Positions 1-64,000 of a stretch of DNA of 64,000 nucleotides are shown piece by piece (position 1 is the first letter of the stretch; each line of letters opens with the position of its first letter). Both the position numbers and the translations under genes were made by a program. The stretch is taken from contig NZ_ML703268.1 of the NCBI RefSeq assembly GCF_008520305.1, forward strand, positions 259,526 through 323,525, in the 5' to 3' direction. This DNA comes from Mesorhizobium sp. SARCC-RB16n (GTDB lineage: Bacteria > Pseudomonadota > Alphaproteobacteria > Rhizobiales > Rhizobiaceae). The notes beneath the pieces are model-generated. The model saw only the letters and a list, made by a program, of their open reading frames with translations. It made no database searches and had not been told where the DNA came from.

Positions 1-772
1 CACCAAGGATGGCGGTGCCGCCAAAGAAGATGGCGCCCAGCACCATGGTGGCGACAACCGTCACGGCATAGGTCTCGAACAGGTCGGCGGCCATGCCGGC
101 GCAGTCGCCGACATTGTCGCCGACATTGTCGGCGATGGTGGCCGGATTGCGCGGATCATCCTCCGGAATACCGGCTTCGACTTTGCCGACCAGATCGCCG
201 CCGACGTCGGCCCCCTTGGTGAAAATGCCGCCGCCGAGACGGGCGAAGATCGAGATCAGCGAAGCGCCGAAGCCGAGCGAGACCAGCGAGTCGATGACGA
301 TGCGATCGTTCGGCTGGAGACCGAGGAAATGGGTGAGAATGAGGTAATAAATCGACACGCCAAGCAGGGCCAGGCCAGCAACCAGCATGCCGGTGATGGC
401 GCCCGACTTGAACGCGATATCGAGGCCGGCGGCAAGGCTGTTGGAAGCCGCCTGCGCGGTACGCACATTGGCCCGCACCGAAACATGCATGCCTATGAAG
501 CCGGCGGCACCCGACAGAACAGCACCGATCAGGAAGCCGATGGCGGCGGTGATCGACAGCAGCCACCAGGCGAGCAGGAGCACGACCACGCCGACGATGG
601 CGATGGTGGTGTACTGGCGTGCCAGGTAGGCCTGCGCGCCTTCGCGAATGGCGGCGGAGATTTCCTGCATGCGTGCGTTGCCCTGATCGGCCGCAAGGAC
701 CGAACGTGTCGCCCATATGGCGTAAAGGACAGAAAGCAAGCCGCAGGCGATGACGGCGGAAATTATGGTCAT
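1..772 (-). CDS. hppA: Membrane-bound proton-pumping pyrophosphatase, N-terminal part
   Basis: Integral membrane pyrophosphatase that uses cytoplasmic PPi hydrolysis to pump protons across the inner membrane. Only about the first 257 residues are present; the gene runs off the left edge. The protein opens with a hydrophobic helix, and the family's substrate motifs are visible: DVGGDLVGK at about residues 189-197 and [10 protein letters not shown] at about 215-224, which bind Mg-PPi in this family. The ATG at 772 has a GAGG ribosome site a few bases upstream. The residue that separates K+-dependent from K+-independent enzymes lies in the missing C-terminal half, so the subclass cannot be read here. 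Confidence 0.95.
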
Positions 773-870
773 TGCCGGGTTTTCCTCGATTGTTGGCCCA
801 AAAGAACCCCTCCCTGGGCCGTTGAGACAAAGACGGAATCCCGTGCATGGAATCCCCCTCTTCGCATCGG

Positions 871-900
871 TGTATGCGAAACAGGGCTGCGAACGTCAAG
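871..900 (-). promoter_or_regulatory. Candidate sigma-70-type promoter of hppA
   Basis: On the minus strand CTTGAC (895-900) is followed after 18 bases by CATACA (871-876), close to the alphaproteobacterial housekeeping consensus. It lies about 100 bases upstream of the hppA start and in the right direction. Pattern match only. Confidence 0.35.
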
Positions 901-963
901 ATATTGTTCGGTTTTTGCCCGGCTTTCGCCGCATTGCTTTCGTGCAAACCGATTAAATTCGGA

Positions 964-1932
964 TCACAGCCCGTGCCCGACATAGAACGGCTTGCCGCCG
1001 CCCTGAAAGCGCTGGCGCTCGGTACCCAGCCACAATGCCACCTCATCGTCCGTCGGTGCGGCCAAATCAGGCGGAGTGCCCCTGAACACCACCGTCTTGT
1101 CGAACTTCGACGCCTTGAACAGCTTGGGAGTGGAATGTTCGCCGTGCATGCCGATGTAGCGGGCGTGACAGGCGAAGGTGGTAACACGCACCGCGCCACG
1201 TTCGGCGCACGCTATCCAGCGGGCGGCATCTTGACTGGTGATCTCATTCTTCCAGCCGCGTCCGGAATAGAAAGCCTTGATCGCTTCGTGGTCGCGCCTG
1301 GAATAGTCGCAATCGCCGACCAGTTTGAGATATTGCTTGCGAAAAGGACGCTCGGCCAGCCAGGCGGATCGGGTGAGCGCGGCGCCCCAGTTCTCGTGCA
1401 TCGGGATGAGGTCGTGTGCTCGGCGCCGCTGGCTGCGCCGGCCGGCCCAGAGATCACCATAGGCCGCGACATAGGCGATGCGCTGGTCTTGCTCGGCGAG
1501 ATCGAGGAGTTGCCCGACGACGCCGAGATAGTTGGGCGAAAGCACCAGATCATCCTCGAGAAACAGCGCCTTCTCAGCCCGCGAATCCTCGAACAGGTAA
1601 CGCTCGGCGCGCTCATAATTCAGCGCGATGCCGAGGTTTTCCGGCGCCTCGACTACCTCTCCCCACGGGATAATCCGGCGAAAGGCAGCAACGCACTGCG
1701 CAATCAGTTCGGCACTGCCCTTCTGGCGACCGCTCCAGCGGTTCCAGCCGCCATCCTGAAACAGAACCACCCTGTCCGGCTCGGCGATCTGCGGGCGAAG
1801 GCTGTAGAGCATCTGGCGCAGATAGCCCGGCCTGTCGAACGACAGGACCGCAATCGGGAAGCCGACTGGCCGCGCCGGCCTTGCTTGACCGGAGCGCCAA
1901 AGCCTGCGACCGAGGCCTGCTAGCCAATCCAT
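964..1932 (-). CDS. Glycosyltransferase, GNT-I/GT2-like
   Basis: Predicted nucleotide-sugar glycosyltransferase of 322 residues. The sequence starts its fold with a typical strand (FPIAVLSFDRPGYL, about residues 25-38) and carries an acidic metal-binding motif LFLEDDLVL with EDD at 126-128, where this group coordinates the metal-nucleotide sugar. No signal peptide or membrane helix is obvious, so it probably acts at the cytoplasmic side. AGGAAG precedes the ATG. The acceptor sugar cannot be told from sequence; neighbours (osmoprotectant transport, hppA) give no clue. A role in surface polysaccharide is a guess. Confidence 0.75.
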   Translation of the reverse strand: MDWLAGLGRRLWRSGQARPARPVGFPIAVLSFDRPGYLRQMLYSLRPQIAEPDRVVLFQDGGWNRWSGRQKGSAELIAQCVAAFRRIIPWGEVVEAPENLGIALNYERAERYLFEDSRAEKALFLEDDLVLSPNYLGVVGQLLDLAEQDQRIAYVAAYGDLWAGRRSQRRRAHDLIPMHENWGAALTRSAWLAERPFRKQYLKLVGDCDYSRRDHEAIKAFYSGRGWKNEITSQDAARWIACAERGAVRVTTFACHARYIGMHGEHSTPKLFKASKFDKTVVFRGTPPDLAAPTDDEVALWLGTERQRFQGGGKPFYVGHGL

Positions 1933-2087
1933 CTTCCTGCCTCACCTGGTGCCGTTGAGCCTGCGCCTTGCACTCACCTTGGTTGAACAAGCGTTGCAAT
2001 TTTCAAGACAATGGCAAGGGCCTTTGAGAAGTCGGCGCCCTTGGCGGCAATTCTCGATCACTTTGTCCTGCCAACGCGCGCTGACAG

Positions 2088-2837
2088 CTATTCCACCTCA
2101 CGTCCCATCCGGCGCGCCGTGTAGCGCTCGACCGCGGATAGTCCGTCATAGATCAGCACGGCAAGTGCCGCCACGATAAGGCCTCCCTGCAGGATGAAGG
2201 CCAGATTGTTCGACAGCAAGCCGGCGATGATCACCTCGCCGAGCGTCCTGGCGGCCACCGTAGAGCCGATGGTGGCGGTGGCCAAGCTGATCACCACCGA
2301 CAGCCTGATGCCGCCAAGGATGATCGGCGCGCTAAGCGGCAGTTCGACCTTGGTGAGCCTTTGCCAGCCGGTCATGCCGGCGCCACGCGCCGCCTCGACG
2401 ACATTGGCCGGCAGTGTCGTCAACCCGGTGAGCGCGTTCTCGAAGATCGGCAGCAGGCCGTAGAGAAACAGCGCGATCAGTGTCGGCTTCTCGCCGAAGC
2501 CGACCGCCGGCACGGCGAGCGCCAGAACCGCCACTGGCGGCAAGGTCTGGCCGATATTGACCAGGCTGCGCGACAGCGGCAGAAATTCGGCGCCGGCAGG
2601 CCGGGTGACGAGGATAGCGAGCGCCACAGCGACGATGGTGGCCGCGACGGTCGCGATCAACACGGTACGCAGATGCAGCAGCGTCAGCGTCAGCAGGCTG
2701 CCTTGGTTGTAGATCGCGGGAGCGTTATTTTCGGTCAGCGGCCTCAGCAACGGCTCAAACCAACCTGGACTGGTGATGAAGGCAACAAGCAACACCACCA
2801 GCGCAAGCCTGAGCAGCAGAGGCAGCCAGGCTTTCAT
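2088..2837 (-). CDS. yehW: Osmoprotectant ABC transporter permease (YehW-like)
   Basis: Inner-membrane permease of 249 residues, last gene of an osmF-yehY-yehX-yehW set. It is largely hydrophobic and carries the binding-protein-dependent transport motif EAARGAGM at 148-155, which contacts the ATPase. Its start overlaps the stop of the ATPase gene by four bases (ATGA), so the two are probably translationally coupled. Order and subunit sizes match the E. coli yehZYXW system, which transports quaternary ammonium compounds such as glycine betaine. The actual substrate here is inferred, not shown. Confidence 0.88.
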   Translation of the reverse strand: MKAWLPLLLRLALVVLLVAFITSPGWFEPLLRPLTENNAPAIYNQGSLLTLTLLHLRTVLIATVAATIVAVALAILVTRPAGAEFLPLSRSLVNIGQTLPPVAVLALAVPAVGFGEKPTLIALFLYGLLPIFENALTGLTTLPANVVEAARGAGMTGWQRLTKVELPLSAPIILGGIRLSVVISLATATIGSTVAARTLGEVIIAGLLSNNLAFILQGGLIVAALAVLIYDGLSAVERYTARRMGREVE

Positions 2838-3772
2838 GCCGGCCTCGCCGCCCGCTTGACCAGGCCATCCACGGTGACGCGGCCGAGCGGCTTGCCGTCG
2901 GCGCCCTTCACCGGCAGCGCCGGCTTGCCGGACCAGAGAAGTTCCGCAAGCGCGTCACGCTGGCTGGCGTCGCCAGGGATCGCCTCGCCTTCGGCGACGC
3001 CCTGCTCGACCGCATCGCGCACCCGCCCCAGCGACAGCAGCCTGAATGGCCTTTCGCTGGCGCCTACCAACGTCTCGACAAAGGTGTTGGCCGGCTTCGC
3101 CAGAATCTCGGCCGGCCTTGCATATTGCACGAGCTTGCCGGCATCCATCACCGCGATCCTGTCGCCCATATGCACGGCCTCCTCCATGTCATGGGTGACC
3201 AGGATGATGGTGGTGCCGAAGCGCTTCTGGATCGCCAGCAAATCCTCCTGCGCCTTGGTGCGGATGATGGGGTCGAGCGCGCCGAACGGCTCATCCATCA
3301 AAAGCACGTTGGGCTCGGCGGCAAGCGCGCGGGCAACGCCGACGCGCTGCTGCTGGCCGCCGGACAGTTCGTGCGGGTAGCGCGGCCCGAATCCCTGGGG
3401 GTCGAGCTGGTAGAGCGTCATCAGTTCATCGACGCGAGCCTTGATGCGCGCCTTGTCCCAGCCAAGCAGCACCGGCACGGTGGCGATATTCTGCGCCACG
3501 GTGCGATGCGGAAACAGGCCGTGGCCCTGGATTGCATAGCCGATGCTGCGGCGCAGTTGGTAACCGGGCACCGATCGATTGTCGGCGCCGTCGAGCTTGA
3601 TGATGCCTGATGTCGGCTCGACCAGCCGGTTGATCATGCGCAGCAGCGTCGTCTTGCCGGAACCCGAAGTGCCGACAATGACGCAAACCGTGCGCGGCTC
3701 GATGACCATCGAGACATTGTCGACGACCGTCGTCGCGTCATAGCGCTTGGTGATGCCTTCGATCTCGATCAT
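2834..3772 (-). CDS. yehX: Osmoprotectant ABC transporter ATP-binding protein (YehX-like)
   Basis: ATPase of 312 residues that powers the importer. Walker A is GTSGSGKT at 34-41, the ABC signature LSGGQ is at 136-140 and Walker B LLMDEP at 157-162. A C-terminal extension of roughly 80 residues resembles the CBS-type regulatory region of the OpuCA/ProV group. The ATG at 3772 was chosen because the protein begins there like its relatives (MIEIEGITKRY) and because it overlaps the upstream permease stop as ATGA. A longer in-frame reading upstream is an artefact of the overlapping permease gene. Confidence 0.93.
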   Translation of the reverse strand: MIEIEGITKRYDATTVVDNVSMVIEPRTVCVIVGTSGSGKTTLLRMINRLVEPTSGIIKLDGADNRSVPGYQLRRSIGYAIQGHGLFPHRTVAQNIATVPVLLGWDKARIKARVDELMTLYQLDPQGFGPRYPHELSGGQQQRVGVARALAAEPNVLLMDEPFGALDPIIRTKAQEDLLAIQKRFGTTIILVTHDMEEAVHMGDRIAVMDAGKLVQYARPAEILAKPANTFVETLVGASERPFRLLSLGRVRDAVEQGVAEGEAIPGDASQRDALAELLWSGKPALPVKGADGKPLGRVTVDGLVKRAARPA

Positions 3773-4932
3773 GCCGTTTCTACCCTGCGCTTGGTGGCGG
3801 TCATTTCGATCACCGCGTCGAGGATGATGGCCGCGGCGAAAGCGAGCGCGACGGTCGGCACGGCGCCGAGCAGAACCAGGTCCATCGCCGTCTGGCCGAC
3901 GCCCTGGAACACGAACACGCCAAAACCGCCGCCACCGATCAGCGCGGCGATGGTGGCAAGGCCGATATTCTGCACCAGGACAATGCGGATGCCTGTCAGG
4001 ATCACCGGAAAGGCCAGCGGAAACTCGACACCGAACAGGCGCTGGCGGTCCGTCATGCCCATGCCCCGCGCCGCGTCGTTGGCGGCACGCGGCACGCCGG
4101 CTAGCCCGACCACGGTGTTGGCCACCACCGGCAGCAGCGAATAGAGGAACAGCGCGACGAAAGCGGGCGCCGTACCGATGCCCCTGATGCCGAGCGCGGC
4201 GGCTCCAGGCACATGGGTTGCGACCCAGCCGAGCGGCGCGATCAGCAGGCCGAACAGCGCGATCGAAGGAATGGTCTGGATGATGTTCAAGACGTTGAGG
4301 ACGCCGGCCCGCAGGCTCTCGACGCGGTGGCACAGGATGCCGAGCGGCAGGCCGACGATCACGGCGGCAAGCAACGAGCCGAGAGCCAGGGTCACATGTT
4401 TGGAGCCTTCCGCCCAAAAGCTGTCGGCGCGGTTGGAATATTCCTTGAGGATCGAGAGGCTGTCCCAGCGTCCCGAAATCAGCAGCAAGCCGATGGCTAG
4501 CGCCGCAACCACAAGCACCCCGACGCGCGCCCAGGGCGACAGGTTGAGCCTGGTCAGCACGTCGGCGAGCAAAAGCGTGAAGGCGAAGATCAGAATCCAG
4601 AAGCCGGAGGCCGGCGAGACCCGGGCAAAGGTATTGCCTGCCGGAGTGAGGAATGTACCGGCGACGCCGATGAGCAGCGCGAGCGCGACAAGCGCCACGA
4701 CGCTGACTGCAAGGCGCAAGATTAGCGGTGTCCTGAACAGGGCGACAAGGGCGGCCAGGACGAGGATCGCCAAAAGCAGCGGACCGGTCGTTACCGGCAG
4801 AGCTTCGAGGATCGGGCGTGCCTGGCCGGGAACGATGCGGTTGGCGCGGAAGGTGGCGAATGGTGCGAGAAACGCGGCGTAAGCAGCGAGTGCGGCGATG
4901 ACCACGCCGAGCTTGTCGAAGCGGATGGTCAT
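3769..4932 (-). CDS. yehY: Osmoprotectant ABC transporter permease (YehY-like)
   Basis: Permease of 387 residues, larger than YehW because it has several extra N-terminal membrane segments before the conserved transport domain, exactly as E. coli YehY (about 385 residues). The coupling motif NDAARGMGMTDRQ lies in the C-terminal third. I chose the ATG at 4932 by resemblance of the N-terminus to YehY; a GTG at 4950 is an alternative and neither has a strong ribosome site. The preceding osmF stop lies about 30 bases upstream, the next gene overlaps by four bases. Confidence 0.88.
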   Translation of the reverse strand: MTIRFDKLGVVIAALAAYAAFLAPFATFRANRIVPGQARPILEALPVTTGPLLLAILVLAALVALFRTPLILRLAVSVVALVALALLIGVAGTFLTPAGNTFARVSPASGFWILIFAFTLLLADVLTRLNLSPWARVGVLVVAALAIGLLLISGRWDSLSILKEYSNRADSFWAEGSKHVTLALGSLLAAVIVGLPLGILCHRVESLRAGVLNVLNIIQTIPSIALFGLLIAPLGWVATHVPGAAALGIRGIGTAPAFVALFLYSLLPVVANTVVGLAGVPRAANDAARGMGMTDRQRLFGVEFPLAFPVILTGIRIVLVQNIGLATIAALIGGGGFGVFVFQGVGQTAMDLVLLGAVPTVALAFAAAIILDAVIEMTATKRRVETA

Positions 4933-4963
4933 GCCTCGCACCGGTGTCACGAGTTCAGGCTGA

Positions 4964-5875
4964 CTATTTCAAAAACCCGTTCTTCTTCAAAAAATCCTCG
5001 GCGACGCCCTTGACCGGCTCGCCGCCGACCTGCACGCGGCCGTTCAGCTCCTGCAGCGTGACGAGATCGAGCTTGGCGAAGACCGGCTTCAGCAGCGTCT
5101 CGATCTCCGGGTGCTCCTTCAGCACGGATTCGCGGATGATCGGCGCCGGCTGGTAGACCGGCTGCACGCCCTTGTCGTCAGTCAACACGACGAGACCTGA
5201 CGGCGCGATGCCGCCATCGGTGCCGTAGACCATGGCCGCGTTGGCGCCGCTGGTCTGGTTGGCGGCCGCGGCGATGGTTGCTGCCGTGTCGCCACCCGAA
5301 AGGGTGATCAACTGGTCCGGCTTCAATGTGAAGCCATAGGTGGTCTGGAAGGCCGGCAGGGCTGCAGCCGAATTGACGAACTCGGCGGAGGCCGCCAGCA
5401 CAATCTTGCCGCCGCCGGCGATATATTTGCCGAAGTCGGACAGCGTGGCGAGCTTGTTGGTTTCGGCGACTTCCTTGCGCAGCGCGATTGCCCAGGTGTT
5501 GTTGGCCGGTGCCGGCGACAGCCAGACGATCCTGTTGGCGTCGTAGTCGAGCTTCTTGGCCGTCTCATAGGCCTTGGCGGCATCCTTCCACACGGGATCA
5601 TTGGCCTTCTCGAAGAAGAAGGCGGCGTTGCCGGTGTATTCGGGATAGATGTCGATCTCGCCGGCGGTGATCGCCTTGCGCACCACCGGCGTGCCGCCGA
5701 GCTGGATGCGGTCCGTGGTCTTGATGTTGTTGGCGTTGAGAACAAGCTGGATAATATTGCCGAGCACGCCACCCTCGGTGTCGATCTTCGAGGAGACGAC
5801 AACCTGGGCGCTCGCGGAAGCCGCCGTGATGGCCAGCGCCAATGCCGCGCTGGCCAGAACCTTGACTGAAAACAT
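4964..5875 (-). CDS. osmF: Osmoprotectant substrate-binding protein (OsmF/YehZ-like)
   Basis: Periplasmic binding protein of 303 residues for a quaternary-amine-type solute, first gene of the importer operon. The first 23 residues form a signal peptide ending ASA before QVVV. The mature part has family features such as KIDTEGGVLGNII near its start and GEIDIYPEYTGNAAFFF, typical of OpuBC/OpuCC proteins. The ATG at 5875 has AAGGGG eight bases upstream; a longer in-frame start at 5917 would disrupt the signal peptide. The ligand is inferred from family only. Confidence 0.92.
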   Translation of the reverse strand: MFSVKVLASAALALAITAASASAQVVVSSKIDTEGGVLGNIIQLVLNANNIKTTDRIQLGGTPVVRKAITAGEIDIYPEYTGNAAFFFEKANDPVWKDAAKAYETAKKLDYDANRIVWLSPAPANNTWAIALRKEVAETNKLATLSDFGKYIAGGGKIVLAASAEFVNSAAALPAFQTTYGFTLKPDQLITLSGGDTAATIAAAANQTSGANAAMVYGTDGGIAPSGLVVLTDDKGVQPVYQPAPIIRESVLKEHPEIETLLKPVFAKLDLVTLQELNGRVQVGGEPVKGVAEDFLKKNGFLK

Positions 5876-6094
5876 TGTAGAAACCCCTTGCTGTGAACCG
5901 GAATGCGGCGGCCGCATATGAGCATGGCTTCAACGGCCAGTCGGGGCACACGGTTTCATAAAAAGGGGGATCAGCGCAATATTTTTGTTCCCGACGCGCC
6001 GATTTCGGCGTGGCGGCAACAGCGGGCTGGCGATCGGCCGCCTTCCGGTGGATAATGCCGTGAGGGTGCGGGCGGTAAACACGGAGAGCGTGTC

Positions 6095-6667
6095 ATGGCC
6101 ATACACAAGGTCGGTTATCTCATCGGCAGCCTTGCCAAGGGATCCATCAACCGCAAGCTCGCGAAGGCGCTTGTTCAACTTGCCCCTCCCGAACTCGAAA
6201 TGACGGAAATCGTCTTCAAGGATCTGCCGCTCTACAGTTACGACTATGACGCCAATTTCCCACCGGCGGCCCAGGCTTTCAAAAAGGCGATCGCCTCCGT
6301 CCAGGCCGTGCTGTTCGTCACCCCGGAGTATAACCGCTCGATCCCCGGCGGACTGAAGAACGCAATCGACTGGGCCAGTCGCCCCTACGGCAAGAATTCA
6401 TTCGCGCGCAAACCGTCCGCCGTCATCGGAACATCGCCGGGCGCTATCGCGACCGCTATCGCCCAACAAAGCCTGCGCAGCGTTCTGAGTTTCTGCAACT
6501 CACCGCAGATGAATGCCCCCGAAGCCTATATCCAGTTCACGCCGGGGCTGATCACGGACGACGGCGAGGTGACGGTTGAATCCACGGAGGACTTCCTGCG
6601 CAACTATATGGCTGAGTTCCACATGTTCATAGCGCGTGTGCTTCAGGTTCTGCCGCCGGACGCATAA
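6095..6667 (+). CDS. NAD(P)H-dependent FMN reductase / quinone reductase
   Basis: Flavodoxin-fold flavoprotein of 190 residues in the ChrR/YieF/azoreductase-like group, which reduces quinones or other acceptors with NAD(P)H. Typical motifs are GSLAKGSINRKLA (11-23, phosphate loop of FMN), TPEYNRSIPGGLKNAIDW (76-93, flavin ring contact) and TSPGAIATAIAQQ. Ribosome site GGAGAG lies about ten bases before the ATG. It is divergent from the osmF operon with about 220 bases between them and convergent with the MFS gene that follows. Physiological substrate unknown. Confidence 0.88.
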   Translation: MAIHKVGYLIGSLAKGSINRKLAKALVQLAPPELEMTEIVFKDLPLYSYDYDANFPPAAQAFKKAIASVQAVLFVTPEYNRSIPGGLKNAIDWASRPYGKNSFARKPSAVIGTSPGAIATAIAQQSLRSVLSFCNSPQMNAPEAYIQFTPGLITDDGEVTVESTEDFLRNYMAEFHMFIARVLQVLPPDA

Positions 6668-6681
6668 CTTTCAAATTGGCG

Positions 6682-7880
6682 TCAAGCCGGCCGCAAGCTT
6701 GTGATCTTCAGCGCGCCGAGTGCCACGAAGCAAAGTGCGGCGACCGGAAAGATCATCCAGTTGAGCATCGTCCAGCCCCAGGCGTTGTAGACCATGCCCG
6801 ACAGCAGCGACGCGCAGGCGACGGAGCCGAACAGGACGAAGTCGTGGAAGCCCTGCACCTTGCCCTTTTCGGAAGGGTGGTAGCTGGCCGCCACCATGGC
6901 TGTGGCGCCGATGAAGCTGAAATTCCAGCCGAGGCCGAGCAAGATCAGCGCCGCCCAGAATTGCCACAGCGCCAAGCCAGACAAGGCAACGACGGCACAG
7001 CCGGTCAGCAACAGCAGGCCGGTGGCGACAACGCGCTCGGCGCCGAAGCGATGGATCAGCGAGCCGGTGAAGAAGCTTGGCCCGAACATCGCCATGACAT
7101 GCCAGGAGATGCCCAGCGTCGCATCGTCCTCGGACAGGCCGCAGCCAACCATGGCGAGCGGCGCGCCGGTCATGACGAAACTCATCAGCGCGTAACTGCC
7201 GACGGCGCAGAAGAGCGCCGCGACGAAACGTGGCTTTGTGACGATTTCGGCAAGAGGTCTGGCATCGCCGTCGGCGACGTCCACCTTGCTCGCGGCCCTC
7301 GCCGGCAAGCGCAGGAACGACAGGATGATGGCGCCGACCGCCGCCAGCGGCAGGATCGAGGCGAAAGAACCGGCAAACATGACAGGCGCGAACAATTCGC
7401 GGGTGAAGATGAGAGAATGGCGGTGATGATGCCACCGGCGAGCACGAAGGAGATGGCGCGCGCCTTGAACGCCGGCGGCGCGTTGTCGGCAGCGGCAAAA
7501 CGGAACTGCTGGACGAAGGCGCCGCCGACGCCGATGACGAGCAATGCGAACGCGAACAGCCAGAAGCTGCCGTGGAACAATGCCAGGGTGGCGACCAGCC
7601 CGCCGAGCGCGGTCACGACGGTTCCGGTCATGAAGCCGCCGCGCTGCCCCAGCCATCGGATGATGGCGGCCGCGGGCAAGGCGCCGAGCGCCACGCCGAG
7701 ATTGAAGCCGGTGATGGGCGCCGTCGCCAGGGATTTGTCGGCGCCAAGCAGATATTGCCCGGCCAGCGCGCCCATGGAGATGGCGATCGGAGCCGCCGAG
7801 CCGATGATCGCCTGCGAGGCGGCGAGGATCAGTGCGGTGCGCCGCGCCTCCTTGCCTGCCTCGACGGCGATGGCCGTCAT
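6682..7880 (-). pseudogene. MFS transporter with an internal frameshift
   Basis: A major facilitator superfamily transporter of about 400 residues read in two frames. From the ATG at 7880 the first frame gives good MFS sequence (GFNLGVALGALPAAAIIRWLGQRGG) as far as LAGGIITAIL near 7415, then turns into low-complexity Ser/Arg sequence. From about 7415 down to the stop at 6682 a second frame resumes good MFS sequence (LIFTRELFAPVMFAGS, then further membrane segments). The shift corresponds to a net loss of one base modulo three; relatives usually have a few extra residues at this point, so a ten-base deletion is possible. The ATG overlaps the nusB stop by four bases. It is either a recent pseudogene or a sequencing error. 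Confidence 0.8.
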
Positions 7881-8377
7881 GAAGCGTCCTTGCCGCGGCC
7901 CTCGCCACGCACGCGACGTGACACTCGGTCGAGCACGGCATTGACCAGCTTCGGCTCGTCTTCCTCGTAGAAGGCCTTGGCAATATCGACATACTCGGTC
8001 ACGATGACGGCGACAGGCACGTCCTCGCGCTTCATCAGTTCATAGACGCCCGCGCGCAGAATGGCGCGCAGCGTGGAATCAAGGCGCGACAGCGGCCAGT
8101 CGTCGGTCAGCGCCTGGCGGATGATCGGATCAATGGTCTTCTGGTTCTCGACGACGCCCGTCAGGATGGCGCGAAACCATTGCGCGTCCGCCTCGCGATA
8201 GAGCGCACCGTCGACTTCCTTGCCGAGGCGGAACGCCTCGTACTCGGCGGTGATCTCGAACACGCCGCTGCCGGCAACATCCATCTGGTAGAGCGCCTGC
8301 ACGGCGGCCAGACGGGCAGCACCGCGCTTGTTGGCATGGCGCACCGCGGGCTGTCCTGGCGAAGCGGGTTCGCTCAC
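7877..8377 (-). CDS. nusB: Transcription antitermination factor NusB
   Basis: Small all-helical RNA-binding factor of 166 residues that works with NusE in antitermination of rRNA transcription. Characteristic stretches are [13 protein letters not shown] near the N-terminus and [22 protein letters not shown] near the C-terminus. The start is GTG at 8377, overlapping the ribH stop as GTGA; longer readings upstream lie inside ribH. The pairing ribH-nusB is usual in bacteria. The downstream MFS gene overlaps by four bases, an unusual partner for nusB. Confidence 0.95.
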
Positions 8378-8868
8378 GATCGCGCTCCCAATTGTTCCTT
8401 CAGCGCGATCATGGTCAGCGCCGCACGCGCGGCAAAGCCGCCCTTGTCGCCTTCCGAGCGCTTGGCCCGCGTCCACGCCTGCGCATCGTTCTCGGTGGTC
8501 AGGATGCCGTTGCCGATGCAGACCGAGTCCTGCACGGACAGGTCCATGAGCGCACGGCTGGATTCATTGGCGACGATGTCGAAATGATAGGTATCGCCAC
8601 GGATAATGGTGCCGAGCGCGACAAAACCGTCATAATCCGTCCCGCCTTCGGCCATCCCATCGAGCGCGAAGGTGATCACTGCGGGAATTTCGAGCGAACC
8701 TGGAACCGTGACGACGTCGTAAGTCGCGCCCGCTTCATCGAGCGCGCTTGTGGCGCCGTCGAGCAGCGCGTCGGCAAGGTCGTCGTGAAAGCGTGCCTCG
8801 ATGATGAGCAAATGCGCTTTCGCCTTCGGGCGAATGAAGGCTTTGCCGTGTTGGGATATGCCAGCCAT
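8374..8868 (-). CDS. ribH: 6,7-dimethyl-8-ribityllumazine synthase
   Basis: Penultimate enzyme of riboflavin synthesis; condenses 5-amino-6-ribitylaminouracil with 3,4-dihydroxy-2-butanone 4-phosphate. 164 residues, usual length. Family motifs: [15 protein letters not shown] in the middle, [20 protein letters not shown] around the active-site His, and [17 protein letters not shown]. The ATG at 8868 has GGAG seven bases upstream. It is separated from ribE by an inserted toxin-antitoxin pair but lies on the same strand, and overlaps nusB by four bases. Confidence 0.96.
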
Positions 8869-8948
8869 AGAAGTCTCCGGGGGTTGCCGGTGACTTAGGC
8901 CGAAGCCGGATTGATCGCAAGCGGAAGATTGCCCGTGGGCTAGTCGTC

Positions 8949-9227
8949 CTATCGATCCTCTCGCGTGTGCCACAGGCGCAGCAACAGAATCGTGGTGTTC
9001 GCTATCTCATAGCGAATCTCGTAGTTGCCGACCAAAATGCGGCGGACTTCGCGCGGCTCGAACTCTTCCAGCTTCTCCCCGATACGCGGATACTCGATTA
9101 GCCGTGCTGGGGCGGCAACCAGCGACTGCACCGCACGGGCTGCCGCCTGATTGTTTACTGGTGCAAGAAAGTCGTGAAGCCTGACCAGATCGGACAAAGC
9201 CTTACTGGTCCACTTCGGCTCCATCAA
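8949..9227 (-). CDS. ParE/RelE-superfamily toxin
   Basis: Toxin of 92 residues in the ParE branch of the RelE superfamily. Diagnostic are the N-terminal [16 protein letters not shown], the central [30 protein letters not shown] and the C-terminal [12 protein letters not shown]. ParE toxins usually inhibit DNA gyrase; RelE toxins cut mRNA; sequence favours ParE. The gene starts inside the antitoxin stop (ATGA overlap), the normal arrangement for such pairs. It sits between ribE and ribH on the same strand. Confidence 0.9.
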
Positions 9228-9484
9228 CGTGGTACCGGCAGTGGCTTTTCAGTACCCAGACTCTCGGCCCAGGCCTGAACGGCCTGGTGGTCTATAACCC
9301 GACCAGCGTCGACATCGGCCAGCGCTTCAAGCGTGAGCCGTCGACGTTCCTCCTCCAAATCAACCCAAGCGGAAAGGGCTTGTTTGACGATCCACCCGCG
9401 CGGACGCTCAAGTCGAGCAGCCAGTTGGTCCACTTTCTCCGCAAGCGGGAGCGGGACATGAGCGGTGATAACTTTTGTGTCCAT
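9224..9484 (-). CDS. Ribbon-helix-helix antitoxin (ParD/CopG-like)
   Basis: Antitoxin of 86 residues for the ParE-type toxin that follows with a four-base overlap. The N-terminal half (KVITAHVPLPLAEKVDQLAARLERPRGWIVKQAL) is a ribbon-helix-helix DNA-binding domain; the C-terminal half should wrap the toxin. I place the start at the ATG at 9484, preceded by GAGG; a second ATG at 9511 would lie inside a perfect inverted repeat that looks like the operator. Autoregulation by the complex is expected from the family. Confidence 0.85.
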   Translation of the reverse strand: MDTKVITAHVPLPLAEKVDQLAARLERPRGWIVKQALSAWVDLEEERRRLTLEALADVDAGRVIDHQAVQAWAESLGTEKPLPVPR

Positions 9485-9502
9485 TCGAGCCTCGCAATCA
9501 AG

Positions 9503-9521
9503 TTTAATCATAGCGATTAAA
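9503..9521 (-). promoter_or_regulatory. Probable operator of the ParDE-type pair
   Basis: Perfect inverted repeat TTTAATC - five bases - GATTAAA (9503-9509 and 9515-9521), 19 bases upstream of the antitoxin start. Position and symmetry fit a site bound by the ribbon-helix-helix antitoxin. It is AT-rich in an otherwise GC-rich stretch. Function inferred. Confidence 0.6.
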
Positions 9522-9553
9522 GTAGATTGCGTCGAGTGAGATTGAGGCTGTAC

Positions 9554-10171
9554 CTACAGCCCCTCTTTCGCGGCCTCCGCCAGGCGCGCCGCGTAGCGGG
9601 CCATGGTGTCGATCTCGAGATTGACACGGTCGCCGCCCTTGCGCTCGCCCCAGGTCGTGACGGTCAGCGAATGATGGATCAACAGCACGTCGAAGCGGGT
9701 GCCTTCGACACTGTTGACGGTCAGCGAAGTACCGTCGAGCGCAACAGAGCCCTTTGGCGCGATGAATTTCGCCAGATGGCGCGGCGCTTCCAGCGTGAAG
9801 CGCACTGCGTCGCCCTCATCCCTGCGCTCGACGATCTCGGCGGTGCCGTCGACATGGCCCGAAACGATGTGGCCACCGAGTTCGTCGCCGACCTTCAGCG
9901 CCCGCTCCAGATTGATCCTGGTGCCCGTTTTCCAACCCGAGGCCGTCGTCAGCCTGAGCGCCTCCTCCCAGGCCTCGACCTCGAACCAGCGCGCGTTCGC
10001 GCCGGCGTCGGGCAACGCCGTGACCGTCAGGCAGACGCCGCCGCAGGAGATCGAGGCGCCAATGGCGACGGTCTGCGGATCGTAGGCGGTGTCTATGCGC
10101 AGCCCCACCCCTTCCCGCAGCGGCTTGATGGCGGCCACGGTGCCGATATCGGTGACAATCCCGGTAAACAT
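9554..10171 (-). CDS. ribE: Riboflavin synthase, alpha subunit type
   Basis: Converts two molecules of 6,7-dimethyl-8-ribityllumazine to riboflavin plus the pyrimidine precursor. 205 residues, usual length, made of two similar barrel domains: the first begins MFTGIVTDIG, the second contains HIVSGHVDGTAEI and later SVALDGTSLTVNSV. Product goes to FMN and FAD. It follows ribD directly (six bases between them) and so belongs to the same transcript; the next gene on the strand is the inserted antitoxin rather than ribH. Confidence 0.96.
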   Translation of the reverse strand: MFTGIVTDIGTVAAIKPLREGVGLRIDTAYDPQTVAIGASISCGGVCLTVTALPDAGANARWFEVEAWEEALRLTTASGWKTGTRINLERALKVGDELGGHIVSGHVDGTAEIVERRDEGDAVRFTLEAPRHLAKFIAPKGSVALDGTSLTVNSVEGTRFDVLLIHHSLTVTTWGERKGGDRVNLEIDTMARYAARLAEAAKEGL

Positions 10172-10177
10172 CGATCG

Positions 10178-11314
10178 CTATCCCTGAAAATCCCTGATCC
10201 ATTCGGCGTAACCGTCTTCGCCGAACCGCATCTCGCGCAGCTTGCGAAAACCTGCCGGGATATGGCCGGCGTCGACAGGCGATGCAATGCCGTCACCGCC
10301 GATTGCTTCCGGTCCCTGGAACAGCACGATGCGGTCGACCAGCCCGTCGGCCAGGAAGGCGCTCGCCACCTTGGCGCCGCCCTCGACCAGCACGCTTGCC
10401 ATGCCGAGCGCCGCCAGATCCTCGAGCAGCTCCGGCAATGCCACGCCGCCCTCGTGCGTCTCCGTACCGATGAAGCGCACGCCGGCGCGCTCGAGCGTCG
10501 CCCGGCGCTGCGGATCGGCCTCCAGGCAAGCCGCGACGTAAAGCGGTACGCGATCGACGCCCGACACCAGCTTCGAGCCCTCCGGCAGCCTGATCTGGCG
10601 GTCGAGCACGATGCGCGCGGGTGAACGGTTCTCCAGTCCGGGCAAACGCACCGTCAACGCCGGATCATCTTCCAGCGCCGTGCCGATGCCAACCAGAATG
10701 GCGTCTGCCTCGGCACGCATCAGGTAGACTTCGCGGCGCGCCATGTCGCCTGTTATCGCGACCTGACCGGCGCCTGCCCTGCCGATCTTGCCGTCGCTGG
10801 AAAGCGCAAGCTTCAGAACAACTTCCGGGCGTTTTTTCAGAGAGCGAATCAAATAGCCCGCCATCTGTTCGGCAGCTTCGGCGGCCAGCACCTTTTCCAC
10901 CACTTCGACACCGGCTTCGCGCAGGATGGCATAGCCCTTGCCCGAGACCCGCGGATCGGGATCGCTAGCCGCACCCACGACACGCGCAATGCCGGCATTG
11001 ACCAGCGCGTTGGCGCAAGGCGGCGTGCGGCCGTGATGGGCACAAGGCTCGAGCGTGACGTAGGCGGTGGCGCCGCGCGCGAGTTCGCCGGCCTCCGCCA
11101 GCGCCTCGGTTTCGGCATGCGGCCGGCCGCCAATCGCGGTGACGCCGGTGCCGACGATCATCGGACCTGAACCGTCGTCACGCACGATGATCGTGCCAAC
11201 GGATGGATTGGTCGAGGTGCGACCGGCATTCTTGCGCGACAGCCGCAAGGCCGCGGCCATGAAACGGCGGTCAAGGGCCGCCTGCTCGGCCTCGCTGCGG
11301 TGCGGTGCTGCCAT
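10178..11314 (-). CDS. ribD: Bifunctional riboflavin deaminase-reductase RibD
   Basis: Two-domain enzyme of 378 residues for the second and third steps of riboflavin synthesis. The N-terminal deaminase has the zinc site HAE (66-68) and PCAHHGRTPPC (90-100). The C-terminal reductase, roughly residues 150-370, contains KLALSSDGKIG and VEGGAKVASAFL. It overlaps nothing but lies only two bases downstream of nrdR and six bases upstream of ribE, which indicates one operon. Confidence 0.96.
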   Translation of the reverse strand: MAAPHRSEAEQAALDRRFMAAALRLSRKNAGRTSTNPSVGTIIVRDDGSGPMIVGTGVTAIGGRPHAETEALAEAGELARGATAYVTLEPCAHHGRTPPCANALVNAGIARVVGAASDPDPRVSGKGYAILREAGVEVVEKVLAAEAAEQMAGYLIRSLKKRPEVVLKLALSSDGKIGRAGAGQVAITGDMARREVYLMRAEADAILVGIGTALEDDPALTVRLPGLENRSPARIVLDRQIRLPEGSKLVSGVDRVPLYVAACLEADPQRRATLERAGVRFIGTETHEGGVALPELLEDLAALGMASVLVEGGAKVASAFLADGLVDRIVLFQGPEAIGGDGIASPVDAGHIPAGFRKLREMRFGEDGYAEWIRDFQG

Positions 11315-11316
11315 GC

Positions 11317-11796
11317 TCAGCCGGCGTCCTCTTCGCTCTTTTCCTCGTCCCCCTTCAGCTCGCCGAGCAGCTCGTGGAAATCCTTGGCCTCACGGAAATT
11401 GCGATAGACCGAGGCGAAGCGCACGTAGGCGACATCGTCAAGCGACTTCAGTGCGTCCATGACCAGCCGGCCGACCTCGCCGGAAGCCACTTCCGTTTCG
11501 CCGGAGCTTTCCAGTTGGCGCACGATGCCGGTCACCGCGCGGTCGATACGTTCGGGGTCGACATTGCGCTTGCGCACCGCGATCTCGACCGAGCGCAACA
11601 GCTTGTCGCGGTCGAACGGCACTTTCCGGCCTGATTTCTTGACCACGACGAGGTCGCGCAACTGCACGCGCTCGAACGTGGTGAAACGGCCGCCGCAATC
11701 TGGGCAGACACGCCGCCGGCGGATCGCCGCGCCGTCCTCGGCGGGGCGCGAATCCTTCACCTGCGTATCTTCGGACTGGCAATAGGGACAGCGCAT
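11317..11796 (-). CDS. nrdR: Transcriptional repressor NrdR
   Basis: Zinc- and nucleotide-binding repressor of ribonucleotide reductase genes, 159 residues. The N-terminal zinc ribbon has Cys3, Cys6, Cys31 and Cys34; an ATP-cone domain follows from about residue 46 to 136 ([17 protein letters not shown] onward). The acidic C-terminal tail (about the last 15 residues) is typical of rhizobial versions. Its place between glyA and the rib genes is common in alphaproteobacteria. Its own targets (NrdR boxes) are not in this window as far as I can see. Confidence 0.96.
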
Positions 11797-11893
11797 GGAG
11801 AGCCTTGGGTTCGCGAATCTTGTGGGGTGAAAGGCTTAGAGCCTTTCCGGTGCGGATTGAAGCAGTTCCATTTCGTCGACGGCCTGCCGCGCC

Positions 11894-12223
11894 TCAGAGA
11901 TAGCGAGGCGCGAGGAAGATTGCCAGCGCGGCAAGCAGCCAGACGGCAATGCCGCCGGCAACAGCCAGACGATAGTCGACCTTGCCGATGAACAGCCAAC
12001 AGGCGCCGAGGAAGGCGAGATAGGCCGGAATCGTCTTCATTCCGGCAAGGCAGGCATCGCGGAATCCGCCTGGATCACCCTTGGCGCCGACGGCGAGCAA
12101 CGCGATGACGGCAAAGGTCGGCGCCAGCGGCAGGATGCCGGGCAAGACATTGCCCCGCTTGGACGCCCAGACGATCAGCGCGGTCACCAGCCCGCCGACC
12201 ACGCCTTTCCAGAGAATGTCCAT
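11894..12223 (-). CDS. GlpM-like small membrane protein
   Basis: Membrane protein of 109 residues with about four hydrophobic helices. It resembles E. coli GlpM in length and in the stretch GILPLAPTFAVIALLAVG near residues 29-46. GlpM function is not firmly known. It lies between the secreted-protein gene and nrdR on the same strand, with short gaps on both sides, so it may be co-transcribed with the glyA-rib group. Confidence 0.7.
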   Translation of the reverse strand: MDILWKGVVGGLVTALIVWASKRGNVLPGILPLAPTFAVIALLAVGAKGDPGGFRDACLAGMKTIPAYLAFLGACWLFIGKVDYRLAVAGGIAVWLLAALAIFLAPRYL

Positions 12224-12247
12224 AGGTCCCCTGCTCCAGCCAAGCCG

Positions 12248-12832
12248 TTAGGGCGCAACGTCCTTGGTTGGGAAGCCGCAAGATGTGCCGAGGTTGCGAT
12301 AGGCCTTCGTGAAACCGTCCATCGGAATGCTGGCGACGGTCTGCTTACCGAACGTGACGTCGAGCGACGTGACTTTTCGCATGGCCCGCAGCAAGGCGAG
12401 ACTTGTCTTGGCCTCGTTGTCGATCGTCCAGCTGGGACGACCATTGACGGCATCGTTGGAGTAAACCGTCGCGGAAACCTTGACGCCGGGATCACCGAAA
12501 ATGGCCGTGATCTTCTTGTCGGTCGGCAAGGTCCGGTTGTCGATGGTGATCATGACGGCCGGATAAGCATCAGGCGGCAGCGCGTCGCCGGTCGAGATCG
12601 ACAATGTCAGCGTGCCCGAATTGCCGCCCGCATCGAAGAACGCCGTGGAGGCCGCGCAGGTCTTGTGCGCATCCTGGCCGGTGTCGAGCGTATCGACCAT
12701 GGTCGTCCATCGGCCAAAAGTGCTGGTGGCGGGCATGTCCGGGCCGGGCTGCGTCTGCGCCAAAACAGGTCCGCAAGCGGCCAGCCAGCCGAAGGCACCG
12801 AGTGCGGCAAGACAAAAATTGCGCATCATCAA
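12248..12832 (-). CDS. Small exported protein of unknown function
   Basis: Protein of 194 residues with a clear signal peptide (hydrophobic residues about 5-24, ending VLAQ), so probably periplasmic. The mature part is mostly polar with two cysteines (one in KTCAAS, one in GTSCGF near the C-terminus) that could form a disulfide. General shape and the GFTKAYRNL-type ending recall the IalB-like exported proteins of rhizobia, but I cannot assign it. GGAG precedes the start; a strong hairpin lies just upstream of that. Confidence 0.65.
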   Translation of the reverse strand: MMMRNFCLAALGAFGWLAACGPVLAQTQPGPDMPATSTFGRWTTMVDTLDTGQDAHKTCAASTAFFDAGGNSGTLTLSISTGDALPPDAYPAVMITIDNRTLPTDKKITAIFGDPGVKVSATVYSNDAVNGRPSWTIDNEAKTSLALLRAMRKVTSLDVTFGKQTVASIPMDGFTKAYRNLGTSCGFPTKDVAP

Positions 12833-12844
12833 TCTCCAGTTCCA

Positions 12845-12870
12845 TGCGTCACCCGATCAGGGGTGACGCA
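12845..12870. repeat. Perfect 10-bp inverted repeat upstream of an exported-protein gene
   Basis: TGCGTCACCC (12845-12854), six-base loop, GGGTGACGCA (12861-12870). It lies between the glyA stop and the ribosome site of the next minus-strand gene. No U tract follows on either strand, so it is not a classical terminator; it could be an operator, an mRNA end-stabilising hairpin or a translation-control element. Confidence 0.6.
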
Positions 12871-12924
12871 CTGGCGGTGGATAAAAGATGACACTTCGCG
12901 CCGGGTCAACCGGGATAAGGATGG

Positions 12925-14238
12925 TCAACCGAGATAGGGATAGAGCGGGAACCGATCGGTCAATGCAACGACCTTGGCCTTGACCGCCGCTTCGACCGCG
13001 GCATTGCCTTCGTCGGAATTGGCGACCTTGAGCCCATCCAGCACCTCGGCGATCAGCTTGCCGATTTCACGGAATTCGGCCTGGCCGAAGCCGCGCGTGG
13101 TGCCGGCCGGCGTGCCCAGCCGCACGCCCGAAGTGACGAAGGGCTTTTCCGGGTCGAAGGGGATGCCGTTCTTGTTGCAGGTGATGTTGGCGCGACCAAG
13201 TGCCGCCTCGGCGCGCTTGCCGGTGGCGTTCTTGGGCCTGAGGTCAACCAGCATAAGGTGGTTGTCGGTGCCGCCGGAGACAATGTCGAGTCCGGTCTCC
13301 TTGAGGCTGGAAGCCAGCGCCTTGGCATTTGCGGCGACGCTTTCGGCATAGACCTTGAAGCTCGGCTTCAGTGCTTCGCCGAAGGCCACCGCCTTGGCGG
13401 CGATGACATGCATCAGCGGGCCGCCCTGCAGACCGGGGAACACCGCCGAGTTCATCTTCTTGGCGATATCCTCGTCATTGCACAGGATCATGCCGCCGCG
13501 CGGGCCGCGCAGCGATTTGTGAGTGGTGGTCGTCACCACATGGGCGTGCGGCAGGGGCGAGGGATGCACGCCGCCGGCGACGAGGCCGGCGATGTGCGCC
13601 ATGTCGACCATCAGATAGGCGCCGACCGCATCCGCGATCTCGCGAAAACGTTTCCAGTCCCAGATGCGCGAATAGGCGGTGCCGCCGGCCAGGATCAGCT
13701 TCGGCTTGGTCTCGTGCGCGGTCTTCTCGATGGCGTCCATGTCGAGCAGATGGTCGTCCTTGCGCACGCCATAGGAGACGACCTTGAACCATTTGCCGCT
13801 CATGTTGACCGGCGAGCCGTGGGTGAGATGGCCGCCGGAATTGAGGTCGAGACCCATGAAGGTGTCGCCGGGCTGCAGCAGCGCCAGGAATACCGCCTGG
13901 TTCATCTGGCTGCCGGAATTCGGCTGGACGTTGGCGAAGTTGCAGCCGAACAGCTTTTTCGCGCGCTCGATGGCCAGTTCCTCGGCCACGTCGACGAACT
14001 GGCAGCCGCCATAGTAGCGCTTGCCCGGATAGCCCTCGGCATATTTGTTGGTCATGATCGACCCCTGCGCTTCGAGCACGGCGCGCGAGACGATGTTTTC
14101 CGAGGCGATCAGCTCGATCTCGTGGCGCTGGCGACCGAGTTCGTTGCGAATGGCGCCGAAGATCTCCGGATCGGCATCTTCCAAGGTGGTTTCGAAGAAG
14201 GATTCGAATTTGTTGGACGCCGCCGCTGCTGTTGCCAT
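12925..14238 (-). CDS. glyA: Serine hydroxymethyltransferase
   Basis: PLP enzyme of 437 residues that interconverts serine and glycine and charges tetrahydrofolate with one-carbon units. Motifs: [14 protein letters not shown] near residues 41-54, [10 protein letters not shown] for folate/PLP contacts, and [14 protein letters not shown] with the PLP-binding lysine at 241. The ATG at 14238 was chosen because the protein begins there at the usual place; the in-frame extension upstream is unconserved in character. It heads the minus-strand group that ends with nusB. Confidence 0.97.
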
Positions 14239-14417
14239 GGCCTGAGTTCCCCTAGGGTTGGAAGGGCAAATTCGTGCATGCCGTCGTCCCAAACCACTGG
14301 ACGGTCCGGGCGACATGCATTGCGTTCGCCGGGCCATTAACACAGTTGTTTTGGGCTCGCCACGTTTGCGGCGCGAAATTTGCTAGCCGGTTTGCGGCAA
14401 AGGATCGGGGCAGACCG

Positions 14418-16058
14418 CTATTTCCTGCCCCGCCGCTGCTTCAGCAGGGCCTCGGTCAAGGTGATTTCGGAAAACAGCGCGTGCATCGTGTGATCATTGA
14501 TCTCACGGCTGCGGAACATGTCGCGCAGCGCAGCGCGCTCGGCTTCGATGCCCGCCGCCCTGAGTTCCAGTTCAAGTCTGCCGGCCTCGCGGGCCTCGGC
14601 GCGGGCCTCGTCTGCTTCGTCCGAAGCTGCGATGCGTCTACGGTAACCTGCCACGATGCTGTCGGCGACGGCCAGCCGGGCCTCGACCGCCTCGCCCTCG
14701 CCTGCCTCGTTGGCGATGCTCTCGATCCTGGCGATCGCCGCATTGGCGGCGCCGACACGCGCCCGGCGCTCCTCCGCCGCCGCCGGATCCTCGCCTGGCT
14801 CGACCAGTCCCCGCGCGATCCTGGGCAAGGCAAAGCTGGCAATGACGAGCGAGCAGATGATGACGCCGGCGGCAAGGAAGATCACCACATCGCGTGCAGG
14901 AAAGGGCGAGCCATCCTGCAAAGCCAGCGGCAATGACAGAATGCCCGCCAATGTGATGGCGCCGCGCACGCCGGCCACGGAGCCGGCGAGCCGGATGCGA
15001 AATCCGAACGGCGTGGCCTTGCGCTTGCCGAGACGCGCCGCGATCGCCTGGGCGATGTCGCCGACCCAGATCCACAGGAAGCGCAGGCCGATCAGACAAA
15101 GCGTCAGGACCAGCACCGTCGCCACCGGCTCGATCAGCCAATGCCGGCTGGACAATTCCGGTGGGACCTTGCGGATGATGTCGGGAAGCTGCAGGCCGAG
15201 CAAAATGAACAGAGCGCCGTTGAAGACGAAAGTGAGCGTCGCCCAGAGCGACAGGGTCTGCATGCGCGCCGACACGCCGAGGAAGCGGAATATACCGGTG
15301 GTCCCGGTCAGCAAGCCGGCGGTCACCGCCGCCAGGACACCCGAGGCGCCGAAGTGCTCGGCGCCGAGATAGGCGACGAAGGGCAGCAGGATCGTGATGA
15401 GCACCTGCGCCTCGGCCGGCACGCCGCCAATGCGGCTGAGCAGTTGCAGCGCCTTGGCGGCGGTGAACAGGGCCGCGACACCGGCCAGGATGCCGGCCGC
15501 GACGGCGTAGAGAAAGCTGAGCGAGGCTGCCGCCAGCGAGAAGCTGCCAGTCGATGCCGCCACCACCGCGAAGCGGAACATGACAAGGCCCGACGCGTCG
15601 TTGAGCAGCGACTCGCCCTCCAATATGTGCATCAGCCGGGACGGAACCACATTCCGGTCGACGATCGAGGACACCGCCACGGCGTCGGTCGGCGACAGCA
15701 CGGCGGCCAGCGCGAAAGCGACGACGAGCGGAATGCTGGGCACCAGCCAGTGCAGCGCATAGCCGAAGCCGACAATGGTGAAGACGACGAGCCCGATGGC
15801 GAGATCGAGTATGGGTCCGCGCAGGGCGACGAGTTCGCGTTTCGGCGCCGTGAAGGCGTCACCGAACAGAAGCGGCGGGATGAACACCAGCAGGAAAAGT
15901 TCCGGATCGATCTCGACATCCAGACCTCTGACCGGCCAGGCAAGGGCCGCGCCGATGGCGATCTGCAGCACCGGCAGCGGCACCCGAACCAGCCGGACGA
16001 GCGCGCCCGACAGCGCCACGAAGACGAGCACGACGAGAATGAAGATGGCGACGCCCAT
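14418..16058 (-). CDS. Na+/H+ antiporter, CPA1 family
   Basis: Cation:proton antiporter of about 546 residues. Twelve or so hydrophobic segments fill the first 420 residues, with the conserved ion-site motif ALAAVLSPTDAVAVSSI and LEGESLLNDASGLVMF. A cytoplasmic tail of about 120 residues rich in Glu, Ala and Arg follows and probably forms helices. I chose the ATG at 16058; further in-frame starts (16085, 16178) run into the terminator of the upstream gene. Likely roles are pH and Na+ homeostasis. Confidence 0.88.
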   Translation of the reverse strand: MGVAIFILVVLVFVALSGALVRLVRVPLPVLQIAIGAALAWPVRGLDVEIDPELFLLVFIPPLLFGDAFTAPKRELVALRGPILDLAIGLVVFTIVGFGYALHWLVPSIPLVVAFALAAVLSPTDAVAVSSIVDRNVVPSRLMHILEGESLLNDASGLVMFRFAVVAASTGSFSLAAASLSFLYAVAAGILAGVAALFTAAKALQLLSRIGGVPAEAQVLITILLPFVAYLGAEHFGASGVLAAVTAGLLTGTTGIFRFLGVSARMQTLSLWATLTFVFNGALFILLGLQLPDIIRKVPPELSSRHWLIEPVATVLVLTLCLIGLRFLWIWVGDIAQAIAARLGKRKATPFGFRIRLAGSVAGVRGAITLAGILSLPLALQDGSPFPARDVVIFLAAGVIICSLVIASFALPRIARGLVEPGEDPAAAEERRARVGAANAAIARIESIANEAGEGEAVEARLAVADSIVAGYRRRIAASDEADEARAEAREAGRLELELRAAGIEAERAALRDMFRSREINDHTMHALFSEITLTEALLKQRRGRK

Positions 16059-16145
16059 GGCACGATTCCGCTGTTCGCCGACCATGGCCAATCGTCGGAG
16101 CTTCGTCCAGCCGGACGAGGAGCTGGATCTGACGGCGTCCGCAAC

Positions 16146-16174
16146 AAAAAAGCCGCCCTGAGAGCGGCTTTTTT
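16146..16174 (-). terminator. Rho-independent terminator after ldtP
   Basis: Eleven-base stem (AAAAAAGCCGC with GCGGCTTTTTT) and seven-base loop, with T runs on both sides. It lies about 20 bases beyond the ldtP stop on the minus strand and could act in both directions. Confidence 0.85.
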
Positions 16175-16191
16175 TCAAAAATGTCAGCCAG

Positions 16192-17460
16192 TTATAGAGA
16201 AGACGTGATCTGCAGTTCGCTGGCGCCGTCGAGCGCGTAGACGTCGTCGCGGAACTGGACGACGCCGGGTCCTGTCGACCAGGCCGAGAGATAGAGGAAA
16301 TGCACCGGCACCGGGTTGGTGACCTGGATCGGCGTGTTCTGGCCGGTCTTGATGGCTGCCTCGAAATGCTGGCGATCCCAGCCGGGCGTGTCGCGCAGGA
16401 TCCAGGTCACGAGATCGCGCACGTTCTGGACGCGCACGCAGCCCGAAGAATCGAAGCGCATCATCTTGCCGAACAGGCTCTGCTGCGGCGTGTCGTGCAT
16501 GTAGACGCCGTCGGGGCTCGGGAAATTGATCTTGACCGACGCCATGGCGTTTTCCGAGCCGGGATCCTGGCGGAAGCGGAACTTGGCGGCGTCGTCCGTC
16601 GACCAGTCCACCGTCAACGGATCGACCTCGCTGCCATCGGGCGCGAACAGGCGGATATGGCTGTTCTTGAGATAGTCGGGGTCCTTCCGCATCAGCGGAA
16701 TGATGTCCTTGCGCACGATCGAGACCGGTGCGTTCCAGTACGGATTGACGATGATCTCGTTGATCTTGGAATTGACAATCGGCGTCTGGCGATCGATCTT
16801 GCCGACGATAGCGGTGTGGCGAAGCACGACGCGGTCGTTCTCAACCGCTTCGACCTGCGCCGCCGGAATGTCGACCAGGACATAACGGCTGCCCAGCGTA
16901 CCGGCCTTCTCCTTCAGCCGCTGCAGATTGGTCTGCAGCTGGCCAAGCCTGATCTGCGCCGACACGTTCATCGCGGCGTAGGTGTATTTGCCCATCGAGC
17001 CGTCAGCCGGGAGGCCATGGCGCAACTGGAAGCGCTTGACAGCCGAGTCGACATAGGAATCGAAAGCCGTCGAAATGCCGGCACTCTGCGACAGGTCGCC
17101 CGCCACCATCAGGCGCTTGCGCAGCGGCACCACGTCCGGATCGTCGACGCCGAGCTGAAGCTTCTTGGTCGCCGGAACGTCTGTCCAGCCGCCCTGCGAG
17201 ACGATGTTCTGATACTGCGCGACCGCCTGCTCGGTGAAGGCGACCGTCTGCGGGCTGAAGATCGGCAGCGTCGAGGCCACCTTGCCGCCTTCGCTAGCGC
17301 GGGCGTCGAACTGGTCATCCCAGTTGCCGCGGGCCGAGGATTTCAGGATATCCCCGATCACATCCTGCGCATTGGCACGGCCGGCCACCACGGCGGCGGC
17401 GAGGGCAGAGGCTCCGGAAAGGAAAAAACGGCGGCTGGTTCTCATGGACATTCCAGACAT
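16192..17460 (-). CDS. ldtP: L,D-transpeptidase (YkuD domain) with peptidoglycan-binding domain
   Basis: Cell-wall enzyme of about 422 residues that makes non-classical cross-links or attaches proteins to peptidoglycan. A twin-arginine-type signal (SRRFFLSG at 9-16, then a hydrophobic stretch ending ANAQ) suggests Tat export. A peptidoglycan-binding domain spans about 100-165, and the YkuD domain has HDTP at 322-325 and SSGC with the catalytic Cys at 341. Start could be any of three in-frame ATGs (17460, 17451, 17445). Next to a MarR gene; the same pair is known in Liberibacter and rhizobia as ldtP/ldtR. Confidence 0.88.
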   Translation of the reverse strand: MSGMSMRTSRRFFLSGASALAAAVVAGRANAQDVIGDILKSSARGNWDDQFDARASEGGKVASTLPIFSPQTVAFTEQAVAQYQNIVSQGGWTDVPATKKLQLGVDDPDVVPLRKRLMVAGDLSQSAGISTAFDSYVDSAVKRFQLRHGLPADGSMGKYTYAAMNVSAQIRLGQLQTNLQRLKEKAGTLGSRYVLVDIPAAQVEAVENDRVVLRHTAIVGKIDRQTPIVNSKINEIIVNPYWNAPVSIVRKDIIPLMRKDPDYLKNSHIRLFAPDGSEVDPLTVDWSTDDAAKFRFRQDPGSENAMASVKINFPSPDGVYMHDTPQQSLFGKMMRFDSSGCVRVQNVRDLVTWILRDTPGWDRQHFEAAIKTGQNTPIQVTNPVPVHFLYLSAWSTGPGVVQFRDDVYALDGASELQITSSL

Positions 17461-17794
17461 TCTTGTAGCGTTCGATCACTTGCTGGGTCGATCATCGCGC
17501 GATCTCGCCCGCACTCTAAAATCGGCAATCTTAACAATTAGCCAACCATGGTCCGTATCACATTGGCGACAAAGGCAAGAGGCGCGACACGGTTGCGGGT
17601 GGACGCATGGTCTTCACCACAGCATCACTGCCATCCTCGGTTCCATTGGAATATGGCGGCAACGTGGCCTTGGCCCGTAATTTGCTTTGGCCGGGCGCAA
17701 GAAAGAAAAGACCGGTGCTTTTCGGCACCGGCCCTGACTGGAGGTCGCTGTTTCGGCCACGCTTCTGCGGCGTGGCTCCGTCTCCTGGATGGTC
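17461..17794. other. Gene-free stretch between ldtR and ldtP
   Basis: 334 bases. It holds the ldtR terminator at 17700-17731 and must contain the ldtP promoter nearer 17461, but I see no convincing -35/-10 pair. The stretch 17510-17545 is comparatively AT-rich. No coding potential or further repeat noted. Confidence 0.6.
17700..17731 (-). terminator. Rho-independent terminator of ldtR
   Basis: On the minus strand CCGGTGC, six-base loop, GCACCGG (17712-17718 with 17725-17731), then a T-rich tail TCTTTTCTTTC. It is about 65 bases beyond the ldtR stop. Confidence 0.75.
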
Positions 17795-18310
17795 TTACAT
17801 CCGGTAGGCGATCGTGTCGTTCCAGAAGCGGTCGAGCCGCTGCAGGGCGCGGTTCATCTGCTTGAACTCGTCGGTGTTGATGCCGCCGACCTGTTCGATC
17901 GAGCCGACATGACGCTCATAGAGACCGGCGACCACATCAGCCACTTCATTGCCTTTCGGCGTCAACGAGACGCGGACCGAACGGCGGTCGATGCGCGAGC
18001 GCTGGTGGTTGATGAAGCCGAGATCGACCAGCTTCTTCAGATTGTAGGAGACGTTGGAGCCGAGATAGTAGCCACGCGAACGCAGCTCGCCGGCGGTCAG
18101 TTCGGAATTGCCGATGTTGAAGAGCAGCAGCGCCTGGATGGCATTGATGTCGGAACGGCCGTTGCGGTCGAATTCGTCCTTGATGACATCAAGCAGACGG
18201 CGGTGCAGCCGCTCGACCAGCTGCAGCGATTCCATGTACAGGGAACGGATAGCCTCGCGGCGATCGTCGGAAACGTTGGCGGACTTCGCCGCCGGACGCG
18301 AATTGATCAT
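17795..18310 (-). CDS. ldtR: MarR-family regulator LdtR
   Basis: Winged-helix regulator of 171 residues. The HTH region is visible (LTAGELRSRGYYLGSNVSYNLKKLVDLGFINHQ, about 72-104) followed by the wing RSRIDRRSVRVSLTPKG, typical for MarR. In Liberibacter and Sinorhizobium the LdtR protein activates the neighbouring L,D-transpeptidase gene and affects osmotic tolerance; the same neighbourhood here supports the name. Several short dyads lie upstream of its own start, possible operators. Confidence 0.9.
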   Translation of the reverse strand: MINSRPAAKSANVSDDRREAIRSLYMESLQLVERLHRRLLDVIKDEFDRNGRSDINAIQALLLFNIGNSELTAGELRSRGYYLGSNVSYNLKKLVDLGFINHQRSRIDRRSVRVSLTPKGNEVADVVAGLYERHVGSIEQVGGINTDEFKQMNRALQRLDRFWNDTIAYRM

Positions 18311-18372
18311 TGTCTTTGCCTCTCGTTTGTCGCCCTGGTGATTTTTTGTTTTTCACCTTGATCGCGACACTA

Positions 18373-18447
18373 TCGAATACTCATAAAATTCGACTTAAAC
18401 GCTAGGGCTAACAAGAGCTTACCGGTAAGAGGTTTCGTAAGACGCTT
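18373..18447. promoter_or_regulatory. Group of short dyads upstream of ldtR
   Basis: Three symmetric elements in 75 bases: TCGAAT and ATTCGA with nine bases between (18373-18393), the perfect palindrome CTTACCGGTAAG (18418-18429), and an imperfect TTCGTAAG/CTTAACGAA dyad after it. They lie 60-140 bases upstream of ldtR. Any of them may be a MarR site or another regulator's site; this is inference from symmetry and position. Confidence 0.4.
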
Positions 18448-18548
18448 AACGAACGGTCACCCGAGCAAGGATGATTAACCTAAAGATTTAGGCAACGATC
18501 GCGGGACCGGATCCAAGCGGTCGCCATGTCGTCAACGCGCACAAGGGC

Positions 18549-18971
18549 TTAGTGCCGTGCCGGTCGTTTCTGCAGGTAGATGACGACGCGAAAGACGATA
18601 TAGAGCAGCGCCACGCAGGCGTGCGAGACGATGATCAGCAGATGATAGCCGAAAAGCTGGGGAAAGCCGGCATACATGACCGTCTCGGTGACCGCGCATA
18701 TGAACCAGATCACCGGCCCCCAGGACGCCAGCATCCACAACCCCGCGGCAGCGAAGGGAAAGAACACGGCGAGCATCACCGCCGCCACCTGCCAATGCAC
18801 CGGCATAAGGTCGAAGCGCCACAGCGAGCCCGGATAGAATCCGATCAGCTTGATCCAGTACAGGATGCCGAACAGCAGGCAGTAGCCCGCGATGACGCGC
18901 TGGAACCAGGCGAAGATCACCTCGACCGCCGAGGGCTGCAGGACGACGCGTCTCGATGTCACCTCGCTCAC
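18549..18971 (-). CDS. Small membrane protein, DUF6163-like
   Basis: Protein of 140 residues with about four hydrophobic helices (starting near residues 24, 62, 82 and 108). It resembles a family of rhizobial membrane proteins of unknown function (I believe DUF6163). Its start lies four bases inside the end of the upstream hydrolase gene, so the two are probably co-transcribed. No catalytic residues are evident. Confidence 0.75.
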   Translation of the reverse strand: MSEVTSRRVVLQPSAVEVIFAWFQRVIAGYCLLFGILYWIKLIGFYPGSLWRFDLMPVHWQVAAVMLAVFFPFAAAGLWMLASWGPVIWFICAVTETVMYAGFPQLFGYHLLIIVSHACVALLYIVFRVVIYLQKRPARH

Positions 18972-20008
18972 AGCTCAAGCTCCCGATCGCCGAGCGGAGA
19001 AAAATAGGCCTCGACGTCCGCCTCGCTGACCGCATCGATCTTAGCCGGCCGCCATTGCGGCTTGGATCCCTTGTCGATGATGGCGGCGCGGATACCTTCG
19101 TAGAAATCGCGGCCGGCCAGCATGCGGTTCAGGATGCGGAACTCCATCCTCATGCAGTTGTCCATCGACAATGTCTGCCCGGCGCTGATCTGGCGCCAGG
19201 CGACCCGAAGGCTGGTCGGCGAGCGCAAGCGGATCGTCGCCAGCGTCCTGGCCGCGAATTCGTCCTTGCCCGCGCGATCCAGGCTGTCGATGAGATCCGG
19301 CAGCGACGGTTGGGCGAAATGGCGGGCGATCGCCTCCAGGATCGGCCTGTCGGTTTCCCGCTTGGCCGGAACAAAGAAACCGCGCAGCACCGATTCAGGA
19401 TCGCCCGTCAGCGCCAGCCGATCGAGGACGCTTGCCTGGTCTTCGGCCTTGATGGTGTGGGTGGCCAGCCCCGACCACAGCGCATCGCCATAGCGGATGC
19501 GATTCCCTGTCAGCGCCAGATACATGCCGAAGGAGCCGCCAAGGTCGGGCAGCAGATGACTGGCGCCGACATCGGGGAAAAAGCCGATGCCGACCTCCGG
19601 CATGGCGAACTGGGCATTCTCGGTCATCACGCGGTGCGAACCGTGGAAGGAAATGCCGACCCCACCGCCCATGACGATGCCATCGATGAGCGCCACATAG
19701 GGTTTCTTGAAACGGGCGATGTAGGCGTTGAGCCGATACTCGTCGGCGAAGAATTCGACCGGCGGCTTTCCGGCCCGGCCAGCTTCGTAGATGTGCAGGA
19801 TATCGCCTCCGGCCGAAAACGCCCTGCCCTCGCCCTTGACGACGACGACATCCACGCCGTCGTCGCGCTCCCAGGAACGCAGCGCCTTGTCCAGCGCCTT
19901 GACCATGCGATGGGTGACGGCATTGAGCGCCTGCGGCCGCGTCAGCGTGACGACGCCGGCCCTGCCCAACCGTTCGAAGCGAATTTCGTCGCCTCCACCA
20001 AAATCCAT
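18968..20008 (-). CDS. Enoyl-CoA hydratase family, 3-hydroxyisobutyryl-CoA hydrolase
   Basis: Crotonase-fold enzyme of 346 residues. Length and motifs point to 3-hydroxyisobutyryl-CoA hydrolase of valine degradation rather than a hydratase: AFSAGGDI near residue 63 (oxyanion hole), DGIVMGGGVGISFHGSHRV, MPEVGIGFFPDVGAS with the catalytic Glu, and the C-terminal SMDNCMRMEFRI typical of HIBCH. The next gene overlaps by four bases. Other valine-pathway genes are not in the window. Confidence 0.88.
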   Translation of the reverse strand: MDFGGGDEIRFERLGRAGVVTLTRPQALNAVTHRMVKALDKALRSWERDDGVDVVVVKGEGRAFSAGGDILHIYEAGRAGKPPVEFFADEYRLNAYIARFKKPYVALIDGIVMGGGVGISFHGSHRVMTENAQFAMPEVGIGFFPDVGASHLLPDLGGSFGMYLALTGNRIRYGDALWSGLATHTIKAEDQASVLDRLALTGDPESVLRGFFVPAKRETDRPILEAIARHFAQPSLPDLIDSLDRAGKDEFAARTLATIRLRSPTSLRVAWRQISAGQTLSMDNCMRMEFRILNRMLAGRDFYEGIRAAIIDKGSKPQWRPAKIDAVSEADVEAYFSPLGDRELEL

Positions 20009-20195
20009 CGCCAGAGAATCCTTGTCCCCGCGCCTGCGGGACTGAAGTGCTAAAGGCGGCGCATGGGTGCGTCAATGGCAGCAGCCTGTCGGCCGCGGTC
20101 TTGGCGGCAAGCGGTGGCCGATGCTACGAAGACCGTCGCCGCTGCAGGCGACGTGCCTATACCGCGCGCGGGACGGCTTCCGGGGAGGCTCAGCC

Positions 20196-21017
20196 ATGTC
20201 CAGATTTCTTCGTATCGCGCTTCTGACGGTCGGACTTATGATCGCCTGCCTGGCACCGTGCGCTGCATTCGCCGCCACGATCGAAGAGCTCTACCAGGCG
20301 CAGACCATCGTCACGGGCCAGGGCGAAGTGAACCGCCAGATAGGCTTCAAGGACTGCCTGGACCGGGTTCTGGTCAGGGTTTCAGGCGATCAGCGATTGC
20401 TTGGGAAACCAGAAATGGCGGAACTGCGCGACAAGGCCGGCAGCTTTGTCGACAGCTTTCGCTACCGCGACCGGCTGGAGGGCATTCCAATTCATGACGA
20501 GCAAGGCACGCATGACCGGCCGCATGACCTCACCTGCCTCTATAAGCCTGATGTGATCGACAAGGTGCTGGCGTCGCTCGGCAGCAGGCCCTGGCTTGGC
20601 GAACGGCCGACGCTCGCCGTCTTTCTCACCATCGAACAGGGCGCCCGGCGTTTCGTGCTGAGCGCCGAGGAAAAGCGTGGCGAGACGATGCGCGAATCCT
20701 TCGTCAATGCCAGCGGCCCGATACTGATACATGTCGTATTTCCGAAGACCGCGCAGCTTGCCGGCTTGAGTGAAGAAGCACTGCGTGCCGCCGACATGGC
20801 AAGGCTGGATCGGCTGGCTAAACAGGCCGGTGGCGTCCAAGCGCTCGCCGGCAGCATCCTATGGAGCGACAGGGAGCTAGGCTGGATCGCCGATTGGCGA
20901 CTGGCCGATCACGGCAAGACCTATCGTTGGCAGGTGCGTGGCGTCAGTTTCGACGAAGCGTTCCGTGTGGCCATCAAAGGCGCGGCACAGATCCTTTCGG
21001 GCAATGGGCAGCCCTGA
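20196..21017 (+). CDS. Exported DUF2066 protein
   Basis: Protein of 273 residues with a signal peptide (about residues 1-27, ending AFAA). The mature part begins with IEELYQAQTIVTGQGEVNRQIGFKDCLDRVLVRVSGD, the hallmark of DUF2066, a family of unknown function. The ATG at 20196 follows GGGGAGG; longer in-frame readings lack such a site. It is divergent from the HIBYL-CoA hydrolase gene and lies about 110 bases before hemB on the same strand. Confidence 0.8.
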   Translation: MSRFLRIALLTVGLMIACLAPCAAFAATIEELYQAQTIVTGQGEVNRQIGFKDCLDRVLVRVSGDQRLLGKPEMAELRDKAGSFVDSFRYRDRLEGIPIHDEQGTHDRPHDLTCLYKPDVIDKVLASLGSRPWLGERPTLAVFLTIEQGARRFVLSAEEKRGETMRESFVNASGPILIHVVFPKTAQLAGLSEEALRAADMARLDRLAKQAGGVQALAGSILWSDRELGWIADWRLADHGKTYRWQVRGVSFDEAFRVAIKGAAQILSGNGQP

Positions 21018-21128
21018 CCAATAGCCGTGGTATACAGCGCCGTGGCAGCTTCAGACGCTGGCACAAACGTGTCGCATTGGTCAGCACCAAGGGCTCGTGG
21101 TAAAAGCCGCCGATCCGGAGTTTTGGCC

Positions 21129-22160
21129 ATGAACAAATTCACCCCAGCAAAACCTGCCGGCGCGCGCAGCGTCGACGACGTCACCGGCAGCCGCCGCCTG
21201 CGCCGCATGCGCAAGGCCGACTGGTCGCGCCGGCTCGTGCAGGAGAACAGGCTTTCGGTCGACGACCTAATCTGGCCGATCTTCGTCGTCGAGGGCAAGA
21301 ATGTCCGCGAACCGATCGCCGCCATGCCCGGCGTCTTCCGCCTGTCGGTCGACCTTGCCGTCAAGGAGGCCGAACGCGCGGCCAAGCTCGGTATCCCGGC
21401 TCTTGCCACCTTCCCCAATGTCGATCTCGGCCTGCGCGACCAGACCGGCTCGCACATCCTCGACCCGGACAATGTCATCAACCGTGCCACCCGCGCGATA
21501 AAGGAGGCGGTGCCCGAGATCGGCATCATCACCGACGCGGCGCTGGACCCATTCACCAGCCATGGCCATGACGGCATCCTGCGCGATGGCATCATCGTCA
21601 ACGACGAAACCGTGGAACAGGTTGCGGCGGCGGCCGTCATCCAGGCTGCCGCGGGCGCCGACATCATCGCGCCGTCCGACATGATGGACGGCCGTATCGG
21701 TGCCATCCGCGACGCGCTCGACGCCAACGGTTTCCAGGACGTAGCGATCATGTCCTACGCCACGAAATTCGCCTCGGCCTTCTACGGCCCCTATCGCGAG
21801 GCGGTCGGCACCGCCGGGCTGCTCAAAGGCGACAAGAAGACCTACTATATCGACCACGCCAATTCTGACGAGGCGGTGCGCGAGGCCGAACAGGACATCG
21901 CCGAGGGCGCCGACATGCTGATGGTCAAGCCCGGCCTGCCCTATCTCGACATCATCCGTCGGCTGAAGGACGAATTCCAGATGCCGACTTTCGCCTATCA
22001 GGTGTCGGGCGAATATTCGATGATCAAGGCGGCCGGCGCCAATGGTTGGATAGATGGCGAGAAGGCGATGCTGGAATCGCTGCTCGCCTTCAAGCGTGCC
22101 GGCTGCGATGGCATCCTGACCTATTTCGCGCCCGAAGTGGCGGTGATGCTGAAGGGATAG
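21129..22160 (+). CDS. hemB: Delta-aminolevulinic acid dehydratase (porphobilinogen synthase)
   Basis: Second common step of tetrapyrrole synthesis: condenses two 5-aminolevulinates to porphobilinogen. 343 residues. The two active-site lysines are K213 (SYATKFASAFYG) and K267 (MLMVKPGLPYLD). The metal loop reads DAALDPFTSHGHDG (136-149), with Ala/Asp in place of the zinc-binding cysteines of E. coli and mammals; this marks the Mg-dependent type known from Bradyrhizobium. CGGAG precedes the ATG at 21129. Confidence 0.97.
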   Translation: MNKFTPAKPAGARSVDDVTGSRRLRRMRKADWSRRLVQENRLSVDDLIWPIFVVEGKNVREPIAAMPGVFRLSVDLAVKEAERAAKLGIPALATFPNVDLGLRDQTGSHILDPDNVINRATRAIKEAVPEIGIITDAALDPFTSHGHDGILRDGIIVNDETVEQVAAAAVIQAAAGADIIAPSDMMDGRIGAIRDALDANGFQDVAIMSYATKFASAFYGPYREAVGTAGLLKGDKKTYYIDHANSDEAVREAEQDIAEGADMLMVKPGLPYLDIIRRLKDEFQMPTFAYQVSGEYSMIKAAGANGWIDGEKAMLESLLAFKRAGCDGILTYFAPEVAVMLKG

Positions 22161-22314
22161 GCCCGACTTCCCGGGCAATGCCTTTCAGTAGGTGTCACCA
22201 CTCTTTCGACCGGTCGGCGGTTCCTTCGAATTCCCGGTGACAAAAAGCGGCGGCGGCAGTTATCATAGCCGCACGGCCGGAGGCGGCCGGCAGTCCGCGC
22301 CTCGCCCAAGAGGT

Positions 22315-22696
22315 ATGGCGAACGCCTCCAGAGGAGGCTTCCTGACCCGTTTCACCGTCGGGCGAAGGCGACCTCGCCAAGGCGCACGAATTCTATCTCG
22401 GCTACCTCGGCTTCGCCGTGGACTGGGAGCACCGCTACGGCGACAACTTCCCGCTTTATACACAGGTCTCGCGCGGCAACCTTGTCCTGCACCTGTCCGA
22501 ACATGTCGGCGACGCGACGCCAGGCAGCAATATGGTCATCTACATGAAGGGCATCCGCGACTTCCACAAGGAACTCGCGAGCAAGGGCTACCGCTACATG
22601 AATCCCGGCATGGAAGATGAGGACGGGCTGCTGACGGTCGAGGTCATCGACCCGTTCAGCAACCACATCCGCTTCATGGAAACCACCGGCGACTGA
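22315..22696 (+). pseudogene. Glyoxalase/VOC-superfamily gene with damaged 5' end
   Basis: The intact part, about 22361-22696, reads GEGDLAKAHEFYLGYLGFAVDWEHRYGDNFPLY and continues to FSNHIRFMETTGD, a typical small glyoxalase-like (VOC) protein with LHLSEHVGD in the middle. In this frame a TGA at 22343 cuts off any normal start, and the first start codon is a GTG at 22418, in the middle of the conserved fold. The expected N-terminal strand (FLTRFTV) is found in the neighbouring frame after an ATG at 22315, so one extra base near 22358-22362, in a GGG run, would explain the break. Pseudogene, or a sequencing error. Confidence 0.6.
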
Positions 22697-22704
22697 CTGA
22701 TGAT

Positions 22705-22730
22705 CGGGCGGCCGTCGACACGGCCGCCCG
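22705..22730. repeat. Strong GC hairpin after the VOC gene
   Basis: CGGGCGGCCGT, four-base loop, ACGGCCGCCCG, perfect 11-base stem about ten bases beyond the stop. No T tract follows, so it may only stabilise the 3' end or act with other factors. Confidence 0.55.
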
Positions 22731-22877
22731 TCAAACTCCCGGTAAAACGATCCGGTATCGTCTTGCGGCAATATCTGGCAGGAGCCTTCGTCTTCCTTGA
22801 AATCCCAGTTGTATTTCGCAATCTGCTTGTTAAAATAAACTGCTTGCGAAACAAAATCAGCTATCAAGGAACATCCC

Positions 22878-23525
22878 GTGTCCAAATTGCGTGTCAACGC
22901 ATTCACCCTGTCGCTCGACGGCTATGGCGCCGGTCCCGATCAGGATCTGCAAAATCCGCTCGGCATCGGCGGACAATCCCTGCACAAATGGGTAGTCGGC
23001 ACCCGCACCTTCCGCAAAATGGTGCTCGGGGCAGAGGGCGGCACCACCGATATCAACGAGGCGTTCGCGGCACGCAGCTTCGAGAACCTCGGCGCCTGGA
23101 TCCTGGGCCGCAACATGTTCGGCCCGATCCGTGGCGAATGGCCTGACGACAACTGGAAGGGCTGGTGGGGTGACAACCCGCCCTATCATGTGCCTGTTTT
23201 CGTGCTGACCCATCACAAGCGGGCATCCCTGACGATGGAAGGCGGCACGACCTTCCATTTCGTTACCGACGGGATCCATTCGACGCTCGAGCAGGCGAAA
23301 TCGGCAGCCGGCGGCAAGGACGTGCGGGTCGGCGGCGGCGTCTCCACCATTCGGCAATATCTGCAGGAAAAACTGATCGACGAGATGCACCTAGCGATCT
23401 CACCGGTGCTGCTTGGCAGGGGCGAGAACCTTTTTGCCGGCCTCGACATGCCAAAGCTTGGCTATCAGTGCATCGAGCAGGTGGCAACTGAACTTGCCAC
23501 GCACGTGATCATCAAGAGGGCTTAG
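22878..23525 (+). CDS. Dihydrofolate reductase / RibD C-terminal family protein
   Basis: Protein of 215 residues with the reductase fold shared by DHFR and the RibD C-terminal domain: RVNAFTLSLDGY at the start, ILGRNMFGP, PVFVLTHHKR, KDVRVGGGVSTIRQYLQEKLIDEMHLAISPVLLGRGENLF. Such proteins bind NADPH, but most have no known substrate. The start is a GTG at 22878 with AAGGA eight bases upstream. Preceding bases 22790-22870 are AT-rich, probably promoter. Confidence 0.85.
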   Translation: MSKLRVNAFTLSLDGYGAGPDQDLQNPLGIGGQSLHKWVVGTRTFRKMVLGAEGGTTDINEAFAARSFENLGAWILGRNMFGPIRGEWPDDNWKGWWGDNPPYHVPVFVLTHHKRASLTMEGGTTFHFVTDGIHSTLEQAKSAAGGKDVRVGGGVSTIRQYLQEKLIDEMHLAISPVLLGRGENLFAGLDMPKLGYQCIEQVATELATHVIIKRA

Positions 23526-23545
23526 GCGAAGCCCTTGGCATAGCT

Positions 23546-23577
23546 CCTTTCTCCCCGTCACTATACGGGGAGAAGGG
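23546..23577. repeat. Dispersed rhizobial palindrome, possible bidirectional terminator
   Basis: CCTTTCTCCCCGT, six-base loop, ACGGGGAGAAGGG; stem of about 13 with one mismatch. The motif CTTCTCCCCGT...ACGGGGAGAAG is a common intergenic repeat in rhizobia (from my general knowledge). It sits between two convergent genes. A shorter relative is at 54914-54933. Confidence 0.65.
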
Positions 23578-23587
23578 AACCTCTATT

Positions 23588-24508
23588 TCAATACTTCTCC
23601 GGCACGTAAAGCTCGCGCGGCAGGACCTGGCGTTCATATTCGGGGTTGAAGACGCGTTCCGGCAGGGTGATCTCCTCGTGCGGCACGTCTTCGTACGGCA
23701 ACTGCTTCAGCAGATGATCGATGCAGTTCAGCCGCGCGCGCTTCTTGTCGTTGCCCTCGACGATGAACCAGGGCGCCTCGGGGATATTGGTGCGGGCGAA
23801 GGTCTCCTCCTTGGCCTTGGTGTATTGTTCCCAGCGCACACGTGACTGCAGATCCATCGGCGACAGCTTCCACTGTTTCATCGGGTCGTGGATGCGCATC
23901 AGGAAGCGCATCTGCTGTTCCTCGTCGGTGATCGAGAACCAGTATTTGACCACGGTGATGCCCGAGCGCACCAGCATGCGCTCGAACTCCGGCACGTCAT
24001 GGAAGAACTCCTCGACCTGCTCGGCGCTGGCAAAACCCATCACGCGCTCGACGCCGGAGCGGTTGTACCAGGAGCGGTCGAGCAACACGATCTCGCCGCC
24101 TGCCGGCAAATGCGGGACATAGCGCTGGAAATACCATTGCGACTTCTCGCGTTCGGTTGGCGCTGGAAGCGCCACGACGCGGCAGATACGCGGATTGAGC
24201 CGCTGGGTGATGCGCTTGATGACGCCGCCCTTGCCGGCGGAGTCACGGCCCTCGAAAATCACCACCAGTTTCTTCTTGTGATAGGCGACCCAGGATTGCA
24301 ACTTGATCAGTTCGGACTGCAAGGTGATCAGGTCGCGAAAATACTGCATGCGATCGATCGAAGGCGGATGCGAGTTCTTGTAGATCTTGGCGATCTCCAT
24401 CGACAGCGCCGGCTCCGACAATTCGAGCTCATAATCTTCGTCGAGCGTGTCCGCGAGTTCGGCTTCAAGCCAGTCCTTGGCAGGGGAATTCTGTTTTAGC
24501 TCGGTCAT
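23588..24508 (-). CDS. ppk2: Polyphosphate kinase 2
   Basis: Single-domain PPK2 of 306 residues, which transfers phosphate between polyphosphate and nucleoside diphosphates. Walker A-like GRDSAGKGG at 87-95, Walker B-like LLDRSWYNR at 142-150, and a lid motif RWEQYTKAKEET in the second half. Length fits class I enzymes. Stands alone, convergent with the preceding gene; likely part of the stress or phosphate-storage response. Confidence 0.93.
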   Translation of the reverse strand: MTELKQNSPAKDWLEAELADTLDEDYELELSEPALSMEIAKIYKNSHPPSIDRMQYFRDLITLQSELIKLQSWVAYHKKKLVVIFEGRDSAGKGGVIKRITQRLNPRICRVVALPAPTEREKSQWYFQRYVPHLPAGGEIVLLDRSWYNRSGVERVMGFASAEQVEEFFHDVPEFERMLVRSGITVVKYWFSITDEEQQMRFLMRIHDPMKQWKLSPMDLQSRVRWEQYTKAKEETFARTNIPEAPWFIVEGNDKKRARLNCIDHLLKQLPYEDVPHEEITLPERVFNPEYERQVLPRELYVPEKY

Positions 24509-24791
24509 ATCAACTGCTCCGCTTGCAAGCCCTGTCGGTTACCTCTGGGCGCCCCAAATTGCTGGCCGGCGGCCGGGAATGGAAACACCTGAGCCGACTT
24601 CAATATAGGCCGGCAGTGACGGTTTTATTGCAGTGAGGGCGCGATTGCCGGCACGACAGAATCAGCGATCTATCCTCGATCCAACGCCATCGCATGGCGA
24701 CAAGCCGACCGAATTGTCCTACAAATATCCGGTCGCATTCCAGGCCTGCCCCTTGGCGGCGCGCCTCTTCAACAAATCGTGAGGATCTGAC

Positions 24792-25835
24792 ATGGAATAC
24801 CGCACCCTTGGCCGTTCGGGCCTCAAGGTTTCGACACTGACGCTGGGCACCATGACCTTCGGCGGCGCCGGGCCCTTTGCCGCGGTCGGCAACAGCGATC
24901 TCGCCGACGCGAAGCGGATGATCGACATGTGCATCGACGCCGGCATCAACCTCATCGACACCGCAAATGTCTATTCGAACGGCCTGTCTGAAGAGATCAT
25001 AGGCGAAGCGCTCGGCGGCAAACGCAAGAACGATGTGCTGATCGCGTCCAAGGCGCGGATGCGGATCGGCAAGGGCCCGAACGACGAGGGCCTGTCGCGG
25101 TATCATCTGATCCGCGAATGCGAGAGAAGCCTGAAGCGGTTGAAAACCGATGTCATCGATATCTATTTCGTCCACGAGTGGGACGGCCTCACCCCGATCG
25201 AGGAAACCATTGCCGCGCTCGACACTTTGGTCAGTCAGGGCAAGGTGCGCTACATCGGCTGCTCCAACTATTCCGGCTGGCAGGTGATGAAGGCGCTTTC
25301 CATCAGCGATAGCCGTCACCAGCAACGCTTCGTCACCCAGCAGATCCACTATACGCTGGAAGCGCGCGAGGCCGAGTACGAGCTGCTGCCGATCTCCGTC
25401 GACCAGGGACTGGGCGTGCTGGTCTGGAGCCCGCTTGCCGGCGGCCTGCTGTCGGGCAAATACCGCCGCGACAGCCCAACCGCCCGCCAGCTTGCCGGCT
25501 GGTCCGAGCCGCCGATCCGCGACGAGGACCGGCTCTGGCGGATCGTCGATGTGCTGGTCGACATCGGCGGGGATCGTGGTGTATCGGCGGCGCAAGTGGC
25601 CCTTGCCTGGCTGCTCGGCCGCCCTGCCGTCTCCTCGCTGGTGATCGGCGCCCGCAATGACGTCCAGCTGAAGGACAATCTCGCGGCCGCCGCCCTGGAA
25701 CTCGGCAGCGAGGAACGCCAGCGCCTCGACGCGGTCAGCCGGCCGCCCCTGCTCTACCCCTACTGGCACCAGCAACTGACGGCGAAGGATCGCTTCGGCC
25801 CCGCCGACATGGTTCTCGACCGCAGCGATATCTGA
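24792..25835 (+). CDS. Aldo/keto reductase
   Basis: NADPH-dependent TIM-barrel oxidoreductase of 347 residues. The catalytic tetrad can be placed at D56, Y61 (DTANVYS), K87 (ASKARM) and H128 (YFVHEWDG). NADPH contacts lie in WSPLAGGLLSGKYRRD and VIGARNDVQLKDNL. The family reduces carbonyl compounds; the substrate here is unknown. Long open reading on the opposite strand (24600-25775) is a codon-bias shadow. Confidence 0.92.
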   Translation: MEYRTLGRSGLKVSTLTLGTMTFGGAGPFAAVGNSDLADAKRMIDMCIDAGINLIDTANVYSNGLSEEIIGEALGGKRKNDVLIASKARMRIGKGPNDEGLSRYHLIRECERSLKRLKTDVIDIYFVHEWDGLTPIEETIAALDTLVSQGKVRYIGCSNYSGWQVMKALSISDSRHQQRFVTQQIHYTLEAREAEYELLPISVDQGLGVLVWSPLAGGLLSGKYRRDSPTARQLAGWSEPPIRDEDRLWRIVDVLVDIGGDRGVSAAQVALAWLLGRPAVSSLVIGARNDVQLKDNLAAAALELGSEERQRLDAVSRPPLLYPYWHQQLTAKDRFGPADMVLDRSDI

Positions 25836-25861
25836 TCAGCGGCGTCAGGCCGAGAGCAAGA

Positions 25862-25966
25862 GTTGGAGCGGTTCAGCGTTTGATAGAATCTCTGACCCGC
25901 TCCAACTTCTTTTTCCACGCAATTCCGGACGGAAAACCGCTGTGCACTTTTCCTGGAATTGCTCTA
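25862..25966. repeat. Composite palindromic intergenic repeat, copy 1
   Basis: Two hairpins: GTTGGAGCGG/CCGCTCCAAC (25862-25871, 25897-25906), then AATTCC...GGAATT (25921-25960), ending GCTCTA. Related elements are at 57609-57706 and 60088-60203; all share an ACTTTTCC / GGAAAAGTG-type core. The terminal TAGAGC on the minus strand provides the stop codon TAG (25964-25966) of the adjacent GT90 gene. Resembles rhizobial RIME-like elements. Confidence 0.75.
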
Positions 25967-26935
25967 GCTCCCGATGAACCGCCAGAGTTCGGGATCGGGT
26001 TCGATCTGGCCGCTGAGCACGAAATATTTGTAGAGGACTAGCAGGGAGATTACCTGCTCGTCCCGTTCATTGGAAAATTTGCGGCAATAGGCATTGGCTG
26101 CGGCGATGATGCGCTCCGCCGCGGCCGGATGCTGCTCGAAGTAACCTACCTTTTCACGGAGATCGGAGAAGTCCGGGTCGAGCGGCGCATAATGGACACC
26201 GGCCTCTAGCTGGCTCTCGCCGAACCATGTCTCGTAGGTCGGCGGCGGCATCAGACAGAGCGAGTTGGAATTCATGATCCATTTGAGGTTGGTCGCCACG
26301 TCATTGCCCTCCAACGAGACGATGTAGCGATAGCGCAGGTGCTGGCTGATGCTCAGGAAGGGCTTGCTGTACTCAACCGGCGCATTGCGCTTGTGCGAAC
26401 CGACGTCGCAGAACGGCAAGTCGCGCGCGACATCCAGGAACCGTGTCCTGATCGGATTGTTGAGGTCGCCGCGCCAGATCACGACCGGTCGTTTGTCGGC
26501 GAAGGCGAAGGCGTCGACGGGCATGTGGAAGTGGCGAAACTTGTTGAACTTCATGACGACAGCGTTGCCGTTGTCGGCGCGGATCGGCCGGTCCTTGACG
26601 AGCGTCGGCAGCTCGGGCACGCCTTTGACGTCGCCGAACTTCAGGTCGATAAGCAATGACGGATCGAAATAGCGGGCAAATTCCTTCAGGTCGTAATAGT
26701 ACATGCTTGGTTCAAAAGGCATCTTGTCGATGCGCACCGCATCCGGGCCCGGCGTAAAAGCGGCCTGCAACTTGTTGTAGTGATTCAGCCGCCGGCGCAC
26801 CGCCTCGTCCGAGAGCCTCGCCTGCTCCAGGCGGCCCGCCAACCGTCGTCGGAAGATAGCTTGGGGTGCGATATCGCGCATGACGTTTCGCGCGTAGTAA
26901 AAGACCCTTGCCGTCGTCCGTTTTATGGTGGCCAT
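25964..26935 (-). CDS. GT90-family glycosyltransferase (LpsA/CAP10-like), copy 1
   Basis: Protein of 323 residues related to CAP10/LpsA-type glycosyltransferases, which in rhizobia act on lipopolysaccharide core or other surface glycans. Conserved stretches: VVIWRGDLNNPIRTRFL, DVGSHKR, KPFLSISQHLRYRYIVSLEGNDVATNLKWIMNS and PPPTYETWF. It is followed (upstream on the strand) by a close paralogue of identical length at 27088-28059. Its stop codon is supplied by the adjoining palindromic repeat. Confidence 0.88.
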   Translation of the reverse strand: MATIKRTTARVFYYARNVMRDIAPQAIFRRRLAGRLEQARLSDEAVRRRLNHYNKLQAAFTPGPDAVRIDKMPFEPSMYYYDLKEFARYFDPSLLIDLKFGDVKGVPELPTLVKDRPIRADNGNAVVMKFNKFRHFHMPVDAFAFADKRPVVIWRGDLNNPIRTRFLDVARDLPFCDVGSHKRNAPVEYSKPFLSISQHLRYRYIVSLEGNDVATNLKWIMNSNSLCLMPPPTYETWFGESQLEAGVHYAPLDPDFSDLREKVGYFEQHPAAAERIIAAANAYCRKFSNERDEQVISLLVLYKYFVLSGQIEPDPELWRFIGS

Positions 26936-27087
26936 CGTTCTTTAGATCAGAGATAAACGCGGTTAAACAAATGATGGCCGGGATGGTTCCGTGGCATGAT
27001 TGCGCATCATTGGGCCATGCATTCCGGCAGTGTTCGAACGCGTGGCTACCCGTCGCGATAAGGCGCACAGGGCGGCGTGGAAAGCAA

Positions 27088-28059
27088 CTAGCCCGTTATG
27101 TAGCGCCATACCTCGGCGTCAGGTTTGATCTGGCCCGAGAGCACGAAATACTTGTAGAGCACCAGCAGGGAGATCGCCTGCTCGGTCCGCTCGTCGTCGA
27201 ATGTCCGGCAATAGGCGTTCGCGGTGGCGATGATGCGCTCTGCCTTCGCCGGATTCCGCTCGAAATAGGCCACATGGTCCGCAAGATTCGAGAAATCCGT
27301 CTCGAGCGGCACATAATGCACATTGGCTTCGAGCTGCCGCTCCGCAAACCATGTCTCATAAGTCGGTGGCGGCATCATGCAGAGCGACTTCGAATTCATG
27401 ATCCATTTGAGATTCGTCGCCACGTCATTGCCTTCGAGCGAGACGATGTAGCGGTAGCGCTGGTGCTGGCTGATACTGAGAAAAGGCTTGGCGTATTCCG
27501 CCGGCGCGTTCGGCTTGTGCGAGCCGGCATCGCAGAACGGCAGGTCGCGCACGGCCTTGAGGAATCTTGTCCTGATCGGATTGTTAAGATCGCCGCGCCA
27601 GACGACGATCGGCAGCTTGTCGGCGAACGAGATGGCGTCAGCCGGCATCTGGAAGTGACGAAACTTGTCGAGCTTCATGATGATCGCGTTCTCGTCATCG
27701 TCAAGGATCGGCCGATCCTTGACAATCGCCGGCACCTTCGGCACCCGCCTGACGTCGCCGAATTCGAGGTCGATGAGCAAATCCGGATCGAAGTAGCGGG
27801 CGAATTCCTTCAGGTCGTAATAATACATGGTCGGAGTGAAGGGCAGCTTGCTGATGCGCTTGGCATTGGCGCTTGGCGCGAAATCTTGCTGCAACTTGTT
27901 GTAGTAATTCAAGCGCTGGCGCGCCGCCTCACCGGAAAGCCTGGCCCTTTCGAGACGGCCGGCCAACCTGGCGCGAAACAGCGCTTGCGGAGCGACATCG
28001 CGCGCGACGTTTCTCGCATAATAGAAAACTCTTGCTGCGGTCCGCGAAATTGTGGCCAT
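27088..28059 (-). CDS. GT90-family glycosyltransferase (LpsA/CAP10-like), copy 2
   Basis: Also 323 residues and aligned end to end without gaps to the neighbouring GT90 gene; roughly three quarters of residues agree by eye. All core motifs are kept (VVWRGDLNNPIRTRFL, SISQHQRYRYIVSLEGNDVATNLKWIMNS, MPPPTYETWF). The two genes are 152 bases apart in the same direction, a tandem duplication that has diverged. Whether they differ in donor or acceptor cannot be read here. Confidence 0.88.
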   Translation of the reverse strand: MATISRTAARVFYYARNVARDVAPQALFRARLAGRLERARLSGEAARQRLNYYNKLQQDFAPSANAKRISKLPFTPTMYYYDLKEFARYFDPDLLIDLEFGDVRRVPKVPAIVKDRPILDDDENAIIMKLDKFRHFQMPADAISFADKLPIVVWRGDLNNPIRTRFLKAVRDLPFCDAGSHKPNAPAEYAKPFLSISQHQRYRYIVSLEGNDVATNLKWIMNSKSLCMMPPPTYETWFAERQLEANVHYVPLETDFSNLADHVAYFERNPAKAERIIATANAYCRTFDDERTEQAISLLVLYKYFVLSGQIKPDAEVWRYITG

Positions 28060-28257
28060 CGGTCACTTGATCAAAACAAACAGGCAGGTCTCAATTCATT
28101 GGCGCCCCGCGTTTCCTACATCATTGTGGCGCCCATCTGGCAAGCCCCGCATCTGTTCGACATCAGCACCGAGGCATTGTCGCTTCGGCTGTTGTGTTTG
28201 ACGGCTAATGCTCTTAGGCAGGTTCAGGGCCGCAAGGCAGTGACAAAAGGAGCCGAT

Positions 28258-28404
28258 ATGGCGCGAGCACCAAACTACGATCAGGAACGCAAGGAGCGCG
28301 ACCGCCAGAAAGCAGCCAAGAAGGCTGAAAAGCTGGCGGCCAAGGTTGCCGCGCGCGAACGTTCGAAGCCTGAGACCGAGACAGAGACCGAAACCGAGGA
28401 GTAA
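28258..28404 (+). CDS. Small charged protein, 48 residues
   Basis: Begins MARAPNYDQERKERDRQKAA and ends in a Thr-Glu repeat (ETETETETEE). Almost entirely Lys, Arg, Glu and Ala, predicted as one long helix with an acidic tail. An excellent ribosome site AAAAGGAG lies before the ATG, which argues for a real gene although it is short. No function known; I recall similar small proteins in rhizobia. Confidence 0.7.
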   Translation: MARAPNYDQERKERDRQKAAKKAEKLAAKVAARERSKPETETETETEE

Positions 28405-28437
28405 CGGCATGCGGGCCGTGCCTCCATCCGAATTGTC

Positions 28438-28464
28438 GGTGCCAGCCTATGTCAGGCTGGCGCC
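28438..28464 (+). terminator. Hairpin between two convergent small genes
   Basis: GGTGCCAGCCT, five-base loop, AGGCTGGCGCC (one G-T pair), then TTGTC. Follows the 48-residue gene by about 35 bases and covers the stop of the DUF982 gene on the other strand. Stem is strong; the U tract is poor. Confidence 0.5.
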
Positions 28465-28712
28465 TTGTCGCTGATGAAAACATCCACCTCTCGCGCCGCG
28501 GCGATGAAAGCGCGTCGGGCATTCATCGCCGGCTTGTCGCCGGCGAGTGCGTCGTGGCAGGCCTGCAGCGCCGCACGATGCTTGGCGCTGCGCTTGCCGG
28601 GCCAGCTGTTGAGAAGGTAATCGGAAGCCTCCCTTGCCGAACGCAAGAGCTGAGTGCTTCCCGCCGTGACGGATTTGACGGTCACGGGCGTTTCAAACCG
28701 ATTGTTTTCCAT
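28452..28712 (-). CDS. DUF982 family protein
   Basis: Protein of 86 residues of the rhizobial DUF982 family: FETPVTVKSV at the start, then SAREASDYLLNSWPGKRSAKHRAALQACHDALAG and ARRAFIAAAREVDVFI. Multiple copies per genome are usual in rhizobia; function is unknown. No strong ribosome site. Convergent with the 48-residue gene. Confidence 0.85.
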   Translation of the reverse strand: MENNRFETPVTVKSVTAGSTQLLRSAREASDYLLNSWPGKRSAKHRAALQACHDALAGDKPAMNARRAFIAAAREVDVFISDKAPA

Positions 28713-28814
28713 CGCCGCTCTTACGCCATCGGCTTGCTTGAAGCGAGGCCGAAAGTGCGCTTCACCCCAGAGGCCGCCTCTTTTTCCGGCGAGCGTTGCC
28801 GCGCAGAGACCGCA

Positions 28815-29480
28815 CTAGGCAGCGACGACGGCAAATCCCCTGGCGCGAAGGCCACGTCGGTCGTTGGCAAGCGACGTCACCAGCCGGTCACGGCTGCCGA
28901 CGATGTGGGCCGACAGTAGCCGCGCGGCTTCATCGGCCTGACCAAGGCGTGTTGCCGCAAGGATGGCGCGATGTTCGAGCCAGGCGCGGCCAAGGGCCGT
29001 TTCGTCACGCACTTCCAGCCAGCGGGCGCGCGACAGGCGCGTCATGGCGTCACGAACCGCCCGGAACAGGAATTCGTTGCCAGAGAGCCGCGCCAGTTCG
29101 ATGTGAAAATCCATGCCGACACGATGCCATTCCTCGCGCGGCGTGTTTTCGTCGCACGAATCAAGCATCGCCTCAATGACATCGACAACACTCTTGTCGG
29201 CTTGCCCGCATGTCAGCCGCAGCGCCGCGACCTCGACCGCCTCGCGATAGACCGCGATCTGCTCGAGCTCGGCCAGGTTGATGGGCGAGACCGTCCAGCC
29301 GCGCCCATCCCTGCCGACCAGGCCCTCGGTCTCCAGCCGCAGAAGTGCTGCCCTGACGGGCGTGCGCGAGGCGCCGAAACGGCTTTCGATCCAGCGTTCG
29401 GTCAGCCGCTCCCCCGGCCCGATCTCGAGCGCCAGGATCATCTCGCGAAGCTGCCGTTCGACATTCTGCATCTGCGACAT
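28815..29480 (-). CDS. GntR/FadR-type regulator (FCD domain)
   Basis: Regulator of 221 residues with an N-terminal winged helix (LTERWIESRFGASRTPVRAALLRLETEGLVGRDGRGWTV) and a C-terminal helical FCD ligand domain with the metal-ligand type histidines (DFHIELARLSGN, EHRAIL). The ATG at 29480 has AAAGGA upstream. It is divergent from an MFS exporter with a clear operator-like palindrome in between, so it very likely controls the exporter and itself. Ligand unknown. Confidence 0.88.
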   Translation of the reverse strand: MSQMQNVERQLREMILALEIGPGERLTERWIESRFGASRTPVRAALLRLETEGLVGRDGRGWTVSPINLAELEQIAVYREAVEVAALRLTCGQADKSVVDVIEAMLDSCDENTPREEWHRVGMDFHIELARLSGNEFLFRAVRDAMTRLSRARWLEVRDETALGRAWLEHRAILAATRLGQADEAARLLSAHIVGSRDRLVTSLANDRRGLRARGFAVVAA

Positions 29481-29532
29481 CGCGCGTCCTTTCCGAAGCC
29501 ACATTGACAGCGGCCGGCTTGAAGTTCATGAC

Positions 29533-29564
29533 GGATACCAGTTTGGTATCCCAAAATGGTATCC
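29533..29564. promoter_or_regulatory. Operator-like sites between GntR and MFS genes
   Basis: Perfect inverted repeat GGATACC, five bases, GGTATCC (29533-29551), followed by another GGTATCC half-site (29558-29564) 13 bases after the second. Half-sites of this type fit FadR/FCD-type GntR proteins. Lies 53 bases from the regulator start and about 30 from the MFS start. Confidence 0.65.
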
Positions 29565-29595
29565 GCAACAAGCGCCGATACCGGGCAGGCAGGAC

Positions 29596-30849
29596 ATGAC
29601 GCAGGAAGACACGCGGCAAAGCGGCTACAACATCCACTGGCGGCGCAATCTCGCGGTCTGCTTCGCGGGCTCGTTCAGCACGCTCGTCGCCATGACCCTG
29701 CTGCTGCCCTTCCTGCCGCTCTATGTCGAACAGCTCGGTGCACAGGGTCACGCCGCCATCGTACAATGGTCCGGCATCGCCTATGGCGCCACCTTCTTCG
29801 CCGCGGCAATGGTCGCGCCGCTGTGGGGACGCCTGGGCGACCGCTACGGCCGCAAGGTGATGCTGGTACGCGCCTCCTTCGGCATGGCGATCTGCATGTC
29901 GCTGACAGGCATGGTCGAGACGGTCTGGCAACTGGTCCTGCTGCGCCTGCTGATCGGCTTCGCCGGTGGCTACTCCTCGGGTTCAACCATATTGGTGGCC
30001 ATGCAGACGCCGAAGGAGCGCTCCGGCTGGGCGCTTGGCGTCCTGTCGGCGGGGATTACGGCGGGCTCGCTGGTCGGGCCCCTGCTCGGCGGCGTGCTGC
30101 CGCCGGTAATCGGCATTCGCGCCACCTTCCTCCTGTCGGGCGGCGTGATCTTTCTCGCTTTCCTGGCGACCACCTTCCTCATCAAGGAGAGCCCGCGTCC
30201 CAAGCCAGCCAAAGCCGCATCGACGGCAAAGCCGAAAAGCGGCTGGTCGCAGATCCCGGACAAGCGCCCGGTCGTGGCCATGCTGACCACCGGAATGCTG
30301 CTCGCCTTCGCCACAATGTCGATCGAGCCGATCATCACCGTCTATGTGCAACAGCTCATCGAGGACCAGGGCCGGGTGACGCTCGTCGCCGGCGTTGTGA
30401 TGTCGGCGGCGGCACTCGGCACCATCCTGTCGGCATCCTGGGTCGGCAAGCTTGCAGACCGGATCGGGCACTGGAACGTTGTCGTGGGAGCGCTGGCCGT
30501 TTCGGCGCTGCTGCTCATCCCGCAGGCTTTTGTCACCAACAGCTGGCAGCTTATCGGCCTGCGTTTCCTGATGGGCCTGGCGCTGGGCGGCCTCCTGCCC
30601 TGCATCACCAGTGTAATCAGGCACAACATTCCCGACGGCGTTGGCGGCAACGTGCTTGGCCTGGCGATCTCGGCGCAGTATGTCGGGCAGGTCGCGGGAC
30701 CGCTGGCCGGCGGTTTTGTCGGCGGCCATTTCGGCATGCCGGCGGTGTTTCTCGGCACGTCGGTGCTGATGGCGCTCGGCGCCGTCTACAACTGGATTGT
30801 CCAGTCGCGGCGGACGCGGCATATGGCGCTGGAAGCGGGCAAGCCTTGA
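29596..30849 (+). CDS. MFS efflux transporter
   Basis: Twelve-helix major facilitator of 417 residues. Motif A is visible as GRLGDRYGRKVML in the first half and again as GKLADRIGHWN in the second; LVGPLLGG is the antiporter motif C region. This pattern fits drug/H+ export (DHA1). The ATG at 29596 follows GGCAGGAC. Probably regulated by the divergent GntR gene. Substrate unknown. Confidence 0.88.
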   Translation: MTQEDTRQSGYNIHWRRNLAVCFAGSFSTLVAMTLLLPFLPLYVEQLGAQGHAAIVQWSGIAYGATFFAAAMVAPLWGRLGDRYGRKVMLVRASFGMAICMSLTGMVETVWQLVLLRLLIGFAGGYSSGSTILVAMQTPKERSGWALGVLSAGITAGSLVGPLLGGVLPPVIGIRATFLLSGGVIFLAFLATTFLIKESPRPKPAKAASTAKPKSGWSQIPDKRPVVAMLTTGMLLAFATMSIEPIITVYVQQLIEDQGRVTLVAGVVMSAAALGTILSASWVGKLADRIGHWNVVVGALAVSALLLIPQAFVTNSWQLIGLRFLMGLALGGLLPCITSVIRHNIPDGVGGNVLGLAISAQYVGQVAGPLAGGFVGGHFGMPAVFLGTSVLMALGAVYNWIVQSRRTRHMALEAGKP

Positions 30850-30887
30850 GGCTCGCCCGACCGGCAAGAAGAAGGAGCACGCCGACC

Positions 30888-31253
30888 ATGAACCTTGCCG
30901 ATCCAAACGGCAGCCGTCTCTTCGTATTTGCCGGCGGTCTCGTCGGCGCGGCGGGCGTGGCGCTGTCGGCAGCGGCCGCGCACCGTGGCGGCGCCTTCAC
31001 CGGCACGGCCGCGTCGTTCCTCCTGATGCATGCGCCGGTCTTTCTTGCCATTGGCCTTGTCGGCGCGAACCGCTGGCTGCGCATCGCAAGCCTCGTTCTG
31101 CTCGCCGGGCTGTTGCTCTTCGCGGGTGATCTTCTCGCCCGCGATTTCTGGGGATCGAGGCTGTTTCCGATGTCGGCGCCGATCGGCGGCACCCTGCTCA
31201 TTGCAGGCTGGCTCGCGATAGCGATCTCGGCCGTGGCGCGTCCACGACCCTGA
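30888..31253 (+). CDS. DUF423 family membrane protein
   Basis: Small membrane protein of 121 residues with about four helices: FVFAGGLVGAAGVALSAAAAHR at the start (the GA..A.AAH pattern is typical of DUF423) and APIGGTLLIAGWLAIA at the end. Begins 38 bases after the MFS stop, GAAGGAG upstream, so it may be in the same transcript. Function unknown. Confidence 0.8.
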   Translation: MNLADPNGSRLFVFAGGLVGAAGVALSAAAAHRGGAFTGTAASFLLMHAPVFLAIGLVGANRWLRIASLVLLAGLLLFAGDLLARDFWGSRLFPMSAPIGGTLLIAGWLAIAISAVARPRP

Positions 31254-31268
31254 AGTGATTGCTCCGGG

Positions 31269-31418
31269 TCAATCCCGGCGGCGTTCCCGGCGGATCCAAA
31301 GGTCGCGATTGCGCGCGGCGGGTTTTGCCCGCCGCCGCGCCTCCGGCCGTTCGGTGGCCGGCGCGATACCCCAGTAGTTGCGATAGATGTCTTCGAACAG
31401 ATGTTTGATGGGATGCAT
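31269..31418 (-). CDS. Small basic protein A, paralogue pair
   Basis: 49 residues: MHPIKHLFEDIYRNYWGIAP, then an Arg-rich part ending DLWIRRERRRD. The ATG has GGAGG seven bases upstream. A second gene at 31562-31702 encodes a protein of the same design (MHP..L..DIYRN.W.I, then Arg-rich with W-I-R). Upstream is a LacI-type operator-like site at 31437-31450. A perfect 85-bp tandem duplication covers its promoter and first 15 codons. No known function; pI is very high, so nucleic acid, membrane or protein binding are possible. Confidence 0.65.
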   Translation of the reverse strand: MHPIKHLFEDIYRNYWGIAPATERPEARRRAKPAARNRDLWIRRERRRD

Positions 31419-31436
31419 GACTCATCCTCCTTGCAC

Positions 31437-31450
31437 TTGAATCGATCCAA
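31437..31450. promoter_or_regulatory. LacI-type site O1
   Basis: TTGAATCGATCCAA, near-palindrome centred on CG as usual for LacI-family operators; 19 bases upstream of small gene A. One of four identical copies within 375 bases of each other, next to a LacI gene. Confidence 0.75.
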
Positions 31451-31457
31451 TCATTGG

Positions 31458-31503
31458 AGTAGTTGCGATAGATGTCTTCGAACAGATGTTTGATGGGATG
31501 CAT
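31458..31503 (-). pseudogene. Duplicated 5' fragment of small gene A
   Basis: Second copy of the start of small gene A: ATG at 31503 and the first 14-15 codons, then the reading leaves the gene and passes through the inner promoter copy. The resulting open reading continues to 31198 as an unrelated Ser/Arg-rich sequence. It still has a good ribosome site, so an aberrant peptide could be made. Confidence 0.7.
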
Positions 31504-31521
31504 GACTCATCCTCCTTGCAC

Positions 31522-31535
31522 TTGAATCGATCCAA
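31522..31535. promoter_or_regulatory. LacI-type site O2 (duplicated O1)
   Basis: Same 14 bases as O1, exactly 85 bases away because of the tandem duplication. Confidence 0.72.
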
Positions 31536-31561
31536 TCATTGGACGCAAAAAAGCCGGTTGA

Positions 31562-31702
31562 TCAGCTCCGCTTGCGCACCACCAGGAAGCGAAGGTCGCG
31601 AATCCATGGGCCTGTTTCACCACGACGCCTGGCTTTGGCGGCCGAGCCGATATTCCAGTCGTTGCGATAGATGTCGTCGTAGAGATAGTTGACGGGATGC
31701 AT
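31562..31702 (-). CDS. Small basic protein B, paralogue pair
   Basis: 46 residues: MHPVNYLYDDIYRNDWNIGS, then AAKARRRGETGPWIRDLRF and a basic end. Shares MHP, L-[FY]-[ED]-D-IYRN, W-x-I, an Arg-rich centre and W-I-R with protein A at 31269-31418. GGGAGGAG precedes the ATG. Site O3 lies 44 bases upstream. An oligo-T run follows the stop on the minus strand after a weak hairpin. Too short for standard gene finding, but the paralogy supports it. Confidence 0.65.
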   Translation of the reverse strand: MHPVNYLYDDIYRNDWNIGSAAKARRRGETGPWIRDLRFLVVRKRS

Positions 31703-31745
31703 GGCGCTCCTCCCTCTGGCTAATCAAGCAGAACATGCCTGCAAC

Positions 31746-31759
31746 TTGGATCGATTCAA
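31746..31759. promoter_or_regulatory. LacI-type site O3
   Basis: TTGGATCGATTCAA, the exact reverse complement of O1. Upstream of small gene B; 49 bases centre to centre from O4, so a looped or cooperative arrangement is possible. Confidence 0.75.
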
Positions 31760-31794
31760 ACATAGAACCCCGGCTGTCGCAGGTCAAGCAAAAT

Positions 31795-31808
31795 TTGAAT
31801 CGATCCAA
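31795..31808. promoter_or_regulatory. LacI-type site O4
   Basis: TTGAATCGATCCAA, identical to O1. Lies 60 bases upstream of the LacI gene start and probably mediates autoregulation. Confidence 0.75.
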
Positions 31809-31867
31809 ACAAAATGCTAGATGCTGCTCGGGAACGTGCTAAATGCATGTCAGGAGGCATTGCGCAA

Positions 31868-32944
31868 ATGGCGTCACTCACCTCAGGCAATCGACGACCC
31901 GTCCGACTGGCGGATATCGCAAAGGCCGCCGGTGTTTCGCACGGCACCGCGTCCAATGTGTTCAGCCGCCCCGAGATCGTGCGCGAGGAAGTCCGCGAAC
32001 GGGTTCGCGCTGCCGCCGAGGCGATGGGGTATGGCGGGCCCGACCCAAAGGGCCGGCTGCTGCGGGCCGGCAAGGTCAACGCCATTGGCGTCGCCACCGC
32101 CGAGCCCCTCTCCTACTTCTTCGACGATCCGTTTGCGCGCGTCATGATGGCCGGCATCTCACAGGCCTGCGATGCGACGGGAGCCGGCATCTCCCTGGTT
32201 TCGGCCGCCAACAACGAGCAGCTTGCGTGGAACATCCAGAGCGCCCTGGTCGACGGGTTCATCGTGTTCTGCATCGAAGGCGGCTCACGCCTGGTGGAGT
32301 TGGCACGCGAGCGTAAGCTGCCCTTCGTCGCGCTCGACCTCGATTCCGAGGACGGGTCGGTCGCCGCGATCGGTGTCGACAACATCGCCGGCGCCGGCAT
32401 GGCGGCCCGCCATCTCACCGATCTCGGACATCGCCGCTTTGCCGTCCTGGCGCTGCCCTTTGCCGACGACAGGACGGGCCTTGTTTCGGCTGAACAGGTC
32501 CGGGCCGCAACCTATGCAGGGACGCGCGACCGCCTCACCGGCTATCTCCGGGAGCTTTCGCGGGTTGGCGTCGACACATCCAAAGTGCCCGTCTATGAGA
32601 CCGCCAACGACGTGGCGAGCACGAAGGCGGGGCTCGAAACCATCTTCGCCTCCGACGCGCCGCCCACGGCGATCCTGGCCATGTCGGACAGAATAGCCCT
32701 GGTGGCGCTCGAATGGCTGAGCGCACGCGGGCTGAACGTGCCTGACGATGTTTCCATCGTCGGGTTCGACGGTGTTCCGGAAGCAGCGGTGTCCGAGCCG
32801 CCATTGACCACGATCGCCCAGCCGATTGCCGAGATGGGCCGCCTTGCCGTCAGGGCGATCCTGGAGAGCGACGGGCCGGTCAGCCGGCACCAACTGCCGG
32901 TCGAACTAATCGTGCGGAGCTCGTCGGGTCCGCCCCGCGGCTGA
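31868..32944 (+). CDS. LacI-family transcriptional regulator
   Basis: Repressor-type protein of 358 residues. The HTH is near the N-terminus (VRLADIAKAAGVSHGTASNVFSRPEIV) with the usual hinge region after it, then a periplasmic-binding-protein-like sensor domain (KVNAIGVATAEPLSYFFDDPFARVMMAGI onward; DVSIVGFDGVPEA near the end). The ATG at 31868 is ten bases after AGGAGG. Identical operator-like sites lie in front of this gene and of both small-protein genes. No sugar transporter or catabolic gene is next to it, so the ligand is unknown. Confidence 0.92.
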   Translation: MASLTSGNRRPVRLADIAKAAGVSHGTASNVFSRPEIVREEVRERVRAAAEAMGYGGPDPKGRLLRAGKVNAIGVATAEPLSYFFDDPFARVMMAGISQACDATGAGISLVSAANNEQLAWNIQSALVDGFIVFCIEGGSRLVELARERKLPFVALDLDSEDGSVAAIGVDNIAGAGMAARHLTDLGHRRFAVLALPFADDRTGLVSAEQVRAATYAGTRDRLTGYLRELSRVGVDTSKVPVYETANDVASTKAGLETIFASDAPPTAILAMSDRIALVALEWLSARGLNVPDDVSIVGFDGVPEAAVSEPPLTTIAQPIAEMGRLAVRAILESDGPVSRHQLPVELIVRSSSGPPRG

Positions 32945-32949
32945 ACCGC

Positions 32950-34155
32950 CTATCGATTGGCTCTTGCCACGGTAGAGAGGCCGAAAGGCGCACGAACCGG
33001 TGCGGTATCCTTTTGGGCCGAACGGGCCTTGCCCGAGCCGCCGATGGTCGATAGCCATTCGAGATAGAAGGCGAGCGCGAACTGCATGGCGATGCCGGCC
33101 GATATCAGCAGGCTATCATAGACGAACCCGCCCGGATTGATCAGCTTCATGACCTGCGCGACCATGGCGATCACCGTGCCCGCAATAAAGACTGGCAGCG
33201 ATCGTTTGCCCAATATCGCCAGCGGATGGTCGGGGCTGGTGCGGAACAGGCTGGAGAGCGCCGGCAGGGCGACGACGAGGTAGCTGACCGCAAGGATGTG
33301 CAACAGCCGCGGCAGCGACAGGAAGGTCTTGTCGAAGCCGCCGATCACCACCGGCAGGTTGAACCACGTTATCTGTCCCCAGAGCGGGCTATGCACCCAC
33401 ACCAGCGCCGCCAGCACATAGGCCGCGGCCGCGCCGACAAGCCAGCGGTTGACCGGAATGACACCGCCGCGCCTGACATGCAGCATGGTGGCAAGGCCGA
33501 TGTTGAACAGGAACTGCCAGGAGAGTGGATTGAGGAACCAGAAGCCCGGCTCGGGATAATTGGGCGGCGCGATCTGCCAGATTCCGGCAACGAGCCACAG
33601 CGTGCCCGATACGACAAGCGCCGCGACGGGCCTGTAGCTGACGAACAGGACGAAGGCCGGCGCCATCAAAAGCAGCGCTGCATAGACCGGCAGGATGTTG
33701 TTGTAGCCGAGCTGGTGGCCGAGCGTGACGATGCCGACCAGCACTTGCGGCGTGTTCTTCATCAGCGGCTCGATATTGATGAGCTTCAGCAGTTCCGGCC
33801 GCTTGGCAAACACCGCCACGGCGCAGAACAGGGCCATCACCACCATGGTCGTGACGATATGGGCGACGTAGAGCACGCCCGCCCGCCGCCACATCTTCAA
33901 CGTCGCCAGTAGCCGGCCTCCCGGCCGGAATTTCGTGCCGTAGGCGAGCGCGACCGAGATGCCGGAAATCAGCACGAACGCTTCGGCCGCATCCGAAAAC
34001 CCGAAATTCTTGTAGGTCAGGGCCTCGAAAACCGTGCCCGGCACATGGTCGATGAAGATCGTGAGCAGGGCCAGTGCGCGCAGCACATCGATACGCGTAT
34101 CGCGTTCCAAGATACGCAAATCGCGATCTGGCGAAACAGGGGTAGTCATCGACAA
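32950..34155 (-). CDS. opgC: OpgC-family protein (periplasmic glucan succinyltransferase)
   Basis: Integral membrane protein of 401 residues with about ten helices. OpgC features include RDTRIDVLRALALLTIFIDHVPG at the start and FGFSDAAEAFVLISGISVALAYG, followed by NNILPVYAALL. In proteobacteria OpgC adds succinyl groups to osmoregulated periplasmic glucans; in rhizobia these are cyclic beta-glucans. Convergent with the LacI gene with only five bases between stops. Other glucan genes are not in view. Confidence 0.88.
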   Translation of the reverse strand: MSMTTPVSPDRDLRILERDTRIDVLRALALLTIFIDHVPGTVFEALTYKNFGFSDAAEAFVLISGISVALAYGTKFRPGGRLLATLKMWRRAGVLYVAHIVTTMVVMALFCAVAVFAKRPELLKLINIEPLMKNTPQVLVGIVTLGHQLGYNNILPVYAALLLMAPAFVLFVSYRPVAALVVSGTLWLVAGIWQIAPPNYPEPGFWFLNPLSWQFLFNIGLATMLHVRRGGVIPVNRWLVGAAAAYVLAALVWVHSPLWGQITWFNLPVVIGGFDKTFLSLPRLLHILAVSYLVVALPALSSLFRTSPDHPLAILGKRSLPVFIAGTVIAMVAQVMKLINPGGFVYDSLLISAGIAMQFALAFYLEWLSTIGGSGKARSAQKDTAPVRAPFGLSTVARANR

Positions 34156-34350
34156 AAGGCCTCAAAGCTGGTTGTTCATGTCCAGCAATGCGACCCCCGA
34201 CGCACCGCTTCGATTCCTCCCACAGGGAGTATATCGACGCAGAAACGGGCTGGAATGCGCCTGGTTCAATCAACTTTCGCGGAGCATGAAAATATTGCGT
34301 TTTGAAGCCGGCAAATTGAGCGGAACCTCATATAATCAACGGGATGCGAT

Positions 34351-35010
34351 ATGACCGGCGCCAATATCGAAAATGGCCCGTTGACACTGGATCTGGCCTT
34401 TCCTTATCGTCTCCTCGGCGCCGGCAAAGGGCGCCGTGAATGCCTGTTCCTGCTGCATGGATCGGGTGTCGACGAGACAAGCATGGTGCCGCTGGCGAAG
34501 CGCATTGCACCCGACGCCGTCCTGATTGCGGTGCGTGGCCGCATCGCGCAGGAGGACGGTTTTCGCTGGTTCGAGCGAATCACCCCGACCACTTTCGAGC
34601 AGACAAGCATCCACTCGGAGACAGCTGCCTTCGCGGCATTCGCGAGCAAAGCCGCCGGGCGCCATGGGCTTGATCTCGATCACGCAACATTCCTCGGCTA
34701 TTCGAACGGCGCCAATCTGGTTTCGAGCCTGATGCTGCTCCATCCCGGCATTGTCCGCAGGGCGGCGCTGTTGAGGGCAATGCCGGTGCTCGACAAGGTC
34801 CCGGCGACGGACCTTGCGGGAACACGGACGCTCATCATTGCCGGAGCCGCCGACGAGACCTATGGGCCTTTCGCGCCGGCGCTGGTGACGCTGCTCAGCC
34901 GGCACGGCACAGAGATAGACGCCCGGATTGTACCATCGGGCCACGAAATCGGCGACCCGGACGCCGCCATCGTCAGGTACTGGCTGGCGGGATCGGGCGT
35001 CGTGACGTAG
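34351..35010 (+). CDS. Carboxylesterase/phospholipase-type alpha/beta hydrolase
   Basis: Serine hydrolase of 219 residues of the phospholipase/carboxylesterase group. Nucleophile elbow GYSNG with S118, likely acid D168 (GAADETYG) and H198 (PSGHEIG). The oxyanion segment is LLHGSG at 34-39. No signal peptide, so probably cytoplasmic. The family cleaves acyl or thioester bonds; substrate unknown. Divergent from opgC, with about 195 bases between. Confidence 0.88.
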   Translation: MTGANIENGPLTLDLAFPYRLLGAGKGRRECLFLLHGSGVDETSMVPLAKRIAPDAVLIAVRGRIAQEDGFRWFERITPTTFEQTSIHSETAAFAAFASKAAGRHGLDLDHATFLGYSNGANLVSSLMLLHPGIVRRAALLRAMPVLDKVPATDLAGTRTLIIAGAADETYGPFAPALVTLLSRHGTEIDARIVPSGHEIGDPDAAIVRYWLAGSGVVT

Positions 35011-35238
35011 GCAGACCGGCCTCTTTGCCGGAAGGCGCAAACCTCTACGTCCTGTTCCCTGCTTGCTCGCGCCGGCCCGTATCGCTGCAAGCGGCAGCCG
35101 GATAGGATACACCGGTTGCTCGGGTCGGGACGCAGCGATTCACCAACAAAACGGCCCGGCTCTTCCATTGTCCACAGCGGCGACATATCACTGTTACAGA
35201 TTGGCTATCGAGATACTGTTCACTGAGGGGACGTGTGC

Positions 35239-36318
35239 ATGGCCGACAAGAACAGCATCACTCTGCTCGACGACACTTCGACATTGCCGGCAATCGTTGC
35301 CGATCCGTCCGACATCGCCAGAATCGAAAGTACGATCGACGTCAGGGACCGTGCCGGCATTTCGGTCTATGGCGACCGCGCCCAGCAGGCCGTCAGCGAC
35401 TATGCCGACAAGATCCTGGGCCAGTTGCGCAACCGCGATCTCGGCGACACCGGTGATCTCCTGACCGACATCATCATGAAGGCCAAAAATCTCGATCCGG
35501 CCTCGCTGAAGGACCAGGGTTTTCTCAGCGGCCTGTTCTCTTCGTTCAAGGCGCGGCTCGAACGCTTCAAGGAAAAATACGAGGACGTAGCGGGACAGAT
35601 CGACCGCATCGGTCTCGAACTCGACCGCCACAAGGACACGCTGCGCCGCGATATTGCCGTGCTCGACGACCTGCATGAGCAGACAAAGGATTCCATTCTC
35701 AAGCTTGATGCCTATGTTCAGGCCGGCAAGAAATTCGTCGACGACTATCGCGCCAACGATTTGCCAAAGCTGAAGGCAGCGGCCGATTCGGCCGGCGGCG
35801 ATGTCGGCGGCACGCTGGAGGCGCAGACCTATCAAGACGCGGTACAGGCGCTCGATCGGCTGGAAAAGCGCGTCTTCTACCTGGTGCAGGCGCGCCAGCT
35901 CGGTATCCAGCAATTGCCGCAGATCCGCATCGTCCAGTCCGGCGACGAGACGCTGATCGAGAATTTGCAGGCGACATCGGCGCTGACCGTGCCTGCCTGG
36001 AAGCAGAAGATGGTCATTCTGCTTGGCCTGACCAACCAGAAGTCGGCGCTCGAACTGCAAAAGACGGTGACCGACGCCACCAACGAGATGATCCGCCAGA
36101 CCTCCAAGATGATGAAGGATCAGGCGATCTCGATCGAAGAGCAGGCGCAGCGTGGCATCGTCGATGTCGAAACGCTGGCGCAGGCCAATCGCGACCTCAT
36201 CGACACGGTGCAAGGCGTCCTGAAGGTCCAGCAGGAGGGCCGCCAGAAGCGGGCCGACGCCGAAAAGCAGATGGACCAGATGACGATCAATCTGAAGAAA
36301 GCGTTGACCCAGGCCTGA
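35239..36318 (+). CDS. TelA-family protein
   Basis: Soluble, almost wholly helical protein of 359 residues of the TelA (toxic anion resistance, KlaA/YceH) family. Typical stretches are RFKEKYEDVAGQIDRIGLELDRHKDTLRRDIAVLDDLHEQ and the C-terminal WKQKMVILLGLTNQKSALELQKTVTDATNEMI. The ATG at 35239 is eight bases after GAGGGG; a GTG six bases earlier is less likely. First of four closely packed plus-strand genes; TelA and XpaC are neighbours in Bacillus also. Molecular role is not settled. Confidence 0.9.
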   Translation: MADKNSITLLDDTSTLPAIVADPSDIARIESTIDVRDRAGISVYGDRAQQAVSDYADKILGQLRNRDLGDTGDLLTDIIMKAKNLDPASLKDQGFLSGLFSSFKARLERFKEKYEDVAGQIDRIGLELDRHKDTLRRDIAVLDDLHEQTKDSILKLDAYVQAGKKFVDDYRANDLPKLKAAADSAGGDVGGTLEAQTYQDAVQALDRLEKRVFYLVQARQLGIQQLPQIRIVQSGDETLIENLQATSALTVPAWKQKMVILLGLTNQKSALELQKTVTDATNEMIRQTSKMMKDQAISIEEQAQRGIVDVETLAQANRDLIDTVQGVLKVQQEGRQKRADAEKQMDQMTINLKKALTQA

Positions 36319-36329
36319 TCGGAACCGCC

Positions 36330-37901
36330 ATGCCGAAGACGCTGACGTCCGTTCTGCTGCTCGCCTTCACGGTGCTGCTAGCGGCCTGCAATTCGAGCCA
36401 TGTGAAATTCTCGATCGTCTCCGGTTCCGAAAACACGGTGCTGGAGCCGATCGCTCAGGAATTCTGCACCAAGCAGGGCGCGACCTGCACTATTTCCTAT
36501 CAGGGCTCGCTCGACATCGGCCTTGGCCTGCAGAAGCCCGGCGGTCTCGACCAGGACGCGGTCTGGCCGGCATCGAGCGTCTGGGTCGACCTGTTCGATA
36601 CCGGCCGCAAGGTGCGCAACCTGACCTCGATCGCGCAGATGCCGGTCATTCTGGGCGTGCGCAAATCCAAGGCCGTCGAACTCGGCTGGGTCGGCAAACC
36701 AGTGTTCATGAAGGACATCCTGGCCGCGGTGAAGGACGGCAAGCTCAAATTCCTGATGACCTCGGCGACGCAGTCCAATTCCGGCGCCAGCGCCTACCTT
36801 GCCATGCTGTCCAGCGCGCTTGGCGGCAAGGAAGTGATCGAGCCCGGCGATCTCGACAATCCGAGCGTGCGCGATACGGTCGGCACGCTGCTGCAAGGTG
36901 TCGAGCGCTCGTCAGGCTCGTCGGGCTGGCTCGCCGACCTCTATGTCGACAGCGCCGGCAAGGGCACCGTCTATGACGCGATGTGGAACTACGAAGCGAC
37001 GCTGAAGGAGACCAACGACAAGCTCAAGCAAATGGGCAACGAGCCGCTCTATGCCATCTATCCGGCCGACGGCGTCGCCGTCGGCGACTCGCCGCTCGGC
37101 TTCATCGACCACGGGCGCGGCGCCGATGTCGAGAAATTCTTCACCGACCTGCTCGCCTATCTGCAGACCGACGCGGTGCGCAAGCGCATTGCCGATACCG
37201 GCCGGCGGCTGCCGCTCGGCGGCGCGGCCATCCAGGCGACCGCCGAGCCGGATTGGAACTTCGATCCAAGCAAGCTGGTGACGTCGATCCGCATGCCGGA
37301 GCCCGCGGTGATCCGCAAGGCGCTCGACCTCTACCAGGAGGCGCTGCGCAAGCCGTCGCTGACGGCGCTGTGCTTCGACTTCTCCGGTTCGATGGAGGAC
37401 AAGGGGGAGCAACAGTTGCAGGCGGCGGCGCAATTCCTGTTCACGCCGGAAAAGGCGAGCGAAGTGCTGGTGCAGTGGACGCCGTCCGATCGCATCTTCG
37501 TGCTGCCTTTCGACGCCGTCGTGCGCGACACATTTCAGGCAAGCGGCGACGCAGCGGGCCAGAGTGAGTTGCTGGCGGACGTTGCCCAGCAGCGCGCCGG
37601 CGGCGGCACCGACATGTACGCCTGCGCCGACCAGGCCCTGCAGAAGATCGTCGCCACGGCGGATCTTTCGAAATACCTGCCGGCCATCGTCATCATGACT
37701 GACGGCCGCACCGATGGCGGCGCTGACCTGTTTCTCGCTCACTGGCGCGACGCCCCCGTGCACGTGCCGGTCTTCGGCGTCACCTTCGGCGATGCGGATA
37801 AGAGCCAGCTCGATAGCCTCGCAAAGGCGACCTCGGCGCGGGTCTTCGACGGCAGCGGCGACCTGGCCGGCGCCTTCCGCGCCGCGCGCGGCTACAATTA
37901 G
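36330..37901 (+). CDS. Lipoprotein with solute-binding and VWA domains
   Basis: Protein of 523 residues. A lipobox LAAC (17-20) marks a lipoprotein. Residues about 25-330 resemble an extracellular solute-binding protein (SGSENTVLEPIAQEF, then VILGVRKSKAVELGW and SNSGASAYLAM). The last 190 residues are a von Willebrand A domain with a full metal site DFSGS (D350, S352, S354) and IVIMTDGRTDGG later. This fusion is unusual: it suggests a surface-bound binder that presents a metal-dependent protein interaction site in the periplasm. Starts 11 bases after telA. Confidence 0.85.
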   Translation: MPKTLTSVLLLAFTVLLAACNSSHVKFSIVSGSENTVLEPIAQEFCTKQGATCTISYQGSLDIGLGLQKPGGLDQDAVWPASSVWVDLFDTGRKVRNLTSIAQMPVILGVRKSKAVELGWVGKPVFMKDILAAVKDGKLKFLMTSATQSNSGASAYLAMLSSALGGKEVIEPGDLDNPSVRDTVGTLLQGVERSSGSSGWLADLYVDSAGKGTVYDAMWNYEATLKETNDKLKQMGNEPLYAIYPADGVAVGDSPLGFIDHGRGADVEKFFTDLLAYLQTDAVRKRIADTGRRLPLGGAAIQATAEPDWNFDPSKLVTSIRMPEPAVIRKALDLYQEALRKPSLTALCFDFSGSMEDKGEQQLQAAAQFLFTPEKASEVLVQWTPSDRIFVLPFDAVVRDTFQASGDAAGQSELLADVAQQRAGGGTDMYACADQALQKIVATADLSKYLPAIVIMTDGRTDGGADLFLAHWRDAPVHVPVFGVTFGDADKSQLDSLAKATSARVFDGSGDLAGAFRAARGYN

Positions 37902-37912
37902 AGCCTGCCGGG

Positions 37913-38527
37913 ATGCGTGGCTTCGGCAATGACTGGAACTGGATCGTGGCAGGCGCCGTCTCGGCGGCGCTGCTCCTTGGGCTGAGCTTCTACACCCATT
38001 TCCCGTTTCTGGTGTCGGCGATCATCGCCGCCCTTGTCTTTGCCGGGCTGGTGTTCGTTCTGGCGCCGCGCCAGCTGTTCGAAGGGCTCGATCTCAGCTC
38101 GATAAGCGGCAGCCGCGTCGCGTTCGCGCGCGAACTGCTGGCGCAGGCGCAGCCGGCCGCGGACCGGCTTTCCGCAGCGGCCGGATCGATCGCCGACAAG
38201 GACATGAAGGCCAAGGTGAAGAACCTGTCCGACATCGCCGCCGACGTGATTTCCAAAGTCGAGACGAAACCGGAAACCGCGCCCTCGGTGCGGCGTTTCC
38301 TCACCTACTACGTGCCGCAGGCGGCGGAAGTGGCGGAAGGTTATGCGACGCTGGCCAACCGGCGCGCGCCGAGCCAGGCAAGGCTTGCCAATGTCGGCGC
38401 GGTGATCACCAAACTGCAGGATGCTTTCGCGCATTACGCCGACAGCCTGGCCGATAGCGAACTCGGCACGCTCGACGTCGACCTGCGACTCATTCAGGAG
38501 TCGCTGAAAGAGGATATCGGACGCTGA
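37913..38527 (+). CDS. XpaC-like membrane protein
   Basis: Protein of 204 residues: two hydrophobic helices at about 12-50, then a soluble, mostly helical cytoplasmic-type domain. Arrangement and ending (LDVDLRLIQESLKEDIG) fit the XpaC family (5-bromo-4-chloroindolyl phosphate hydrolysis), which often neighbours telA. It lies 11 bases after the VWA lipoprotein gene and overlaps the next gene by one base. Likely a membrane anchor for the TelA-like protein; that is inference. Confidence 0.75.
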   Translation: MRGFGNDWNWIVAGAVSAALLLGLSFYTHFPFLVSAIIAALVFAGLVFVLAPRQLFEGLDLSSISGSRVAFARELLAQAQPAADRLSAAAGSIADKDMKAKVKNLSDIAADVISKVETKPETAPSVRRFLTYYVPQAAEVAEGYATLANRRAPSQARLANVGAVITKLQDAFAHYADSLADSELGTLDVDLRLIQESLKEDIGR

Positions 38528-39636
38528 TGGCCATTTCGCGCCGCGCTTTCGGACTGGGTCTGCTGGGCGCCGCCGCTGCCGGCACCGGCGGCTATCTGAC
38601 GCTGAAGGATCGTCCCGAGTTCCGTGGCTATCTCGGCAACAGGGCGCATCTGTTCGGTTTCATCGGCGGCGAGAAGCAGGCTTTCCTCGCCGATCCCGAT
38701 GTCGTTCATGCGCTCGGTGGCTATGGGCTTGAGCTTGACGCACGTGTCGCCGGTTCGGTGGAGATGGTACGCGAGCCGGCACTGCTTACCCAGAAGCCGC
38801 AATTCCTGTGGCCCTCCTCGTCGATCATGGTCGACCTTGCGCGCAAAAATGGCGTCTCGATCCGCAACGACCAGGTGGTGCTGAACTCGCCGATCGTCGT
38901 CTACACCTGGGGGCCGGTGGTCGAAGGGTTGAAGAAAAGCGCCCTGGTCACGGTCGCCGCCAAGGGCGGTTACAACCAGCTCGACCTCAAGGCCTTGCTC
39001 GATGCCATCCTGGCCGGCAAGAACTGGTCCGACCTCGGCATCGACGAACTTTACGGCCGGGCGCGCATCGTCTCGACCGATCCCGACCGATCCAATTCCG
39101 GTTTCATGTTCGCGGGCCTGGTGCTCAGCCTGATGAGCGGCGATGTGGCGACGCAGGAACTGCTTGCCCAGCATGGCGACCAAGCCAAGGCGATCTTCCG
39201 CGGCATGGGCCTGAAGTCGTCATCATCGGGAAAACTGTTCGACCAATATATCGCCGGTGGTCTGGGCGCCGAGCCGATGGTGGTGGGTTATGAGAACCAG
39301 CTGGTGGAATGGGCGCTCGCCGATCCCGCACGCTGGCAAAGGGTCCAGGCCGGCATGGGCGCCAAGCCCGAGATCCTCTACCCCAGGCCCACGGTCTACT
39401 CGGCACATCCGCTGATTGTCATCGATCCGTCGGTCGACGGGTTGCTGGAAGCGCTGACCAGCCCGAAGCTGCAGGAACTAGCCTGGTCGAAACACGGATT
39501 CCGCGGGCCGCTCGGCACCGTCACCGGCGGCGCCGATGCCGCGATCGCCGGTGTGCGGCCGGCGGAAATCGAAGCGGTGCTGCCGATGCCGTCAGCCGAC
39601 GTGATGCTGGCTTTGCTTGCCCAGTTGGAAGGCTGA
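38527..39636 (+). CDS. Exported solute-binding-like protein of the TelA/VWA operon
   Basis: Protein of 369 residues with an N-terminal export signal (SRRAFGLGLLGAAAAGTGGYL; twin-arginine-like). The body shows binding-protein features similar to the first domain of the VWA lipoprotein: PQFLWPSSSIMVDLARKNG, SPIVVYTWGPVVEGLK, RSNSGFMFAGLVLS, MVVGYENQLVEWAL. No VWA domain. It seems to be a paralogue of that domain. The stop/start overlap TGATG with the XpaC gene shows it belongs to the operon. Ligand unknown. Confidence 0.75.
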   Translation: MAISRRAFGLGLLGAAAAGTGGYLTLKDRPEFRGYLGNRAHLFGFIGGEKQAFLADPDVVHALGGYGLELDARVAGSVEMVREPALLTQKPQFLWPSSSIMVDLARKNGVSIRNDQVVLNSPIVVYTWGPVVEGLKKSALVTVAAKGGYNQLDLKALLDAILAGKNWSDLGIDELYGRARIVSTDPDRSNSGFMFAGLVLSLMSGDVATQELLAQHGDQAKAIFRGMGLKSSSSGKLFDQYIAGGLGAEPMVVGYENQLVEWALADPARWQRVQAGMGAKPEILYPRPTVYSAHPLIVIDPSVDGLLEALTSPKLQELAWSKHGFRGPLGTVTGGADAAIAGVRPAEIEAVLPMPSADVMLALLAQLEG

Positions 39637-39689
39637 GCACGCGTCGAACCGAGTTCGACTTCGTCGCTTGCGAACATGCGCCTGAGGCG

Positions 39690-40727
39690 TCAGCGCGATA
39701 CCGATGCGCTGTTCGCGGACAGGCCTGCCTCGCGCCATTGCGCCGGAGATGCCCCCAGGCAGCGGTGGAATGCCCGGCTGAAAGCTTCCTCGGAGCCGTA
39801 GCCGCAACGCTCGGCCACCGACAGCAGCTTCAGGCTGGTGTCGCGCAGCAGATCGGCGGCCAGTTGCATGCGCCATTCGGTCAGGTAACGCATCGGCGAC
39901 TGGCCAAGCAGATTGCGGAACCGCTCGTCCAGCACCGACCGCGACGTGGCGGCGCGTCTCGCCAGCTCTTCATTGCTCCATTTGCGGCTGGGCTCGGAGT
40001 GGAGCAGGCCCAATGCACGGCCGAGCACAGGATCGCTGACCGCGGCCAGCCATCCCGAATCCGAAGCTTTCTGTTCGGAATAGAGCCGCAGGGCTTCGAC
40101 GAAAAGCAACTCCGGCAGCCGCGCCATCAGCAGCCGGCTTCCTTGGCGAGCGTTCGCGCTTTCATCCAGCGCATAGGTGAAGCAGGCCTGCATCCATTCG
40201 GTGAGCGCACCCGGACGCGGCCGGACAGCGAAGACGGCGGGCAGGCGCTGCATGAAGACATTGAAAAGAAGCTGATCGCAGGTCAGGTAGCCGCAGACGA
40301 CGCGGGCCGCTTCGCCGCCGCCGTCGATGCGAACCACCGGCAGGCTTTGCCATGGCGGCGGCGGGACGAGATCGGCGGCGTGCACGGCTCCAACGAGCGC
40401 GGGATTGCCCATCAGGTGCCGGTCGCCATGCGGAAGCACGATGAGGTCCCCGGCGCCGGCCTCGACATGGACGCCGCGGGCGCTGATCTGGAAATGCCCC
40501 TCCTGGACAATATGGAACAGAATCAGCCGCTTCGATCCGACCGCCAGCAGCTTGGCCATGTCGGCTGCTTCCGGCGAATCCAGCGCCCAGGGCGCGCGAT
40601 ACTCTCCCATCAGGAAGATCGAACCCGAAAGCCGAACCTGCGACAGCACATCAAGCAACAGGTCTTGCCTGGGTTCGGGTTGGCCCTCTGCCGGTCGTTC
40701 GATCAGTCTGCCCGGTGTTTCGATCAT
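39690..40727 (-). CDS. AraC-family regulator with cupin domain
   Basis: Regulator of 345 residues. The N-terminal part (about 30-180) looks like an AraC cupin (LILFHIVQEGHFQISARG, LIVLPHGDRHLMG). The C-terminal 100 residues hold the double HTH (SNEELARRAATSRSVLDERFRNLLGQSPMRYLTEWRMQLAADLL ... VAERCGYGSEEAFSRAFHRCLGASPAQWR). Divergent from the small DUF4242 gene with about 105 bases between, so it may control it. Effector unknown. Confidence 0.92.
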   Translation of the reverse strand: MIETPGRLIERPAEGQPEPRQDLLLDVLSQVRLSGSIFLMGEYRAPWALDSPEAADMAKLLAVGSKRLILFHIVQEGHFQISARGVHVEAGAGDLIVLPHGDRHLMGNPALVGAVHAADLVPPPPWQSLPVVRIDGGGEAARVVCGYLTCDQLLFNVFMQRLPAVFAVRPRPGALTEWMQACFTYALDESANARQGSRLLMARLPELLFVEALRLYSEQKASDSGWLAAVSDPVLGRALGLLHSEPSRKWSNEELARRAATSRSVLDERFRNLLGQSPMRYLTEWRMQLAADLLRDTSLKLLSVAERCGYGSEEAFSRAFHRCLGASPAQWREAGLSANSASVSR

Positions 40728-40833
40728 GGCTTGCCACGATTTTTCGACGGAAGCTCTCTGTCGTCGAAGCGCTGCTCAAGCATCGCGCCAACGGACGACC
40801 ACGTCAATGATGGCTGGTCGACAGGAGGAATTC

Positions 40834-41106
40834 ATGCCCAAATTCGTGATCGAACGCGATATGCCGGCCGTCGGAAAGCTTTCAGCCTCTGAATTGCGAG
40901 GCGCAGCACAAAAATCATGCGATACGCTCGACGCGCTTGGCCCCAAAATCCAGTGGATCCAAAGCTATGTGACCGACGACAGGATCTACTGCGTCTACTA
41001 CGCGGCGAACGAAGGATTGGTTCGCCAGCACGCGGAGAGGTCCGGGTTTCCGGCCGACCGGATTTCGCAGGTCCGCAACGTTATCGAGCCGGCGACCGCC
41101 GAATAG
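40834..41106 (+). CDS. DUF4242 family protein
   Basis: Small protein of 90 residues: MPKFVIERDMPAVGKLSASE at the start and IQWIQSYVTDDRIYCVYYAANEGLVRQHAERSGFPADRI after it, typical of DUF4242 (a ferredoxin-like fold; some members bind nickel). Very good ribosome site AGGAGG five bases upstream. Divergent from an AraC regulator. Function unknown. Confidence 0.85.
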   Translation: MPKFVIERDMPAVGKLSASELRGAAQKSCDTLDALGPKIQWIQSYVTDDRIYCVYYAANEGLVRQHAERSGFPADRISQVRNVIEPATAE

Positions 41107-41117
41107 CCGTCGCGCCC

Positions 41118-42506
41118 CTACCCGCGCCCCATCCTGTTCCAGGCGTCGAGGCCTGCGATCTTGTAGGCCTCGGCCAGGGTTGGGTAGTTGAAGGTATTGT
41201 TGACGAAGAAGTCGACCGTCCCGCCGAGGTTGATCACCGCCTGGCCAATGTGAATGAGTTCGGTGGCGCCCTCGCCGACGATATGCGCGCCGAGCAGGCG
41301 TCGCGTCTCGATCGAGAACAACAGCTTCAGGAAGCCGGTGTCGACGCCCATGATGTGGCCGCGCGACGTCTCGCGGAAGCGCGCGACGCCAACCTCATAG
41401 GCACCGCCGCTTTGGCGCACCTGTTCCTCGGACTGGCCGACCGTCGAGATCTCCGGCACCGCATAGATGCCGTAGGGAAAGGTCTCCGGCGGCGCCGGCA
41501 AGGTCACGCCAAAGGCATGACAGGCGGCCACCCTGCCCTGCTCCATTGACGTGGAGGCGAGGCTCGGAAAGCCGATGACGTCGCCCGCGGCATAGATATT
41601 GGGCACGCTGGTCTGGAAGGTCTGCGGATCGACCTTGATGCGGCCCCTTGAGTCGGCTTCGATCCCGACCACGTCGAGGCCGAGGCTGCCGATATTGCCG
41701 GTGCGGCCGGCGGCGTAGAGCACGACCTCGGAGCGGATCGTGCGGCCATCGGCCAGTTCCACCTCCGCGGTTTCCGGCTTGGAGCGGATTTCCTTGACCG
41801 CGCTGCCCAGCCTTATCGTCATGCCGCGGTCGCGCATCTGGTGGATGAAATCGTCGACGATCTCGCGGTCGACGAAATCGAGGATGGAGTTGCGCGGCTC
41901 GACCAGCGTCACCGGTACGTCGAGCGCGGAAAAGATCGTGGCGTATTCGACGCCGATGACGCCGGCGCCGATAACCGTCAGTGTGCGCGGCAGGCGGTGG
42001 AGTTCAAGCATCTCGTCGCTGTCGAAGACACGGGTCTTGTCGAACGGCACCTCGCCCGGCCGATGCGGTCTGGTGCCGACCGCGATCAGCGCATTGGCGA
42101 AGCCGACTTCGCTGTAGTCGCCATTGTCCGATGTCAGGCTGACCTTGTTGGGGCCGAGAAATTTTACCGCCGCGCGCGCACTTTTGACCGTGTTGCGCAT
42201 GAACTGGTGTTGCAGCACCTCGACCTCATGGTCGAGCGTCTTGTGCAGGCGCTCGATCAGGTCGCCGACCGAGATATCCTGCTTGACCCGATAGCCGCGT
42301 CCATAAAAGCCGCGCTCGCGCCAGCCCGAGAGATTGAGCACCGTTTCGCGTAGCGTTTTCGAAGGAATGGTGCCAGTGTGCACCGAGACGCCGCCAAGAC
42401 GCCGGCCCCGGTCGACAACCAGCACCGATTTGCCGAGTTTGGCCGATTGCACCGCCGCGCGGCGGCCGGAGGGGCCGCTGCCGATGACCAGCATGTCGTA
42501 GTCCAT
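41118..42506 (-). CDS. sthA: Soluble pyridine nucleotide transhydrogenase
   Basis: FAD-dependent enzyme of 462 residues that moves electrons between NADH and NADP+. FAD site GSGPSGRRAA near residue 8, NAD(P) site VIGAGVIGVEYA, second FAD contact IYAAGDVIG, and the C-terminal dimer domain ending FNYPTLAEAYKIAGLDA. The segment that holds a redox disulfide in lipoamide dehydrogenase reads GGVSVHTGTIPSK: both cysteines are missing, more extreme than E. coli SthA, which keeps one. ATG at 42506 chosen by family length. Confidence 0.92.
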   Translation of the reverse strand: MDYDMLVIGSGPSGRRAAVQSAKLGKSVLVVDRGRRLGGVSVHTGTIPSKTLRETVLNLSGWRERGFYGRGYRVKQDISVGDLIERLHKTLDHEVEVLQHQFMRNTVKSARAAVKFLGPNKVSLTSDNGDYSEVGFANALIAVGTRPHRPGEVPFDKTRVFDSDEMLELHRLPRTLTVIGAGVIGVEYATIFSALDVPVTLVEPRNSILDFVDREIVDDFIHQMRDRGMTIRLGSAVKEIRSKPETAEVELADGRTIRSEVVLYAAGRTGNIGSLGLDVVGIEADSRGRIKVDPQTFQTSVPNIYAAGDVIGFPSLASTSMEQGRVAACHAFGVTLPAPPETFPYGIYAVPEISTVGQSEEQVRQSGGAYEVGVARFRETSRGHIMGVDTGFLKLLFSIETRRLLGAHIVGEGATELIHIGQAVINLGGTVDFFVNNTFNYPTLAEAYKIAGLDAWNRMGRG

Positions 42507-42711
42507 ATTGCCCCGTTCCCTCGGCGTCTTGTTGCGCCGCAGCAAGCTAACGCCATCCGCACCGCAAATTCAACCGGTTCAGGCCGTCAGCCTGTTCTGT
42601 CCTGCCCGGCGCGCGGCGGCGAAACGGCCCGATCTTGATTCCACCATGGGCCTTCACCATTTCTGATGAGGTGGGCGCAGGCTAAGCAGGCCCCTGTTAC
42701 GAGGAAATGAC

Positions 42712-43182
42712 ATGAACGCTCGCGTTCTCGACGGCGAAATCATCAACACCCGGATCGACGATGTCAGGGCTTATGAAGGCGTGCGCACAAGGCGCATCCT
42801 GGCCTGCGTGCTCGACTATATCATCGTCGCCCTGCTGACCATTCCGTTCGCCATCCTGGTATTCTTCCTCGGGCTTCTGACCCTCGGTCTTGGCTGGACG
42901 CTGTTCGGCGTCCTGGTGCCGGCAGTCGCCATCCTCTACATCTGGAACACTCTGGGCAGCGCCGACCAGGCCACCACGGGCATGAAGATGATGGGCATCC
43001 GCCTCGACCGTCTCGACGGCAGGCCGATCGACGGCCTCACCGCGGTGGTGCATTCCGTGCTGTTCTGGGCAGGCAACGTCATCCTGTCGCCGCTGGTCCT
43101 GCTGGTGACGCTGTTTTCGGACCGCAAGCGCACGTTGCACGATCTTTTGCTCGGCACGGTCGTCAGCCGTACTGGCCGCTAA
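42712..43182 (+). CDS. RDD family membrane protein
   Basis: Protein of 156 residues with an RDD domain: TRRILACVLDYIIVALLTIPF carries the Arg/Asp signature, TTGMKMMGIRLDRLDGRP the conserved segment before the last helices. About three membrane helices. GAGGAAATGAC precedes the ATG. It lies upstream of bpt on the same strand, an order seen in other alphaproteobacteria. Function not known. Confidence 0.87.
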   Translation: MNARVLDGEIINTRIDDVRAYEGVRTRRILACVLDYIIVALLTIPFAILVFFLGLLTLGLGWTLFGVLVPAVAILYIWNTLGSADQATTGMKMMGIRLDRLDGRPIDGLTAVVHSVLFWAGNVILSPLVLLVTLFSDRKRTLHDLLLGTVVSRTGR

Positions 43183-43222
43183 AACCGGCCCTCGAGAGAA
43201 ACCACGGCTCTTTGAGCGCAAA

Positions 43223-43254
43223 TGTGAAGGTGTTCAGTCAACCACACCTTCACA
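43223..43254. repeat. Perfect 11-bp inverted repeat between the RDD gene and bpt
   Basis: TGTGAAGGTGT (43223-43233), ten-base loop, ACACCTTCACA (43244-43254). A run of five T follows only 13 bases later, so it might be a weak terminator for the RDD gene or an operator for bpt. Confidence 0.6.
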
Positions 43255-43321
43255 ATCCTGTTGAATTTTTCGCCGCCGGAGCCAAAGGTAGAGCGATTCG
43301 AAGGAGTGTTTCCAAGGCTCG

Positions 43322-44080
43322 ATGACGCAGCACCCGACCCAGTCGCCGCAGTTCTTCCTGACCGCGCCGTCGCCGTGCCCCTACCTCGACGGCCAGTTCG
43401 AGCGCAAGGTGTTCACGCATCTGGTCGGCGACAAGGCCTCGGAGATGAACGACCTGCTCACGCAAGGCGGCTTCCGCCGCTCGCAGAACATAGCCTACAG
43501 GCCAGCCTGCGAGACCTGCCGCGCCTGTGTATCCGTGCGCATCCTGGCCCAGGAATTCACCGCCAGCCGCAACATGAAGCGCGTGCTGCAGCACAATTCC
43601 GACCTCGTCGGCGCCATGCACAATGCCGAGCCCTCGACCGAACAATATTCGCTGTTTCGCGGCTATCTCGATGCCCGCCACCGCCGCGGCGGCATGTCAG
43701 ACATGACGGTGCTCGACTACGCCATGATGGTCGAGGATACGCATGTCGACACCAAGGTGATCGAATACCGGCGGCGCGGACCCGACACCTTCATCACCGG
43801 CAAGGGTCAGGGCGAACTCATCGCGGTGGCACTCACCGACAAGATGGCCGACGGCCTGTCGATGGTCTATTCCTATTTCAATCCCGATTTCGAAAGCCGC
43901 TCGCTCGGCACCTTCATGATCCTCGACCACATCGCCCGTGCCAAGGCGATGGGACTGCCCCATGTCTACCTTGGCTACTGGGTCAATGGTTCGCGCAAGA
44001 TGAATTATAAGATGCGCTTCATGCCGCAGGAGCATCTCGGTCCAAAAGGCTGGGAGCGCTACACCAACGAAGCGGTCTGA
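43322..44080 (+). CDS. bpt: Aspartate/glutamate leucyltransferase
   Basis: N-end-rule aminoacyl-tRNA protein transferase of 252 residues, which adds Leu to proteins with N-terminal Asp or Glu and so marks them for ClpAP. The N-terminal cysteines C19, C63, C66 and C69 (ACETCRAC) and the segment [15 protein letters not shown] near the end are typical of the ATE/Bpt family. In alphaproteobacteria this length goes with the Bpt type. An inverted repeat lies upstream. Confidence 0.93.
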
Positions 44081-44213
44081 CGCTGAGTTTTCCCACGATC
44101 CACGCTTAAACTGTTTCAAGGCAGGGGATGCTGGTCTTTCAGCCGCTCGGCTGGAGAGAGTGCGCGATTGCGCCGATCGGCCGCCACCTGCATTTCATTG
44201 CGAAAGTTCCTGC

Positions 44214-45110
44214 ATGTCCTCTCACCACGATCACCAGAAGGGCCTTTTGATAACCGCCATTGGCGGACTGATACTGACTGTCGACATACCGTTGATCCGC
44301 CTTGCGGATGGCGGCGCCTGGACGATCCTTTTGCTGCGAACCGGAACCACTTTCATCGCCGCGATGATCATCTGGTCGGTCTGGCGCGCGCTGAGCCGGA
44401 ATGTCCCGCCGCTGATCCCCGGCTGGTCCGGACTGATCGTGGCGATATGCTATGGGCTGACCTCGATCACCTTCGTTACCGCGGTCTTCCACACCTCGAC
44501 CGCCGATCTGGTGTTCATCCTGGCCTTCAACACTGTGTTCGCTGGCTTGCTGTCCTGGATATTCCTGAGGGAAAGACCGCGAGCGGTGACGATCGTGGCG
44601 ATGCTGGTCATGATCCTCGGCGTGCTGGTCATCGTCGGCGGCTCGGTCGGTACCGGCAAGTTGTTCGGCGATTTCATGGCGCTCTGCTCAGCTTTCTTCA
44701 TCGCGGTCGCCATCACCATCTCGCGCGCCAGCGGCAAGGATATGGGGTTCACCTCGCTCATCGGCGTCCTTCTACCGCTTGGGCTGTCCGCCTTCATGGT
44801 GACAGGCGAAGGCTTTCACGTGAACGCGCCATGGTGGATCATCTTCAACGGCGCCGTCATCATGCCGATCTCGTTCTTCTGCCTCGCCGCCGGGCCGAAA
44901 TACATTACAGGACCGGAAGTGGCGATGTTCTATCTGCTCGAAACCGTGTTGGCGCCGATCTGGGTGTGGATGATCTTCGCCGAGACGCCGACCCGCAACA
45001 GCCTGATCGGCGGCGGCATCCTGATTGTCACGCTGGTCGCCCATTCGCTATGGCAATTGCATGACGGGCGCAGGCAACGTGGCGACCTCGCGGTGCACCA
45101 TCCGGCGTAG
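44214..45110 (+). CDS. DMT superfamily transporter (EamA)
   Basis: Membrane protein of about 298 residues with ten helices in two EamA repeats, the second starting near GKLFGDFMALCSAFFIAVAITISR. Motifs such as LVFILAFNTVFAGLLSWIFLRERP and GPEVAMFYLLETVLAPIWVW are typical of metabolite exporters of the drug/metabolite family. Start uncertain: the ATG at 44214 has only a weak site, and an in-frame start at 44160 is possible. Substrate unknown. Confidence 0.85.
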   Translation: MSSHHDHQKGLLITAIGGLILTVDIPLIRLADGGAWTILLLRTGTTFIAAMIIWSVWRALSRNVPPLIPGWSGLIVAICYGLTSITFVTAVFHTSTADLVFILAFNTVFAGLLSWIFLRERPRAVTIVAMLVMILGVLVIVGGSVGTGKLFGDFMALCSAFFIAVAITISRASGKDMGFTSLIGVLLPLGLSAFMVTGEGFHVNAPWWIIFNGAVIMPISFFCLAAGPKYITGPEVAMFYLLETVLAPIWVWMIFAETPTRNSLIGGGILIVTLVAHSLWQLHDGRRQRGDLAVHHPA

Positions 45111-45119
45111 AGGCCGAGA

Positions 45120-46334
45120 TCAGGCGCTGGCCTTCTTCGCGGCGCCTGGTTCGGGCAGGGCCTCGATCTGCGGACCGGTCTCGATCTCGGTGGCCGATCC
45201 GGCAGCCGCCTCGTCGGAGAGTTCCACCTCGCGCAGCCACTCGCGCCAGATCGCGACCAGCAGCGCCATCAGCACCGGGCCGATAAACAGGCCGAGAAAA
45301 CCCATGGTCTTGACGCCGCCGATCAGGCCGAAAAAGGTCGGCAGGAAGGGCAGTTTTATCGGCCCGCCCACGAGCTTGGGGCGCAAGGTCTTGTCGACGA
45401 TGAACAGCTCGACCGTTCCCCATATGAACAGCGCCAGGCCGGCCATCGGCGAGCCGCTGGCGGCGAGGTAGATCGACACCAGGGTGAAGGACAGTGGTGC
45501 ACCGCCGGGGATGAGCGCCATCACGCCGGTCAGCGCGCCCAACGTCACAGGTGACGGCACCCCGGCCAGCCAGTAGGCGATGCCCAGCACCAGCCCCTCG
45601 CCTATGGCAATCACGGTCATGCCCGTCACGGTCGAGGAAATGGTCGCCGGCACGACGCGCGAGATCCGCTCCCAGCGGGTCGGCAGGATGCGTTCGCCGA
45701 GGCGATCGATCTGGCCGGCGAAATTTTCACCGTCGCGATAGGCGAAAAACAGGGCAATCATCATGAACAGCAGCGTTAGAAAAAGACTGAAAGCGCTGCC
45801 GCCGGCGGCAAGCGCGCCCCGGTAGATGCTGCCGATATTGGCGCCGCTGACCAGCTGGATCAGTTCGCCGATGCCGCCGGGATGGCCGATATTGGTCGTC
45901 CACTGCTCGTTCAGCCACTCACCCACGACAGGCATGGTGGCGATCCAGTGCGGCGTCACCGCACCGTGCCGATTGGTCTCTATCGCCCAGCCCACCCATT
46001 CGCGCACCTCGTTGATCGCATAGGTGCCGGCAAGTGCGATCGGGATCACCAGGAAGGCGAGGATGAACAGGATGGCAAATGTGGCGGCGATGGTGCGGTT
46101 GCCGCCAACGCCGACCAGCAGGCGACGGTAGAGTGGCCAACTGGCGAAGGCGATGACGAGCGCGGCCAGTACCGGGAACAGGAAACCGTGGAAGAAATAG
46201 ACACCGGCGGCAACGATCAGCACCAGCAACCAGCGTGCCGCCGACAGCGGCGGAATGACGGCCGAACGGAGCGGCGTCGAAAGCCCGAACAGGCGCTGCT
46301 GTCGTTCCGGTTTCTGGATCCTGGTTTCTTTCAA
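45120..46334 (-). CDS. AI-2E family transporter (PerM-like)
   Basis: Membrane protein of 404 residues with helices in two groups: FLFPVLAALVIAFASWPLYRRL near the start and, in the second half, LGALTGVMALIPGGAPLSFTLVSIYLAASG and FGLIGGVKTMGFLGLFIGPVLMALL. The PerM/AI-2E family is broad (permeases, Na+/H+ exchange), so the exact role is open. Convergent with the DMT gene with nine bases between. Confidence 0.85.
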   Translation of the reverse strand: MKETRIQKPERQQRLFGLSTPLRSAVIPPLSAARWLLVLIVAAGVYFFHGFLFPVLAALVIAFASWPLYRRLLVGVGGNRTIAATFAILFILAFLVIPIALAGTYAINEVREWVGWAIETNRHGAVTPHWIATMPVVGEWLNEQWTTNIGHPGGIGELIQLVSGANIGSIYRGALAAGGSAFSLFLTLLFMMIALFFAYRDGENFAGQIDRLGERILPTRWERISRVVPATISSTVTGMTVIAIGEGLVLGIAYWLAGVPSPVTLGALTGVMALIPGGAPLSFTLVSIYLAASGSPMAGLALFIWGTVELFIVDKTLRPKLVGGPIKLPFLPTFFGLIGGVKTMGFLGLFIGPVLMALLVAIWREWLREVELSDEAAAGSATEIETGPQIEALPEPGAAKKASA

Positions 46335-46542
46335 ACGCCCTGTTCTCCCCGGCCCATCTAGTCAGTTATGCACTGAGATAGTGCAGCAATCGTGACGATA
46401 GTCCAAATGTCTTGGGATCTCTCTCTTTGAGGCCCCTCGAGGGGAGATGGCCCGCAGGCACGAGGGGTCGCCAGGCGACACAGGCGCTACGCTTTCCTGA
46501 GGGATCGAGACGGGCTCGCATTCCCTAGGGGAGATCAGCACC

Positions 46543-48795
46543 TCACCCGAACTTGCCAGTCCTCGGGAAACCTTTCGGCACCATACGCCCTGCCGATGCC
46601 CTCGCGCCGATCCACTCGGCCAGCTCCTCGCGCGAACGGGTGAAGGTGCGGTCGGCCGAATCCTGCCAGGAAAGACCGGTCTCCAGCGTGAACGGCTTGA
46701 GGTCGAGAAGGCCGCCATCCTTGTATTTCTGCAGCCGGACGCCCTTGCCGCGGCCCATCTCCGGAATCTCCGAGAGCGCGAACACCAGCATCTTGCGGTT
46801 CTCGCCGACGATGGCCAAATGATCGCCAGTGACCGGCACGCAGCGCTTGGCTTCGTCGGGGGTCTTGACGTTCATCACCTGCTTGCCCTTGCGGGTGTTG
46901 GCGACCACCTCTTCCTCCGGAACGATGAAGCCGTTGGCGTCGAAAGAGGCGAGCAGCAGCTTGCGCTTGGGATCGTGGACGAAGGCGGTGACGATGTCCT
47001 GGTCATTGTCCATGTCGACGATGATGCGGATCGGCTCGCCATGGCCGCGGCCACCCGGTAGCCGATCGGCGCCGATCGTGTAGAACTTGCCGCCGGTGGT
47101 GAAGACCAGCACCTTGTCGGTCGTCTGGGCATGGAAGGCTAGCTTGAGGCTGTCGCCCTCCTTGAAGGTCAGCGTCGAGAGATCGGCAAGATGCCCCTTC
47201 ATCGCCCGCAGCCAGCCCTTTTCCGAAACCACGACGGTGACCGGCTCGCGCTCGATCATGGCGTGCGCGATGTCGGTCAGGTCGTGCTCGGGCGCATCGG
47301 CGAACTGGGTACGGCGCTTGCCGAGATCGGTCTCAGGGCCGAACTTGTCGCGAACCTGAGTGACTTCCCACTTGATCGTCGACCACTGCTTTGCATCCGA
47401 AGCCAGCAGCGCCTCGATCTGCTTCTTCTCGGCGGTCAGGCCATCGAATTCCTTGCGGATCTCGAATTCCTCCAGCTTGCGCAAAGCGCGCAGCCGCATG
47501 TTGAGGATCGCTTCAGCCTGGGTGTCGGTGAGCGACCAGCGGGCCATCATGACCTGCTTTGGCTCATCCTCCTCGCGGATGATCTTGATCACCTCGTCGA
47601 TGTTGAGATAGGCGATCAGGTAGCCGGCGAGGATTTCCAGTCGCCTCTCGATCTCGCCAAGGCGATGTCTCGAGCGACGGATGAGGACGTCGCGGCGGTG
47701 ATCCAGCCATTCCTGCAGCACGCCTTTCAACGACAGCACGTTGGGCACCTTGCCGCGCGACAGCACATTCATGTTGAGCGGGAAACGGCTTTCGAGCTCC
47801 GTGAGCTTGAACAGCGATTCCATCAGGATGCCGGGGTCGACGGAACGGCTCTTGGGCACCAGCACGACGCGGATGTCCTCGGCACTTTCGTCCCTGACGT
47901 CCTCGAGCAGCGGCAGCTTGCGGGCCATCAACAGCTCGGCGATCTTCTCGATCAGCCGCGCCTTCTGCACGCCATAGGGGATTTCGGTGACGACGATGCT
48001 CCAGGTGCCCCTGCCCTGGTCTTCCTGATTCCACTTCGACCGCACGCGAAAGCCGCCGCGCCCGGTTTCGTAGGCTTCGAGGATGGAGGCGCGGCTGTCG
48101 ACGATGATGCCGCCGGTCGGGAAATCCGGCCCCTGGACGAAATCCATCAGCTTCGCCACCGGTGCGTCGCGATGCTCGATCAGGTACAGCGCGGCGTCGC
48201 AAAGTTCGGCCGCATTGTGCGGAGGGATCGATGTCGCCATGCCGACCGCGATGCCGGACGAGCCGTTGGCCAAGAGATTGGGGAAGGCACCGGGGAGCAC
48301 AACCGGCTCCTCGTCCTCTTCATTATAGGTCGGCCGATAGTCGACGGCATCCTCGGTGATGCCGGCAAGCAATTCGGTCGCCACGTCGGTCATGCGCGCT
48401 TCGGTGTAGCGCATGGCAGCGGCATTATCGCCGTCGATGTTGCCGAAATTGCCTTGGCCGTCGACCAAGGGATAGCGCATCGAAAAGTCCTGCGCCAGCC
48501 GTACCAGCGCGTCATAGATCGACTGGTCACCATGCGGGTGGAATTTACCCATCACCTCGCCGACGATGCGGGCGCATTTGGCAAAACCCTGGTCGGGATT
48601 GAGGCGCAGCAGGCGCATGGCGTGCATGATGCGGCGATGGACCGGCTTCAGTCCGTCGCGCACGTCCGGCAGCGCCCGGTGCATGATGGTCGACAGCGCA
48701 TAGGCGAGATAGCGCTCTTCCAGCGCCTTCTTCAGGTCGACCGGTTCGATATGATCGCCGCCGCCATTGTCAGGCGGCAAAAGCCTTTTTCCCAT
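46543..48795 (-). CDS. parC: DNA topoisomerase IV subunit A
   Basis: Cutting and rejoining subunit of topoisomerase IV, 750 residues, works with ParE (not in window) to decatenate chromosomes. The catalytic tyrosine is Y130 in AAMRYTEAR; the quinolone-resistance region precedes it ([22 protein letters not shown]). The C-terminal third contains the beta-propeller blades, fewer than in gyrase and without a GyrA box, which supports ParC. The 628-residue open reading on the opposite strand is a shadow. Confidence 0.96.
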
Positions 48796-49128
48796 GGGCT
48801 GGACCTAGCCGAGCGGGTGATTCGCGGCAAGAGGCGCGCACCGGACCGATCGATTTGCGCACTTTTCTGCAACAGGAAACCGCGAGGTCGTGCTTGCCGG
48901 CCAACATCAATCTGTTACATGCCACATCTATTGCGAAGCACGCTTGGCGGCCCGACCTTCATGCCAAATTCACCGCATTCTCCAATAGCGTTCGGATCGG
49001 GTTTGCCTTTCGCTGCGATTTTCGACCATTGTGCCGGGACACGCCTTTTTCCCGTCCAGTTCGTCACGGAATGGTGATGGCGCAAAGAATTGAAAAACAA
49101 TTTTCAGGACACTCTCAGGGACCTTGCG
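48796..49128. other. Gene-free stretch between parC and the next plus-strand gene
   Basis: 333 bases separating divergent genes, so both promoters must be here. I see no clear -35/-10 pair. A small dyad AATTG, five A-rich bases, CAATT lies near 49090-49107, just upstream of the ribosome site of the exported-protein gene. Confidence 0.55.
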
Positions 49129-50319
49129 ATGACAATCAACCGCTCAACTCTCCGGAAATTCGCTCTTTCGACCTTCTTGCTCACACTGCCGCTGAATGCG
49201 GCCCTTGCCCAGGACGCCGCGGTCGCGGACCGGCTGAAGGCAGCACTCGCGGCCCAGGGCGTCGAGATCTCCTGGACCGGCGTGACCGGTGACAACACCA
49301 GCATGGTGCTGCAGGGCGTGTCGGTGAAACCGGCCGCGGAAAAGGAAGCGCTGCCGATCGGCGACGTCAAGCTCGAGAACGTCACCGAAGCCAATGGCGG
49401 CTATGATATCGGCACCGTGTCGACCTCGGCCTTCGAACACAGCAAGGACGGCGTCACCCTCGATCTCAGCCCCTTCGTCATCCACGACATGACGGTACCG
49501 GCCGACGGCTCCACCGGCCCGCTTGGCTCGCTGATGATGTACAAATCCGCCGAACTGTCGAACATGACGGTCAAGGTCGCCGACAAGACCGCCTTCTCGA
49601 TGGACGGCCTTGCCATCGAGATCACGCCGCCTGCCGACGGCAAGGCGATGGAGTTCACCGCCAACACGGAGAAGTTCACGGCCGATCTCTCGCTGGTCGA
49701 CGATCCCAAGTCCAAGGAGGTCATCAACGCGCTCGGCTACCAGAACATCTCGGGCAATCTCGAAATGGCCGGCACCTGGCAGCCATCTGACGGCAAGATG
49801 GAACTGTCGAAATACGACATCTCCGTCGAGAATGCCGGCACGCTCGGCATGACCTTCAACCTCGGCGGCTACACGATCGACTTCATCAAGTCGCTGCAGG
49901 AAATGCAGAAGAAGATGGCCGCACAGCCGGAAGGCGCCGACAATTCGGCGCAAGGCATGGCCATGCTCGGCCTGTTGCAGCAGCTCTCGTTCAACAGCGC
50001 CTCGATCCGCTTCGACGACGATTCGCTGACCGGCAAGGTGCTTGAGTATGTCGGCAAGCAGCAAGGCATGTCGGCCAAGGACATCGCCAACCAAGCCAAA
50101 GCGATCGTGCCGTTCGGCATGGCGCAGCTCAACAATCCCGAGTTGACGGCTCAGGTGACCGCGGCGGTGAGCAAATATCTCGACGATCCGAAGAGCCTCG
50201 AAATCTCCGCCGAGCCGCCGGCGTCGGTGCCGTTCGCGCTTATCATGGCGGGCGCCATGTCGAACCCGCTCGACCTGCCGAAGACACTCGGCGTCAGCGT
50301 CAAGGCGAACGAGGACTGA
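49129..50319 (+). CDS. Exported protein of unknown function
   Basis: Protein of 396 residues with a signal peptide (residues about 8-27, ending ALAQD). The mature part is acidic, poor in aromatic residues and has repeated beta-type segments (LPIGDVKLENVTEANGGYDIGTVS, SAELSNMTVKVADKTAF). No membrane anchor after the signal, so periplasmic. ATG at 49129 has AGGGACC upstream. A good terminator follows. I do not recognise the family. Confidence 0.75.
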   Translation: MTINRSTLRKFALSTFLLTLPLNAALAQDAAVADRLKAALAAQGVEISWTGVTGDNTSMVLQGVSVKPAAEKEALPIGDVKLENVTEANGGYDIGTVSTSAFEHSKDGVTLDLSPFVIHDMTVPADGSTGPLGSLMMYKSAELSNMTVKVADKTAFSMDGLAIEITPPADGKAMEFTANTEKFTADLSLVDDPKSKEVINALGYQNISGNLEMAGTWQPSDGKMELSKYDISVENAGTLGMTFNLGGYTIDFIKSLQEMQKKMAAQPEGADNSAQGMAMLGLLQQLSFNSASIRFDDDSLTGKVLEYVGKQQGMSAKDIANQAKAIVPFGMAQLNNPELTAQVTAAVSKYLDDPKSLEISAEPPASVPFALIMAGAMSNPLDLPKTLGVSVKANED

Positions 50320-50341
50320 TCGAAACGATCTCTCAATACGC

Positions 50342-50371
50342 AAAAGCTCGGCAGCGATGCCGGGCTTTTTT
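50342..50371 (+). terminator. Rho-independent terminator after the exported-protein gene
   Basis: AAAAGCTCGGCA, four-base loop, TGCCGGGCTTTT with one G-T pair, followed by TT. Starts 22 bases after the stop. Confidence 0.85.
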
Positions 50372-50435
50372 GTTGGATTGCCGAATCGGAAGAACCGGTT
50401 CGAGCGAATACCTGAAGTGAAGCCTGAAGCTCCGG

Positions 50436-52226
50436 TCAGGCGTCCTTCTTGGTCGGCGCGACGCGCAGCGCCAAATCGCGAAGCTGCTGCGGGCTCGCTT
50501 CCGACGGCGCGTTCATCAACAGGTCATAGGCCTGCTGGTTCATCGGGAACATGGTGATTTCGCGCAGGTTCTTGGCGCCGACCAGCAGCATGACGACGCG
50601 GTCGACACCGGCGGCCATGCCGCCATGTGGCGGCGCGCCATACTGGAAGGCGCGATAGAGGCCGCCAAAGCGCTCCTCGACCGTGGCGCGGTCCAGCCCG
50701 ACCGTCTCGAACGCCTTGACCATGGTTTCGGGCAGGTGGTTGCGGATGCCGCCAGAGGCGATCTCGAAACCGTTGCAGACCATGTCGTACTGGAAGGCCT
50801 TAATGCCGAGCAGGTCCTCGCCGTTCAGCGCATCGATGCCACCTTGCGGCATGGAGAACGGGTTGTGGGCGAAATCGATCTTCTTCTCCTCCTCGTTCCA
50901 CTCGAAGAACGGGAAGTCGACGATCCAGCACAGTTCGAAACGTTCGCGGTCGACGAGATTGAGTTCCTCGCCGGCACGGGTGCGCGCGGCGCCCGCGAAA
51001 GAAACGAACTTCTTCGGATCGCCGGCGACGAAGAAGGCGGCGTCGCCGTCGGCAAGGCCGAGCTGCTGGCGGATCGCCTCGGTGCGCTCCTCGCCGATGT
51101 TCTTGGCGAGCGGGCCGGCGCCTTCGAGCTTGTCGCCCTCCTTGCGCCAAAAGATGTAGCCCAGCCCCGGCTGGCCCTCGCCTTGCGCCCAAGAATTCAT
51201 ACGGTCGCAGAAGGCGCGGCTGCCGCCGGTCTTGGCCGGAATGCCCCACACTTCGGCCTTCGGGTCATTGGCCAGAATGTTGGCGAACACCTTGAAGCCG
51301 GAATCGCGGAAATGATCTGAGACGGCCTGCATCTCGATTGGGTTGCGCAGGTCCGGCTTGTCGGAGCCATATTTGCGCATGGCGACATCATAGGGAATAC
51401 GCTGGAATTTCTGCGTCACCGGCTTGCCGTTGGCGAAGGTTTCGAAGACGCCGCGCATCACCGGTTCCATGGTCGACAGCACGTCGTCCTGCTCGACGAA
51501 GCTCATCTCAAGATCGAGCTGGTAGAATTCGCCGGGCAGGCGGTCGGCGCGCGGGTCTTCGTCGCGGAAGCAGGGCGCGATCTGGAAATAGCGGTCGAAG
51601 CCCGACACCATGATCAGCTGCTTGTATTGCTGCGGCGCCTGCGGCAGCGCGTAGAAAGTGCCGGGATGGATGCGGGACGGCACCAGGAAGTCGCGCGCGC
51701 CTTCGGGCGACGACGCGGTGAGGATCGGCGTCGAGAATTCGGTGAAGCCGACCTCGCTCATGCGCTTGCGCATCTCGGCGATTATTTTCGTGCGCGCCAC
51801 GATGTTCCGGTGCAGCGTCTCGCGGCGCAGGTCGAGGAAGCGGTATTTCAGCCTGATGTCCTCGGGATAGTCCGGCTCGCCGAACACCGGCAATGGCAAT
51901 TCCTTGGCCGCCGACAGCACCTCGATCTCGCGGGCGAAAATCTCGATTTCGCCGGTCGGCAGGTTGGCGTTGGTGGTCTCGGGCAGGCGCGCCTTGACCT
52001 CGCCGTCGACGCGGATGACCCACTCGCCGCGCAAGGTCTCGGCGACCTTGAAGGCAGGCGAATCCGGATCGGCGACGATCTGGGTCAGGCCGTAATGGTC
52101 GCGCAGGTCGATGAAGAGCAGGCCGCCATGGTCGCGCACGCGATGCACCCAGCCCGACAGGCGAACGGTCGAGCCGACGTCGCTCTTTCTCAACTGGGCA
52201 CAGGTGTGGCTGCGGTAACGATGCAT
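50436..52226 (-). CDS. aspS: Aspartyl-tRNA synthetase
   Basis: Class II synthetase of 596 residues, bacterial type: N-terminal OB-fold ([27 protein letters not shown]), catalytic domain with motif 2 [10 protein letters not shown] and motif 3 [15 protein letters not shown], and the GAD insertion in the middle. It may also charge tRNA-Asn where GatCAB is present, as in many alphaproteobacteria. Start at 52226 by family resemblance; an ATG two codons earlier (52232) is possible. A few bases upstream is a divergent MFS gene. Confidence 0.96.
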
Positions 52227-52426
52227 TGTCATTGGTAAAGTCCGGGGTGCTGGGTGGCAGGCCGAAGCATTGCGGCCCGGCCTCAAAATTTGCGCGAAAA
52301 GCGCATGGGAGGCCGGATTTGTCAAGGCAAGCGGGCGTCATGGCCCAACGCCGCCGGCAAATGCCGCTGGCACTGACTGGAACAATGGTCCAAGAAGAGA
52401 TCACCGACACGTGATTGCCTTCTTTC

Positions 52427-53671
52427 ATGTCCTCCATCCGGCCGCTGATCCCGCTTCTCCTCGCCGCAGGCATCCTGCTCGGCGGCAACGGGCTGCAGAG
52501 CACACTGATCGCGCTGCGCGGCGCGCAGGAAGGATTTTCGGCTTCCGACATCGGCCTTATGGGCACCTTCTATTTTGCCGGCTTCCTGCTCGGCTGCCTG
52601 GCCATCACGCGCATCATGAAGGCGGTCGGCCATATCAGGGCGTTTTCGGCGCTGGCGGCGATCGCCTCGGTCGGCACTTTGCTGCTGGTCCTGGTTCTCG
52701 ACCCGGTGATGTGGTGCGCGGTGCGCTTCGCCGGCGGCTTCTGTTTCGCCGGATTGTTCACCATCGTCGAAAGCTGGTTGAATTCAGGCGTCACCAACAA
52801 GGACCGCGCCCGCGTGCTGGCGATCTACAGGATGGTCGATACCGGCTCCGTGACATCAGCCCAGTTCCTGATCCCGGTCTTCGGCGCCGGTGGCTTCACC
52901 ATCTTCGCCATCATGTCGATCATGATCACGCTGTCGCTGGTGCCGGTCTCGCTCGGCGACCGCTCCAACCCGACGCCGCCGGAGGAGGTCAAGCTCGATC
53001 TGGCGCGCGTCTGGCGAATTTCGCCGCTTGGCTGCTTCGGCTGCATCGCAGTCGGCGTCACCAACAGTGCCTTTCGCACCTTGTCGCCGGTCTATGCCGA
53101 GCAGATCGGCATGTCGGTCGCCGACGTCGTCACCTTCGTCAGCGTCGGCATCTTCGGCGGCGCCATCATCCAATATCCGCTCGGTTACCTCTCCGACCGC
53201 TGGGATCGGCGCCGGGTGTTGTTGATGACGACCTGCTGCGCGATGCTTTCGGCCCTGGCGCTGGTGTTCGTCGCCGGCAGCAATCCGGTGCTCAACTTCA
53301 TCATCATCTTCATCTTCGGCTGTTTCGCCATGCCGCTCTATTCGCTGTCGGCGGCGCATTCCAATGATCGCGCGGATGCCGGCGAGTTCGTGCTGATCAA
53401 CGCTGCCTTGATGCTGTTCTATTCCTTCGGCGCCATTGGTGGCCCTTTCGCGGCCTCGACAGCGATGCAGTATTTCGGGCCAAGCGCACTGTTTGTCTTC
53501 AGTGCAGTGGTCTACGCGGTTTTCATCGCCGTCATTCTCTACCGCATGCAGGCACGCTCTGGAGTACCGGCAGGCAAGCGCAGCCGCTTCACCGCGCTGT
53601 TGCGCACCTCGACCATTTTCGCGCGGCTGGCCAGGAGAAATAGTGATCCAGACAGCCCGGACGGGCCGTGA
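52427..53671 (+). CDS. MFS transporter
   Basis: Twelve-helix transporter of about 414 residues. The first helix is IRPLIPLLLAAGILLGGNGL; IIQYPLGYLSDRWDRRRVLL carries motif A in the second half. The type (FVLINAALMLFYSFGAIGGP near the end) resembles the YcaD/UMF group of MFS proteins. A TTG four codons upstream is an alternative start; no clear ribosome site. Lies upstream of rnd on the same strand. Substrate unknown. Confidence 0.85.
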   Translation: MSSIRPLIPLLLAAGILLGGNGLQSTLIALRGAQEGFSASDIGLMGTFYFAGFLLGCLAITRIMKAVGHIRAFSALAAIASVGTLLLVLVLDPVMWCAVRFAGGFCFAGLFTIVESWLNSGVTNKDRARVLAIYRMVDTGSVTSAQFLIPVFGAGGFTIFAIMSIMITLSLVPVSLGDRSNPTPPEEVKLDLARVWRISPLGCFGCIAVGVTNSAFRTLSPVYAEQIGMSVADVVTFVSVGIFGGAIIQYPLGYLSDRWDRRRVLLMTTCCAMLSALALVFVAGSNPVLNFIIIFIFGCFAMPLYSLSAAHSNDRADAGEFVLINAALMLFYSFGAIGGPFAASTAMQYFGPSALFVFSAVVYAVFIAVILYRMQARSGVPAGKRSRFTALLRTSTIFARLARRNSDPDSPDGP

Positions 53672-53746
53672 TGCCAGCAGCACAGCTTGACGAATGCCTT
53701 CCCGGCTGAAATCTAGGAAGACCCTACTCCTGCCAAAAGCGATTTG

Positions 53747-54898
53747 ATGCACGTCATCACCACCCAGAAAGAACTCGAGACCGTTCTCGCCGCTTTCGAA
53801 AAGTCGGATTTCGTTACCGTCGACACCGAATTCATCCGCGAAACGACCTTCTGGCCAATCCTGTGCCTGATCCAGATGGCCGCGCCCGGCGTGACGGCGC
53901 TGATCGATCCGCTGTCACCTGATATCGATCTGGCTCCCTTCTTCAGGCTGATGGCCAACGAGGCGGTGGTCAAAGTCTTCCACGCCGCCCGGCAAGACAT
54001 CGAAATCATCGTCCATCTCGGCGATCTCGTTCCGCATCCGGTGTTCGACACCCAGGTGGCGGCAATGGTGTGCGGCTTCGGCGACAGCGTGTCCTACGAT
54101 CAGCTCGTGCAGCGCATCACCGGGGCGCGGCTCGACAAGTCGTCGCGCTTCACCGACTGGCGCCATCGGCCGCTGTCCGACAAGCAGCTCGACTATGCGC
54201 TGGCCGACGTTACCCACCTGATCGAGGTCTATCAGCACCTCAACGCCGAGTTGGCGCGGGAAAATCGCGCCCACTGGCTGAACGAGGAAATGGATGTCCT
54301 GACCTCGCGCGAGACCTACGATCCGCACCCCGAGGATGCCTGGAAGCGGCTGAAGATGAGGCTTCGCAAACCGCAGGAGCTGGCGATCGTGCAGGGCGTG
54401 GCGGCATGGCGCGAACGCGAGGCGCGCGAGCGCGACGTACCGCGCGGCCGCGTGCTCAAGGACGACGCGATCTACGAGATCGCGCAACAAGGGCCGCGCG
54501 ATGCAACAGCCCTTGCCAAGCTGCGCACCACGCCCAAGGGCTGGGAACGCTCCTCGACGGCGACGGCACTGCTCGGCGCGGTCAACACCGCGCTCGCCCT
54601 GCCCAAGGAGCAGATGCCGAAATTGCCGAAAAACTTCCAGCCGCCCGAGGGCTCGAATGCGGCTGCGGAACTCTTGAAAGTGCTGCTTAGGATCGTCGCC
54701 GAAAAACAGGGCGTCGCCTCGAAGGTGCTCGCCTCCAGCGACGATATCGACCGCATCGCCGCCGAGGGCGAGGAGGCCGACGTGCCGGCGCTGCAAGGCT
54801 GGCGGCGCGCCGTGTTCGGCGAACAGGCGCTGAAGCTGGTGCGCGGCGAGATCGGGATCAAGTTCGACAAGCGAAAAATAGCGGTGTTCGACCTGTAA
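53747..54898 (+). CDS. rnd: Ribonuclease D
   Basis: 3'-5' exoribonuclease of 383 residues for tRNA 3' maturation. DEDD motifs: VDTEF (D26, E28), FHAARQDIEI, and YALADVTHL with the Tyr-Asp of the DEDDy type. One HRDC domain follows at about 210-290 (RKPQELAIVQGVAAWREREARERDVPRGRVLKDDAI). An aspS-rnd neighbourhood is usual in rhizobia. A TTG just before the ATG is an alternative start. Confidence 0.95.
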   Translation: MHVITTQKELETVLAAFEKSDFVTVDTEFIRETTFWPILCLIQMAAPGVTALIDPLSPDIDLAPFFRLMANEAVVKVFHAARQDIEIIVHLGDLVPHPVFDTQVAAMVCGFGDSVSYDQLVQRITGARLDKSSRFTDWRHRPLSDKQLDYALADVTHLIEVYQHLNAELARENRAHWLNEEMDVLTSRETYDPHPEDAWKRLKMRLRKPQELAIVQGVAAWREREARERDVPRGRVLKDDAIYEIAQQGPRDATALAKLRTTPKGWERSSTATALLGAVNTALALPKEQMPKLPKNFQPPEGSNAAAELLKVLLRIVAEKQGVASKVLASSDDIDRIAAEGEEADVPALQGWRRAVFGEQALKLVRGEIGIKFDKRKIAVFDL

Positions 54899-54913
54899 GC
54901 GCGCCGTCTTTTC

Positions 54914-54933
54914 CTTCTCCCCTTGCGGAGAAG
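54914..54933. repeat. Short rhizobial palindrome between convergent genes
   Basis: CTTCTCC, six bases, GGAGAAG. Shorter relative of the repeat at 23546-23577, again between two convergent genes (rnd and the MAPEG gene), where it may serve as a terminator. Confidence 0.5.
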
Positions 54934-54947
54934 TGAGTTGGCACAGC

Positions 54948-55367
54948 TCAGACGATTGCGAGCAAGTGCAGGGCCAGCCAGATCCAGCCCAGCGCCAGCA
55001 CCACCGCGCCCAGGACGAAGGAGCGGTTTCGCAGCAGCAGGTTGTTGCTGGTCAGGTGAACCCAGGCGTGAGAATAGCGCGACGCGACAAAAATCCACAT
55101 TAGTGCGAGCGTGATGTAATTGACGCCGTTGGCCATGTGCAGTGACAGGCACAGCACGTAGAAAAGCACCGGCAGTTCGAACTGGTTGATCAAACTGTTC
55201 GCGACGGTGATAGTGGAGGCCGGCTCGGTCGAACGAACCTTGTACTGGCCGACCTTGGCTTCACCCGACTTGACCGCAAAATGGCGGCGCCGGCCCATGA
55301 CGACATAAACGATGTAGACCAGCAGAACTTGCGCAAGCACCGGCCAGAAGATCGTCGTCTGGTTCAT
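54948..55367 (-). CDS. MAPEG family membrane protein
   Basis: Membrane protein of 139 residues with four helices, MAPEG type: the first helix FWPVLAQVLLVYIVYVVMGRRR, then NSLINQFELPVLFYVLCL (the conserved Asn-Gln-Glu-Pro pattern) and YSHAWVHLTSNNLLLRNRSF. Family includes microsomal glutathione transferases. ATG at 55367 follows AGGGG. Function here not known. Confidence 0.88.
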   Translation of the reverse strand: MNQTTIFWPVLAQVLLVYIVYVVMGRRRHFAVKSGEAKVGQYKVRSTEPASTITVANSLINQFELPVLFYVLCLSLHMANGVNYITLALMWIFVASRYSHAWVHLTSNNLLLRNRSFVLGAVVLALGWIWLALHLLAIV

Positions 55368-55392
55368 GAAGTCGCCCCTGCCCTGTTCTGCT

Positions 55393-57598
<2,206 letters not shown>

Positions 57599-57608
57599 TT
57601 AAGGTTCC

Positions 57609-57706
57609 TGGATCGGTTCAGTGTCGATAGCGCCGCGGAACCGATCCAACTTCTTGTTTCTACGCAGTTCCGGACGGGAAAAACCGTTTCACACTTTTCC
57701 TGGAAC
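57609..57706. repeat. Composite palindromic intergenic repeat, copy 2
   Basis: TGGATCGGTTC/GAACCGATCCA (57609-57619, 57638-57648), then a second part with GTTCCGGACGGG and CACTTTTCCTGGAAC. Same design as copy 1 at 25862. The vapC-like gene ends inside it: its last codons and TGA stop (57689-57691) come from the repeat. Confidence 0.75.
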
Positions 57707-58156
57707 CTGGTCCGCGCCCAGCAGAGCATCGAGCAATTCATGATGTGGCGATGTGAAAGGATTGACAACGGTTACGCCGCCCCAGGTGAAGCCATGGTGC
57801 AGATCTTCCGACAAGAGCAGCCGACAACTCGATTGCGAGGCAGCTGATAGGATGACCGCATCCCAGATACTGAAATGGTGGTCCGCTGCAAGATCGACCG
57901 CCATCATCATAACCTCAGGCGATGTTCCGGCGACCGGAAAGGCGTCGCGCCAGCCCAGAAGCGCATCCCGAGCTTCCTGCGAAGATCGTCCAGCCTTGCG
58001 AACAAGCACGTTGAACAGTTCGCCAAGCACCTGAACCGGAATGACAACTGCCTCTTGCGGAACGTTGCGGAGCAATTCCAGAACAGCGTCACGCTTATCG
58101 GCGTTGTTCACGCCTTCAGCATAAGCAAGGATGTTAGTGTCGAGGGCGACCTTCAC
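57689..58156 (-). CDS. VapC-type toxin (PIN domain)
   Basis: PIN-domain ribonuclease of 155 residues. Acidic residues typical of the active site are in VALDTNILAY (D6), in ELFNVL, and in WDAVILSAASQSSCRLLLSEDLHHG. The start is GTG at 58156, overlapping the antitoxin stop as GTGA. The C-terminus runs about 20 residues past the usual ending (VVNPF) and stops inside a palindromic repeat. Confidence 0.9.
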   Translation of the reverse strand: MKVALDTNILAYAEGVNNADKRDAVLELLRNVPQEAVVIPVQVLGELFNVLVRKAGRSSQEARDALLGWRDAFPVAGTSPEVMMMAVDLAADHHFSIWDAVILSAASQSSCRLLLSEDLHHGFTWGGVTVVNPFTSPHHELLDALLGADQVPGKV

Positions 58157-58392
58157 CGCTCGTAAAGCTCGTCGCGCGTCCATTGCCCGGCATCGACGAC
58201 AGGCTGCCGTTCGAGCCGCGACAGCAATGTGTTGCGCGAACGCGAGGCCACCTGACTGCGATTGTCCACGGGCACGATCCGCGCAACCGGCCGTCCATGA
58301 CTGGTCACGACAAAGCTCTGCCCTTCCCGCACACCACGAAGAATGAGCGAAAATTTTCGATTGGCGTCGGCGGCTGAAACGGATTCGTCCAT
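58153..58392 (-). CDS. Phd/YefM-type antitoxin
   Basis: Antitoxin of 79 residues: SVSAADANRKFSLILRGVREGQSFVVTSHGRPVARIVPVD is a standard Phd/YefM DNA-binding domain, then a C-terminal toxin-binding part. The ATG at 58392 has GGA eight bases upstream; a TTG at 58404 is possible but lies next to the operator. Overlaps the toxin by four bases. Confidence 0.9.
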   Translation of the reverse strand: MDESVSAADANRKFSLILRGVREGQSFVVTSHGRPVARIVPVDNRSQVASRSRNTLLSRLERQPVVDAGQWTRDELYER

Positions 58393-58404
58393 GATCGCAT
58401 CCAA

Positions 58405-58421
58405 GTAGTTATTTTAACTAC
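58405..58421 (-). promoter_or_regulatory. Probable operator of the Phd-VapC pair
   Basis: Perfect inverted repeat GTAGTTA, three bases, TAACTAC. Lies 13 bases upstream of the antitoxin ATG, the usual place for autoregulation by Phd proteins. Confidence 0.7.
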
Positions 58422-58603
58422 AATAGCAATGGCTTGGTTCCTTGGCAAGCAATCTCTGACCGCTGCAGAGGCACTCCACGGCGTTGAAGTCGCACAAAAG
58501 TGACAGCAAATTAATGCGACATTGCTCCGAAGGCGTGATAACCGCCCGTTGCATCGGCTCGCCCCAGCCGGCAGGCAATTTTTGACCAATTCGGACGCGT
58601 TCG

Positions 58604-60025
58604 TTGAACCGCACCATTCCGCTTATCCTTGCGGTCGCTCTTTTCATGGAAAACATGGATTCGACCGTCATAGCGACATCGCTGCCGGCGATCGCCATCG
58701 ACATCCATACCAGCCCGATCGCGCTCAAACTGGCGCTGACGGCCTATCTGGTGTCGCTGGCGATCTTCATTCCGATCAGCGGCTGGATGGCCGACCGCTT
58801 CGGCGCCAAGAACGTCTTCCGCGCCGCGATCGCGGTGTTCATCGCCGGCTCCGTCGCTTGCGCTTTCTCCGGTTCGCTGCCGGCCTTCGTGATTGCACGC
58901 TTCCTACAAGGCATCGGCGGCGCCATGATGACGCCCGTCGGGCGACTGGTTCTGGTACGCGCCACGCCCAAGAGCGAACTGGTCGCCGCCATGTCGTGGC
59001 TGACTGTTCCCGCACTGGTCGGGCCGCTGGTAGGCCCGCCGATCGGCGGCTTCATCACCACCTACTTCACCTGGCACTGGATTTTCCTGATCAACGTGCC
59101 GATCGGCCTGATCGGCATCTGGCTGGCCACCCGCTTCCTGCCGGAAACCGAATCGATGGAAACGCCGCCGCTTGATTTCATCGGCTTCGTCCTGAGCGGG
59201 CTGGCAGCATCCGGCGTCGTCTTTGGCCTCTCGGTCGTCAGCCTGCCTTATCTGCCGCCCGCGACCGGTCTGATCACGATCGCCGTGGGGCTGTTGTCGG
59301 GCGCGCTCTACCTCATGCATGCGCGCCGCGCCAGGAATCCGCTGCTGGCGCTCGAACTGTTTCGCAACCAGGTGTTCCGCTCGTCAGTCCTTGGAGGCTC
59401 GCTGTTTCGCATCGGCATCGGCGCCGTGCCGTTCCTGTTGCCGCTGATGTTCCAGATCGGCTTCGGGCTGACCCCGTTCCAGTCCGGCATGATCACCTTC
59501 GTCTCGGCGATCGGCGCCATCGGCATGAAATTCGTCACCGCGCTGATCTTCCGCATCGTCGGCTTCCGCCGCGTGCTGATCCTCGGCTCGCTGGTCGCTG
59601 CCGCGTCGATCGCCATCTACGGCCTCTTCACCCCCGAAACGCCTTACGCGCTGATGCTGGCCATATTGCTGGTCGGCGGCTTCATCCGCTCGATGTTCTT
59701 CACCGGTGTCAACGCACTCTCCTATGCCGAAGTCTCAGCGGAAGATACTAGCAAGGCGACGCCGATTACGGCGGTGTTCCAGCAGCTCTCGATCGCGCTC
59801 GGCGTGGCGCTCGCCGGCGGCGTTCTGGAAGTCTCGACCTCGGTCCATGGCGGGCCGTTGACGCTGGGCGACTTCCATATCGCCTTCTTCATCGTGGCGG
59901 CTGTATCGGCGGCGGCTTCGCTGTCGTTCATGCGGCTGGCACCCGACGCCGGCAATGCCGTCTCCGGCCATGGCCGGCTGACAACGCCTAAGGCACTGGA
60001 ACCGGTCAGATCGCCGGGAGAGTGA
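58604..60025 (+). CDS. MFS transporter, DHA2 (EmrB/QacA) type
   Basis: Fourteen-helix drug exporter type of 473 residues. LILAVALFMENMDSTVIATSLPAIA in helix 1 is the DHA2 hallmark; motif A is GWMADRFGAKNVFR, motif C VGPLVGPPIGG. It probably starts at the TTG at 58604, since the first in-frame ATG would cut helix 1. No membrane fusion partner (EmrA-like) is next to it. Substrate unknown. Confidence 0.88.
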   Translation: MNRTIPLILAVALFMENMDSTVIATSLPAIAIDIHTSPIALKLALTAYLVSLAIFIPISGWMADRFGAKNVFRAAIAVFIAGSVACAFSGSLPAFVIARFLQGIGGAMMTPVGRLVLVRATPKSELVAAMSWLTVPALVGPLVGPPIGGFITTYFTWHWIFLINVPIGLIGIWLATRFLPETESMETPPLDFIGFVLSGLAASGVVFGLSVVSLPYLPPATGLITIAVGLLSGALYLMHARRARNPLLALELFRNQVFRSSVLGGSLFRIGIGAVPFLLPLMFQIGFGLTPFQSGMITFVSAIGAIGMKFVTALIFRIVGFRRVLILGSLVAAASIAIYGLFTPETPYALMLAILLVGGFIRSMFFTGVNALSYAEVSAEDTSKATPITAVFQQLSIALGVALAGGVLEVSTSVHGGPLTLGDFHIAFFIVAAVSAAASLSFMRLAPDAGNAVSGHGRLTTPKALEPVRSPGE

Positions 60026-60087
60026 GCCAGCCAGTTCAGCCCTTGGCGTCGTCCGGCCCTTCACTGTGGCTCCGGGCGCTCGACGTC

Positions 60088-60203
60088 TAGAGCATGATGC
60101 CGAAAAGTGTGAAGCGGTTTTCGGACGACATCATGCTCTATCTCTTTGATTTAGAGACGGATTCAGATTTCAGGTCGACTCGACCTGAAATCATCCGGCT
60201 CTA
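60088..60203. repeat. Composite palindromic intergenic repeat, copy 3
   Basis: Bounded by TAGAGC and GCTCTA. First hairpin TAGAGCATGATG/CATCATGCTCTA (60088-60099, 60129-60140), second GATTTCAGGTCGA/TCGACCTGAAATC (60166-60178, 60180-60192). Contains GAAAAGTGTGAAGCGG, which matches the core of copies 1 and 2. Its last bases supply the stop TAG of rlmE (60201-60203). Confidence 0.8.
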
Positions 60204-60947
60204 GGAAACGTCCATCGGACGTTCCGATCCGCCTGACAGCGAACCAGCGTCTCGCCCTTTGAAGTCTTTCGCCAAGAGATAGAGCTCCACCGATTCATCC
60301 CGCGAGGCCGGCGGCTTGACGTGGTGGACGGAGCGGAAATTCTTCTTGAGCATGGAGAGCAGCTCATTTTCGGCGCCGCCCTGGAAGGTCTTGGCGAGGA
60401 AATGGCCGCCGGGCTTCAGGACCGACAGCGCGAAATCGGCCGCCACCTCGCACAGATGCATGGTGCGGATATGGTCGGTCCGCTTGTGGCCGGTGGTGGG
60501 TGCCGCCATGTCGGACAGCACGACATCCGGGTCCCCGCCCAGCGCCTCGGCCAGTTTTTGCGGAGCCTGCGGATCCAGAAAATCCAGCAGCAGCACCGGC
60601 GCACCGGGCACGGCGTCCATTTCCAAATAATCGATGCCGACGACATGCGGATGTTCGGCCGTCGATTTCGTGCGCGCGGCCGCGACCTGGCACCAGCCGC
60701 CGGGGGCGGCACCCAGATCGATCACCTTCATGCCGGGCTTCAGCAGATGGTGCTTGTCGTCGATCTCGATCAGCTTGTAGGCCGCGCGCGAGCGATAGCC
60801 GTCAGCCTTAGAGCGCTGGACATAGGGATCGTTGATGTGGCGCTGCAACCAGCGGCGCGACGATTCCTTCAGGCCGCTTTTCTTCTTGATCCGCGTCTTC
60901 AGCACGCGAATGCCGGCGGATCCTGGTTTTTCCGGTTTCTTGGTCAT
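60201..60947 (-). CDS. rlmE: 23S rRNA (uridine-2'-O)-methyltransferase RlmE
   Basis: FtsJ/RrmJ-type SAM-dependent methyltransferase of 248 residues for U2552 of 23S rRNA. SAM motif DLGAAPGGW at 77-85, K58 (AAYKL), [12 protein letters not shown] with the catalytic Asp, and [10 protein letters not shown] with the catalytic Lys. It has a basic N-terminal extension (KTRIKKKSG). ATG at 60947 chosen by family. The stop codon is provided by the adjoining repeat. Confidence 0.93.
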
Positions 60948-60972
60948 TGCCTGATTTCTTGTTTGAGCATGC

Positions 60973-62388
60973 TCACGCCCTAGCACGTCCATCGTTGCGC
61001 CAGACGCCGTCATCGGCCATCAGCTCGCTCAATATACCCTCGCGCAGGCCCCTGTCGGCAACGCGCAGCCGCTCCGACGGCCAGACCGCGCGGATTGCTT
61101 CGAGGATGGCACAGCCGGCCAGCACGAGATCGGCACGGTCGGCGCCGATACAGGGGTTGGCGCAGCGCTGCTGGAAATTCCAGCCGACCAGTTTCTCCAC
61201 CATGCGGTCGACGCTGTCGCGGTCCATCCACAGGCCGTCGACCCGGCGGCGGTCGTAGCGTTCGAGATCGAGATGGACGCCGGCCAGCGTCGTCACCGTG
61301 CCCGAAGTGCCCAGCAGATGGAAATTCGGGCTCGTCTTGAGGTGGCTCAGCCGATCGCGGCCATCGAAAGCGGCCAGCCTGCCGGCGACATCGTCGACCA
61401 TGGCGTTGAAGGTTTCGCGCGTCACGGTGCGGCCGCCAAAGCGTTCCGCCAATGACACGACGCCGACCGGCAGCGATGTCCACGACACGATATGATTGGC
61501 GAGCCTTGGCGAGCGGCGGCCGGTGAGATCGATCAGGGCAATCTCGGAGGAGCCGCCGCCGATGTCGAACAGGACGACGCCTTGCGTGTCTCGCTCGACC
61601 AGCGAGCCGCAGCCGGAAACCGCAAGGCGGGCTTCTGTCTGGCGGTCGATGATCTCAAGCTTCAGGCCAGCTTCGCGTTCGACACGATCAAGGAATTCAA
61701 CGCCGTTTTCGGCGGTGCGGCAGGCTTCCGTGGCGATCAGCCTTGCCTTCCTGATCTTGCGGCCGCGCAATTTATCACCGCATACCTTCAGCGCCTCGAC
61801 CGCGCGGTCCATCGCCGGCTGGCCAAGCCGGCCATTGGCGGTGAGCCCCTCGCCCAGCCTGACGATGCGCGAGAAGGCATCGATGACGCGGAACTGGCCA
61901 TGCCGGGTGGGAACGGCGACCAGCAGCCGGCAATTGTTGGTGCCGAGATCGAGGGCGGCGAAAACGGGAAGCTCGTGCACCGGCGGCCGGCGGTTGCCTT
62001 GTTCGGGGCGCGGCATTGGAACGACGGGCGAGATCGTCGGAGCCGCAATAGGTTTCAGGTCCACTGCCGCGACAGCGGCTTTGCCTGGCACCGGCGACCG
62101 ATTGTCTTCGGGGCGCGCATCGTCGCGCGCAAAAACCTTGCGCCCACGCCTTCGCTTGCGCCGTTTCTTGGGCTTGCCCTTCTGGGTCGCGTCGCCCGCC
62201 TGCCCGTTCACGGAGCGAGGCTCGGTTGGGTGGCGTTGCTGCCAACCGGCTGCCCCCGGGCCTGACGATCCCGGGGAAGCGCTGGACGCGCCCACCTCCG
62301 GCGCGCCTGCGCCGGTGTCGCGGTCTTCCACTGTCGTTCCTTCCGGCGCCGCGCGAACCGGTGACGGACGCAGCAGGCGCTTTGGCAT
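60973..62388 (-). CDS. ppx: Ppx/GppA family phosphatase with long basic N-terminus
   Basis: Exopolyphosphatase/guanosine pentaphosphatase family protein of 471 residues. The catalytic ASKHA-type domain begins near residue 142 with [10 protein letters not shown] (147-156) and continues with [15 protein letters not shown]. About 140 unusual residues precede it: Pro/Ala/Gly-rich with the basic block [13 protein letters not shown] at 72-84, probably disordered and able to bind polyphosphate or nucleic acid. Lacks the long C-terminal domain of E. coli Ppx. Just upstream of rlmE (26 bases). Confidence 0.85.
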
Positions 62389-62724
62389 GTTTCAAGTTGC
62401 CGCCAGACTAACAGCGCGGCGCCCGATCACCAAGAGCCCATGCTGAATTTTGCCGGCTGGATGCGCGGCCTGCTTGGCACCGGCGTAATGTTCCCGCAAG
62501 GCCGAGTTGATAGCGCGACGCCGTCGAAGATGATCGCGGCGCGGCAGTGGCGGCCGCCGTTTGCCGTGCGCCTGCTGTCGCGGCGCACGGCAAATCCGGC
62601 GCGACAAGTGTTCGCGGTTGAATAGCCGGCTTCAATGAGGCATTTCTGAATTGAATGGGGAATTCGGGGCGGTCAGCCTCTCGACAGAAAAGGAAGCGGA
62701 TACGCAACGCATGGCAGTCGGGGA
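62389..62724. other. Gene-free stretch between ppx and the UPF0104 gene
   Basis: 336 bases between divergent genes. It holds a very strong hairpin at 62560-62594. Short open readings here (for example 62440-62625) have no ribosome site or family resemblance, so I do not call them. I find no clear promoter. Confidence 0.5.
62560..62594. repeat. Perfect 13-bp inverted repeat
   Basis: TTTGCCGTGCGCC (62560-62572), nine-base loop, GGCGCACGGCAAA (62582-62594). No T tract on either side. Lies 130 bases upstream of the UPF0104 gene. May be a structured leader, a regulator site, or a remnant of a mobile repeat. Confidence 0.75.
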
Positions 62725-63657
62725 ATGAACTGGAAACGCTATTTCTGGCCGGTCGTCGGCATCGGCGCGGTGATCCTCTCGCTGCTGCTGCTCTGGCATG
62801 AATTGCGCGGCATCTCGCTCGACGACGTCTGGGACGGGCTGGCGGCCATTCCGGCTCGCGGCTGGATGCTGGCAGGCTTGAGTTCGGTGGTGGCCTACGC
62901 CGCGCTCGCCGGCTACGATCACATCGCGCTGCTGCATATCGGCAGGCGAGTGTCGTGGCTGTTCGTGACGCTGTGTTCCTTCACCACCTATGCGTTGTCG
63001 CACAATATCGGCGGCTCGGTGTTTTCCGGCGCCGTCATCCGCTACCGTGCCTATGGCACCAGGGGCCTGACCGGCCAGGAAGTCGGAGTGCTGGTGGCTG
63101 TCTGCTGGATAACTTTCGTGCTGTCGACGATCCTCGCCTCCGGCCTTGTGCTGGTGTTCGAGCCACAGATTATCGACCGCTTCTCCGGCATCGCCCATCA
63201 CGGCCTGTCGGAGGCGGCAGGCATCGCGATGCTGGTCCTCATCGCAGCCTATATATTCGGCAGTTGGCTGCATCTTCGCCCGTTGAAGATCGGCAGCTTC
63301 CAGTTGCACTATCCGGCGCTGCCGATCGTCGCCCGGCAATTGGTGATCGGACCGATCGAACTGCTCGCCGCCGCGGCGATCATCTTCTTCGCCCTGCCCG
63401 AAGTGCACAATCCCGGCTATTTCGTCGTGCTGGGCGTCTTCCTCGTCTCCTTCTCTGTCGCCCAGCTCTCGCACGCGCCAGGTGGCCTCGGTGTGTTCGA
63501 AGTGGTGTTCCTGGCCGGGCTTTCCGACATGGACCCGGTCGGCGTGCTGGCCGCGCTGCTGGTGTTTCGGCTGTTCTATCTGATCATCCCGCTGTTTCTG
63601 GGCCTGGGCATCGTGCTGTTCTTCGAACGCTCGCAATTCAGCCGGAAGGAGAGCTGA
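62725..63657 (+). CDS. UPF0104 / LPG-synthase-type membrane protein
   Basis: Membrane protein of 310 residues with about eight helices, related to the membrane half of lysylphosphatidylglycerol synthase (flippase domain): FTTYALSHNIGGSVFSGAVIRYRAYG near residue 90 and VAQLSHAPGGLGVFEVVFL near 255. No aminoacyl-transferase half, so it is not a full MprF/LpiA. Possibly a lipid transporter. GGGGA precedes the ATG. Confidence 0.85.
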   Translation: MNWKRYFWPVVGIGAVILSLLLLWHELRGISLDDVWDGLAAIPARGWMLAGLSSVVAYAALAGYDHIALLHIGRRVSWLFVTLCSFTTYALSHNIGGSVFSGAVIRYRAYGTRGLTGQEVGVLVAVCWITFVLSTILASGLVLVFEPQIIDRFSGIAHHGLSEAAGIAMLVLIAAYIFGSWLHLRPLKIGSFQLHYPALPIVARQLVIGPIELLAAAAIIFFALPEVHNPGYFVVLGVFLVSFSVAQLSHAPGGLGVFEVVFLAGLSDMDPVGVLAALLVFRLFYLIIPLFLGLGIVLFFERSQFSRKES

Positions 63658-63735
63658 GGCCCGGAGTCCGCCCGACATTCGAAATCGTGGCGTTTGGAAC
63701 CGGTGTTAAAGCTGGCGATTGAACCGCAGAGCAGG

Positions 63736-63764
63736 CTTGACTATTTTCCGCTGGCGGCTACAAG
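63736..63764 (+). promoter_or_regulatory. Candidate promoter of tRNA-Gln
   Basis: CTTGAC, 17 bases, TACAAG, about 55 bases upstream of the tRNA. Fits the housekeeping consensus in the -35 box; the -10 is weaker. Confidence 0.4.
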
Positions 63765-63818
63765 GCAGCGCTCAAGCGGCTCAGCCGTTCGGCCCGCGCG
63801 GTCCATGACCGCGCCTGC

Positions 63819-63892
63819 TGGGGAATAGGTTAACGGTAGACCCACGGACTCTGACTCCGTTAGTCCTGGTTCGAATCCAGGTTCCCCAGCCA
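63819..63892 (+). tRNA. tRNA-Gln (anticodon CTG)
   Basis: Complete cloverleaf of 74 bases including CCA: acceptor TGGGGAA with TTCCCCA and G, then encoded CCA; D stem GGTT/GACC; anticodon stem ACGGA/TCCGT with loop CTCTGAC; T arm CCTGG TTCGAAT CCAGG. The CTG anticodon reads CAG. Its 3' end directly precedes a degenerate IstB-like stretch, so it may have served as an integration site. Confidence 0.96.
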
Positions 63893-63895
63893 ACA

Positions 63896-63970
63896 TCTTT
63901 CCAACGGCGCGATCTTCTCGAGATCATCGAGGGAGGCTACCAGCCCGGCTCGACCGTCGTCACCAGCTAG
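63896..63970 (+). pseudogene. Short remnant resembling an IS21-type IstB ATPase
   Basis: The frame from 63896 reads SFQRRDLLEIIEGGYQPGST, then VVTS and a stop. IstB proteins have a very similar stretch (RRDLLEI-[IV]-E-x-x-Y-x-x-x-ST-x-[VI]-TSQLPV). Only about 24 codons remain and a stop replaces the next conserved residues. It lies three bases after the tRNA CCA. Likely leftover of a decayed insertion; short length limits certainty. Confidence 0.5.
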
Positions 63971-64000
63971 ATGTTTAATCCCGGCATTTGCTGGAGCGGA

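Follow-up and report, generated by a model that had tools for sequence, protein, structure and literature searches.

Control of sugar operons is the role for which LacI-family regulators are best known from textbooks. Small proteins of the DUF1127 type are being actively studied, but to our knowledge little is known about what switches them on. The locus described here, in which a LacI-family gene faces two small-protein genes, resembles SgrT of Escherichia coli by description: in both cases a small protein would be the output of a sugar-related signal, whereas SgrT is encoded on a small RNA that answers to a different regulator.

Ravcheev et al. reconstructed in 2014 what more than 1300 LacI regulators control. 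According to the part of that paper used here, their targets are almost all carbohydrate-related (carbohydrate pathways for 176 of the 182 groups with an assigned pathway), 72% of the regulators are autoregulated and intersite distances peak at 13, 22 and 32 bp (PMC4052901). The local regulons among them share with the present locus the LacI protein, a CG-centred even palindrome, a divergent target, likely autoregulation and several tandem sites; they differ in that theirs concern carbohydrate pathways, whereas the locus here holds a small-protein gene only. PckR, another LacI-family regulator from the same order (Rhizobiales), is predicted there to be global (pckA, edd, zwf and others), whereas exact sites are found at one locus here; this comparison is of regulon breadth, not of motif (PMC4052901).

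For the small proteins, the comparison is with the DUF1127 proteins of Agrobacterium, Rhodobacter (CcaF1) and E. coli (YjiS), for which binding to RNA (in the case of CcaF1), binding to the sensor kinase PhoR and complementation across species are reported (PMC12501420). They are likewise small and Arg-rich, and in four genera a DUF1127-like gene stands in the slot of the unit; unlike them, the two proteins described here give no DUF1127 match. Brucella DUF1127 genes are placed under the LysR regulator VtlR, not under a LacI protein, in the portion of PMC12595884 used, and one DUF1127 protein was detected in Sinorhizobium meliloti (PMC10117765, in part). Open papers on LacI with small proteins or Mesorhizobium, or on LacI with DUF1127, gave no description of such a unit, as far as they were covered by the search, which agrees with the original prediction, made from the sequence without database searches, that the arrangement was not recognized as described. 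We class the unit as a local regulator of the LacI family whose kind of target is new.

Layout of the locus and its operators

The window, i.e. the whole analyzed stretch of 64,000 nucleotides from Mesorhizobium sp. SARCC-RB16n, contains the following features around the small genes:

30888-31253: DUF423 gene, convergent with A
31269..31418, minus strand: small protein A, 49 aa, second gene and paralogue of B
31373..31542: exact 85-bp tandem duplication (31373-31457 and 31458-31542)
31437..31450: exact operator site before A itself, second copy of the A operator and product of the tandem duplication
31522..31535: exact operator site before the duplicated start of A
31562..31702, minus strand: small protein B, 46 aa, leading gene in the presumed operon
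31746..31759: operator 2, exact site, abutting the -10 element and covering the predicted small-gene transcription start, 49 bp from operator 1
31759..31787, minus strand: predicted sigma-70 type promoter for B and A (TTGACC-17-TATGTT), between operators 1 and 2
31795..31808: operator 1, exact site, upstream of the small-gene promoter and containing the predicted -35 element of lacI
31795..31823, plus strand: possible weak lacI promoter, read by eye (TTGAAT within operator 1, 17 bp, TAGATG)
31868..32944, plus strand: LacI-family regulator, 358 aa, divergent from B and A; the longest ORF starts at 31814

For LacI, the start at 31868 is more likely than that at 31814, because a ribosome site is found there and the resulting N-terminus is common to the congeners. 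The protein carries a helix-turn-helix (PF00356, 42.2 bits at a cut-off of 27) and a ligand domain of the Peripla_BP_3 type (PF13377, 114.3 bits), with PDB relatives down to E 1.5e-43, and a CG-centred even palindromic operator lies near its gene; all three features are those of the LacI/GalR family. The promoter of B and A was the sole promoter-like site found by a scan of 31200-31900 (shuffle mean 0.4), which missed the possible lacI promoter. Purine-rich sequences resembling ribosome sites precede both small ORFs. Downstream of A, nothing follows on the same strand before the convergent DUF423 gene, and no operator was noticed before the latter.

Exact copies of TTGAATCGATCCAA occur four times in the window (31437, 31522, 31746 on the minus strand, and 31795; span 31437-31808), whereas about 0.0005 exact 14-mers per 64 kb are expected by chance (arithmetic) and all other matches in the window have 3 mismatches. 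At 3 mismatches the total is 11, and as many were obtained in 3/100 shuffles; hence, the weight rests on the exactness and clustering of the sites. The four sites had been predicted to be identical, and they are, with the qualification that 31437 and 31522 represent a single site copied by the exact 85-bp duplication, which repeats the first codons of A (a truncated start copy) and adds one operator. B and A are separated by 143 bp in the window; in the 22 further loci where the script recovered both ORFs, the gap is 56-74 bp and the duplication is absent. It is therefore either recent or an assembly error. A site matching the position 31522 is listed in most two-gene loci.

The same arrangement was followed in the 37 LacI loci of the family sample described below. 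The operator pair is 46-51 bp apart in 35 of them, the exceptions in spacing being G453 and G299; for G255, the first operator chosen by the script was a false site. A third operator follows 31-35 bp further on in 28/37 loci; the window has no such third leader operator and has the operator before A instead. A loose promoter pattern was found between the first two operators in 34/37 loci, as a raw count.

The operator sequence partly follows the recognition residues of the LacI protein. With VSK, all 9 genomes shown have a AACCGGTT-type core. Among genomes with VSH, GATCGATT predominates, and operator 1 is GATCGGTT in some of them; those with VSQ have TATCGRTT or AATCGRTT, and G247 also has GATCGGTT. 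The sole VSR genome has GATCGGTT, and G299 is an outlier, combining VSH with TTGGACCGGTCCAA at a LacI identity of 56%. Since both residues and operators follow clades, and H and Q overlap, this agreement does not represent many independent events; partial as it is, it supports the LacI protein of the locus as the probable binder.

Distribution and neighbourhood of the unit

Among 61 congeneric genomes, the small protein was found in 56 (E ≤ 4.2e-6), including all 56 congeners of 6.0 Mb or more, and the LacI protein in 57 (E ≤ 1e-90). All 56 genomes with the small protein have the LacI protein. The other five comprise G043, with LacI alone, and four genomes with neither (G007, G014, G025 and G052), in which no small-protein match was found at locus level either. 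The expectation that small protein, 14-mer and LacI gene travel together was thus borne out in the genus. Small-protein matches in G014, G025 and G043 (E 0.007-0.08) and in G169 (within a 228-aa frame of a genome without LacI) were dropped as spurious. In G043 (L111, at about 6848), the LacI gene is kept at 72% identity and a one-mismatch site before an MFS gene is kept as well, while the operators and small genes are gone.

Named relatives of the LacI protein were taken as the best 80 of 197 (77 from Mesorhizobium and one each from Pseudaminobacter soli, Rhizobiales bacterium and Bacterium). Of these best 80, 79 have the operator pair and a small ORF, the exception being Mesorhizobium composti; the count includes L209, the small ORF of which lies outside the script pattern and was read by eye. 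Two small ORFs were recognized by the script pattern in 65 of the best 80.

In a sample of the family, LacI matches of 54-98% identity were obtained in 37/394 genomes. One LacI lineage, present in 16 of the 109 sampled genera, faces only a small-protein gene, which is of the MHP type in 18 genomes, of the YLFKDL type in 7, DUF1127-like in 10 and an orphan ORF in 2. The proposal of a LacI protein paired with one family of small basic proteins is supported for the genus, in which the unit is conserved; it was too narrow in that the unit reaches other genera and the same LacI protein elsewhere faces other small proteins. The LacI match in G071, a genome of another family, has 52% identity, with neither operators nor a small ORF upstream, and is probably not an orthologue. 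A plasmid collection, which may omit near records, gave no LacI match at E 1e-80.

Within the window, the neighbours of the unit are MFS, DUF423 and OpgC genes, so that, as stated originally, no sugar gene is adjacent. When ORFs of ≥ 110 aa were compared in 22 loci, no ORF cluster besides LacI was common to more than 4 locus labels, except one with 5, which we take to be the antisense frame of LacI. Ten window neighbours were checked in 40 loci. The DUF423 gene lies near LacI in 15 of them, namely in 9/9 loci of the genus Mesorhizobium (L072-L080, 13-16 kb), in G043 and in 5 of 10 MHP loci of other genera, and in 0/20 of the loci L112-L131; hence, the small gene is not the sole recurrent neighbour of LacI. 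An AKR gene recurs in one other genus, and the remaining eight recur inside the genus only. Neither comparison, both being short of a full annotation, revealed a sugar-use gene recurring near LacI.

The small proteins and their exchange

The two paralogous ORFs of 49 and 46 residues were confirmed as predicted. Selection was examined in 51 of 81 loci (the 80 named relatives plus the window, which is among the 51), in which both ORFs were recognized by pattern; L132 and L133, which belong to another lineage, were removed by hand. For codons 2-18, pN/pS is 0.110 for B (1.31 and 1.06 in the other frames) and 0.128 for A (1.52 and 1.55 in the other frames), and the C-terminal halves of B and A are looser (0.54 and 0.58). 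The anticipated conservation of the small frames was thus found in their N-terminal part; judged by these substitution patterns, A and B are under protein-level selection, and a reading as chance ORFs was rejected. Of the shared protein pattern proposed, the N-terminal module of about 18 residues is conserved (roughly MHPxxxLFxDIYRNxWGI), whereas the tail is Arg-rich yet variable. In G022 (L076, about 6138-6280), B is degenerate, with a changed second codon and an in-frame stop, while A and the operators are kept; therefore, B can be lost alone.

No Pfam family matched A or B at E up to 1, PF06568 (DUF1127) included, and NCBIfam, PHROGs and PADLOC held no meaningful relative. The unit thereby adds a small-protein family that these four resources do not recognize. 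A profile of 21 A- and B-type sequences gave no PDB chain at E 1, and no Rfam match was obtained at E 0.1. An amphipathic N-terminal helix was considered and rejected as inconsistent, the share of shuffles scoring as high being 0.020 for A, 0.076 for the consensus, 0.169 for B and 0.659 for YLFKDL.

In 19 of the 37 LacI genomes, the slot opposite LacI holds a small protein other than the MHP type: a distant relative in 7, a DUF1127-like protein in 10 and an orphan in 2. The distant relatives are the YLFKDL proteins, whose module is related to that of the MHP proteins (hhalign probability 94.6, E 7e-8, 20 columns covering the first 20 residues); three of the seven YLFKDL proteins tried gave no significant Pfam match. 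For 10/10 of the DUF1127-like proteins, which come from four genera (g91, g130, g142 and g128), PF06568 is the best Pfam match; 3 exceed the gathering score of 23.3 bits, and the rest score 16.5-21.6. The orphan ORFs of 82 and 74 aa (L129 in G299 and L112 in G247, two genera) gave no Pfam match. The exchanged proteins are not all basic: three YLFKDL proteins and one orphan have a net charge of -2 to 0.

In a tree of 36 LacI sequences, a branch with full support sets the DUF1127-type rows apart, and another such branch does so for the YLFKDL-type rows; the MHP rows form two groups, the relation of which to the rest is not firmly resolved; the tree has a midpoint root only. The small protein was thus replaced by one of another kind at least once, in whichever direction. 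The exchange in the slot suggests that A/B and the DUF1127-like proteins may meet a like need.

Proposed switch, reach of the regulator and alternative readings

We consider it probable that the LacI protein is an autoregulated, metabolite-sensing repressor and that it serves mainly to set the amount of a small effector protein, which would target RNA or other proteins in the manner of DUF1127 proteins. With the signal absent, a LacI dimer would occupy operators 1 and 2, which flank the promoter of B and A, as well as the further sites before the small genes; bound in this way, it would block both its own promoter and that of B and A. A small metabolite, by family precedent probably a sugar or sugar derivative, would release LacI, whereupon the small proteins would be made. 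Their site of action would be away from the locus, where they would contact RNA or a protein, for instance a sensor kinase; for A and B, this last step is proposed by analogy with what is reported for DUF1127. Where the LacI protein faces a DUF1127-like gene, a direct handle is at hand: loss of lacI should give the protein and, once the ligand is found, the signal would be known.

A wider reading is offered tentatively and with clear doubt, namely that these loci form a class of switches in which the whole regulon of a LacI repressor is one exchangeable slot for a small effector. The MHP and YLF proteins would then be functional equivalents of DUF1127 proteins, and the ligand would directly set a global response at the level of RNA or kinases (e.g. 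in the metabolism of phosphate or carbon), bypassing any catabolic operon.

Whether the regulon ends at the locus was judged from whole-genome operator searches with patterns taken from each clade's own locus. Exact operators were confined to the LacI/small-gene locus in 39/39 genomes that have any: in 19/23 Mesorhizobium genomes (none in the LacI-less G007, G014 and G052 or in G043), in 9/9 and 8/8 genomes of two other operator classes, and in G255, G264 and G168. As about 0.1 exact site per genome is expected by chance (arithmetic), the absence of exact sites elsewhere is not itself surprising; at the level of the motif, it shows that the genomes searched have retained no further target bearing a full site. 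When one mismatch was allowed, in 7 genomes, sites recurred upstream of two MFS genes and of a different LacI gene, and also within a coding region. The original view of a self-contained regulon is thus upheld for the exact operators and weakened by the one-mismatch site conserved before an MFS gene.

That site is the starting point for a different reading, which we regard as rather unlikely: LacI would be an uptake regulator with its key targets elsewhere, above all this MFS transporter gene, and the small genes would be accessory. The first MFS site, TTGAATCGATCTAA, is placed between the -35 and -10 elements of the MFS gene in all 11 loci inspected and occurs in 8/11 Mesorhizobium genomes read, including G043, which has no small genes. 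Beyond Mesorhizobium, G319 has the same TTGAATCGATCTAA, and G180 and G259 have TTGAATCGATTTAA, also with one mismatch. However, the 3/11 Mesorhizobium genomes without TTGAATCGATCTAA are LacI-less and keep a CGATTTAA-type site in the same place, and the LacI-less G025 (90% complete genome) keeps the Mesorhizobium form. The reader may instead be another LacI protein, the gene of which is preceded by a similar CGATTTAA sequence plus a TTGGGTCGATTCAA or TTGGATTGATTCAA site (L237-L239, L243). Moreover, other sequences stand at the position of the first MFS site in G264, G234, G168, G255 and G247, and no off-locus one-mismatch site was found in G255, G264 and G168. In some members of the genus, a second MFS site, TTGGATCGATTCAT, lies over the start codon of a different MFS gene, which would fit an uptake regulator, but this site is missing in G017, G021, G055, G056, G006 and G043 and in the 8 genomes of other genera read. 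The TTGAATCGATCTAA site may thus be another target of this LacI protein or may belong to a different LacI regulator, as we are inclined to think. Sites of the TTGAATCGATCTAA/CGATTTAA form, within the promoter of the MFS gene, were read in L244, L245, L248-L253 and L274-L292.

Also unlikely, in our estimate, is a direct modulation of one transporter by the small proteins in the manner of SgrT, by which the LacI signal would stop or permit the uptake of the LacI ligand itself. The pairing of a LacI sensor with a small-protein output and the SgrT precedent speak for it. Against it, the loci compared outside the genus show no recurrent transporter next to the unit, and replacement by DUF1127-like proteins suggests a partner of broader kind.

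The confinement of the exact operators to the locus in the genomes searched would also suit a closed feedback circuit, in which the small proteins feed back on the LacI protein of their locus, as anti-repressor or co-repressor, and have no outside target. We think this quite improbable: an unrelated family replaces the small protein while LacI stays related, a replacement hard to reconcile with a partner dedicated to binding LacI, and other partners have been reported for DUF1127 proteins (PMC12501420, in the part used).

We also prefer the autoregulated repressor with a small effector over two readings that start from the small ORFs themselves. Their small size and basic character, the operators tight round the promoter and the gene duplication would suit toxins or antimicrobial peptides silenced by LacI, but no immunity gene or exporter was seen within the unit, PADLOC and PHROGs gave nothing meaningful, the small protein is present in all larger congeners and no plasmid LacI match was obtained at E 1e-80; we rate this as highly improbable. 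That the ORFs are leader sequences or part of a non-coding RNA, with the repeats mattering solely as DNA, as their shortness, variable C-terminal halves and operators near the ribosome sites might suggest, is hardly credible given the in-frame pN/pS of 0.11-0.13 against 1.06-1.55 in the other frames (51 loci), the ribosome sites themselves, the lack of an Rfam match and the lack of any gene after A on its strand before 31253.

Elsewhere in the window, two adjacent paralogous genes of 323 aa each, about 76% identical, lie on the minus strand at 25964-28059. The pair occurs in several congeners and, judging by its appearance, may be glycosyltransferase-like.
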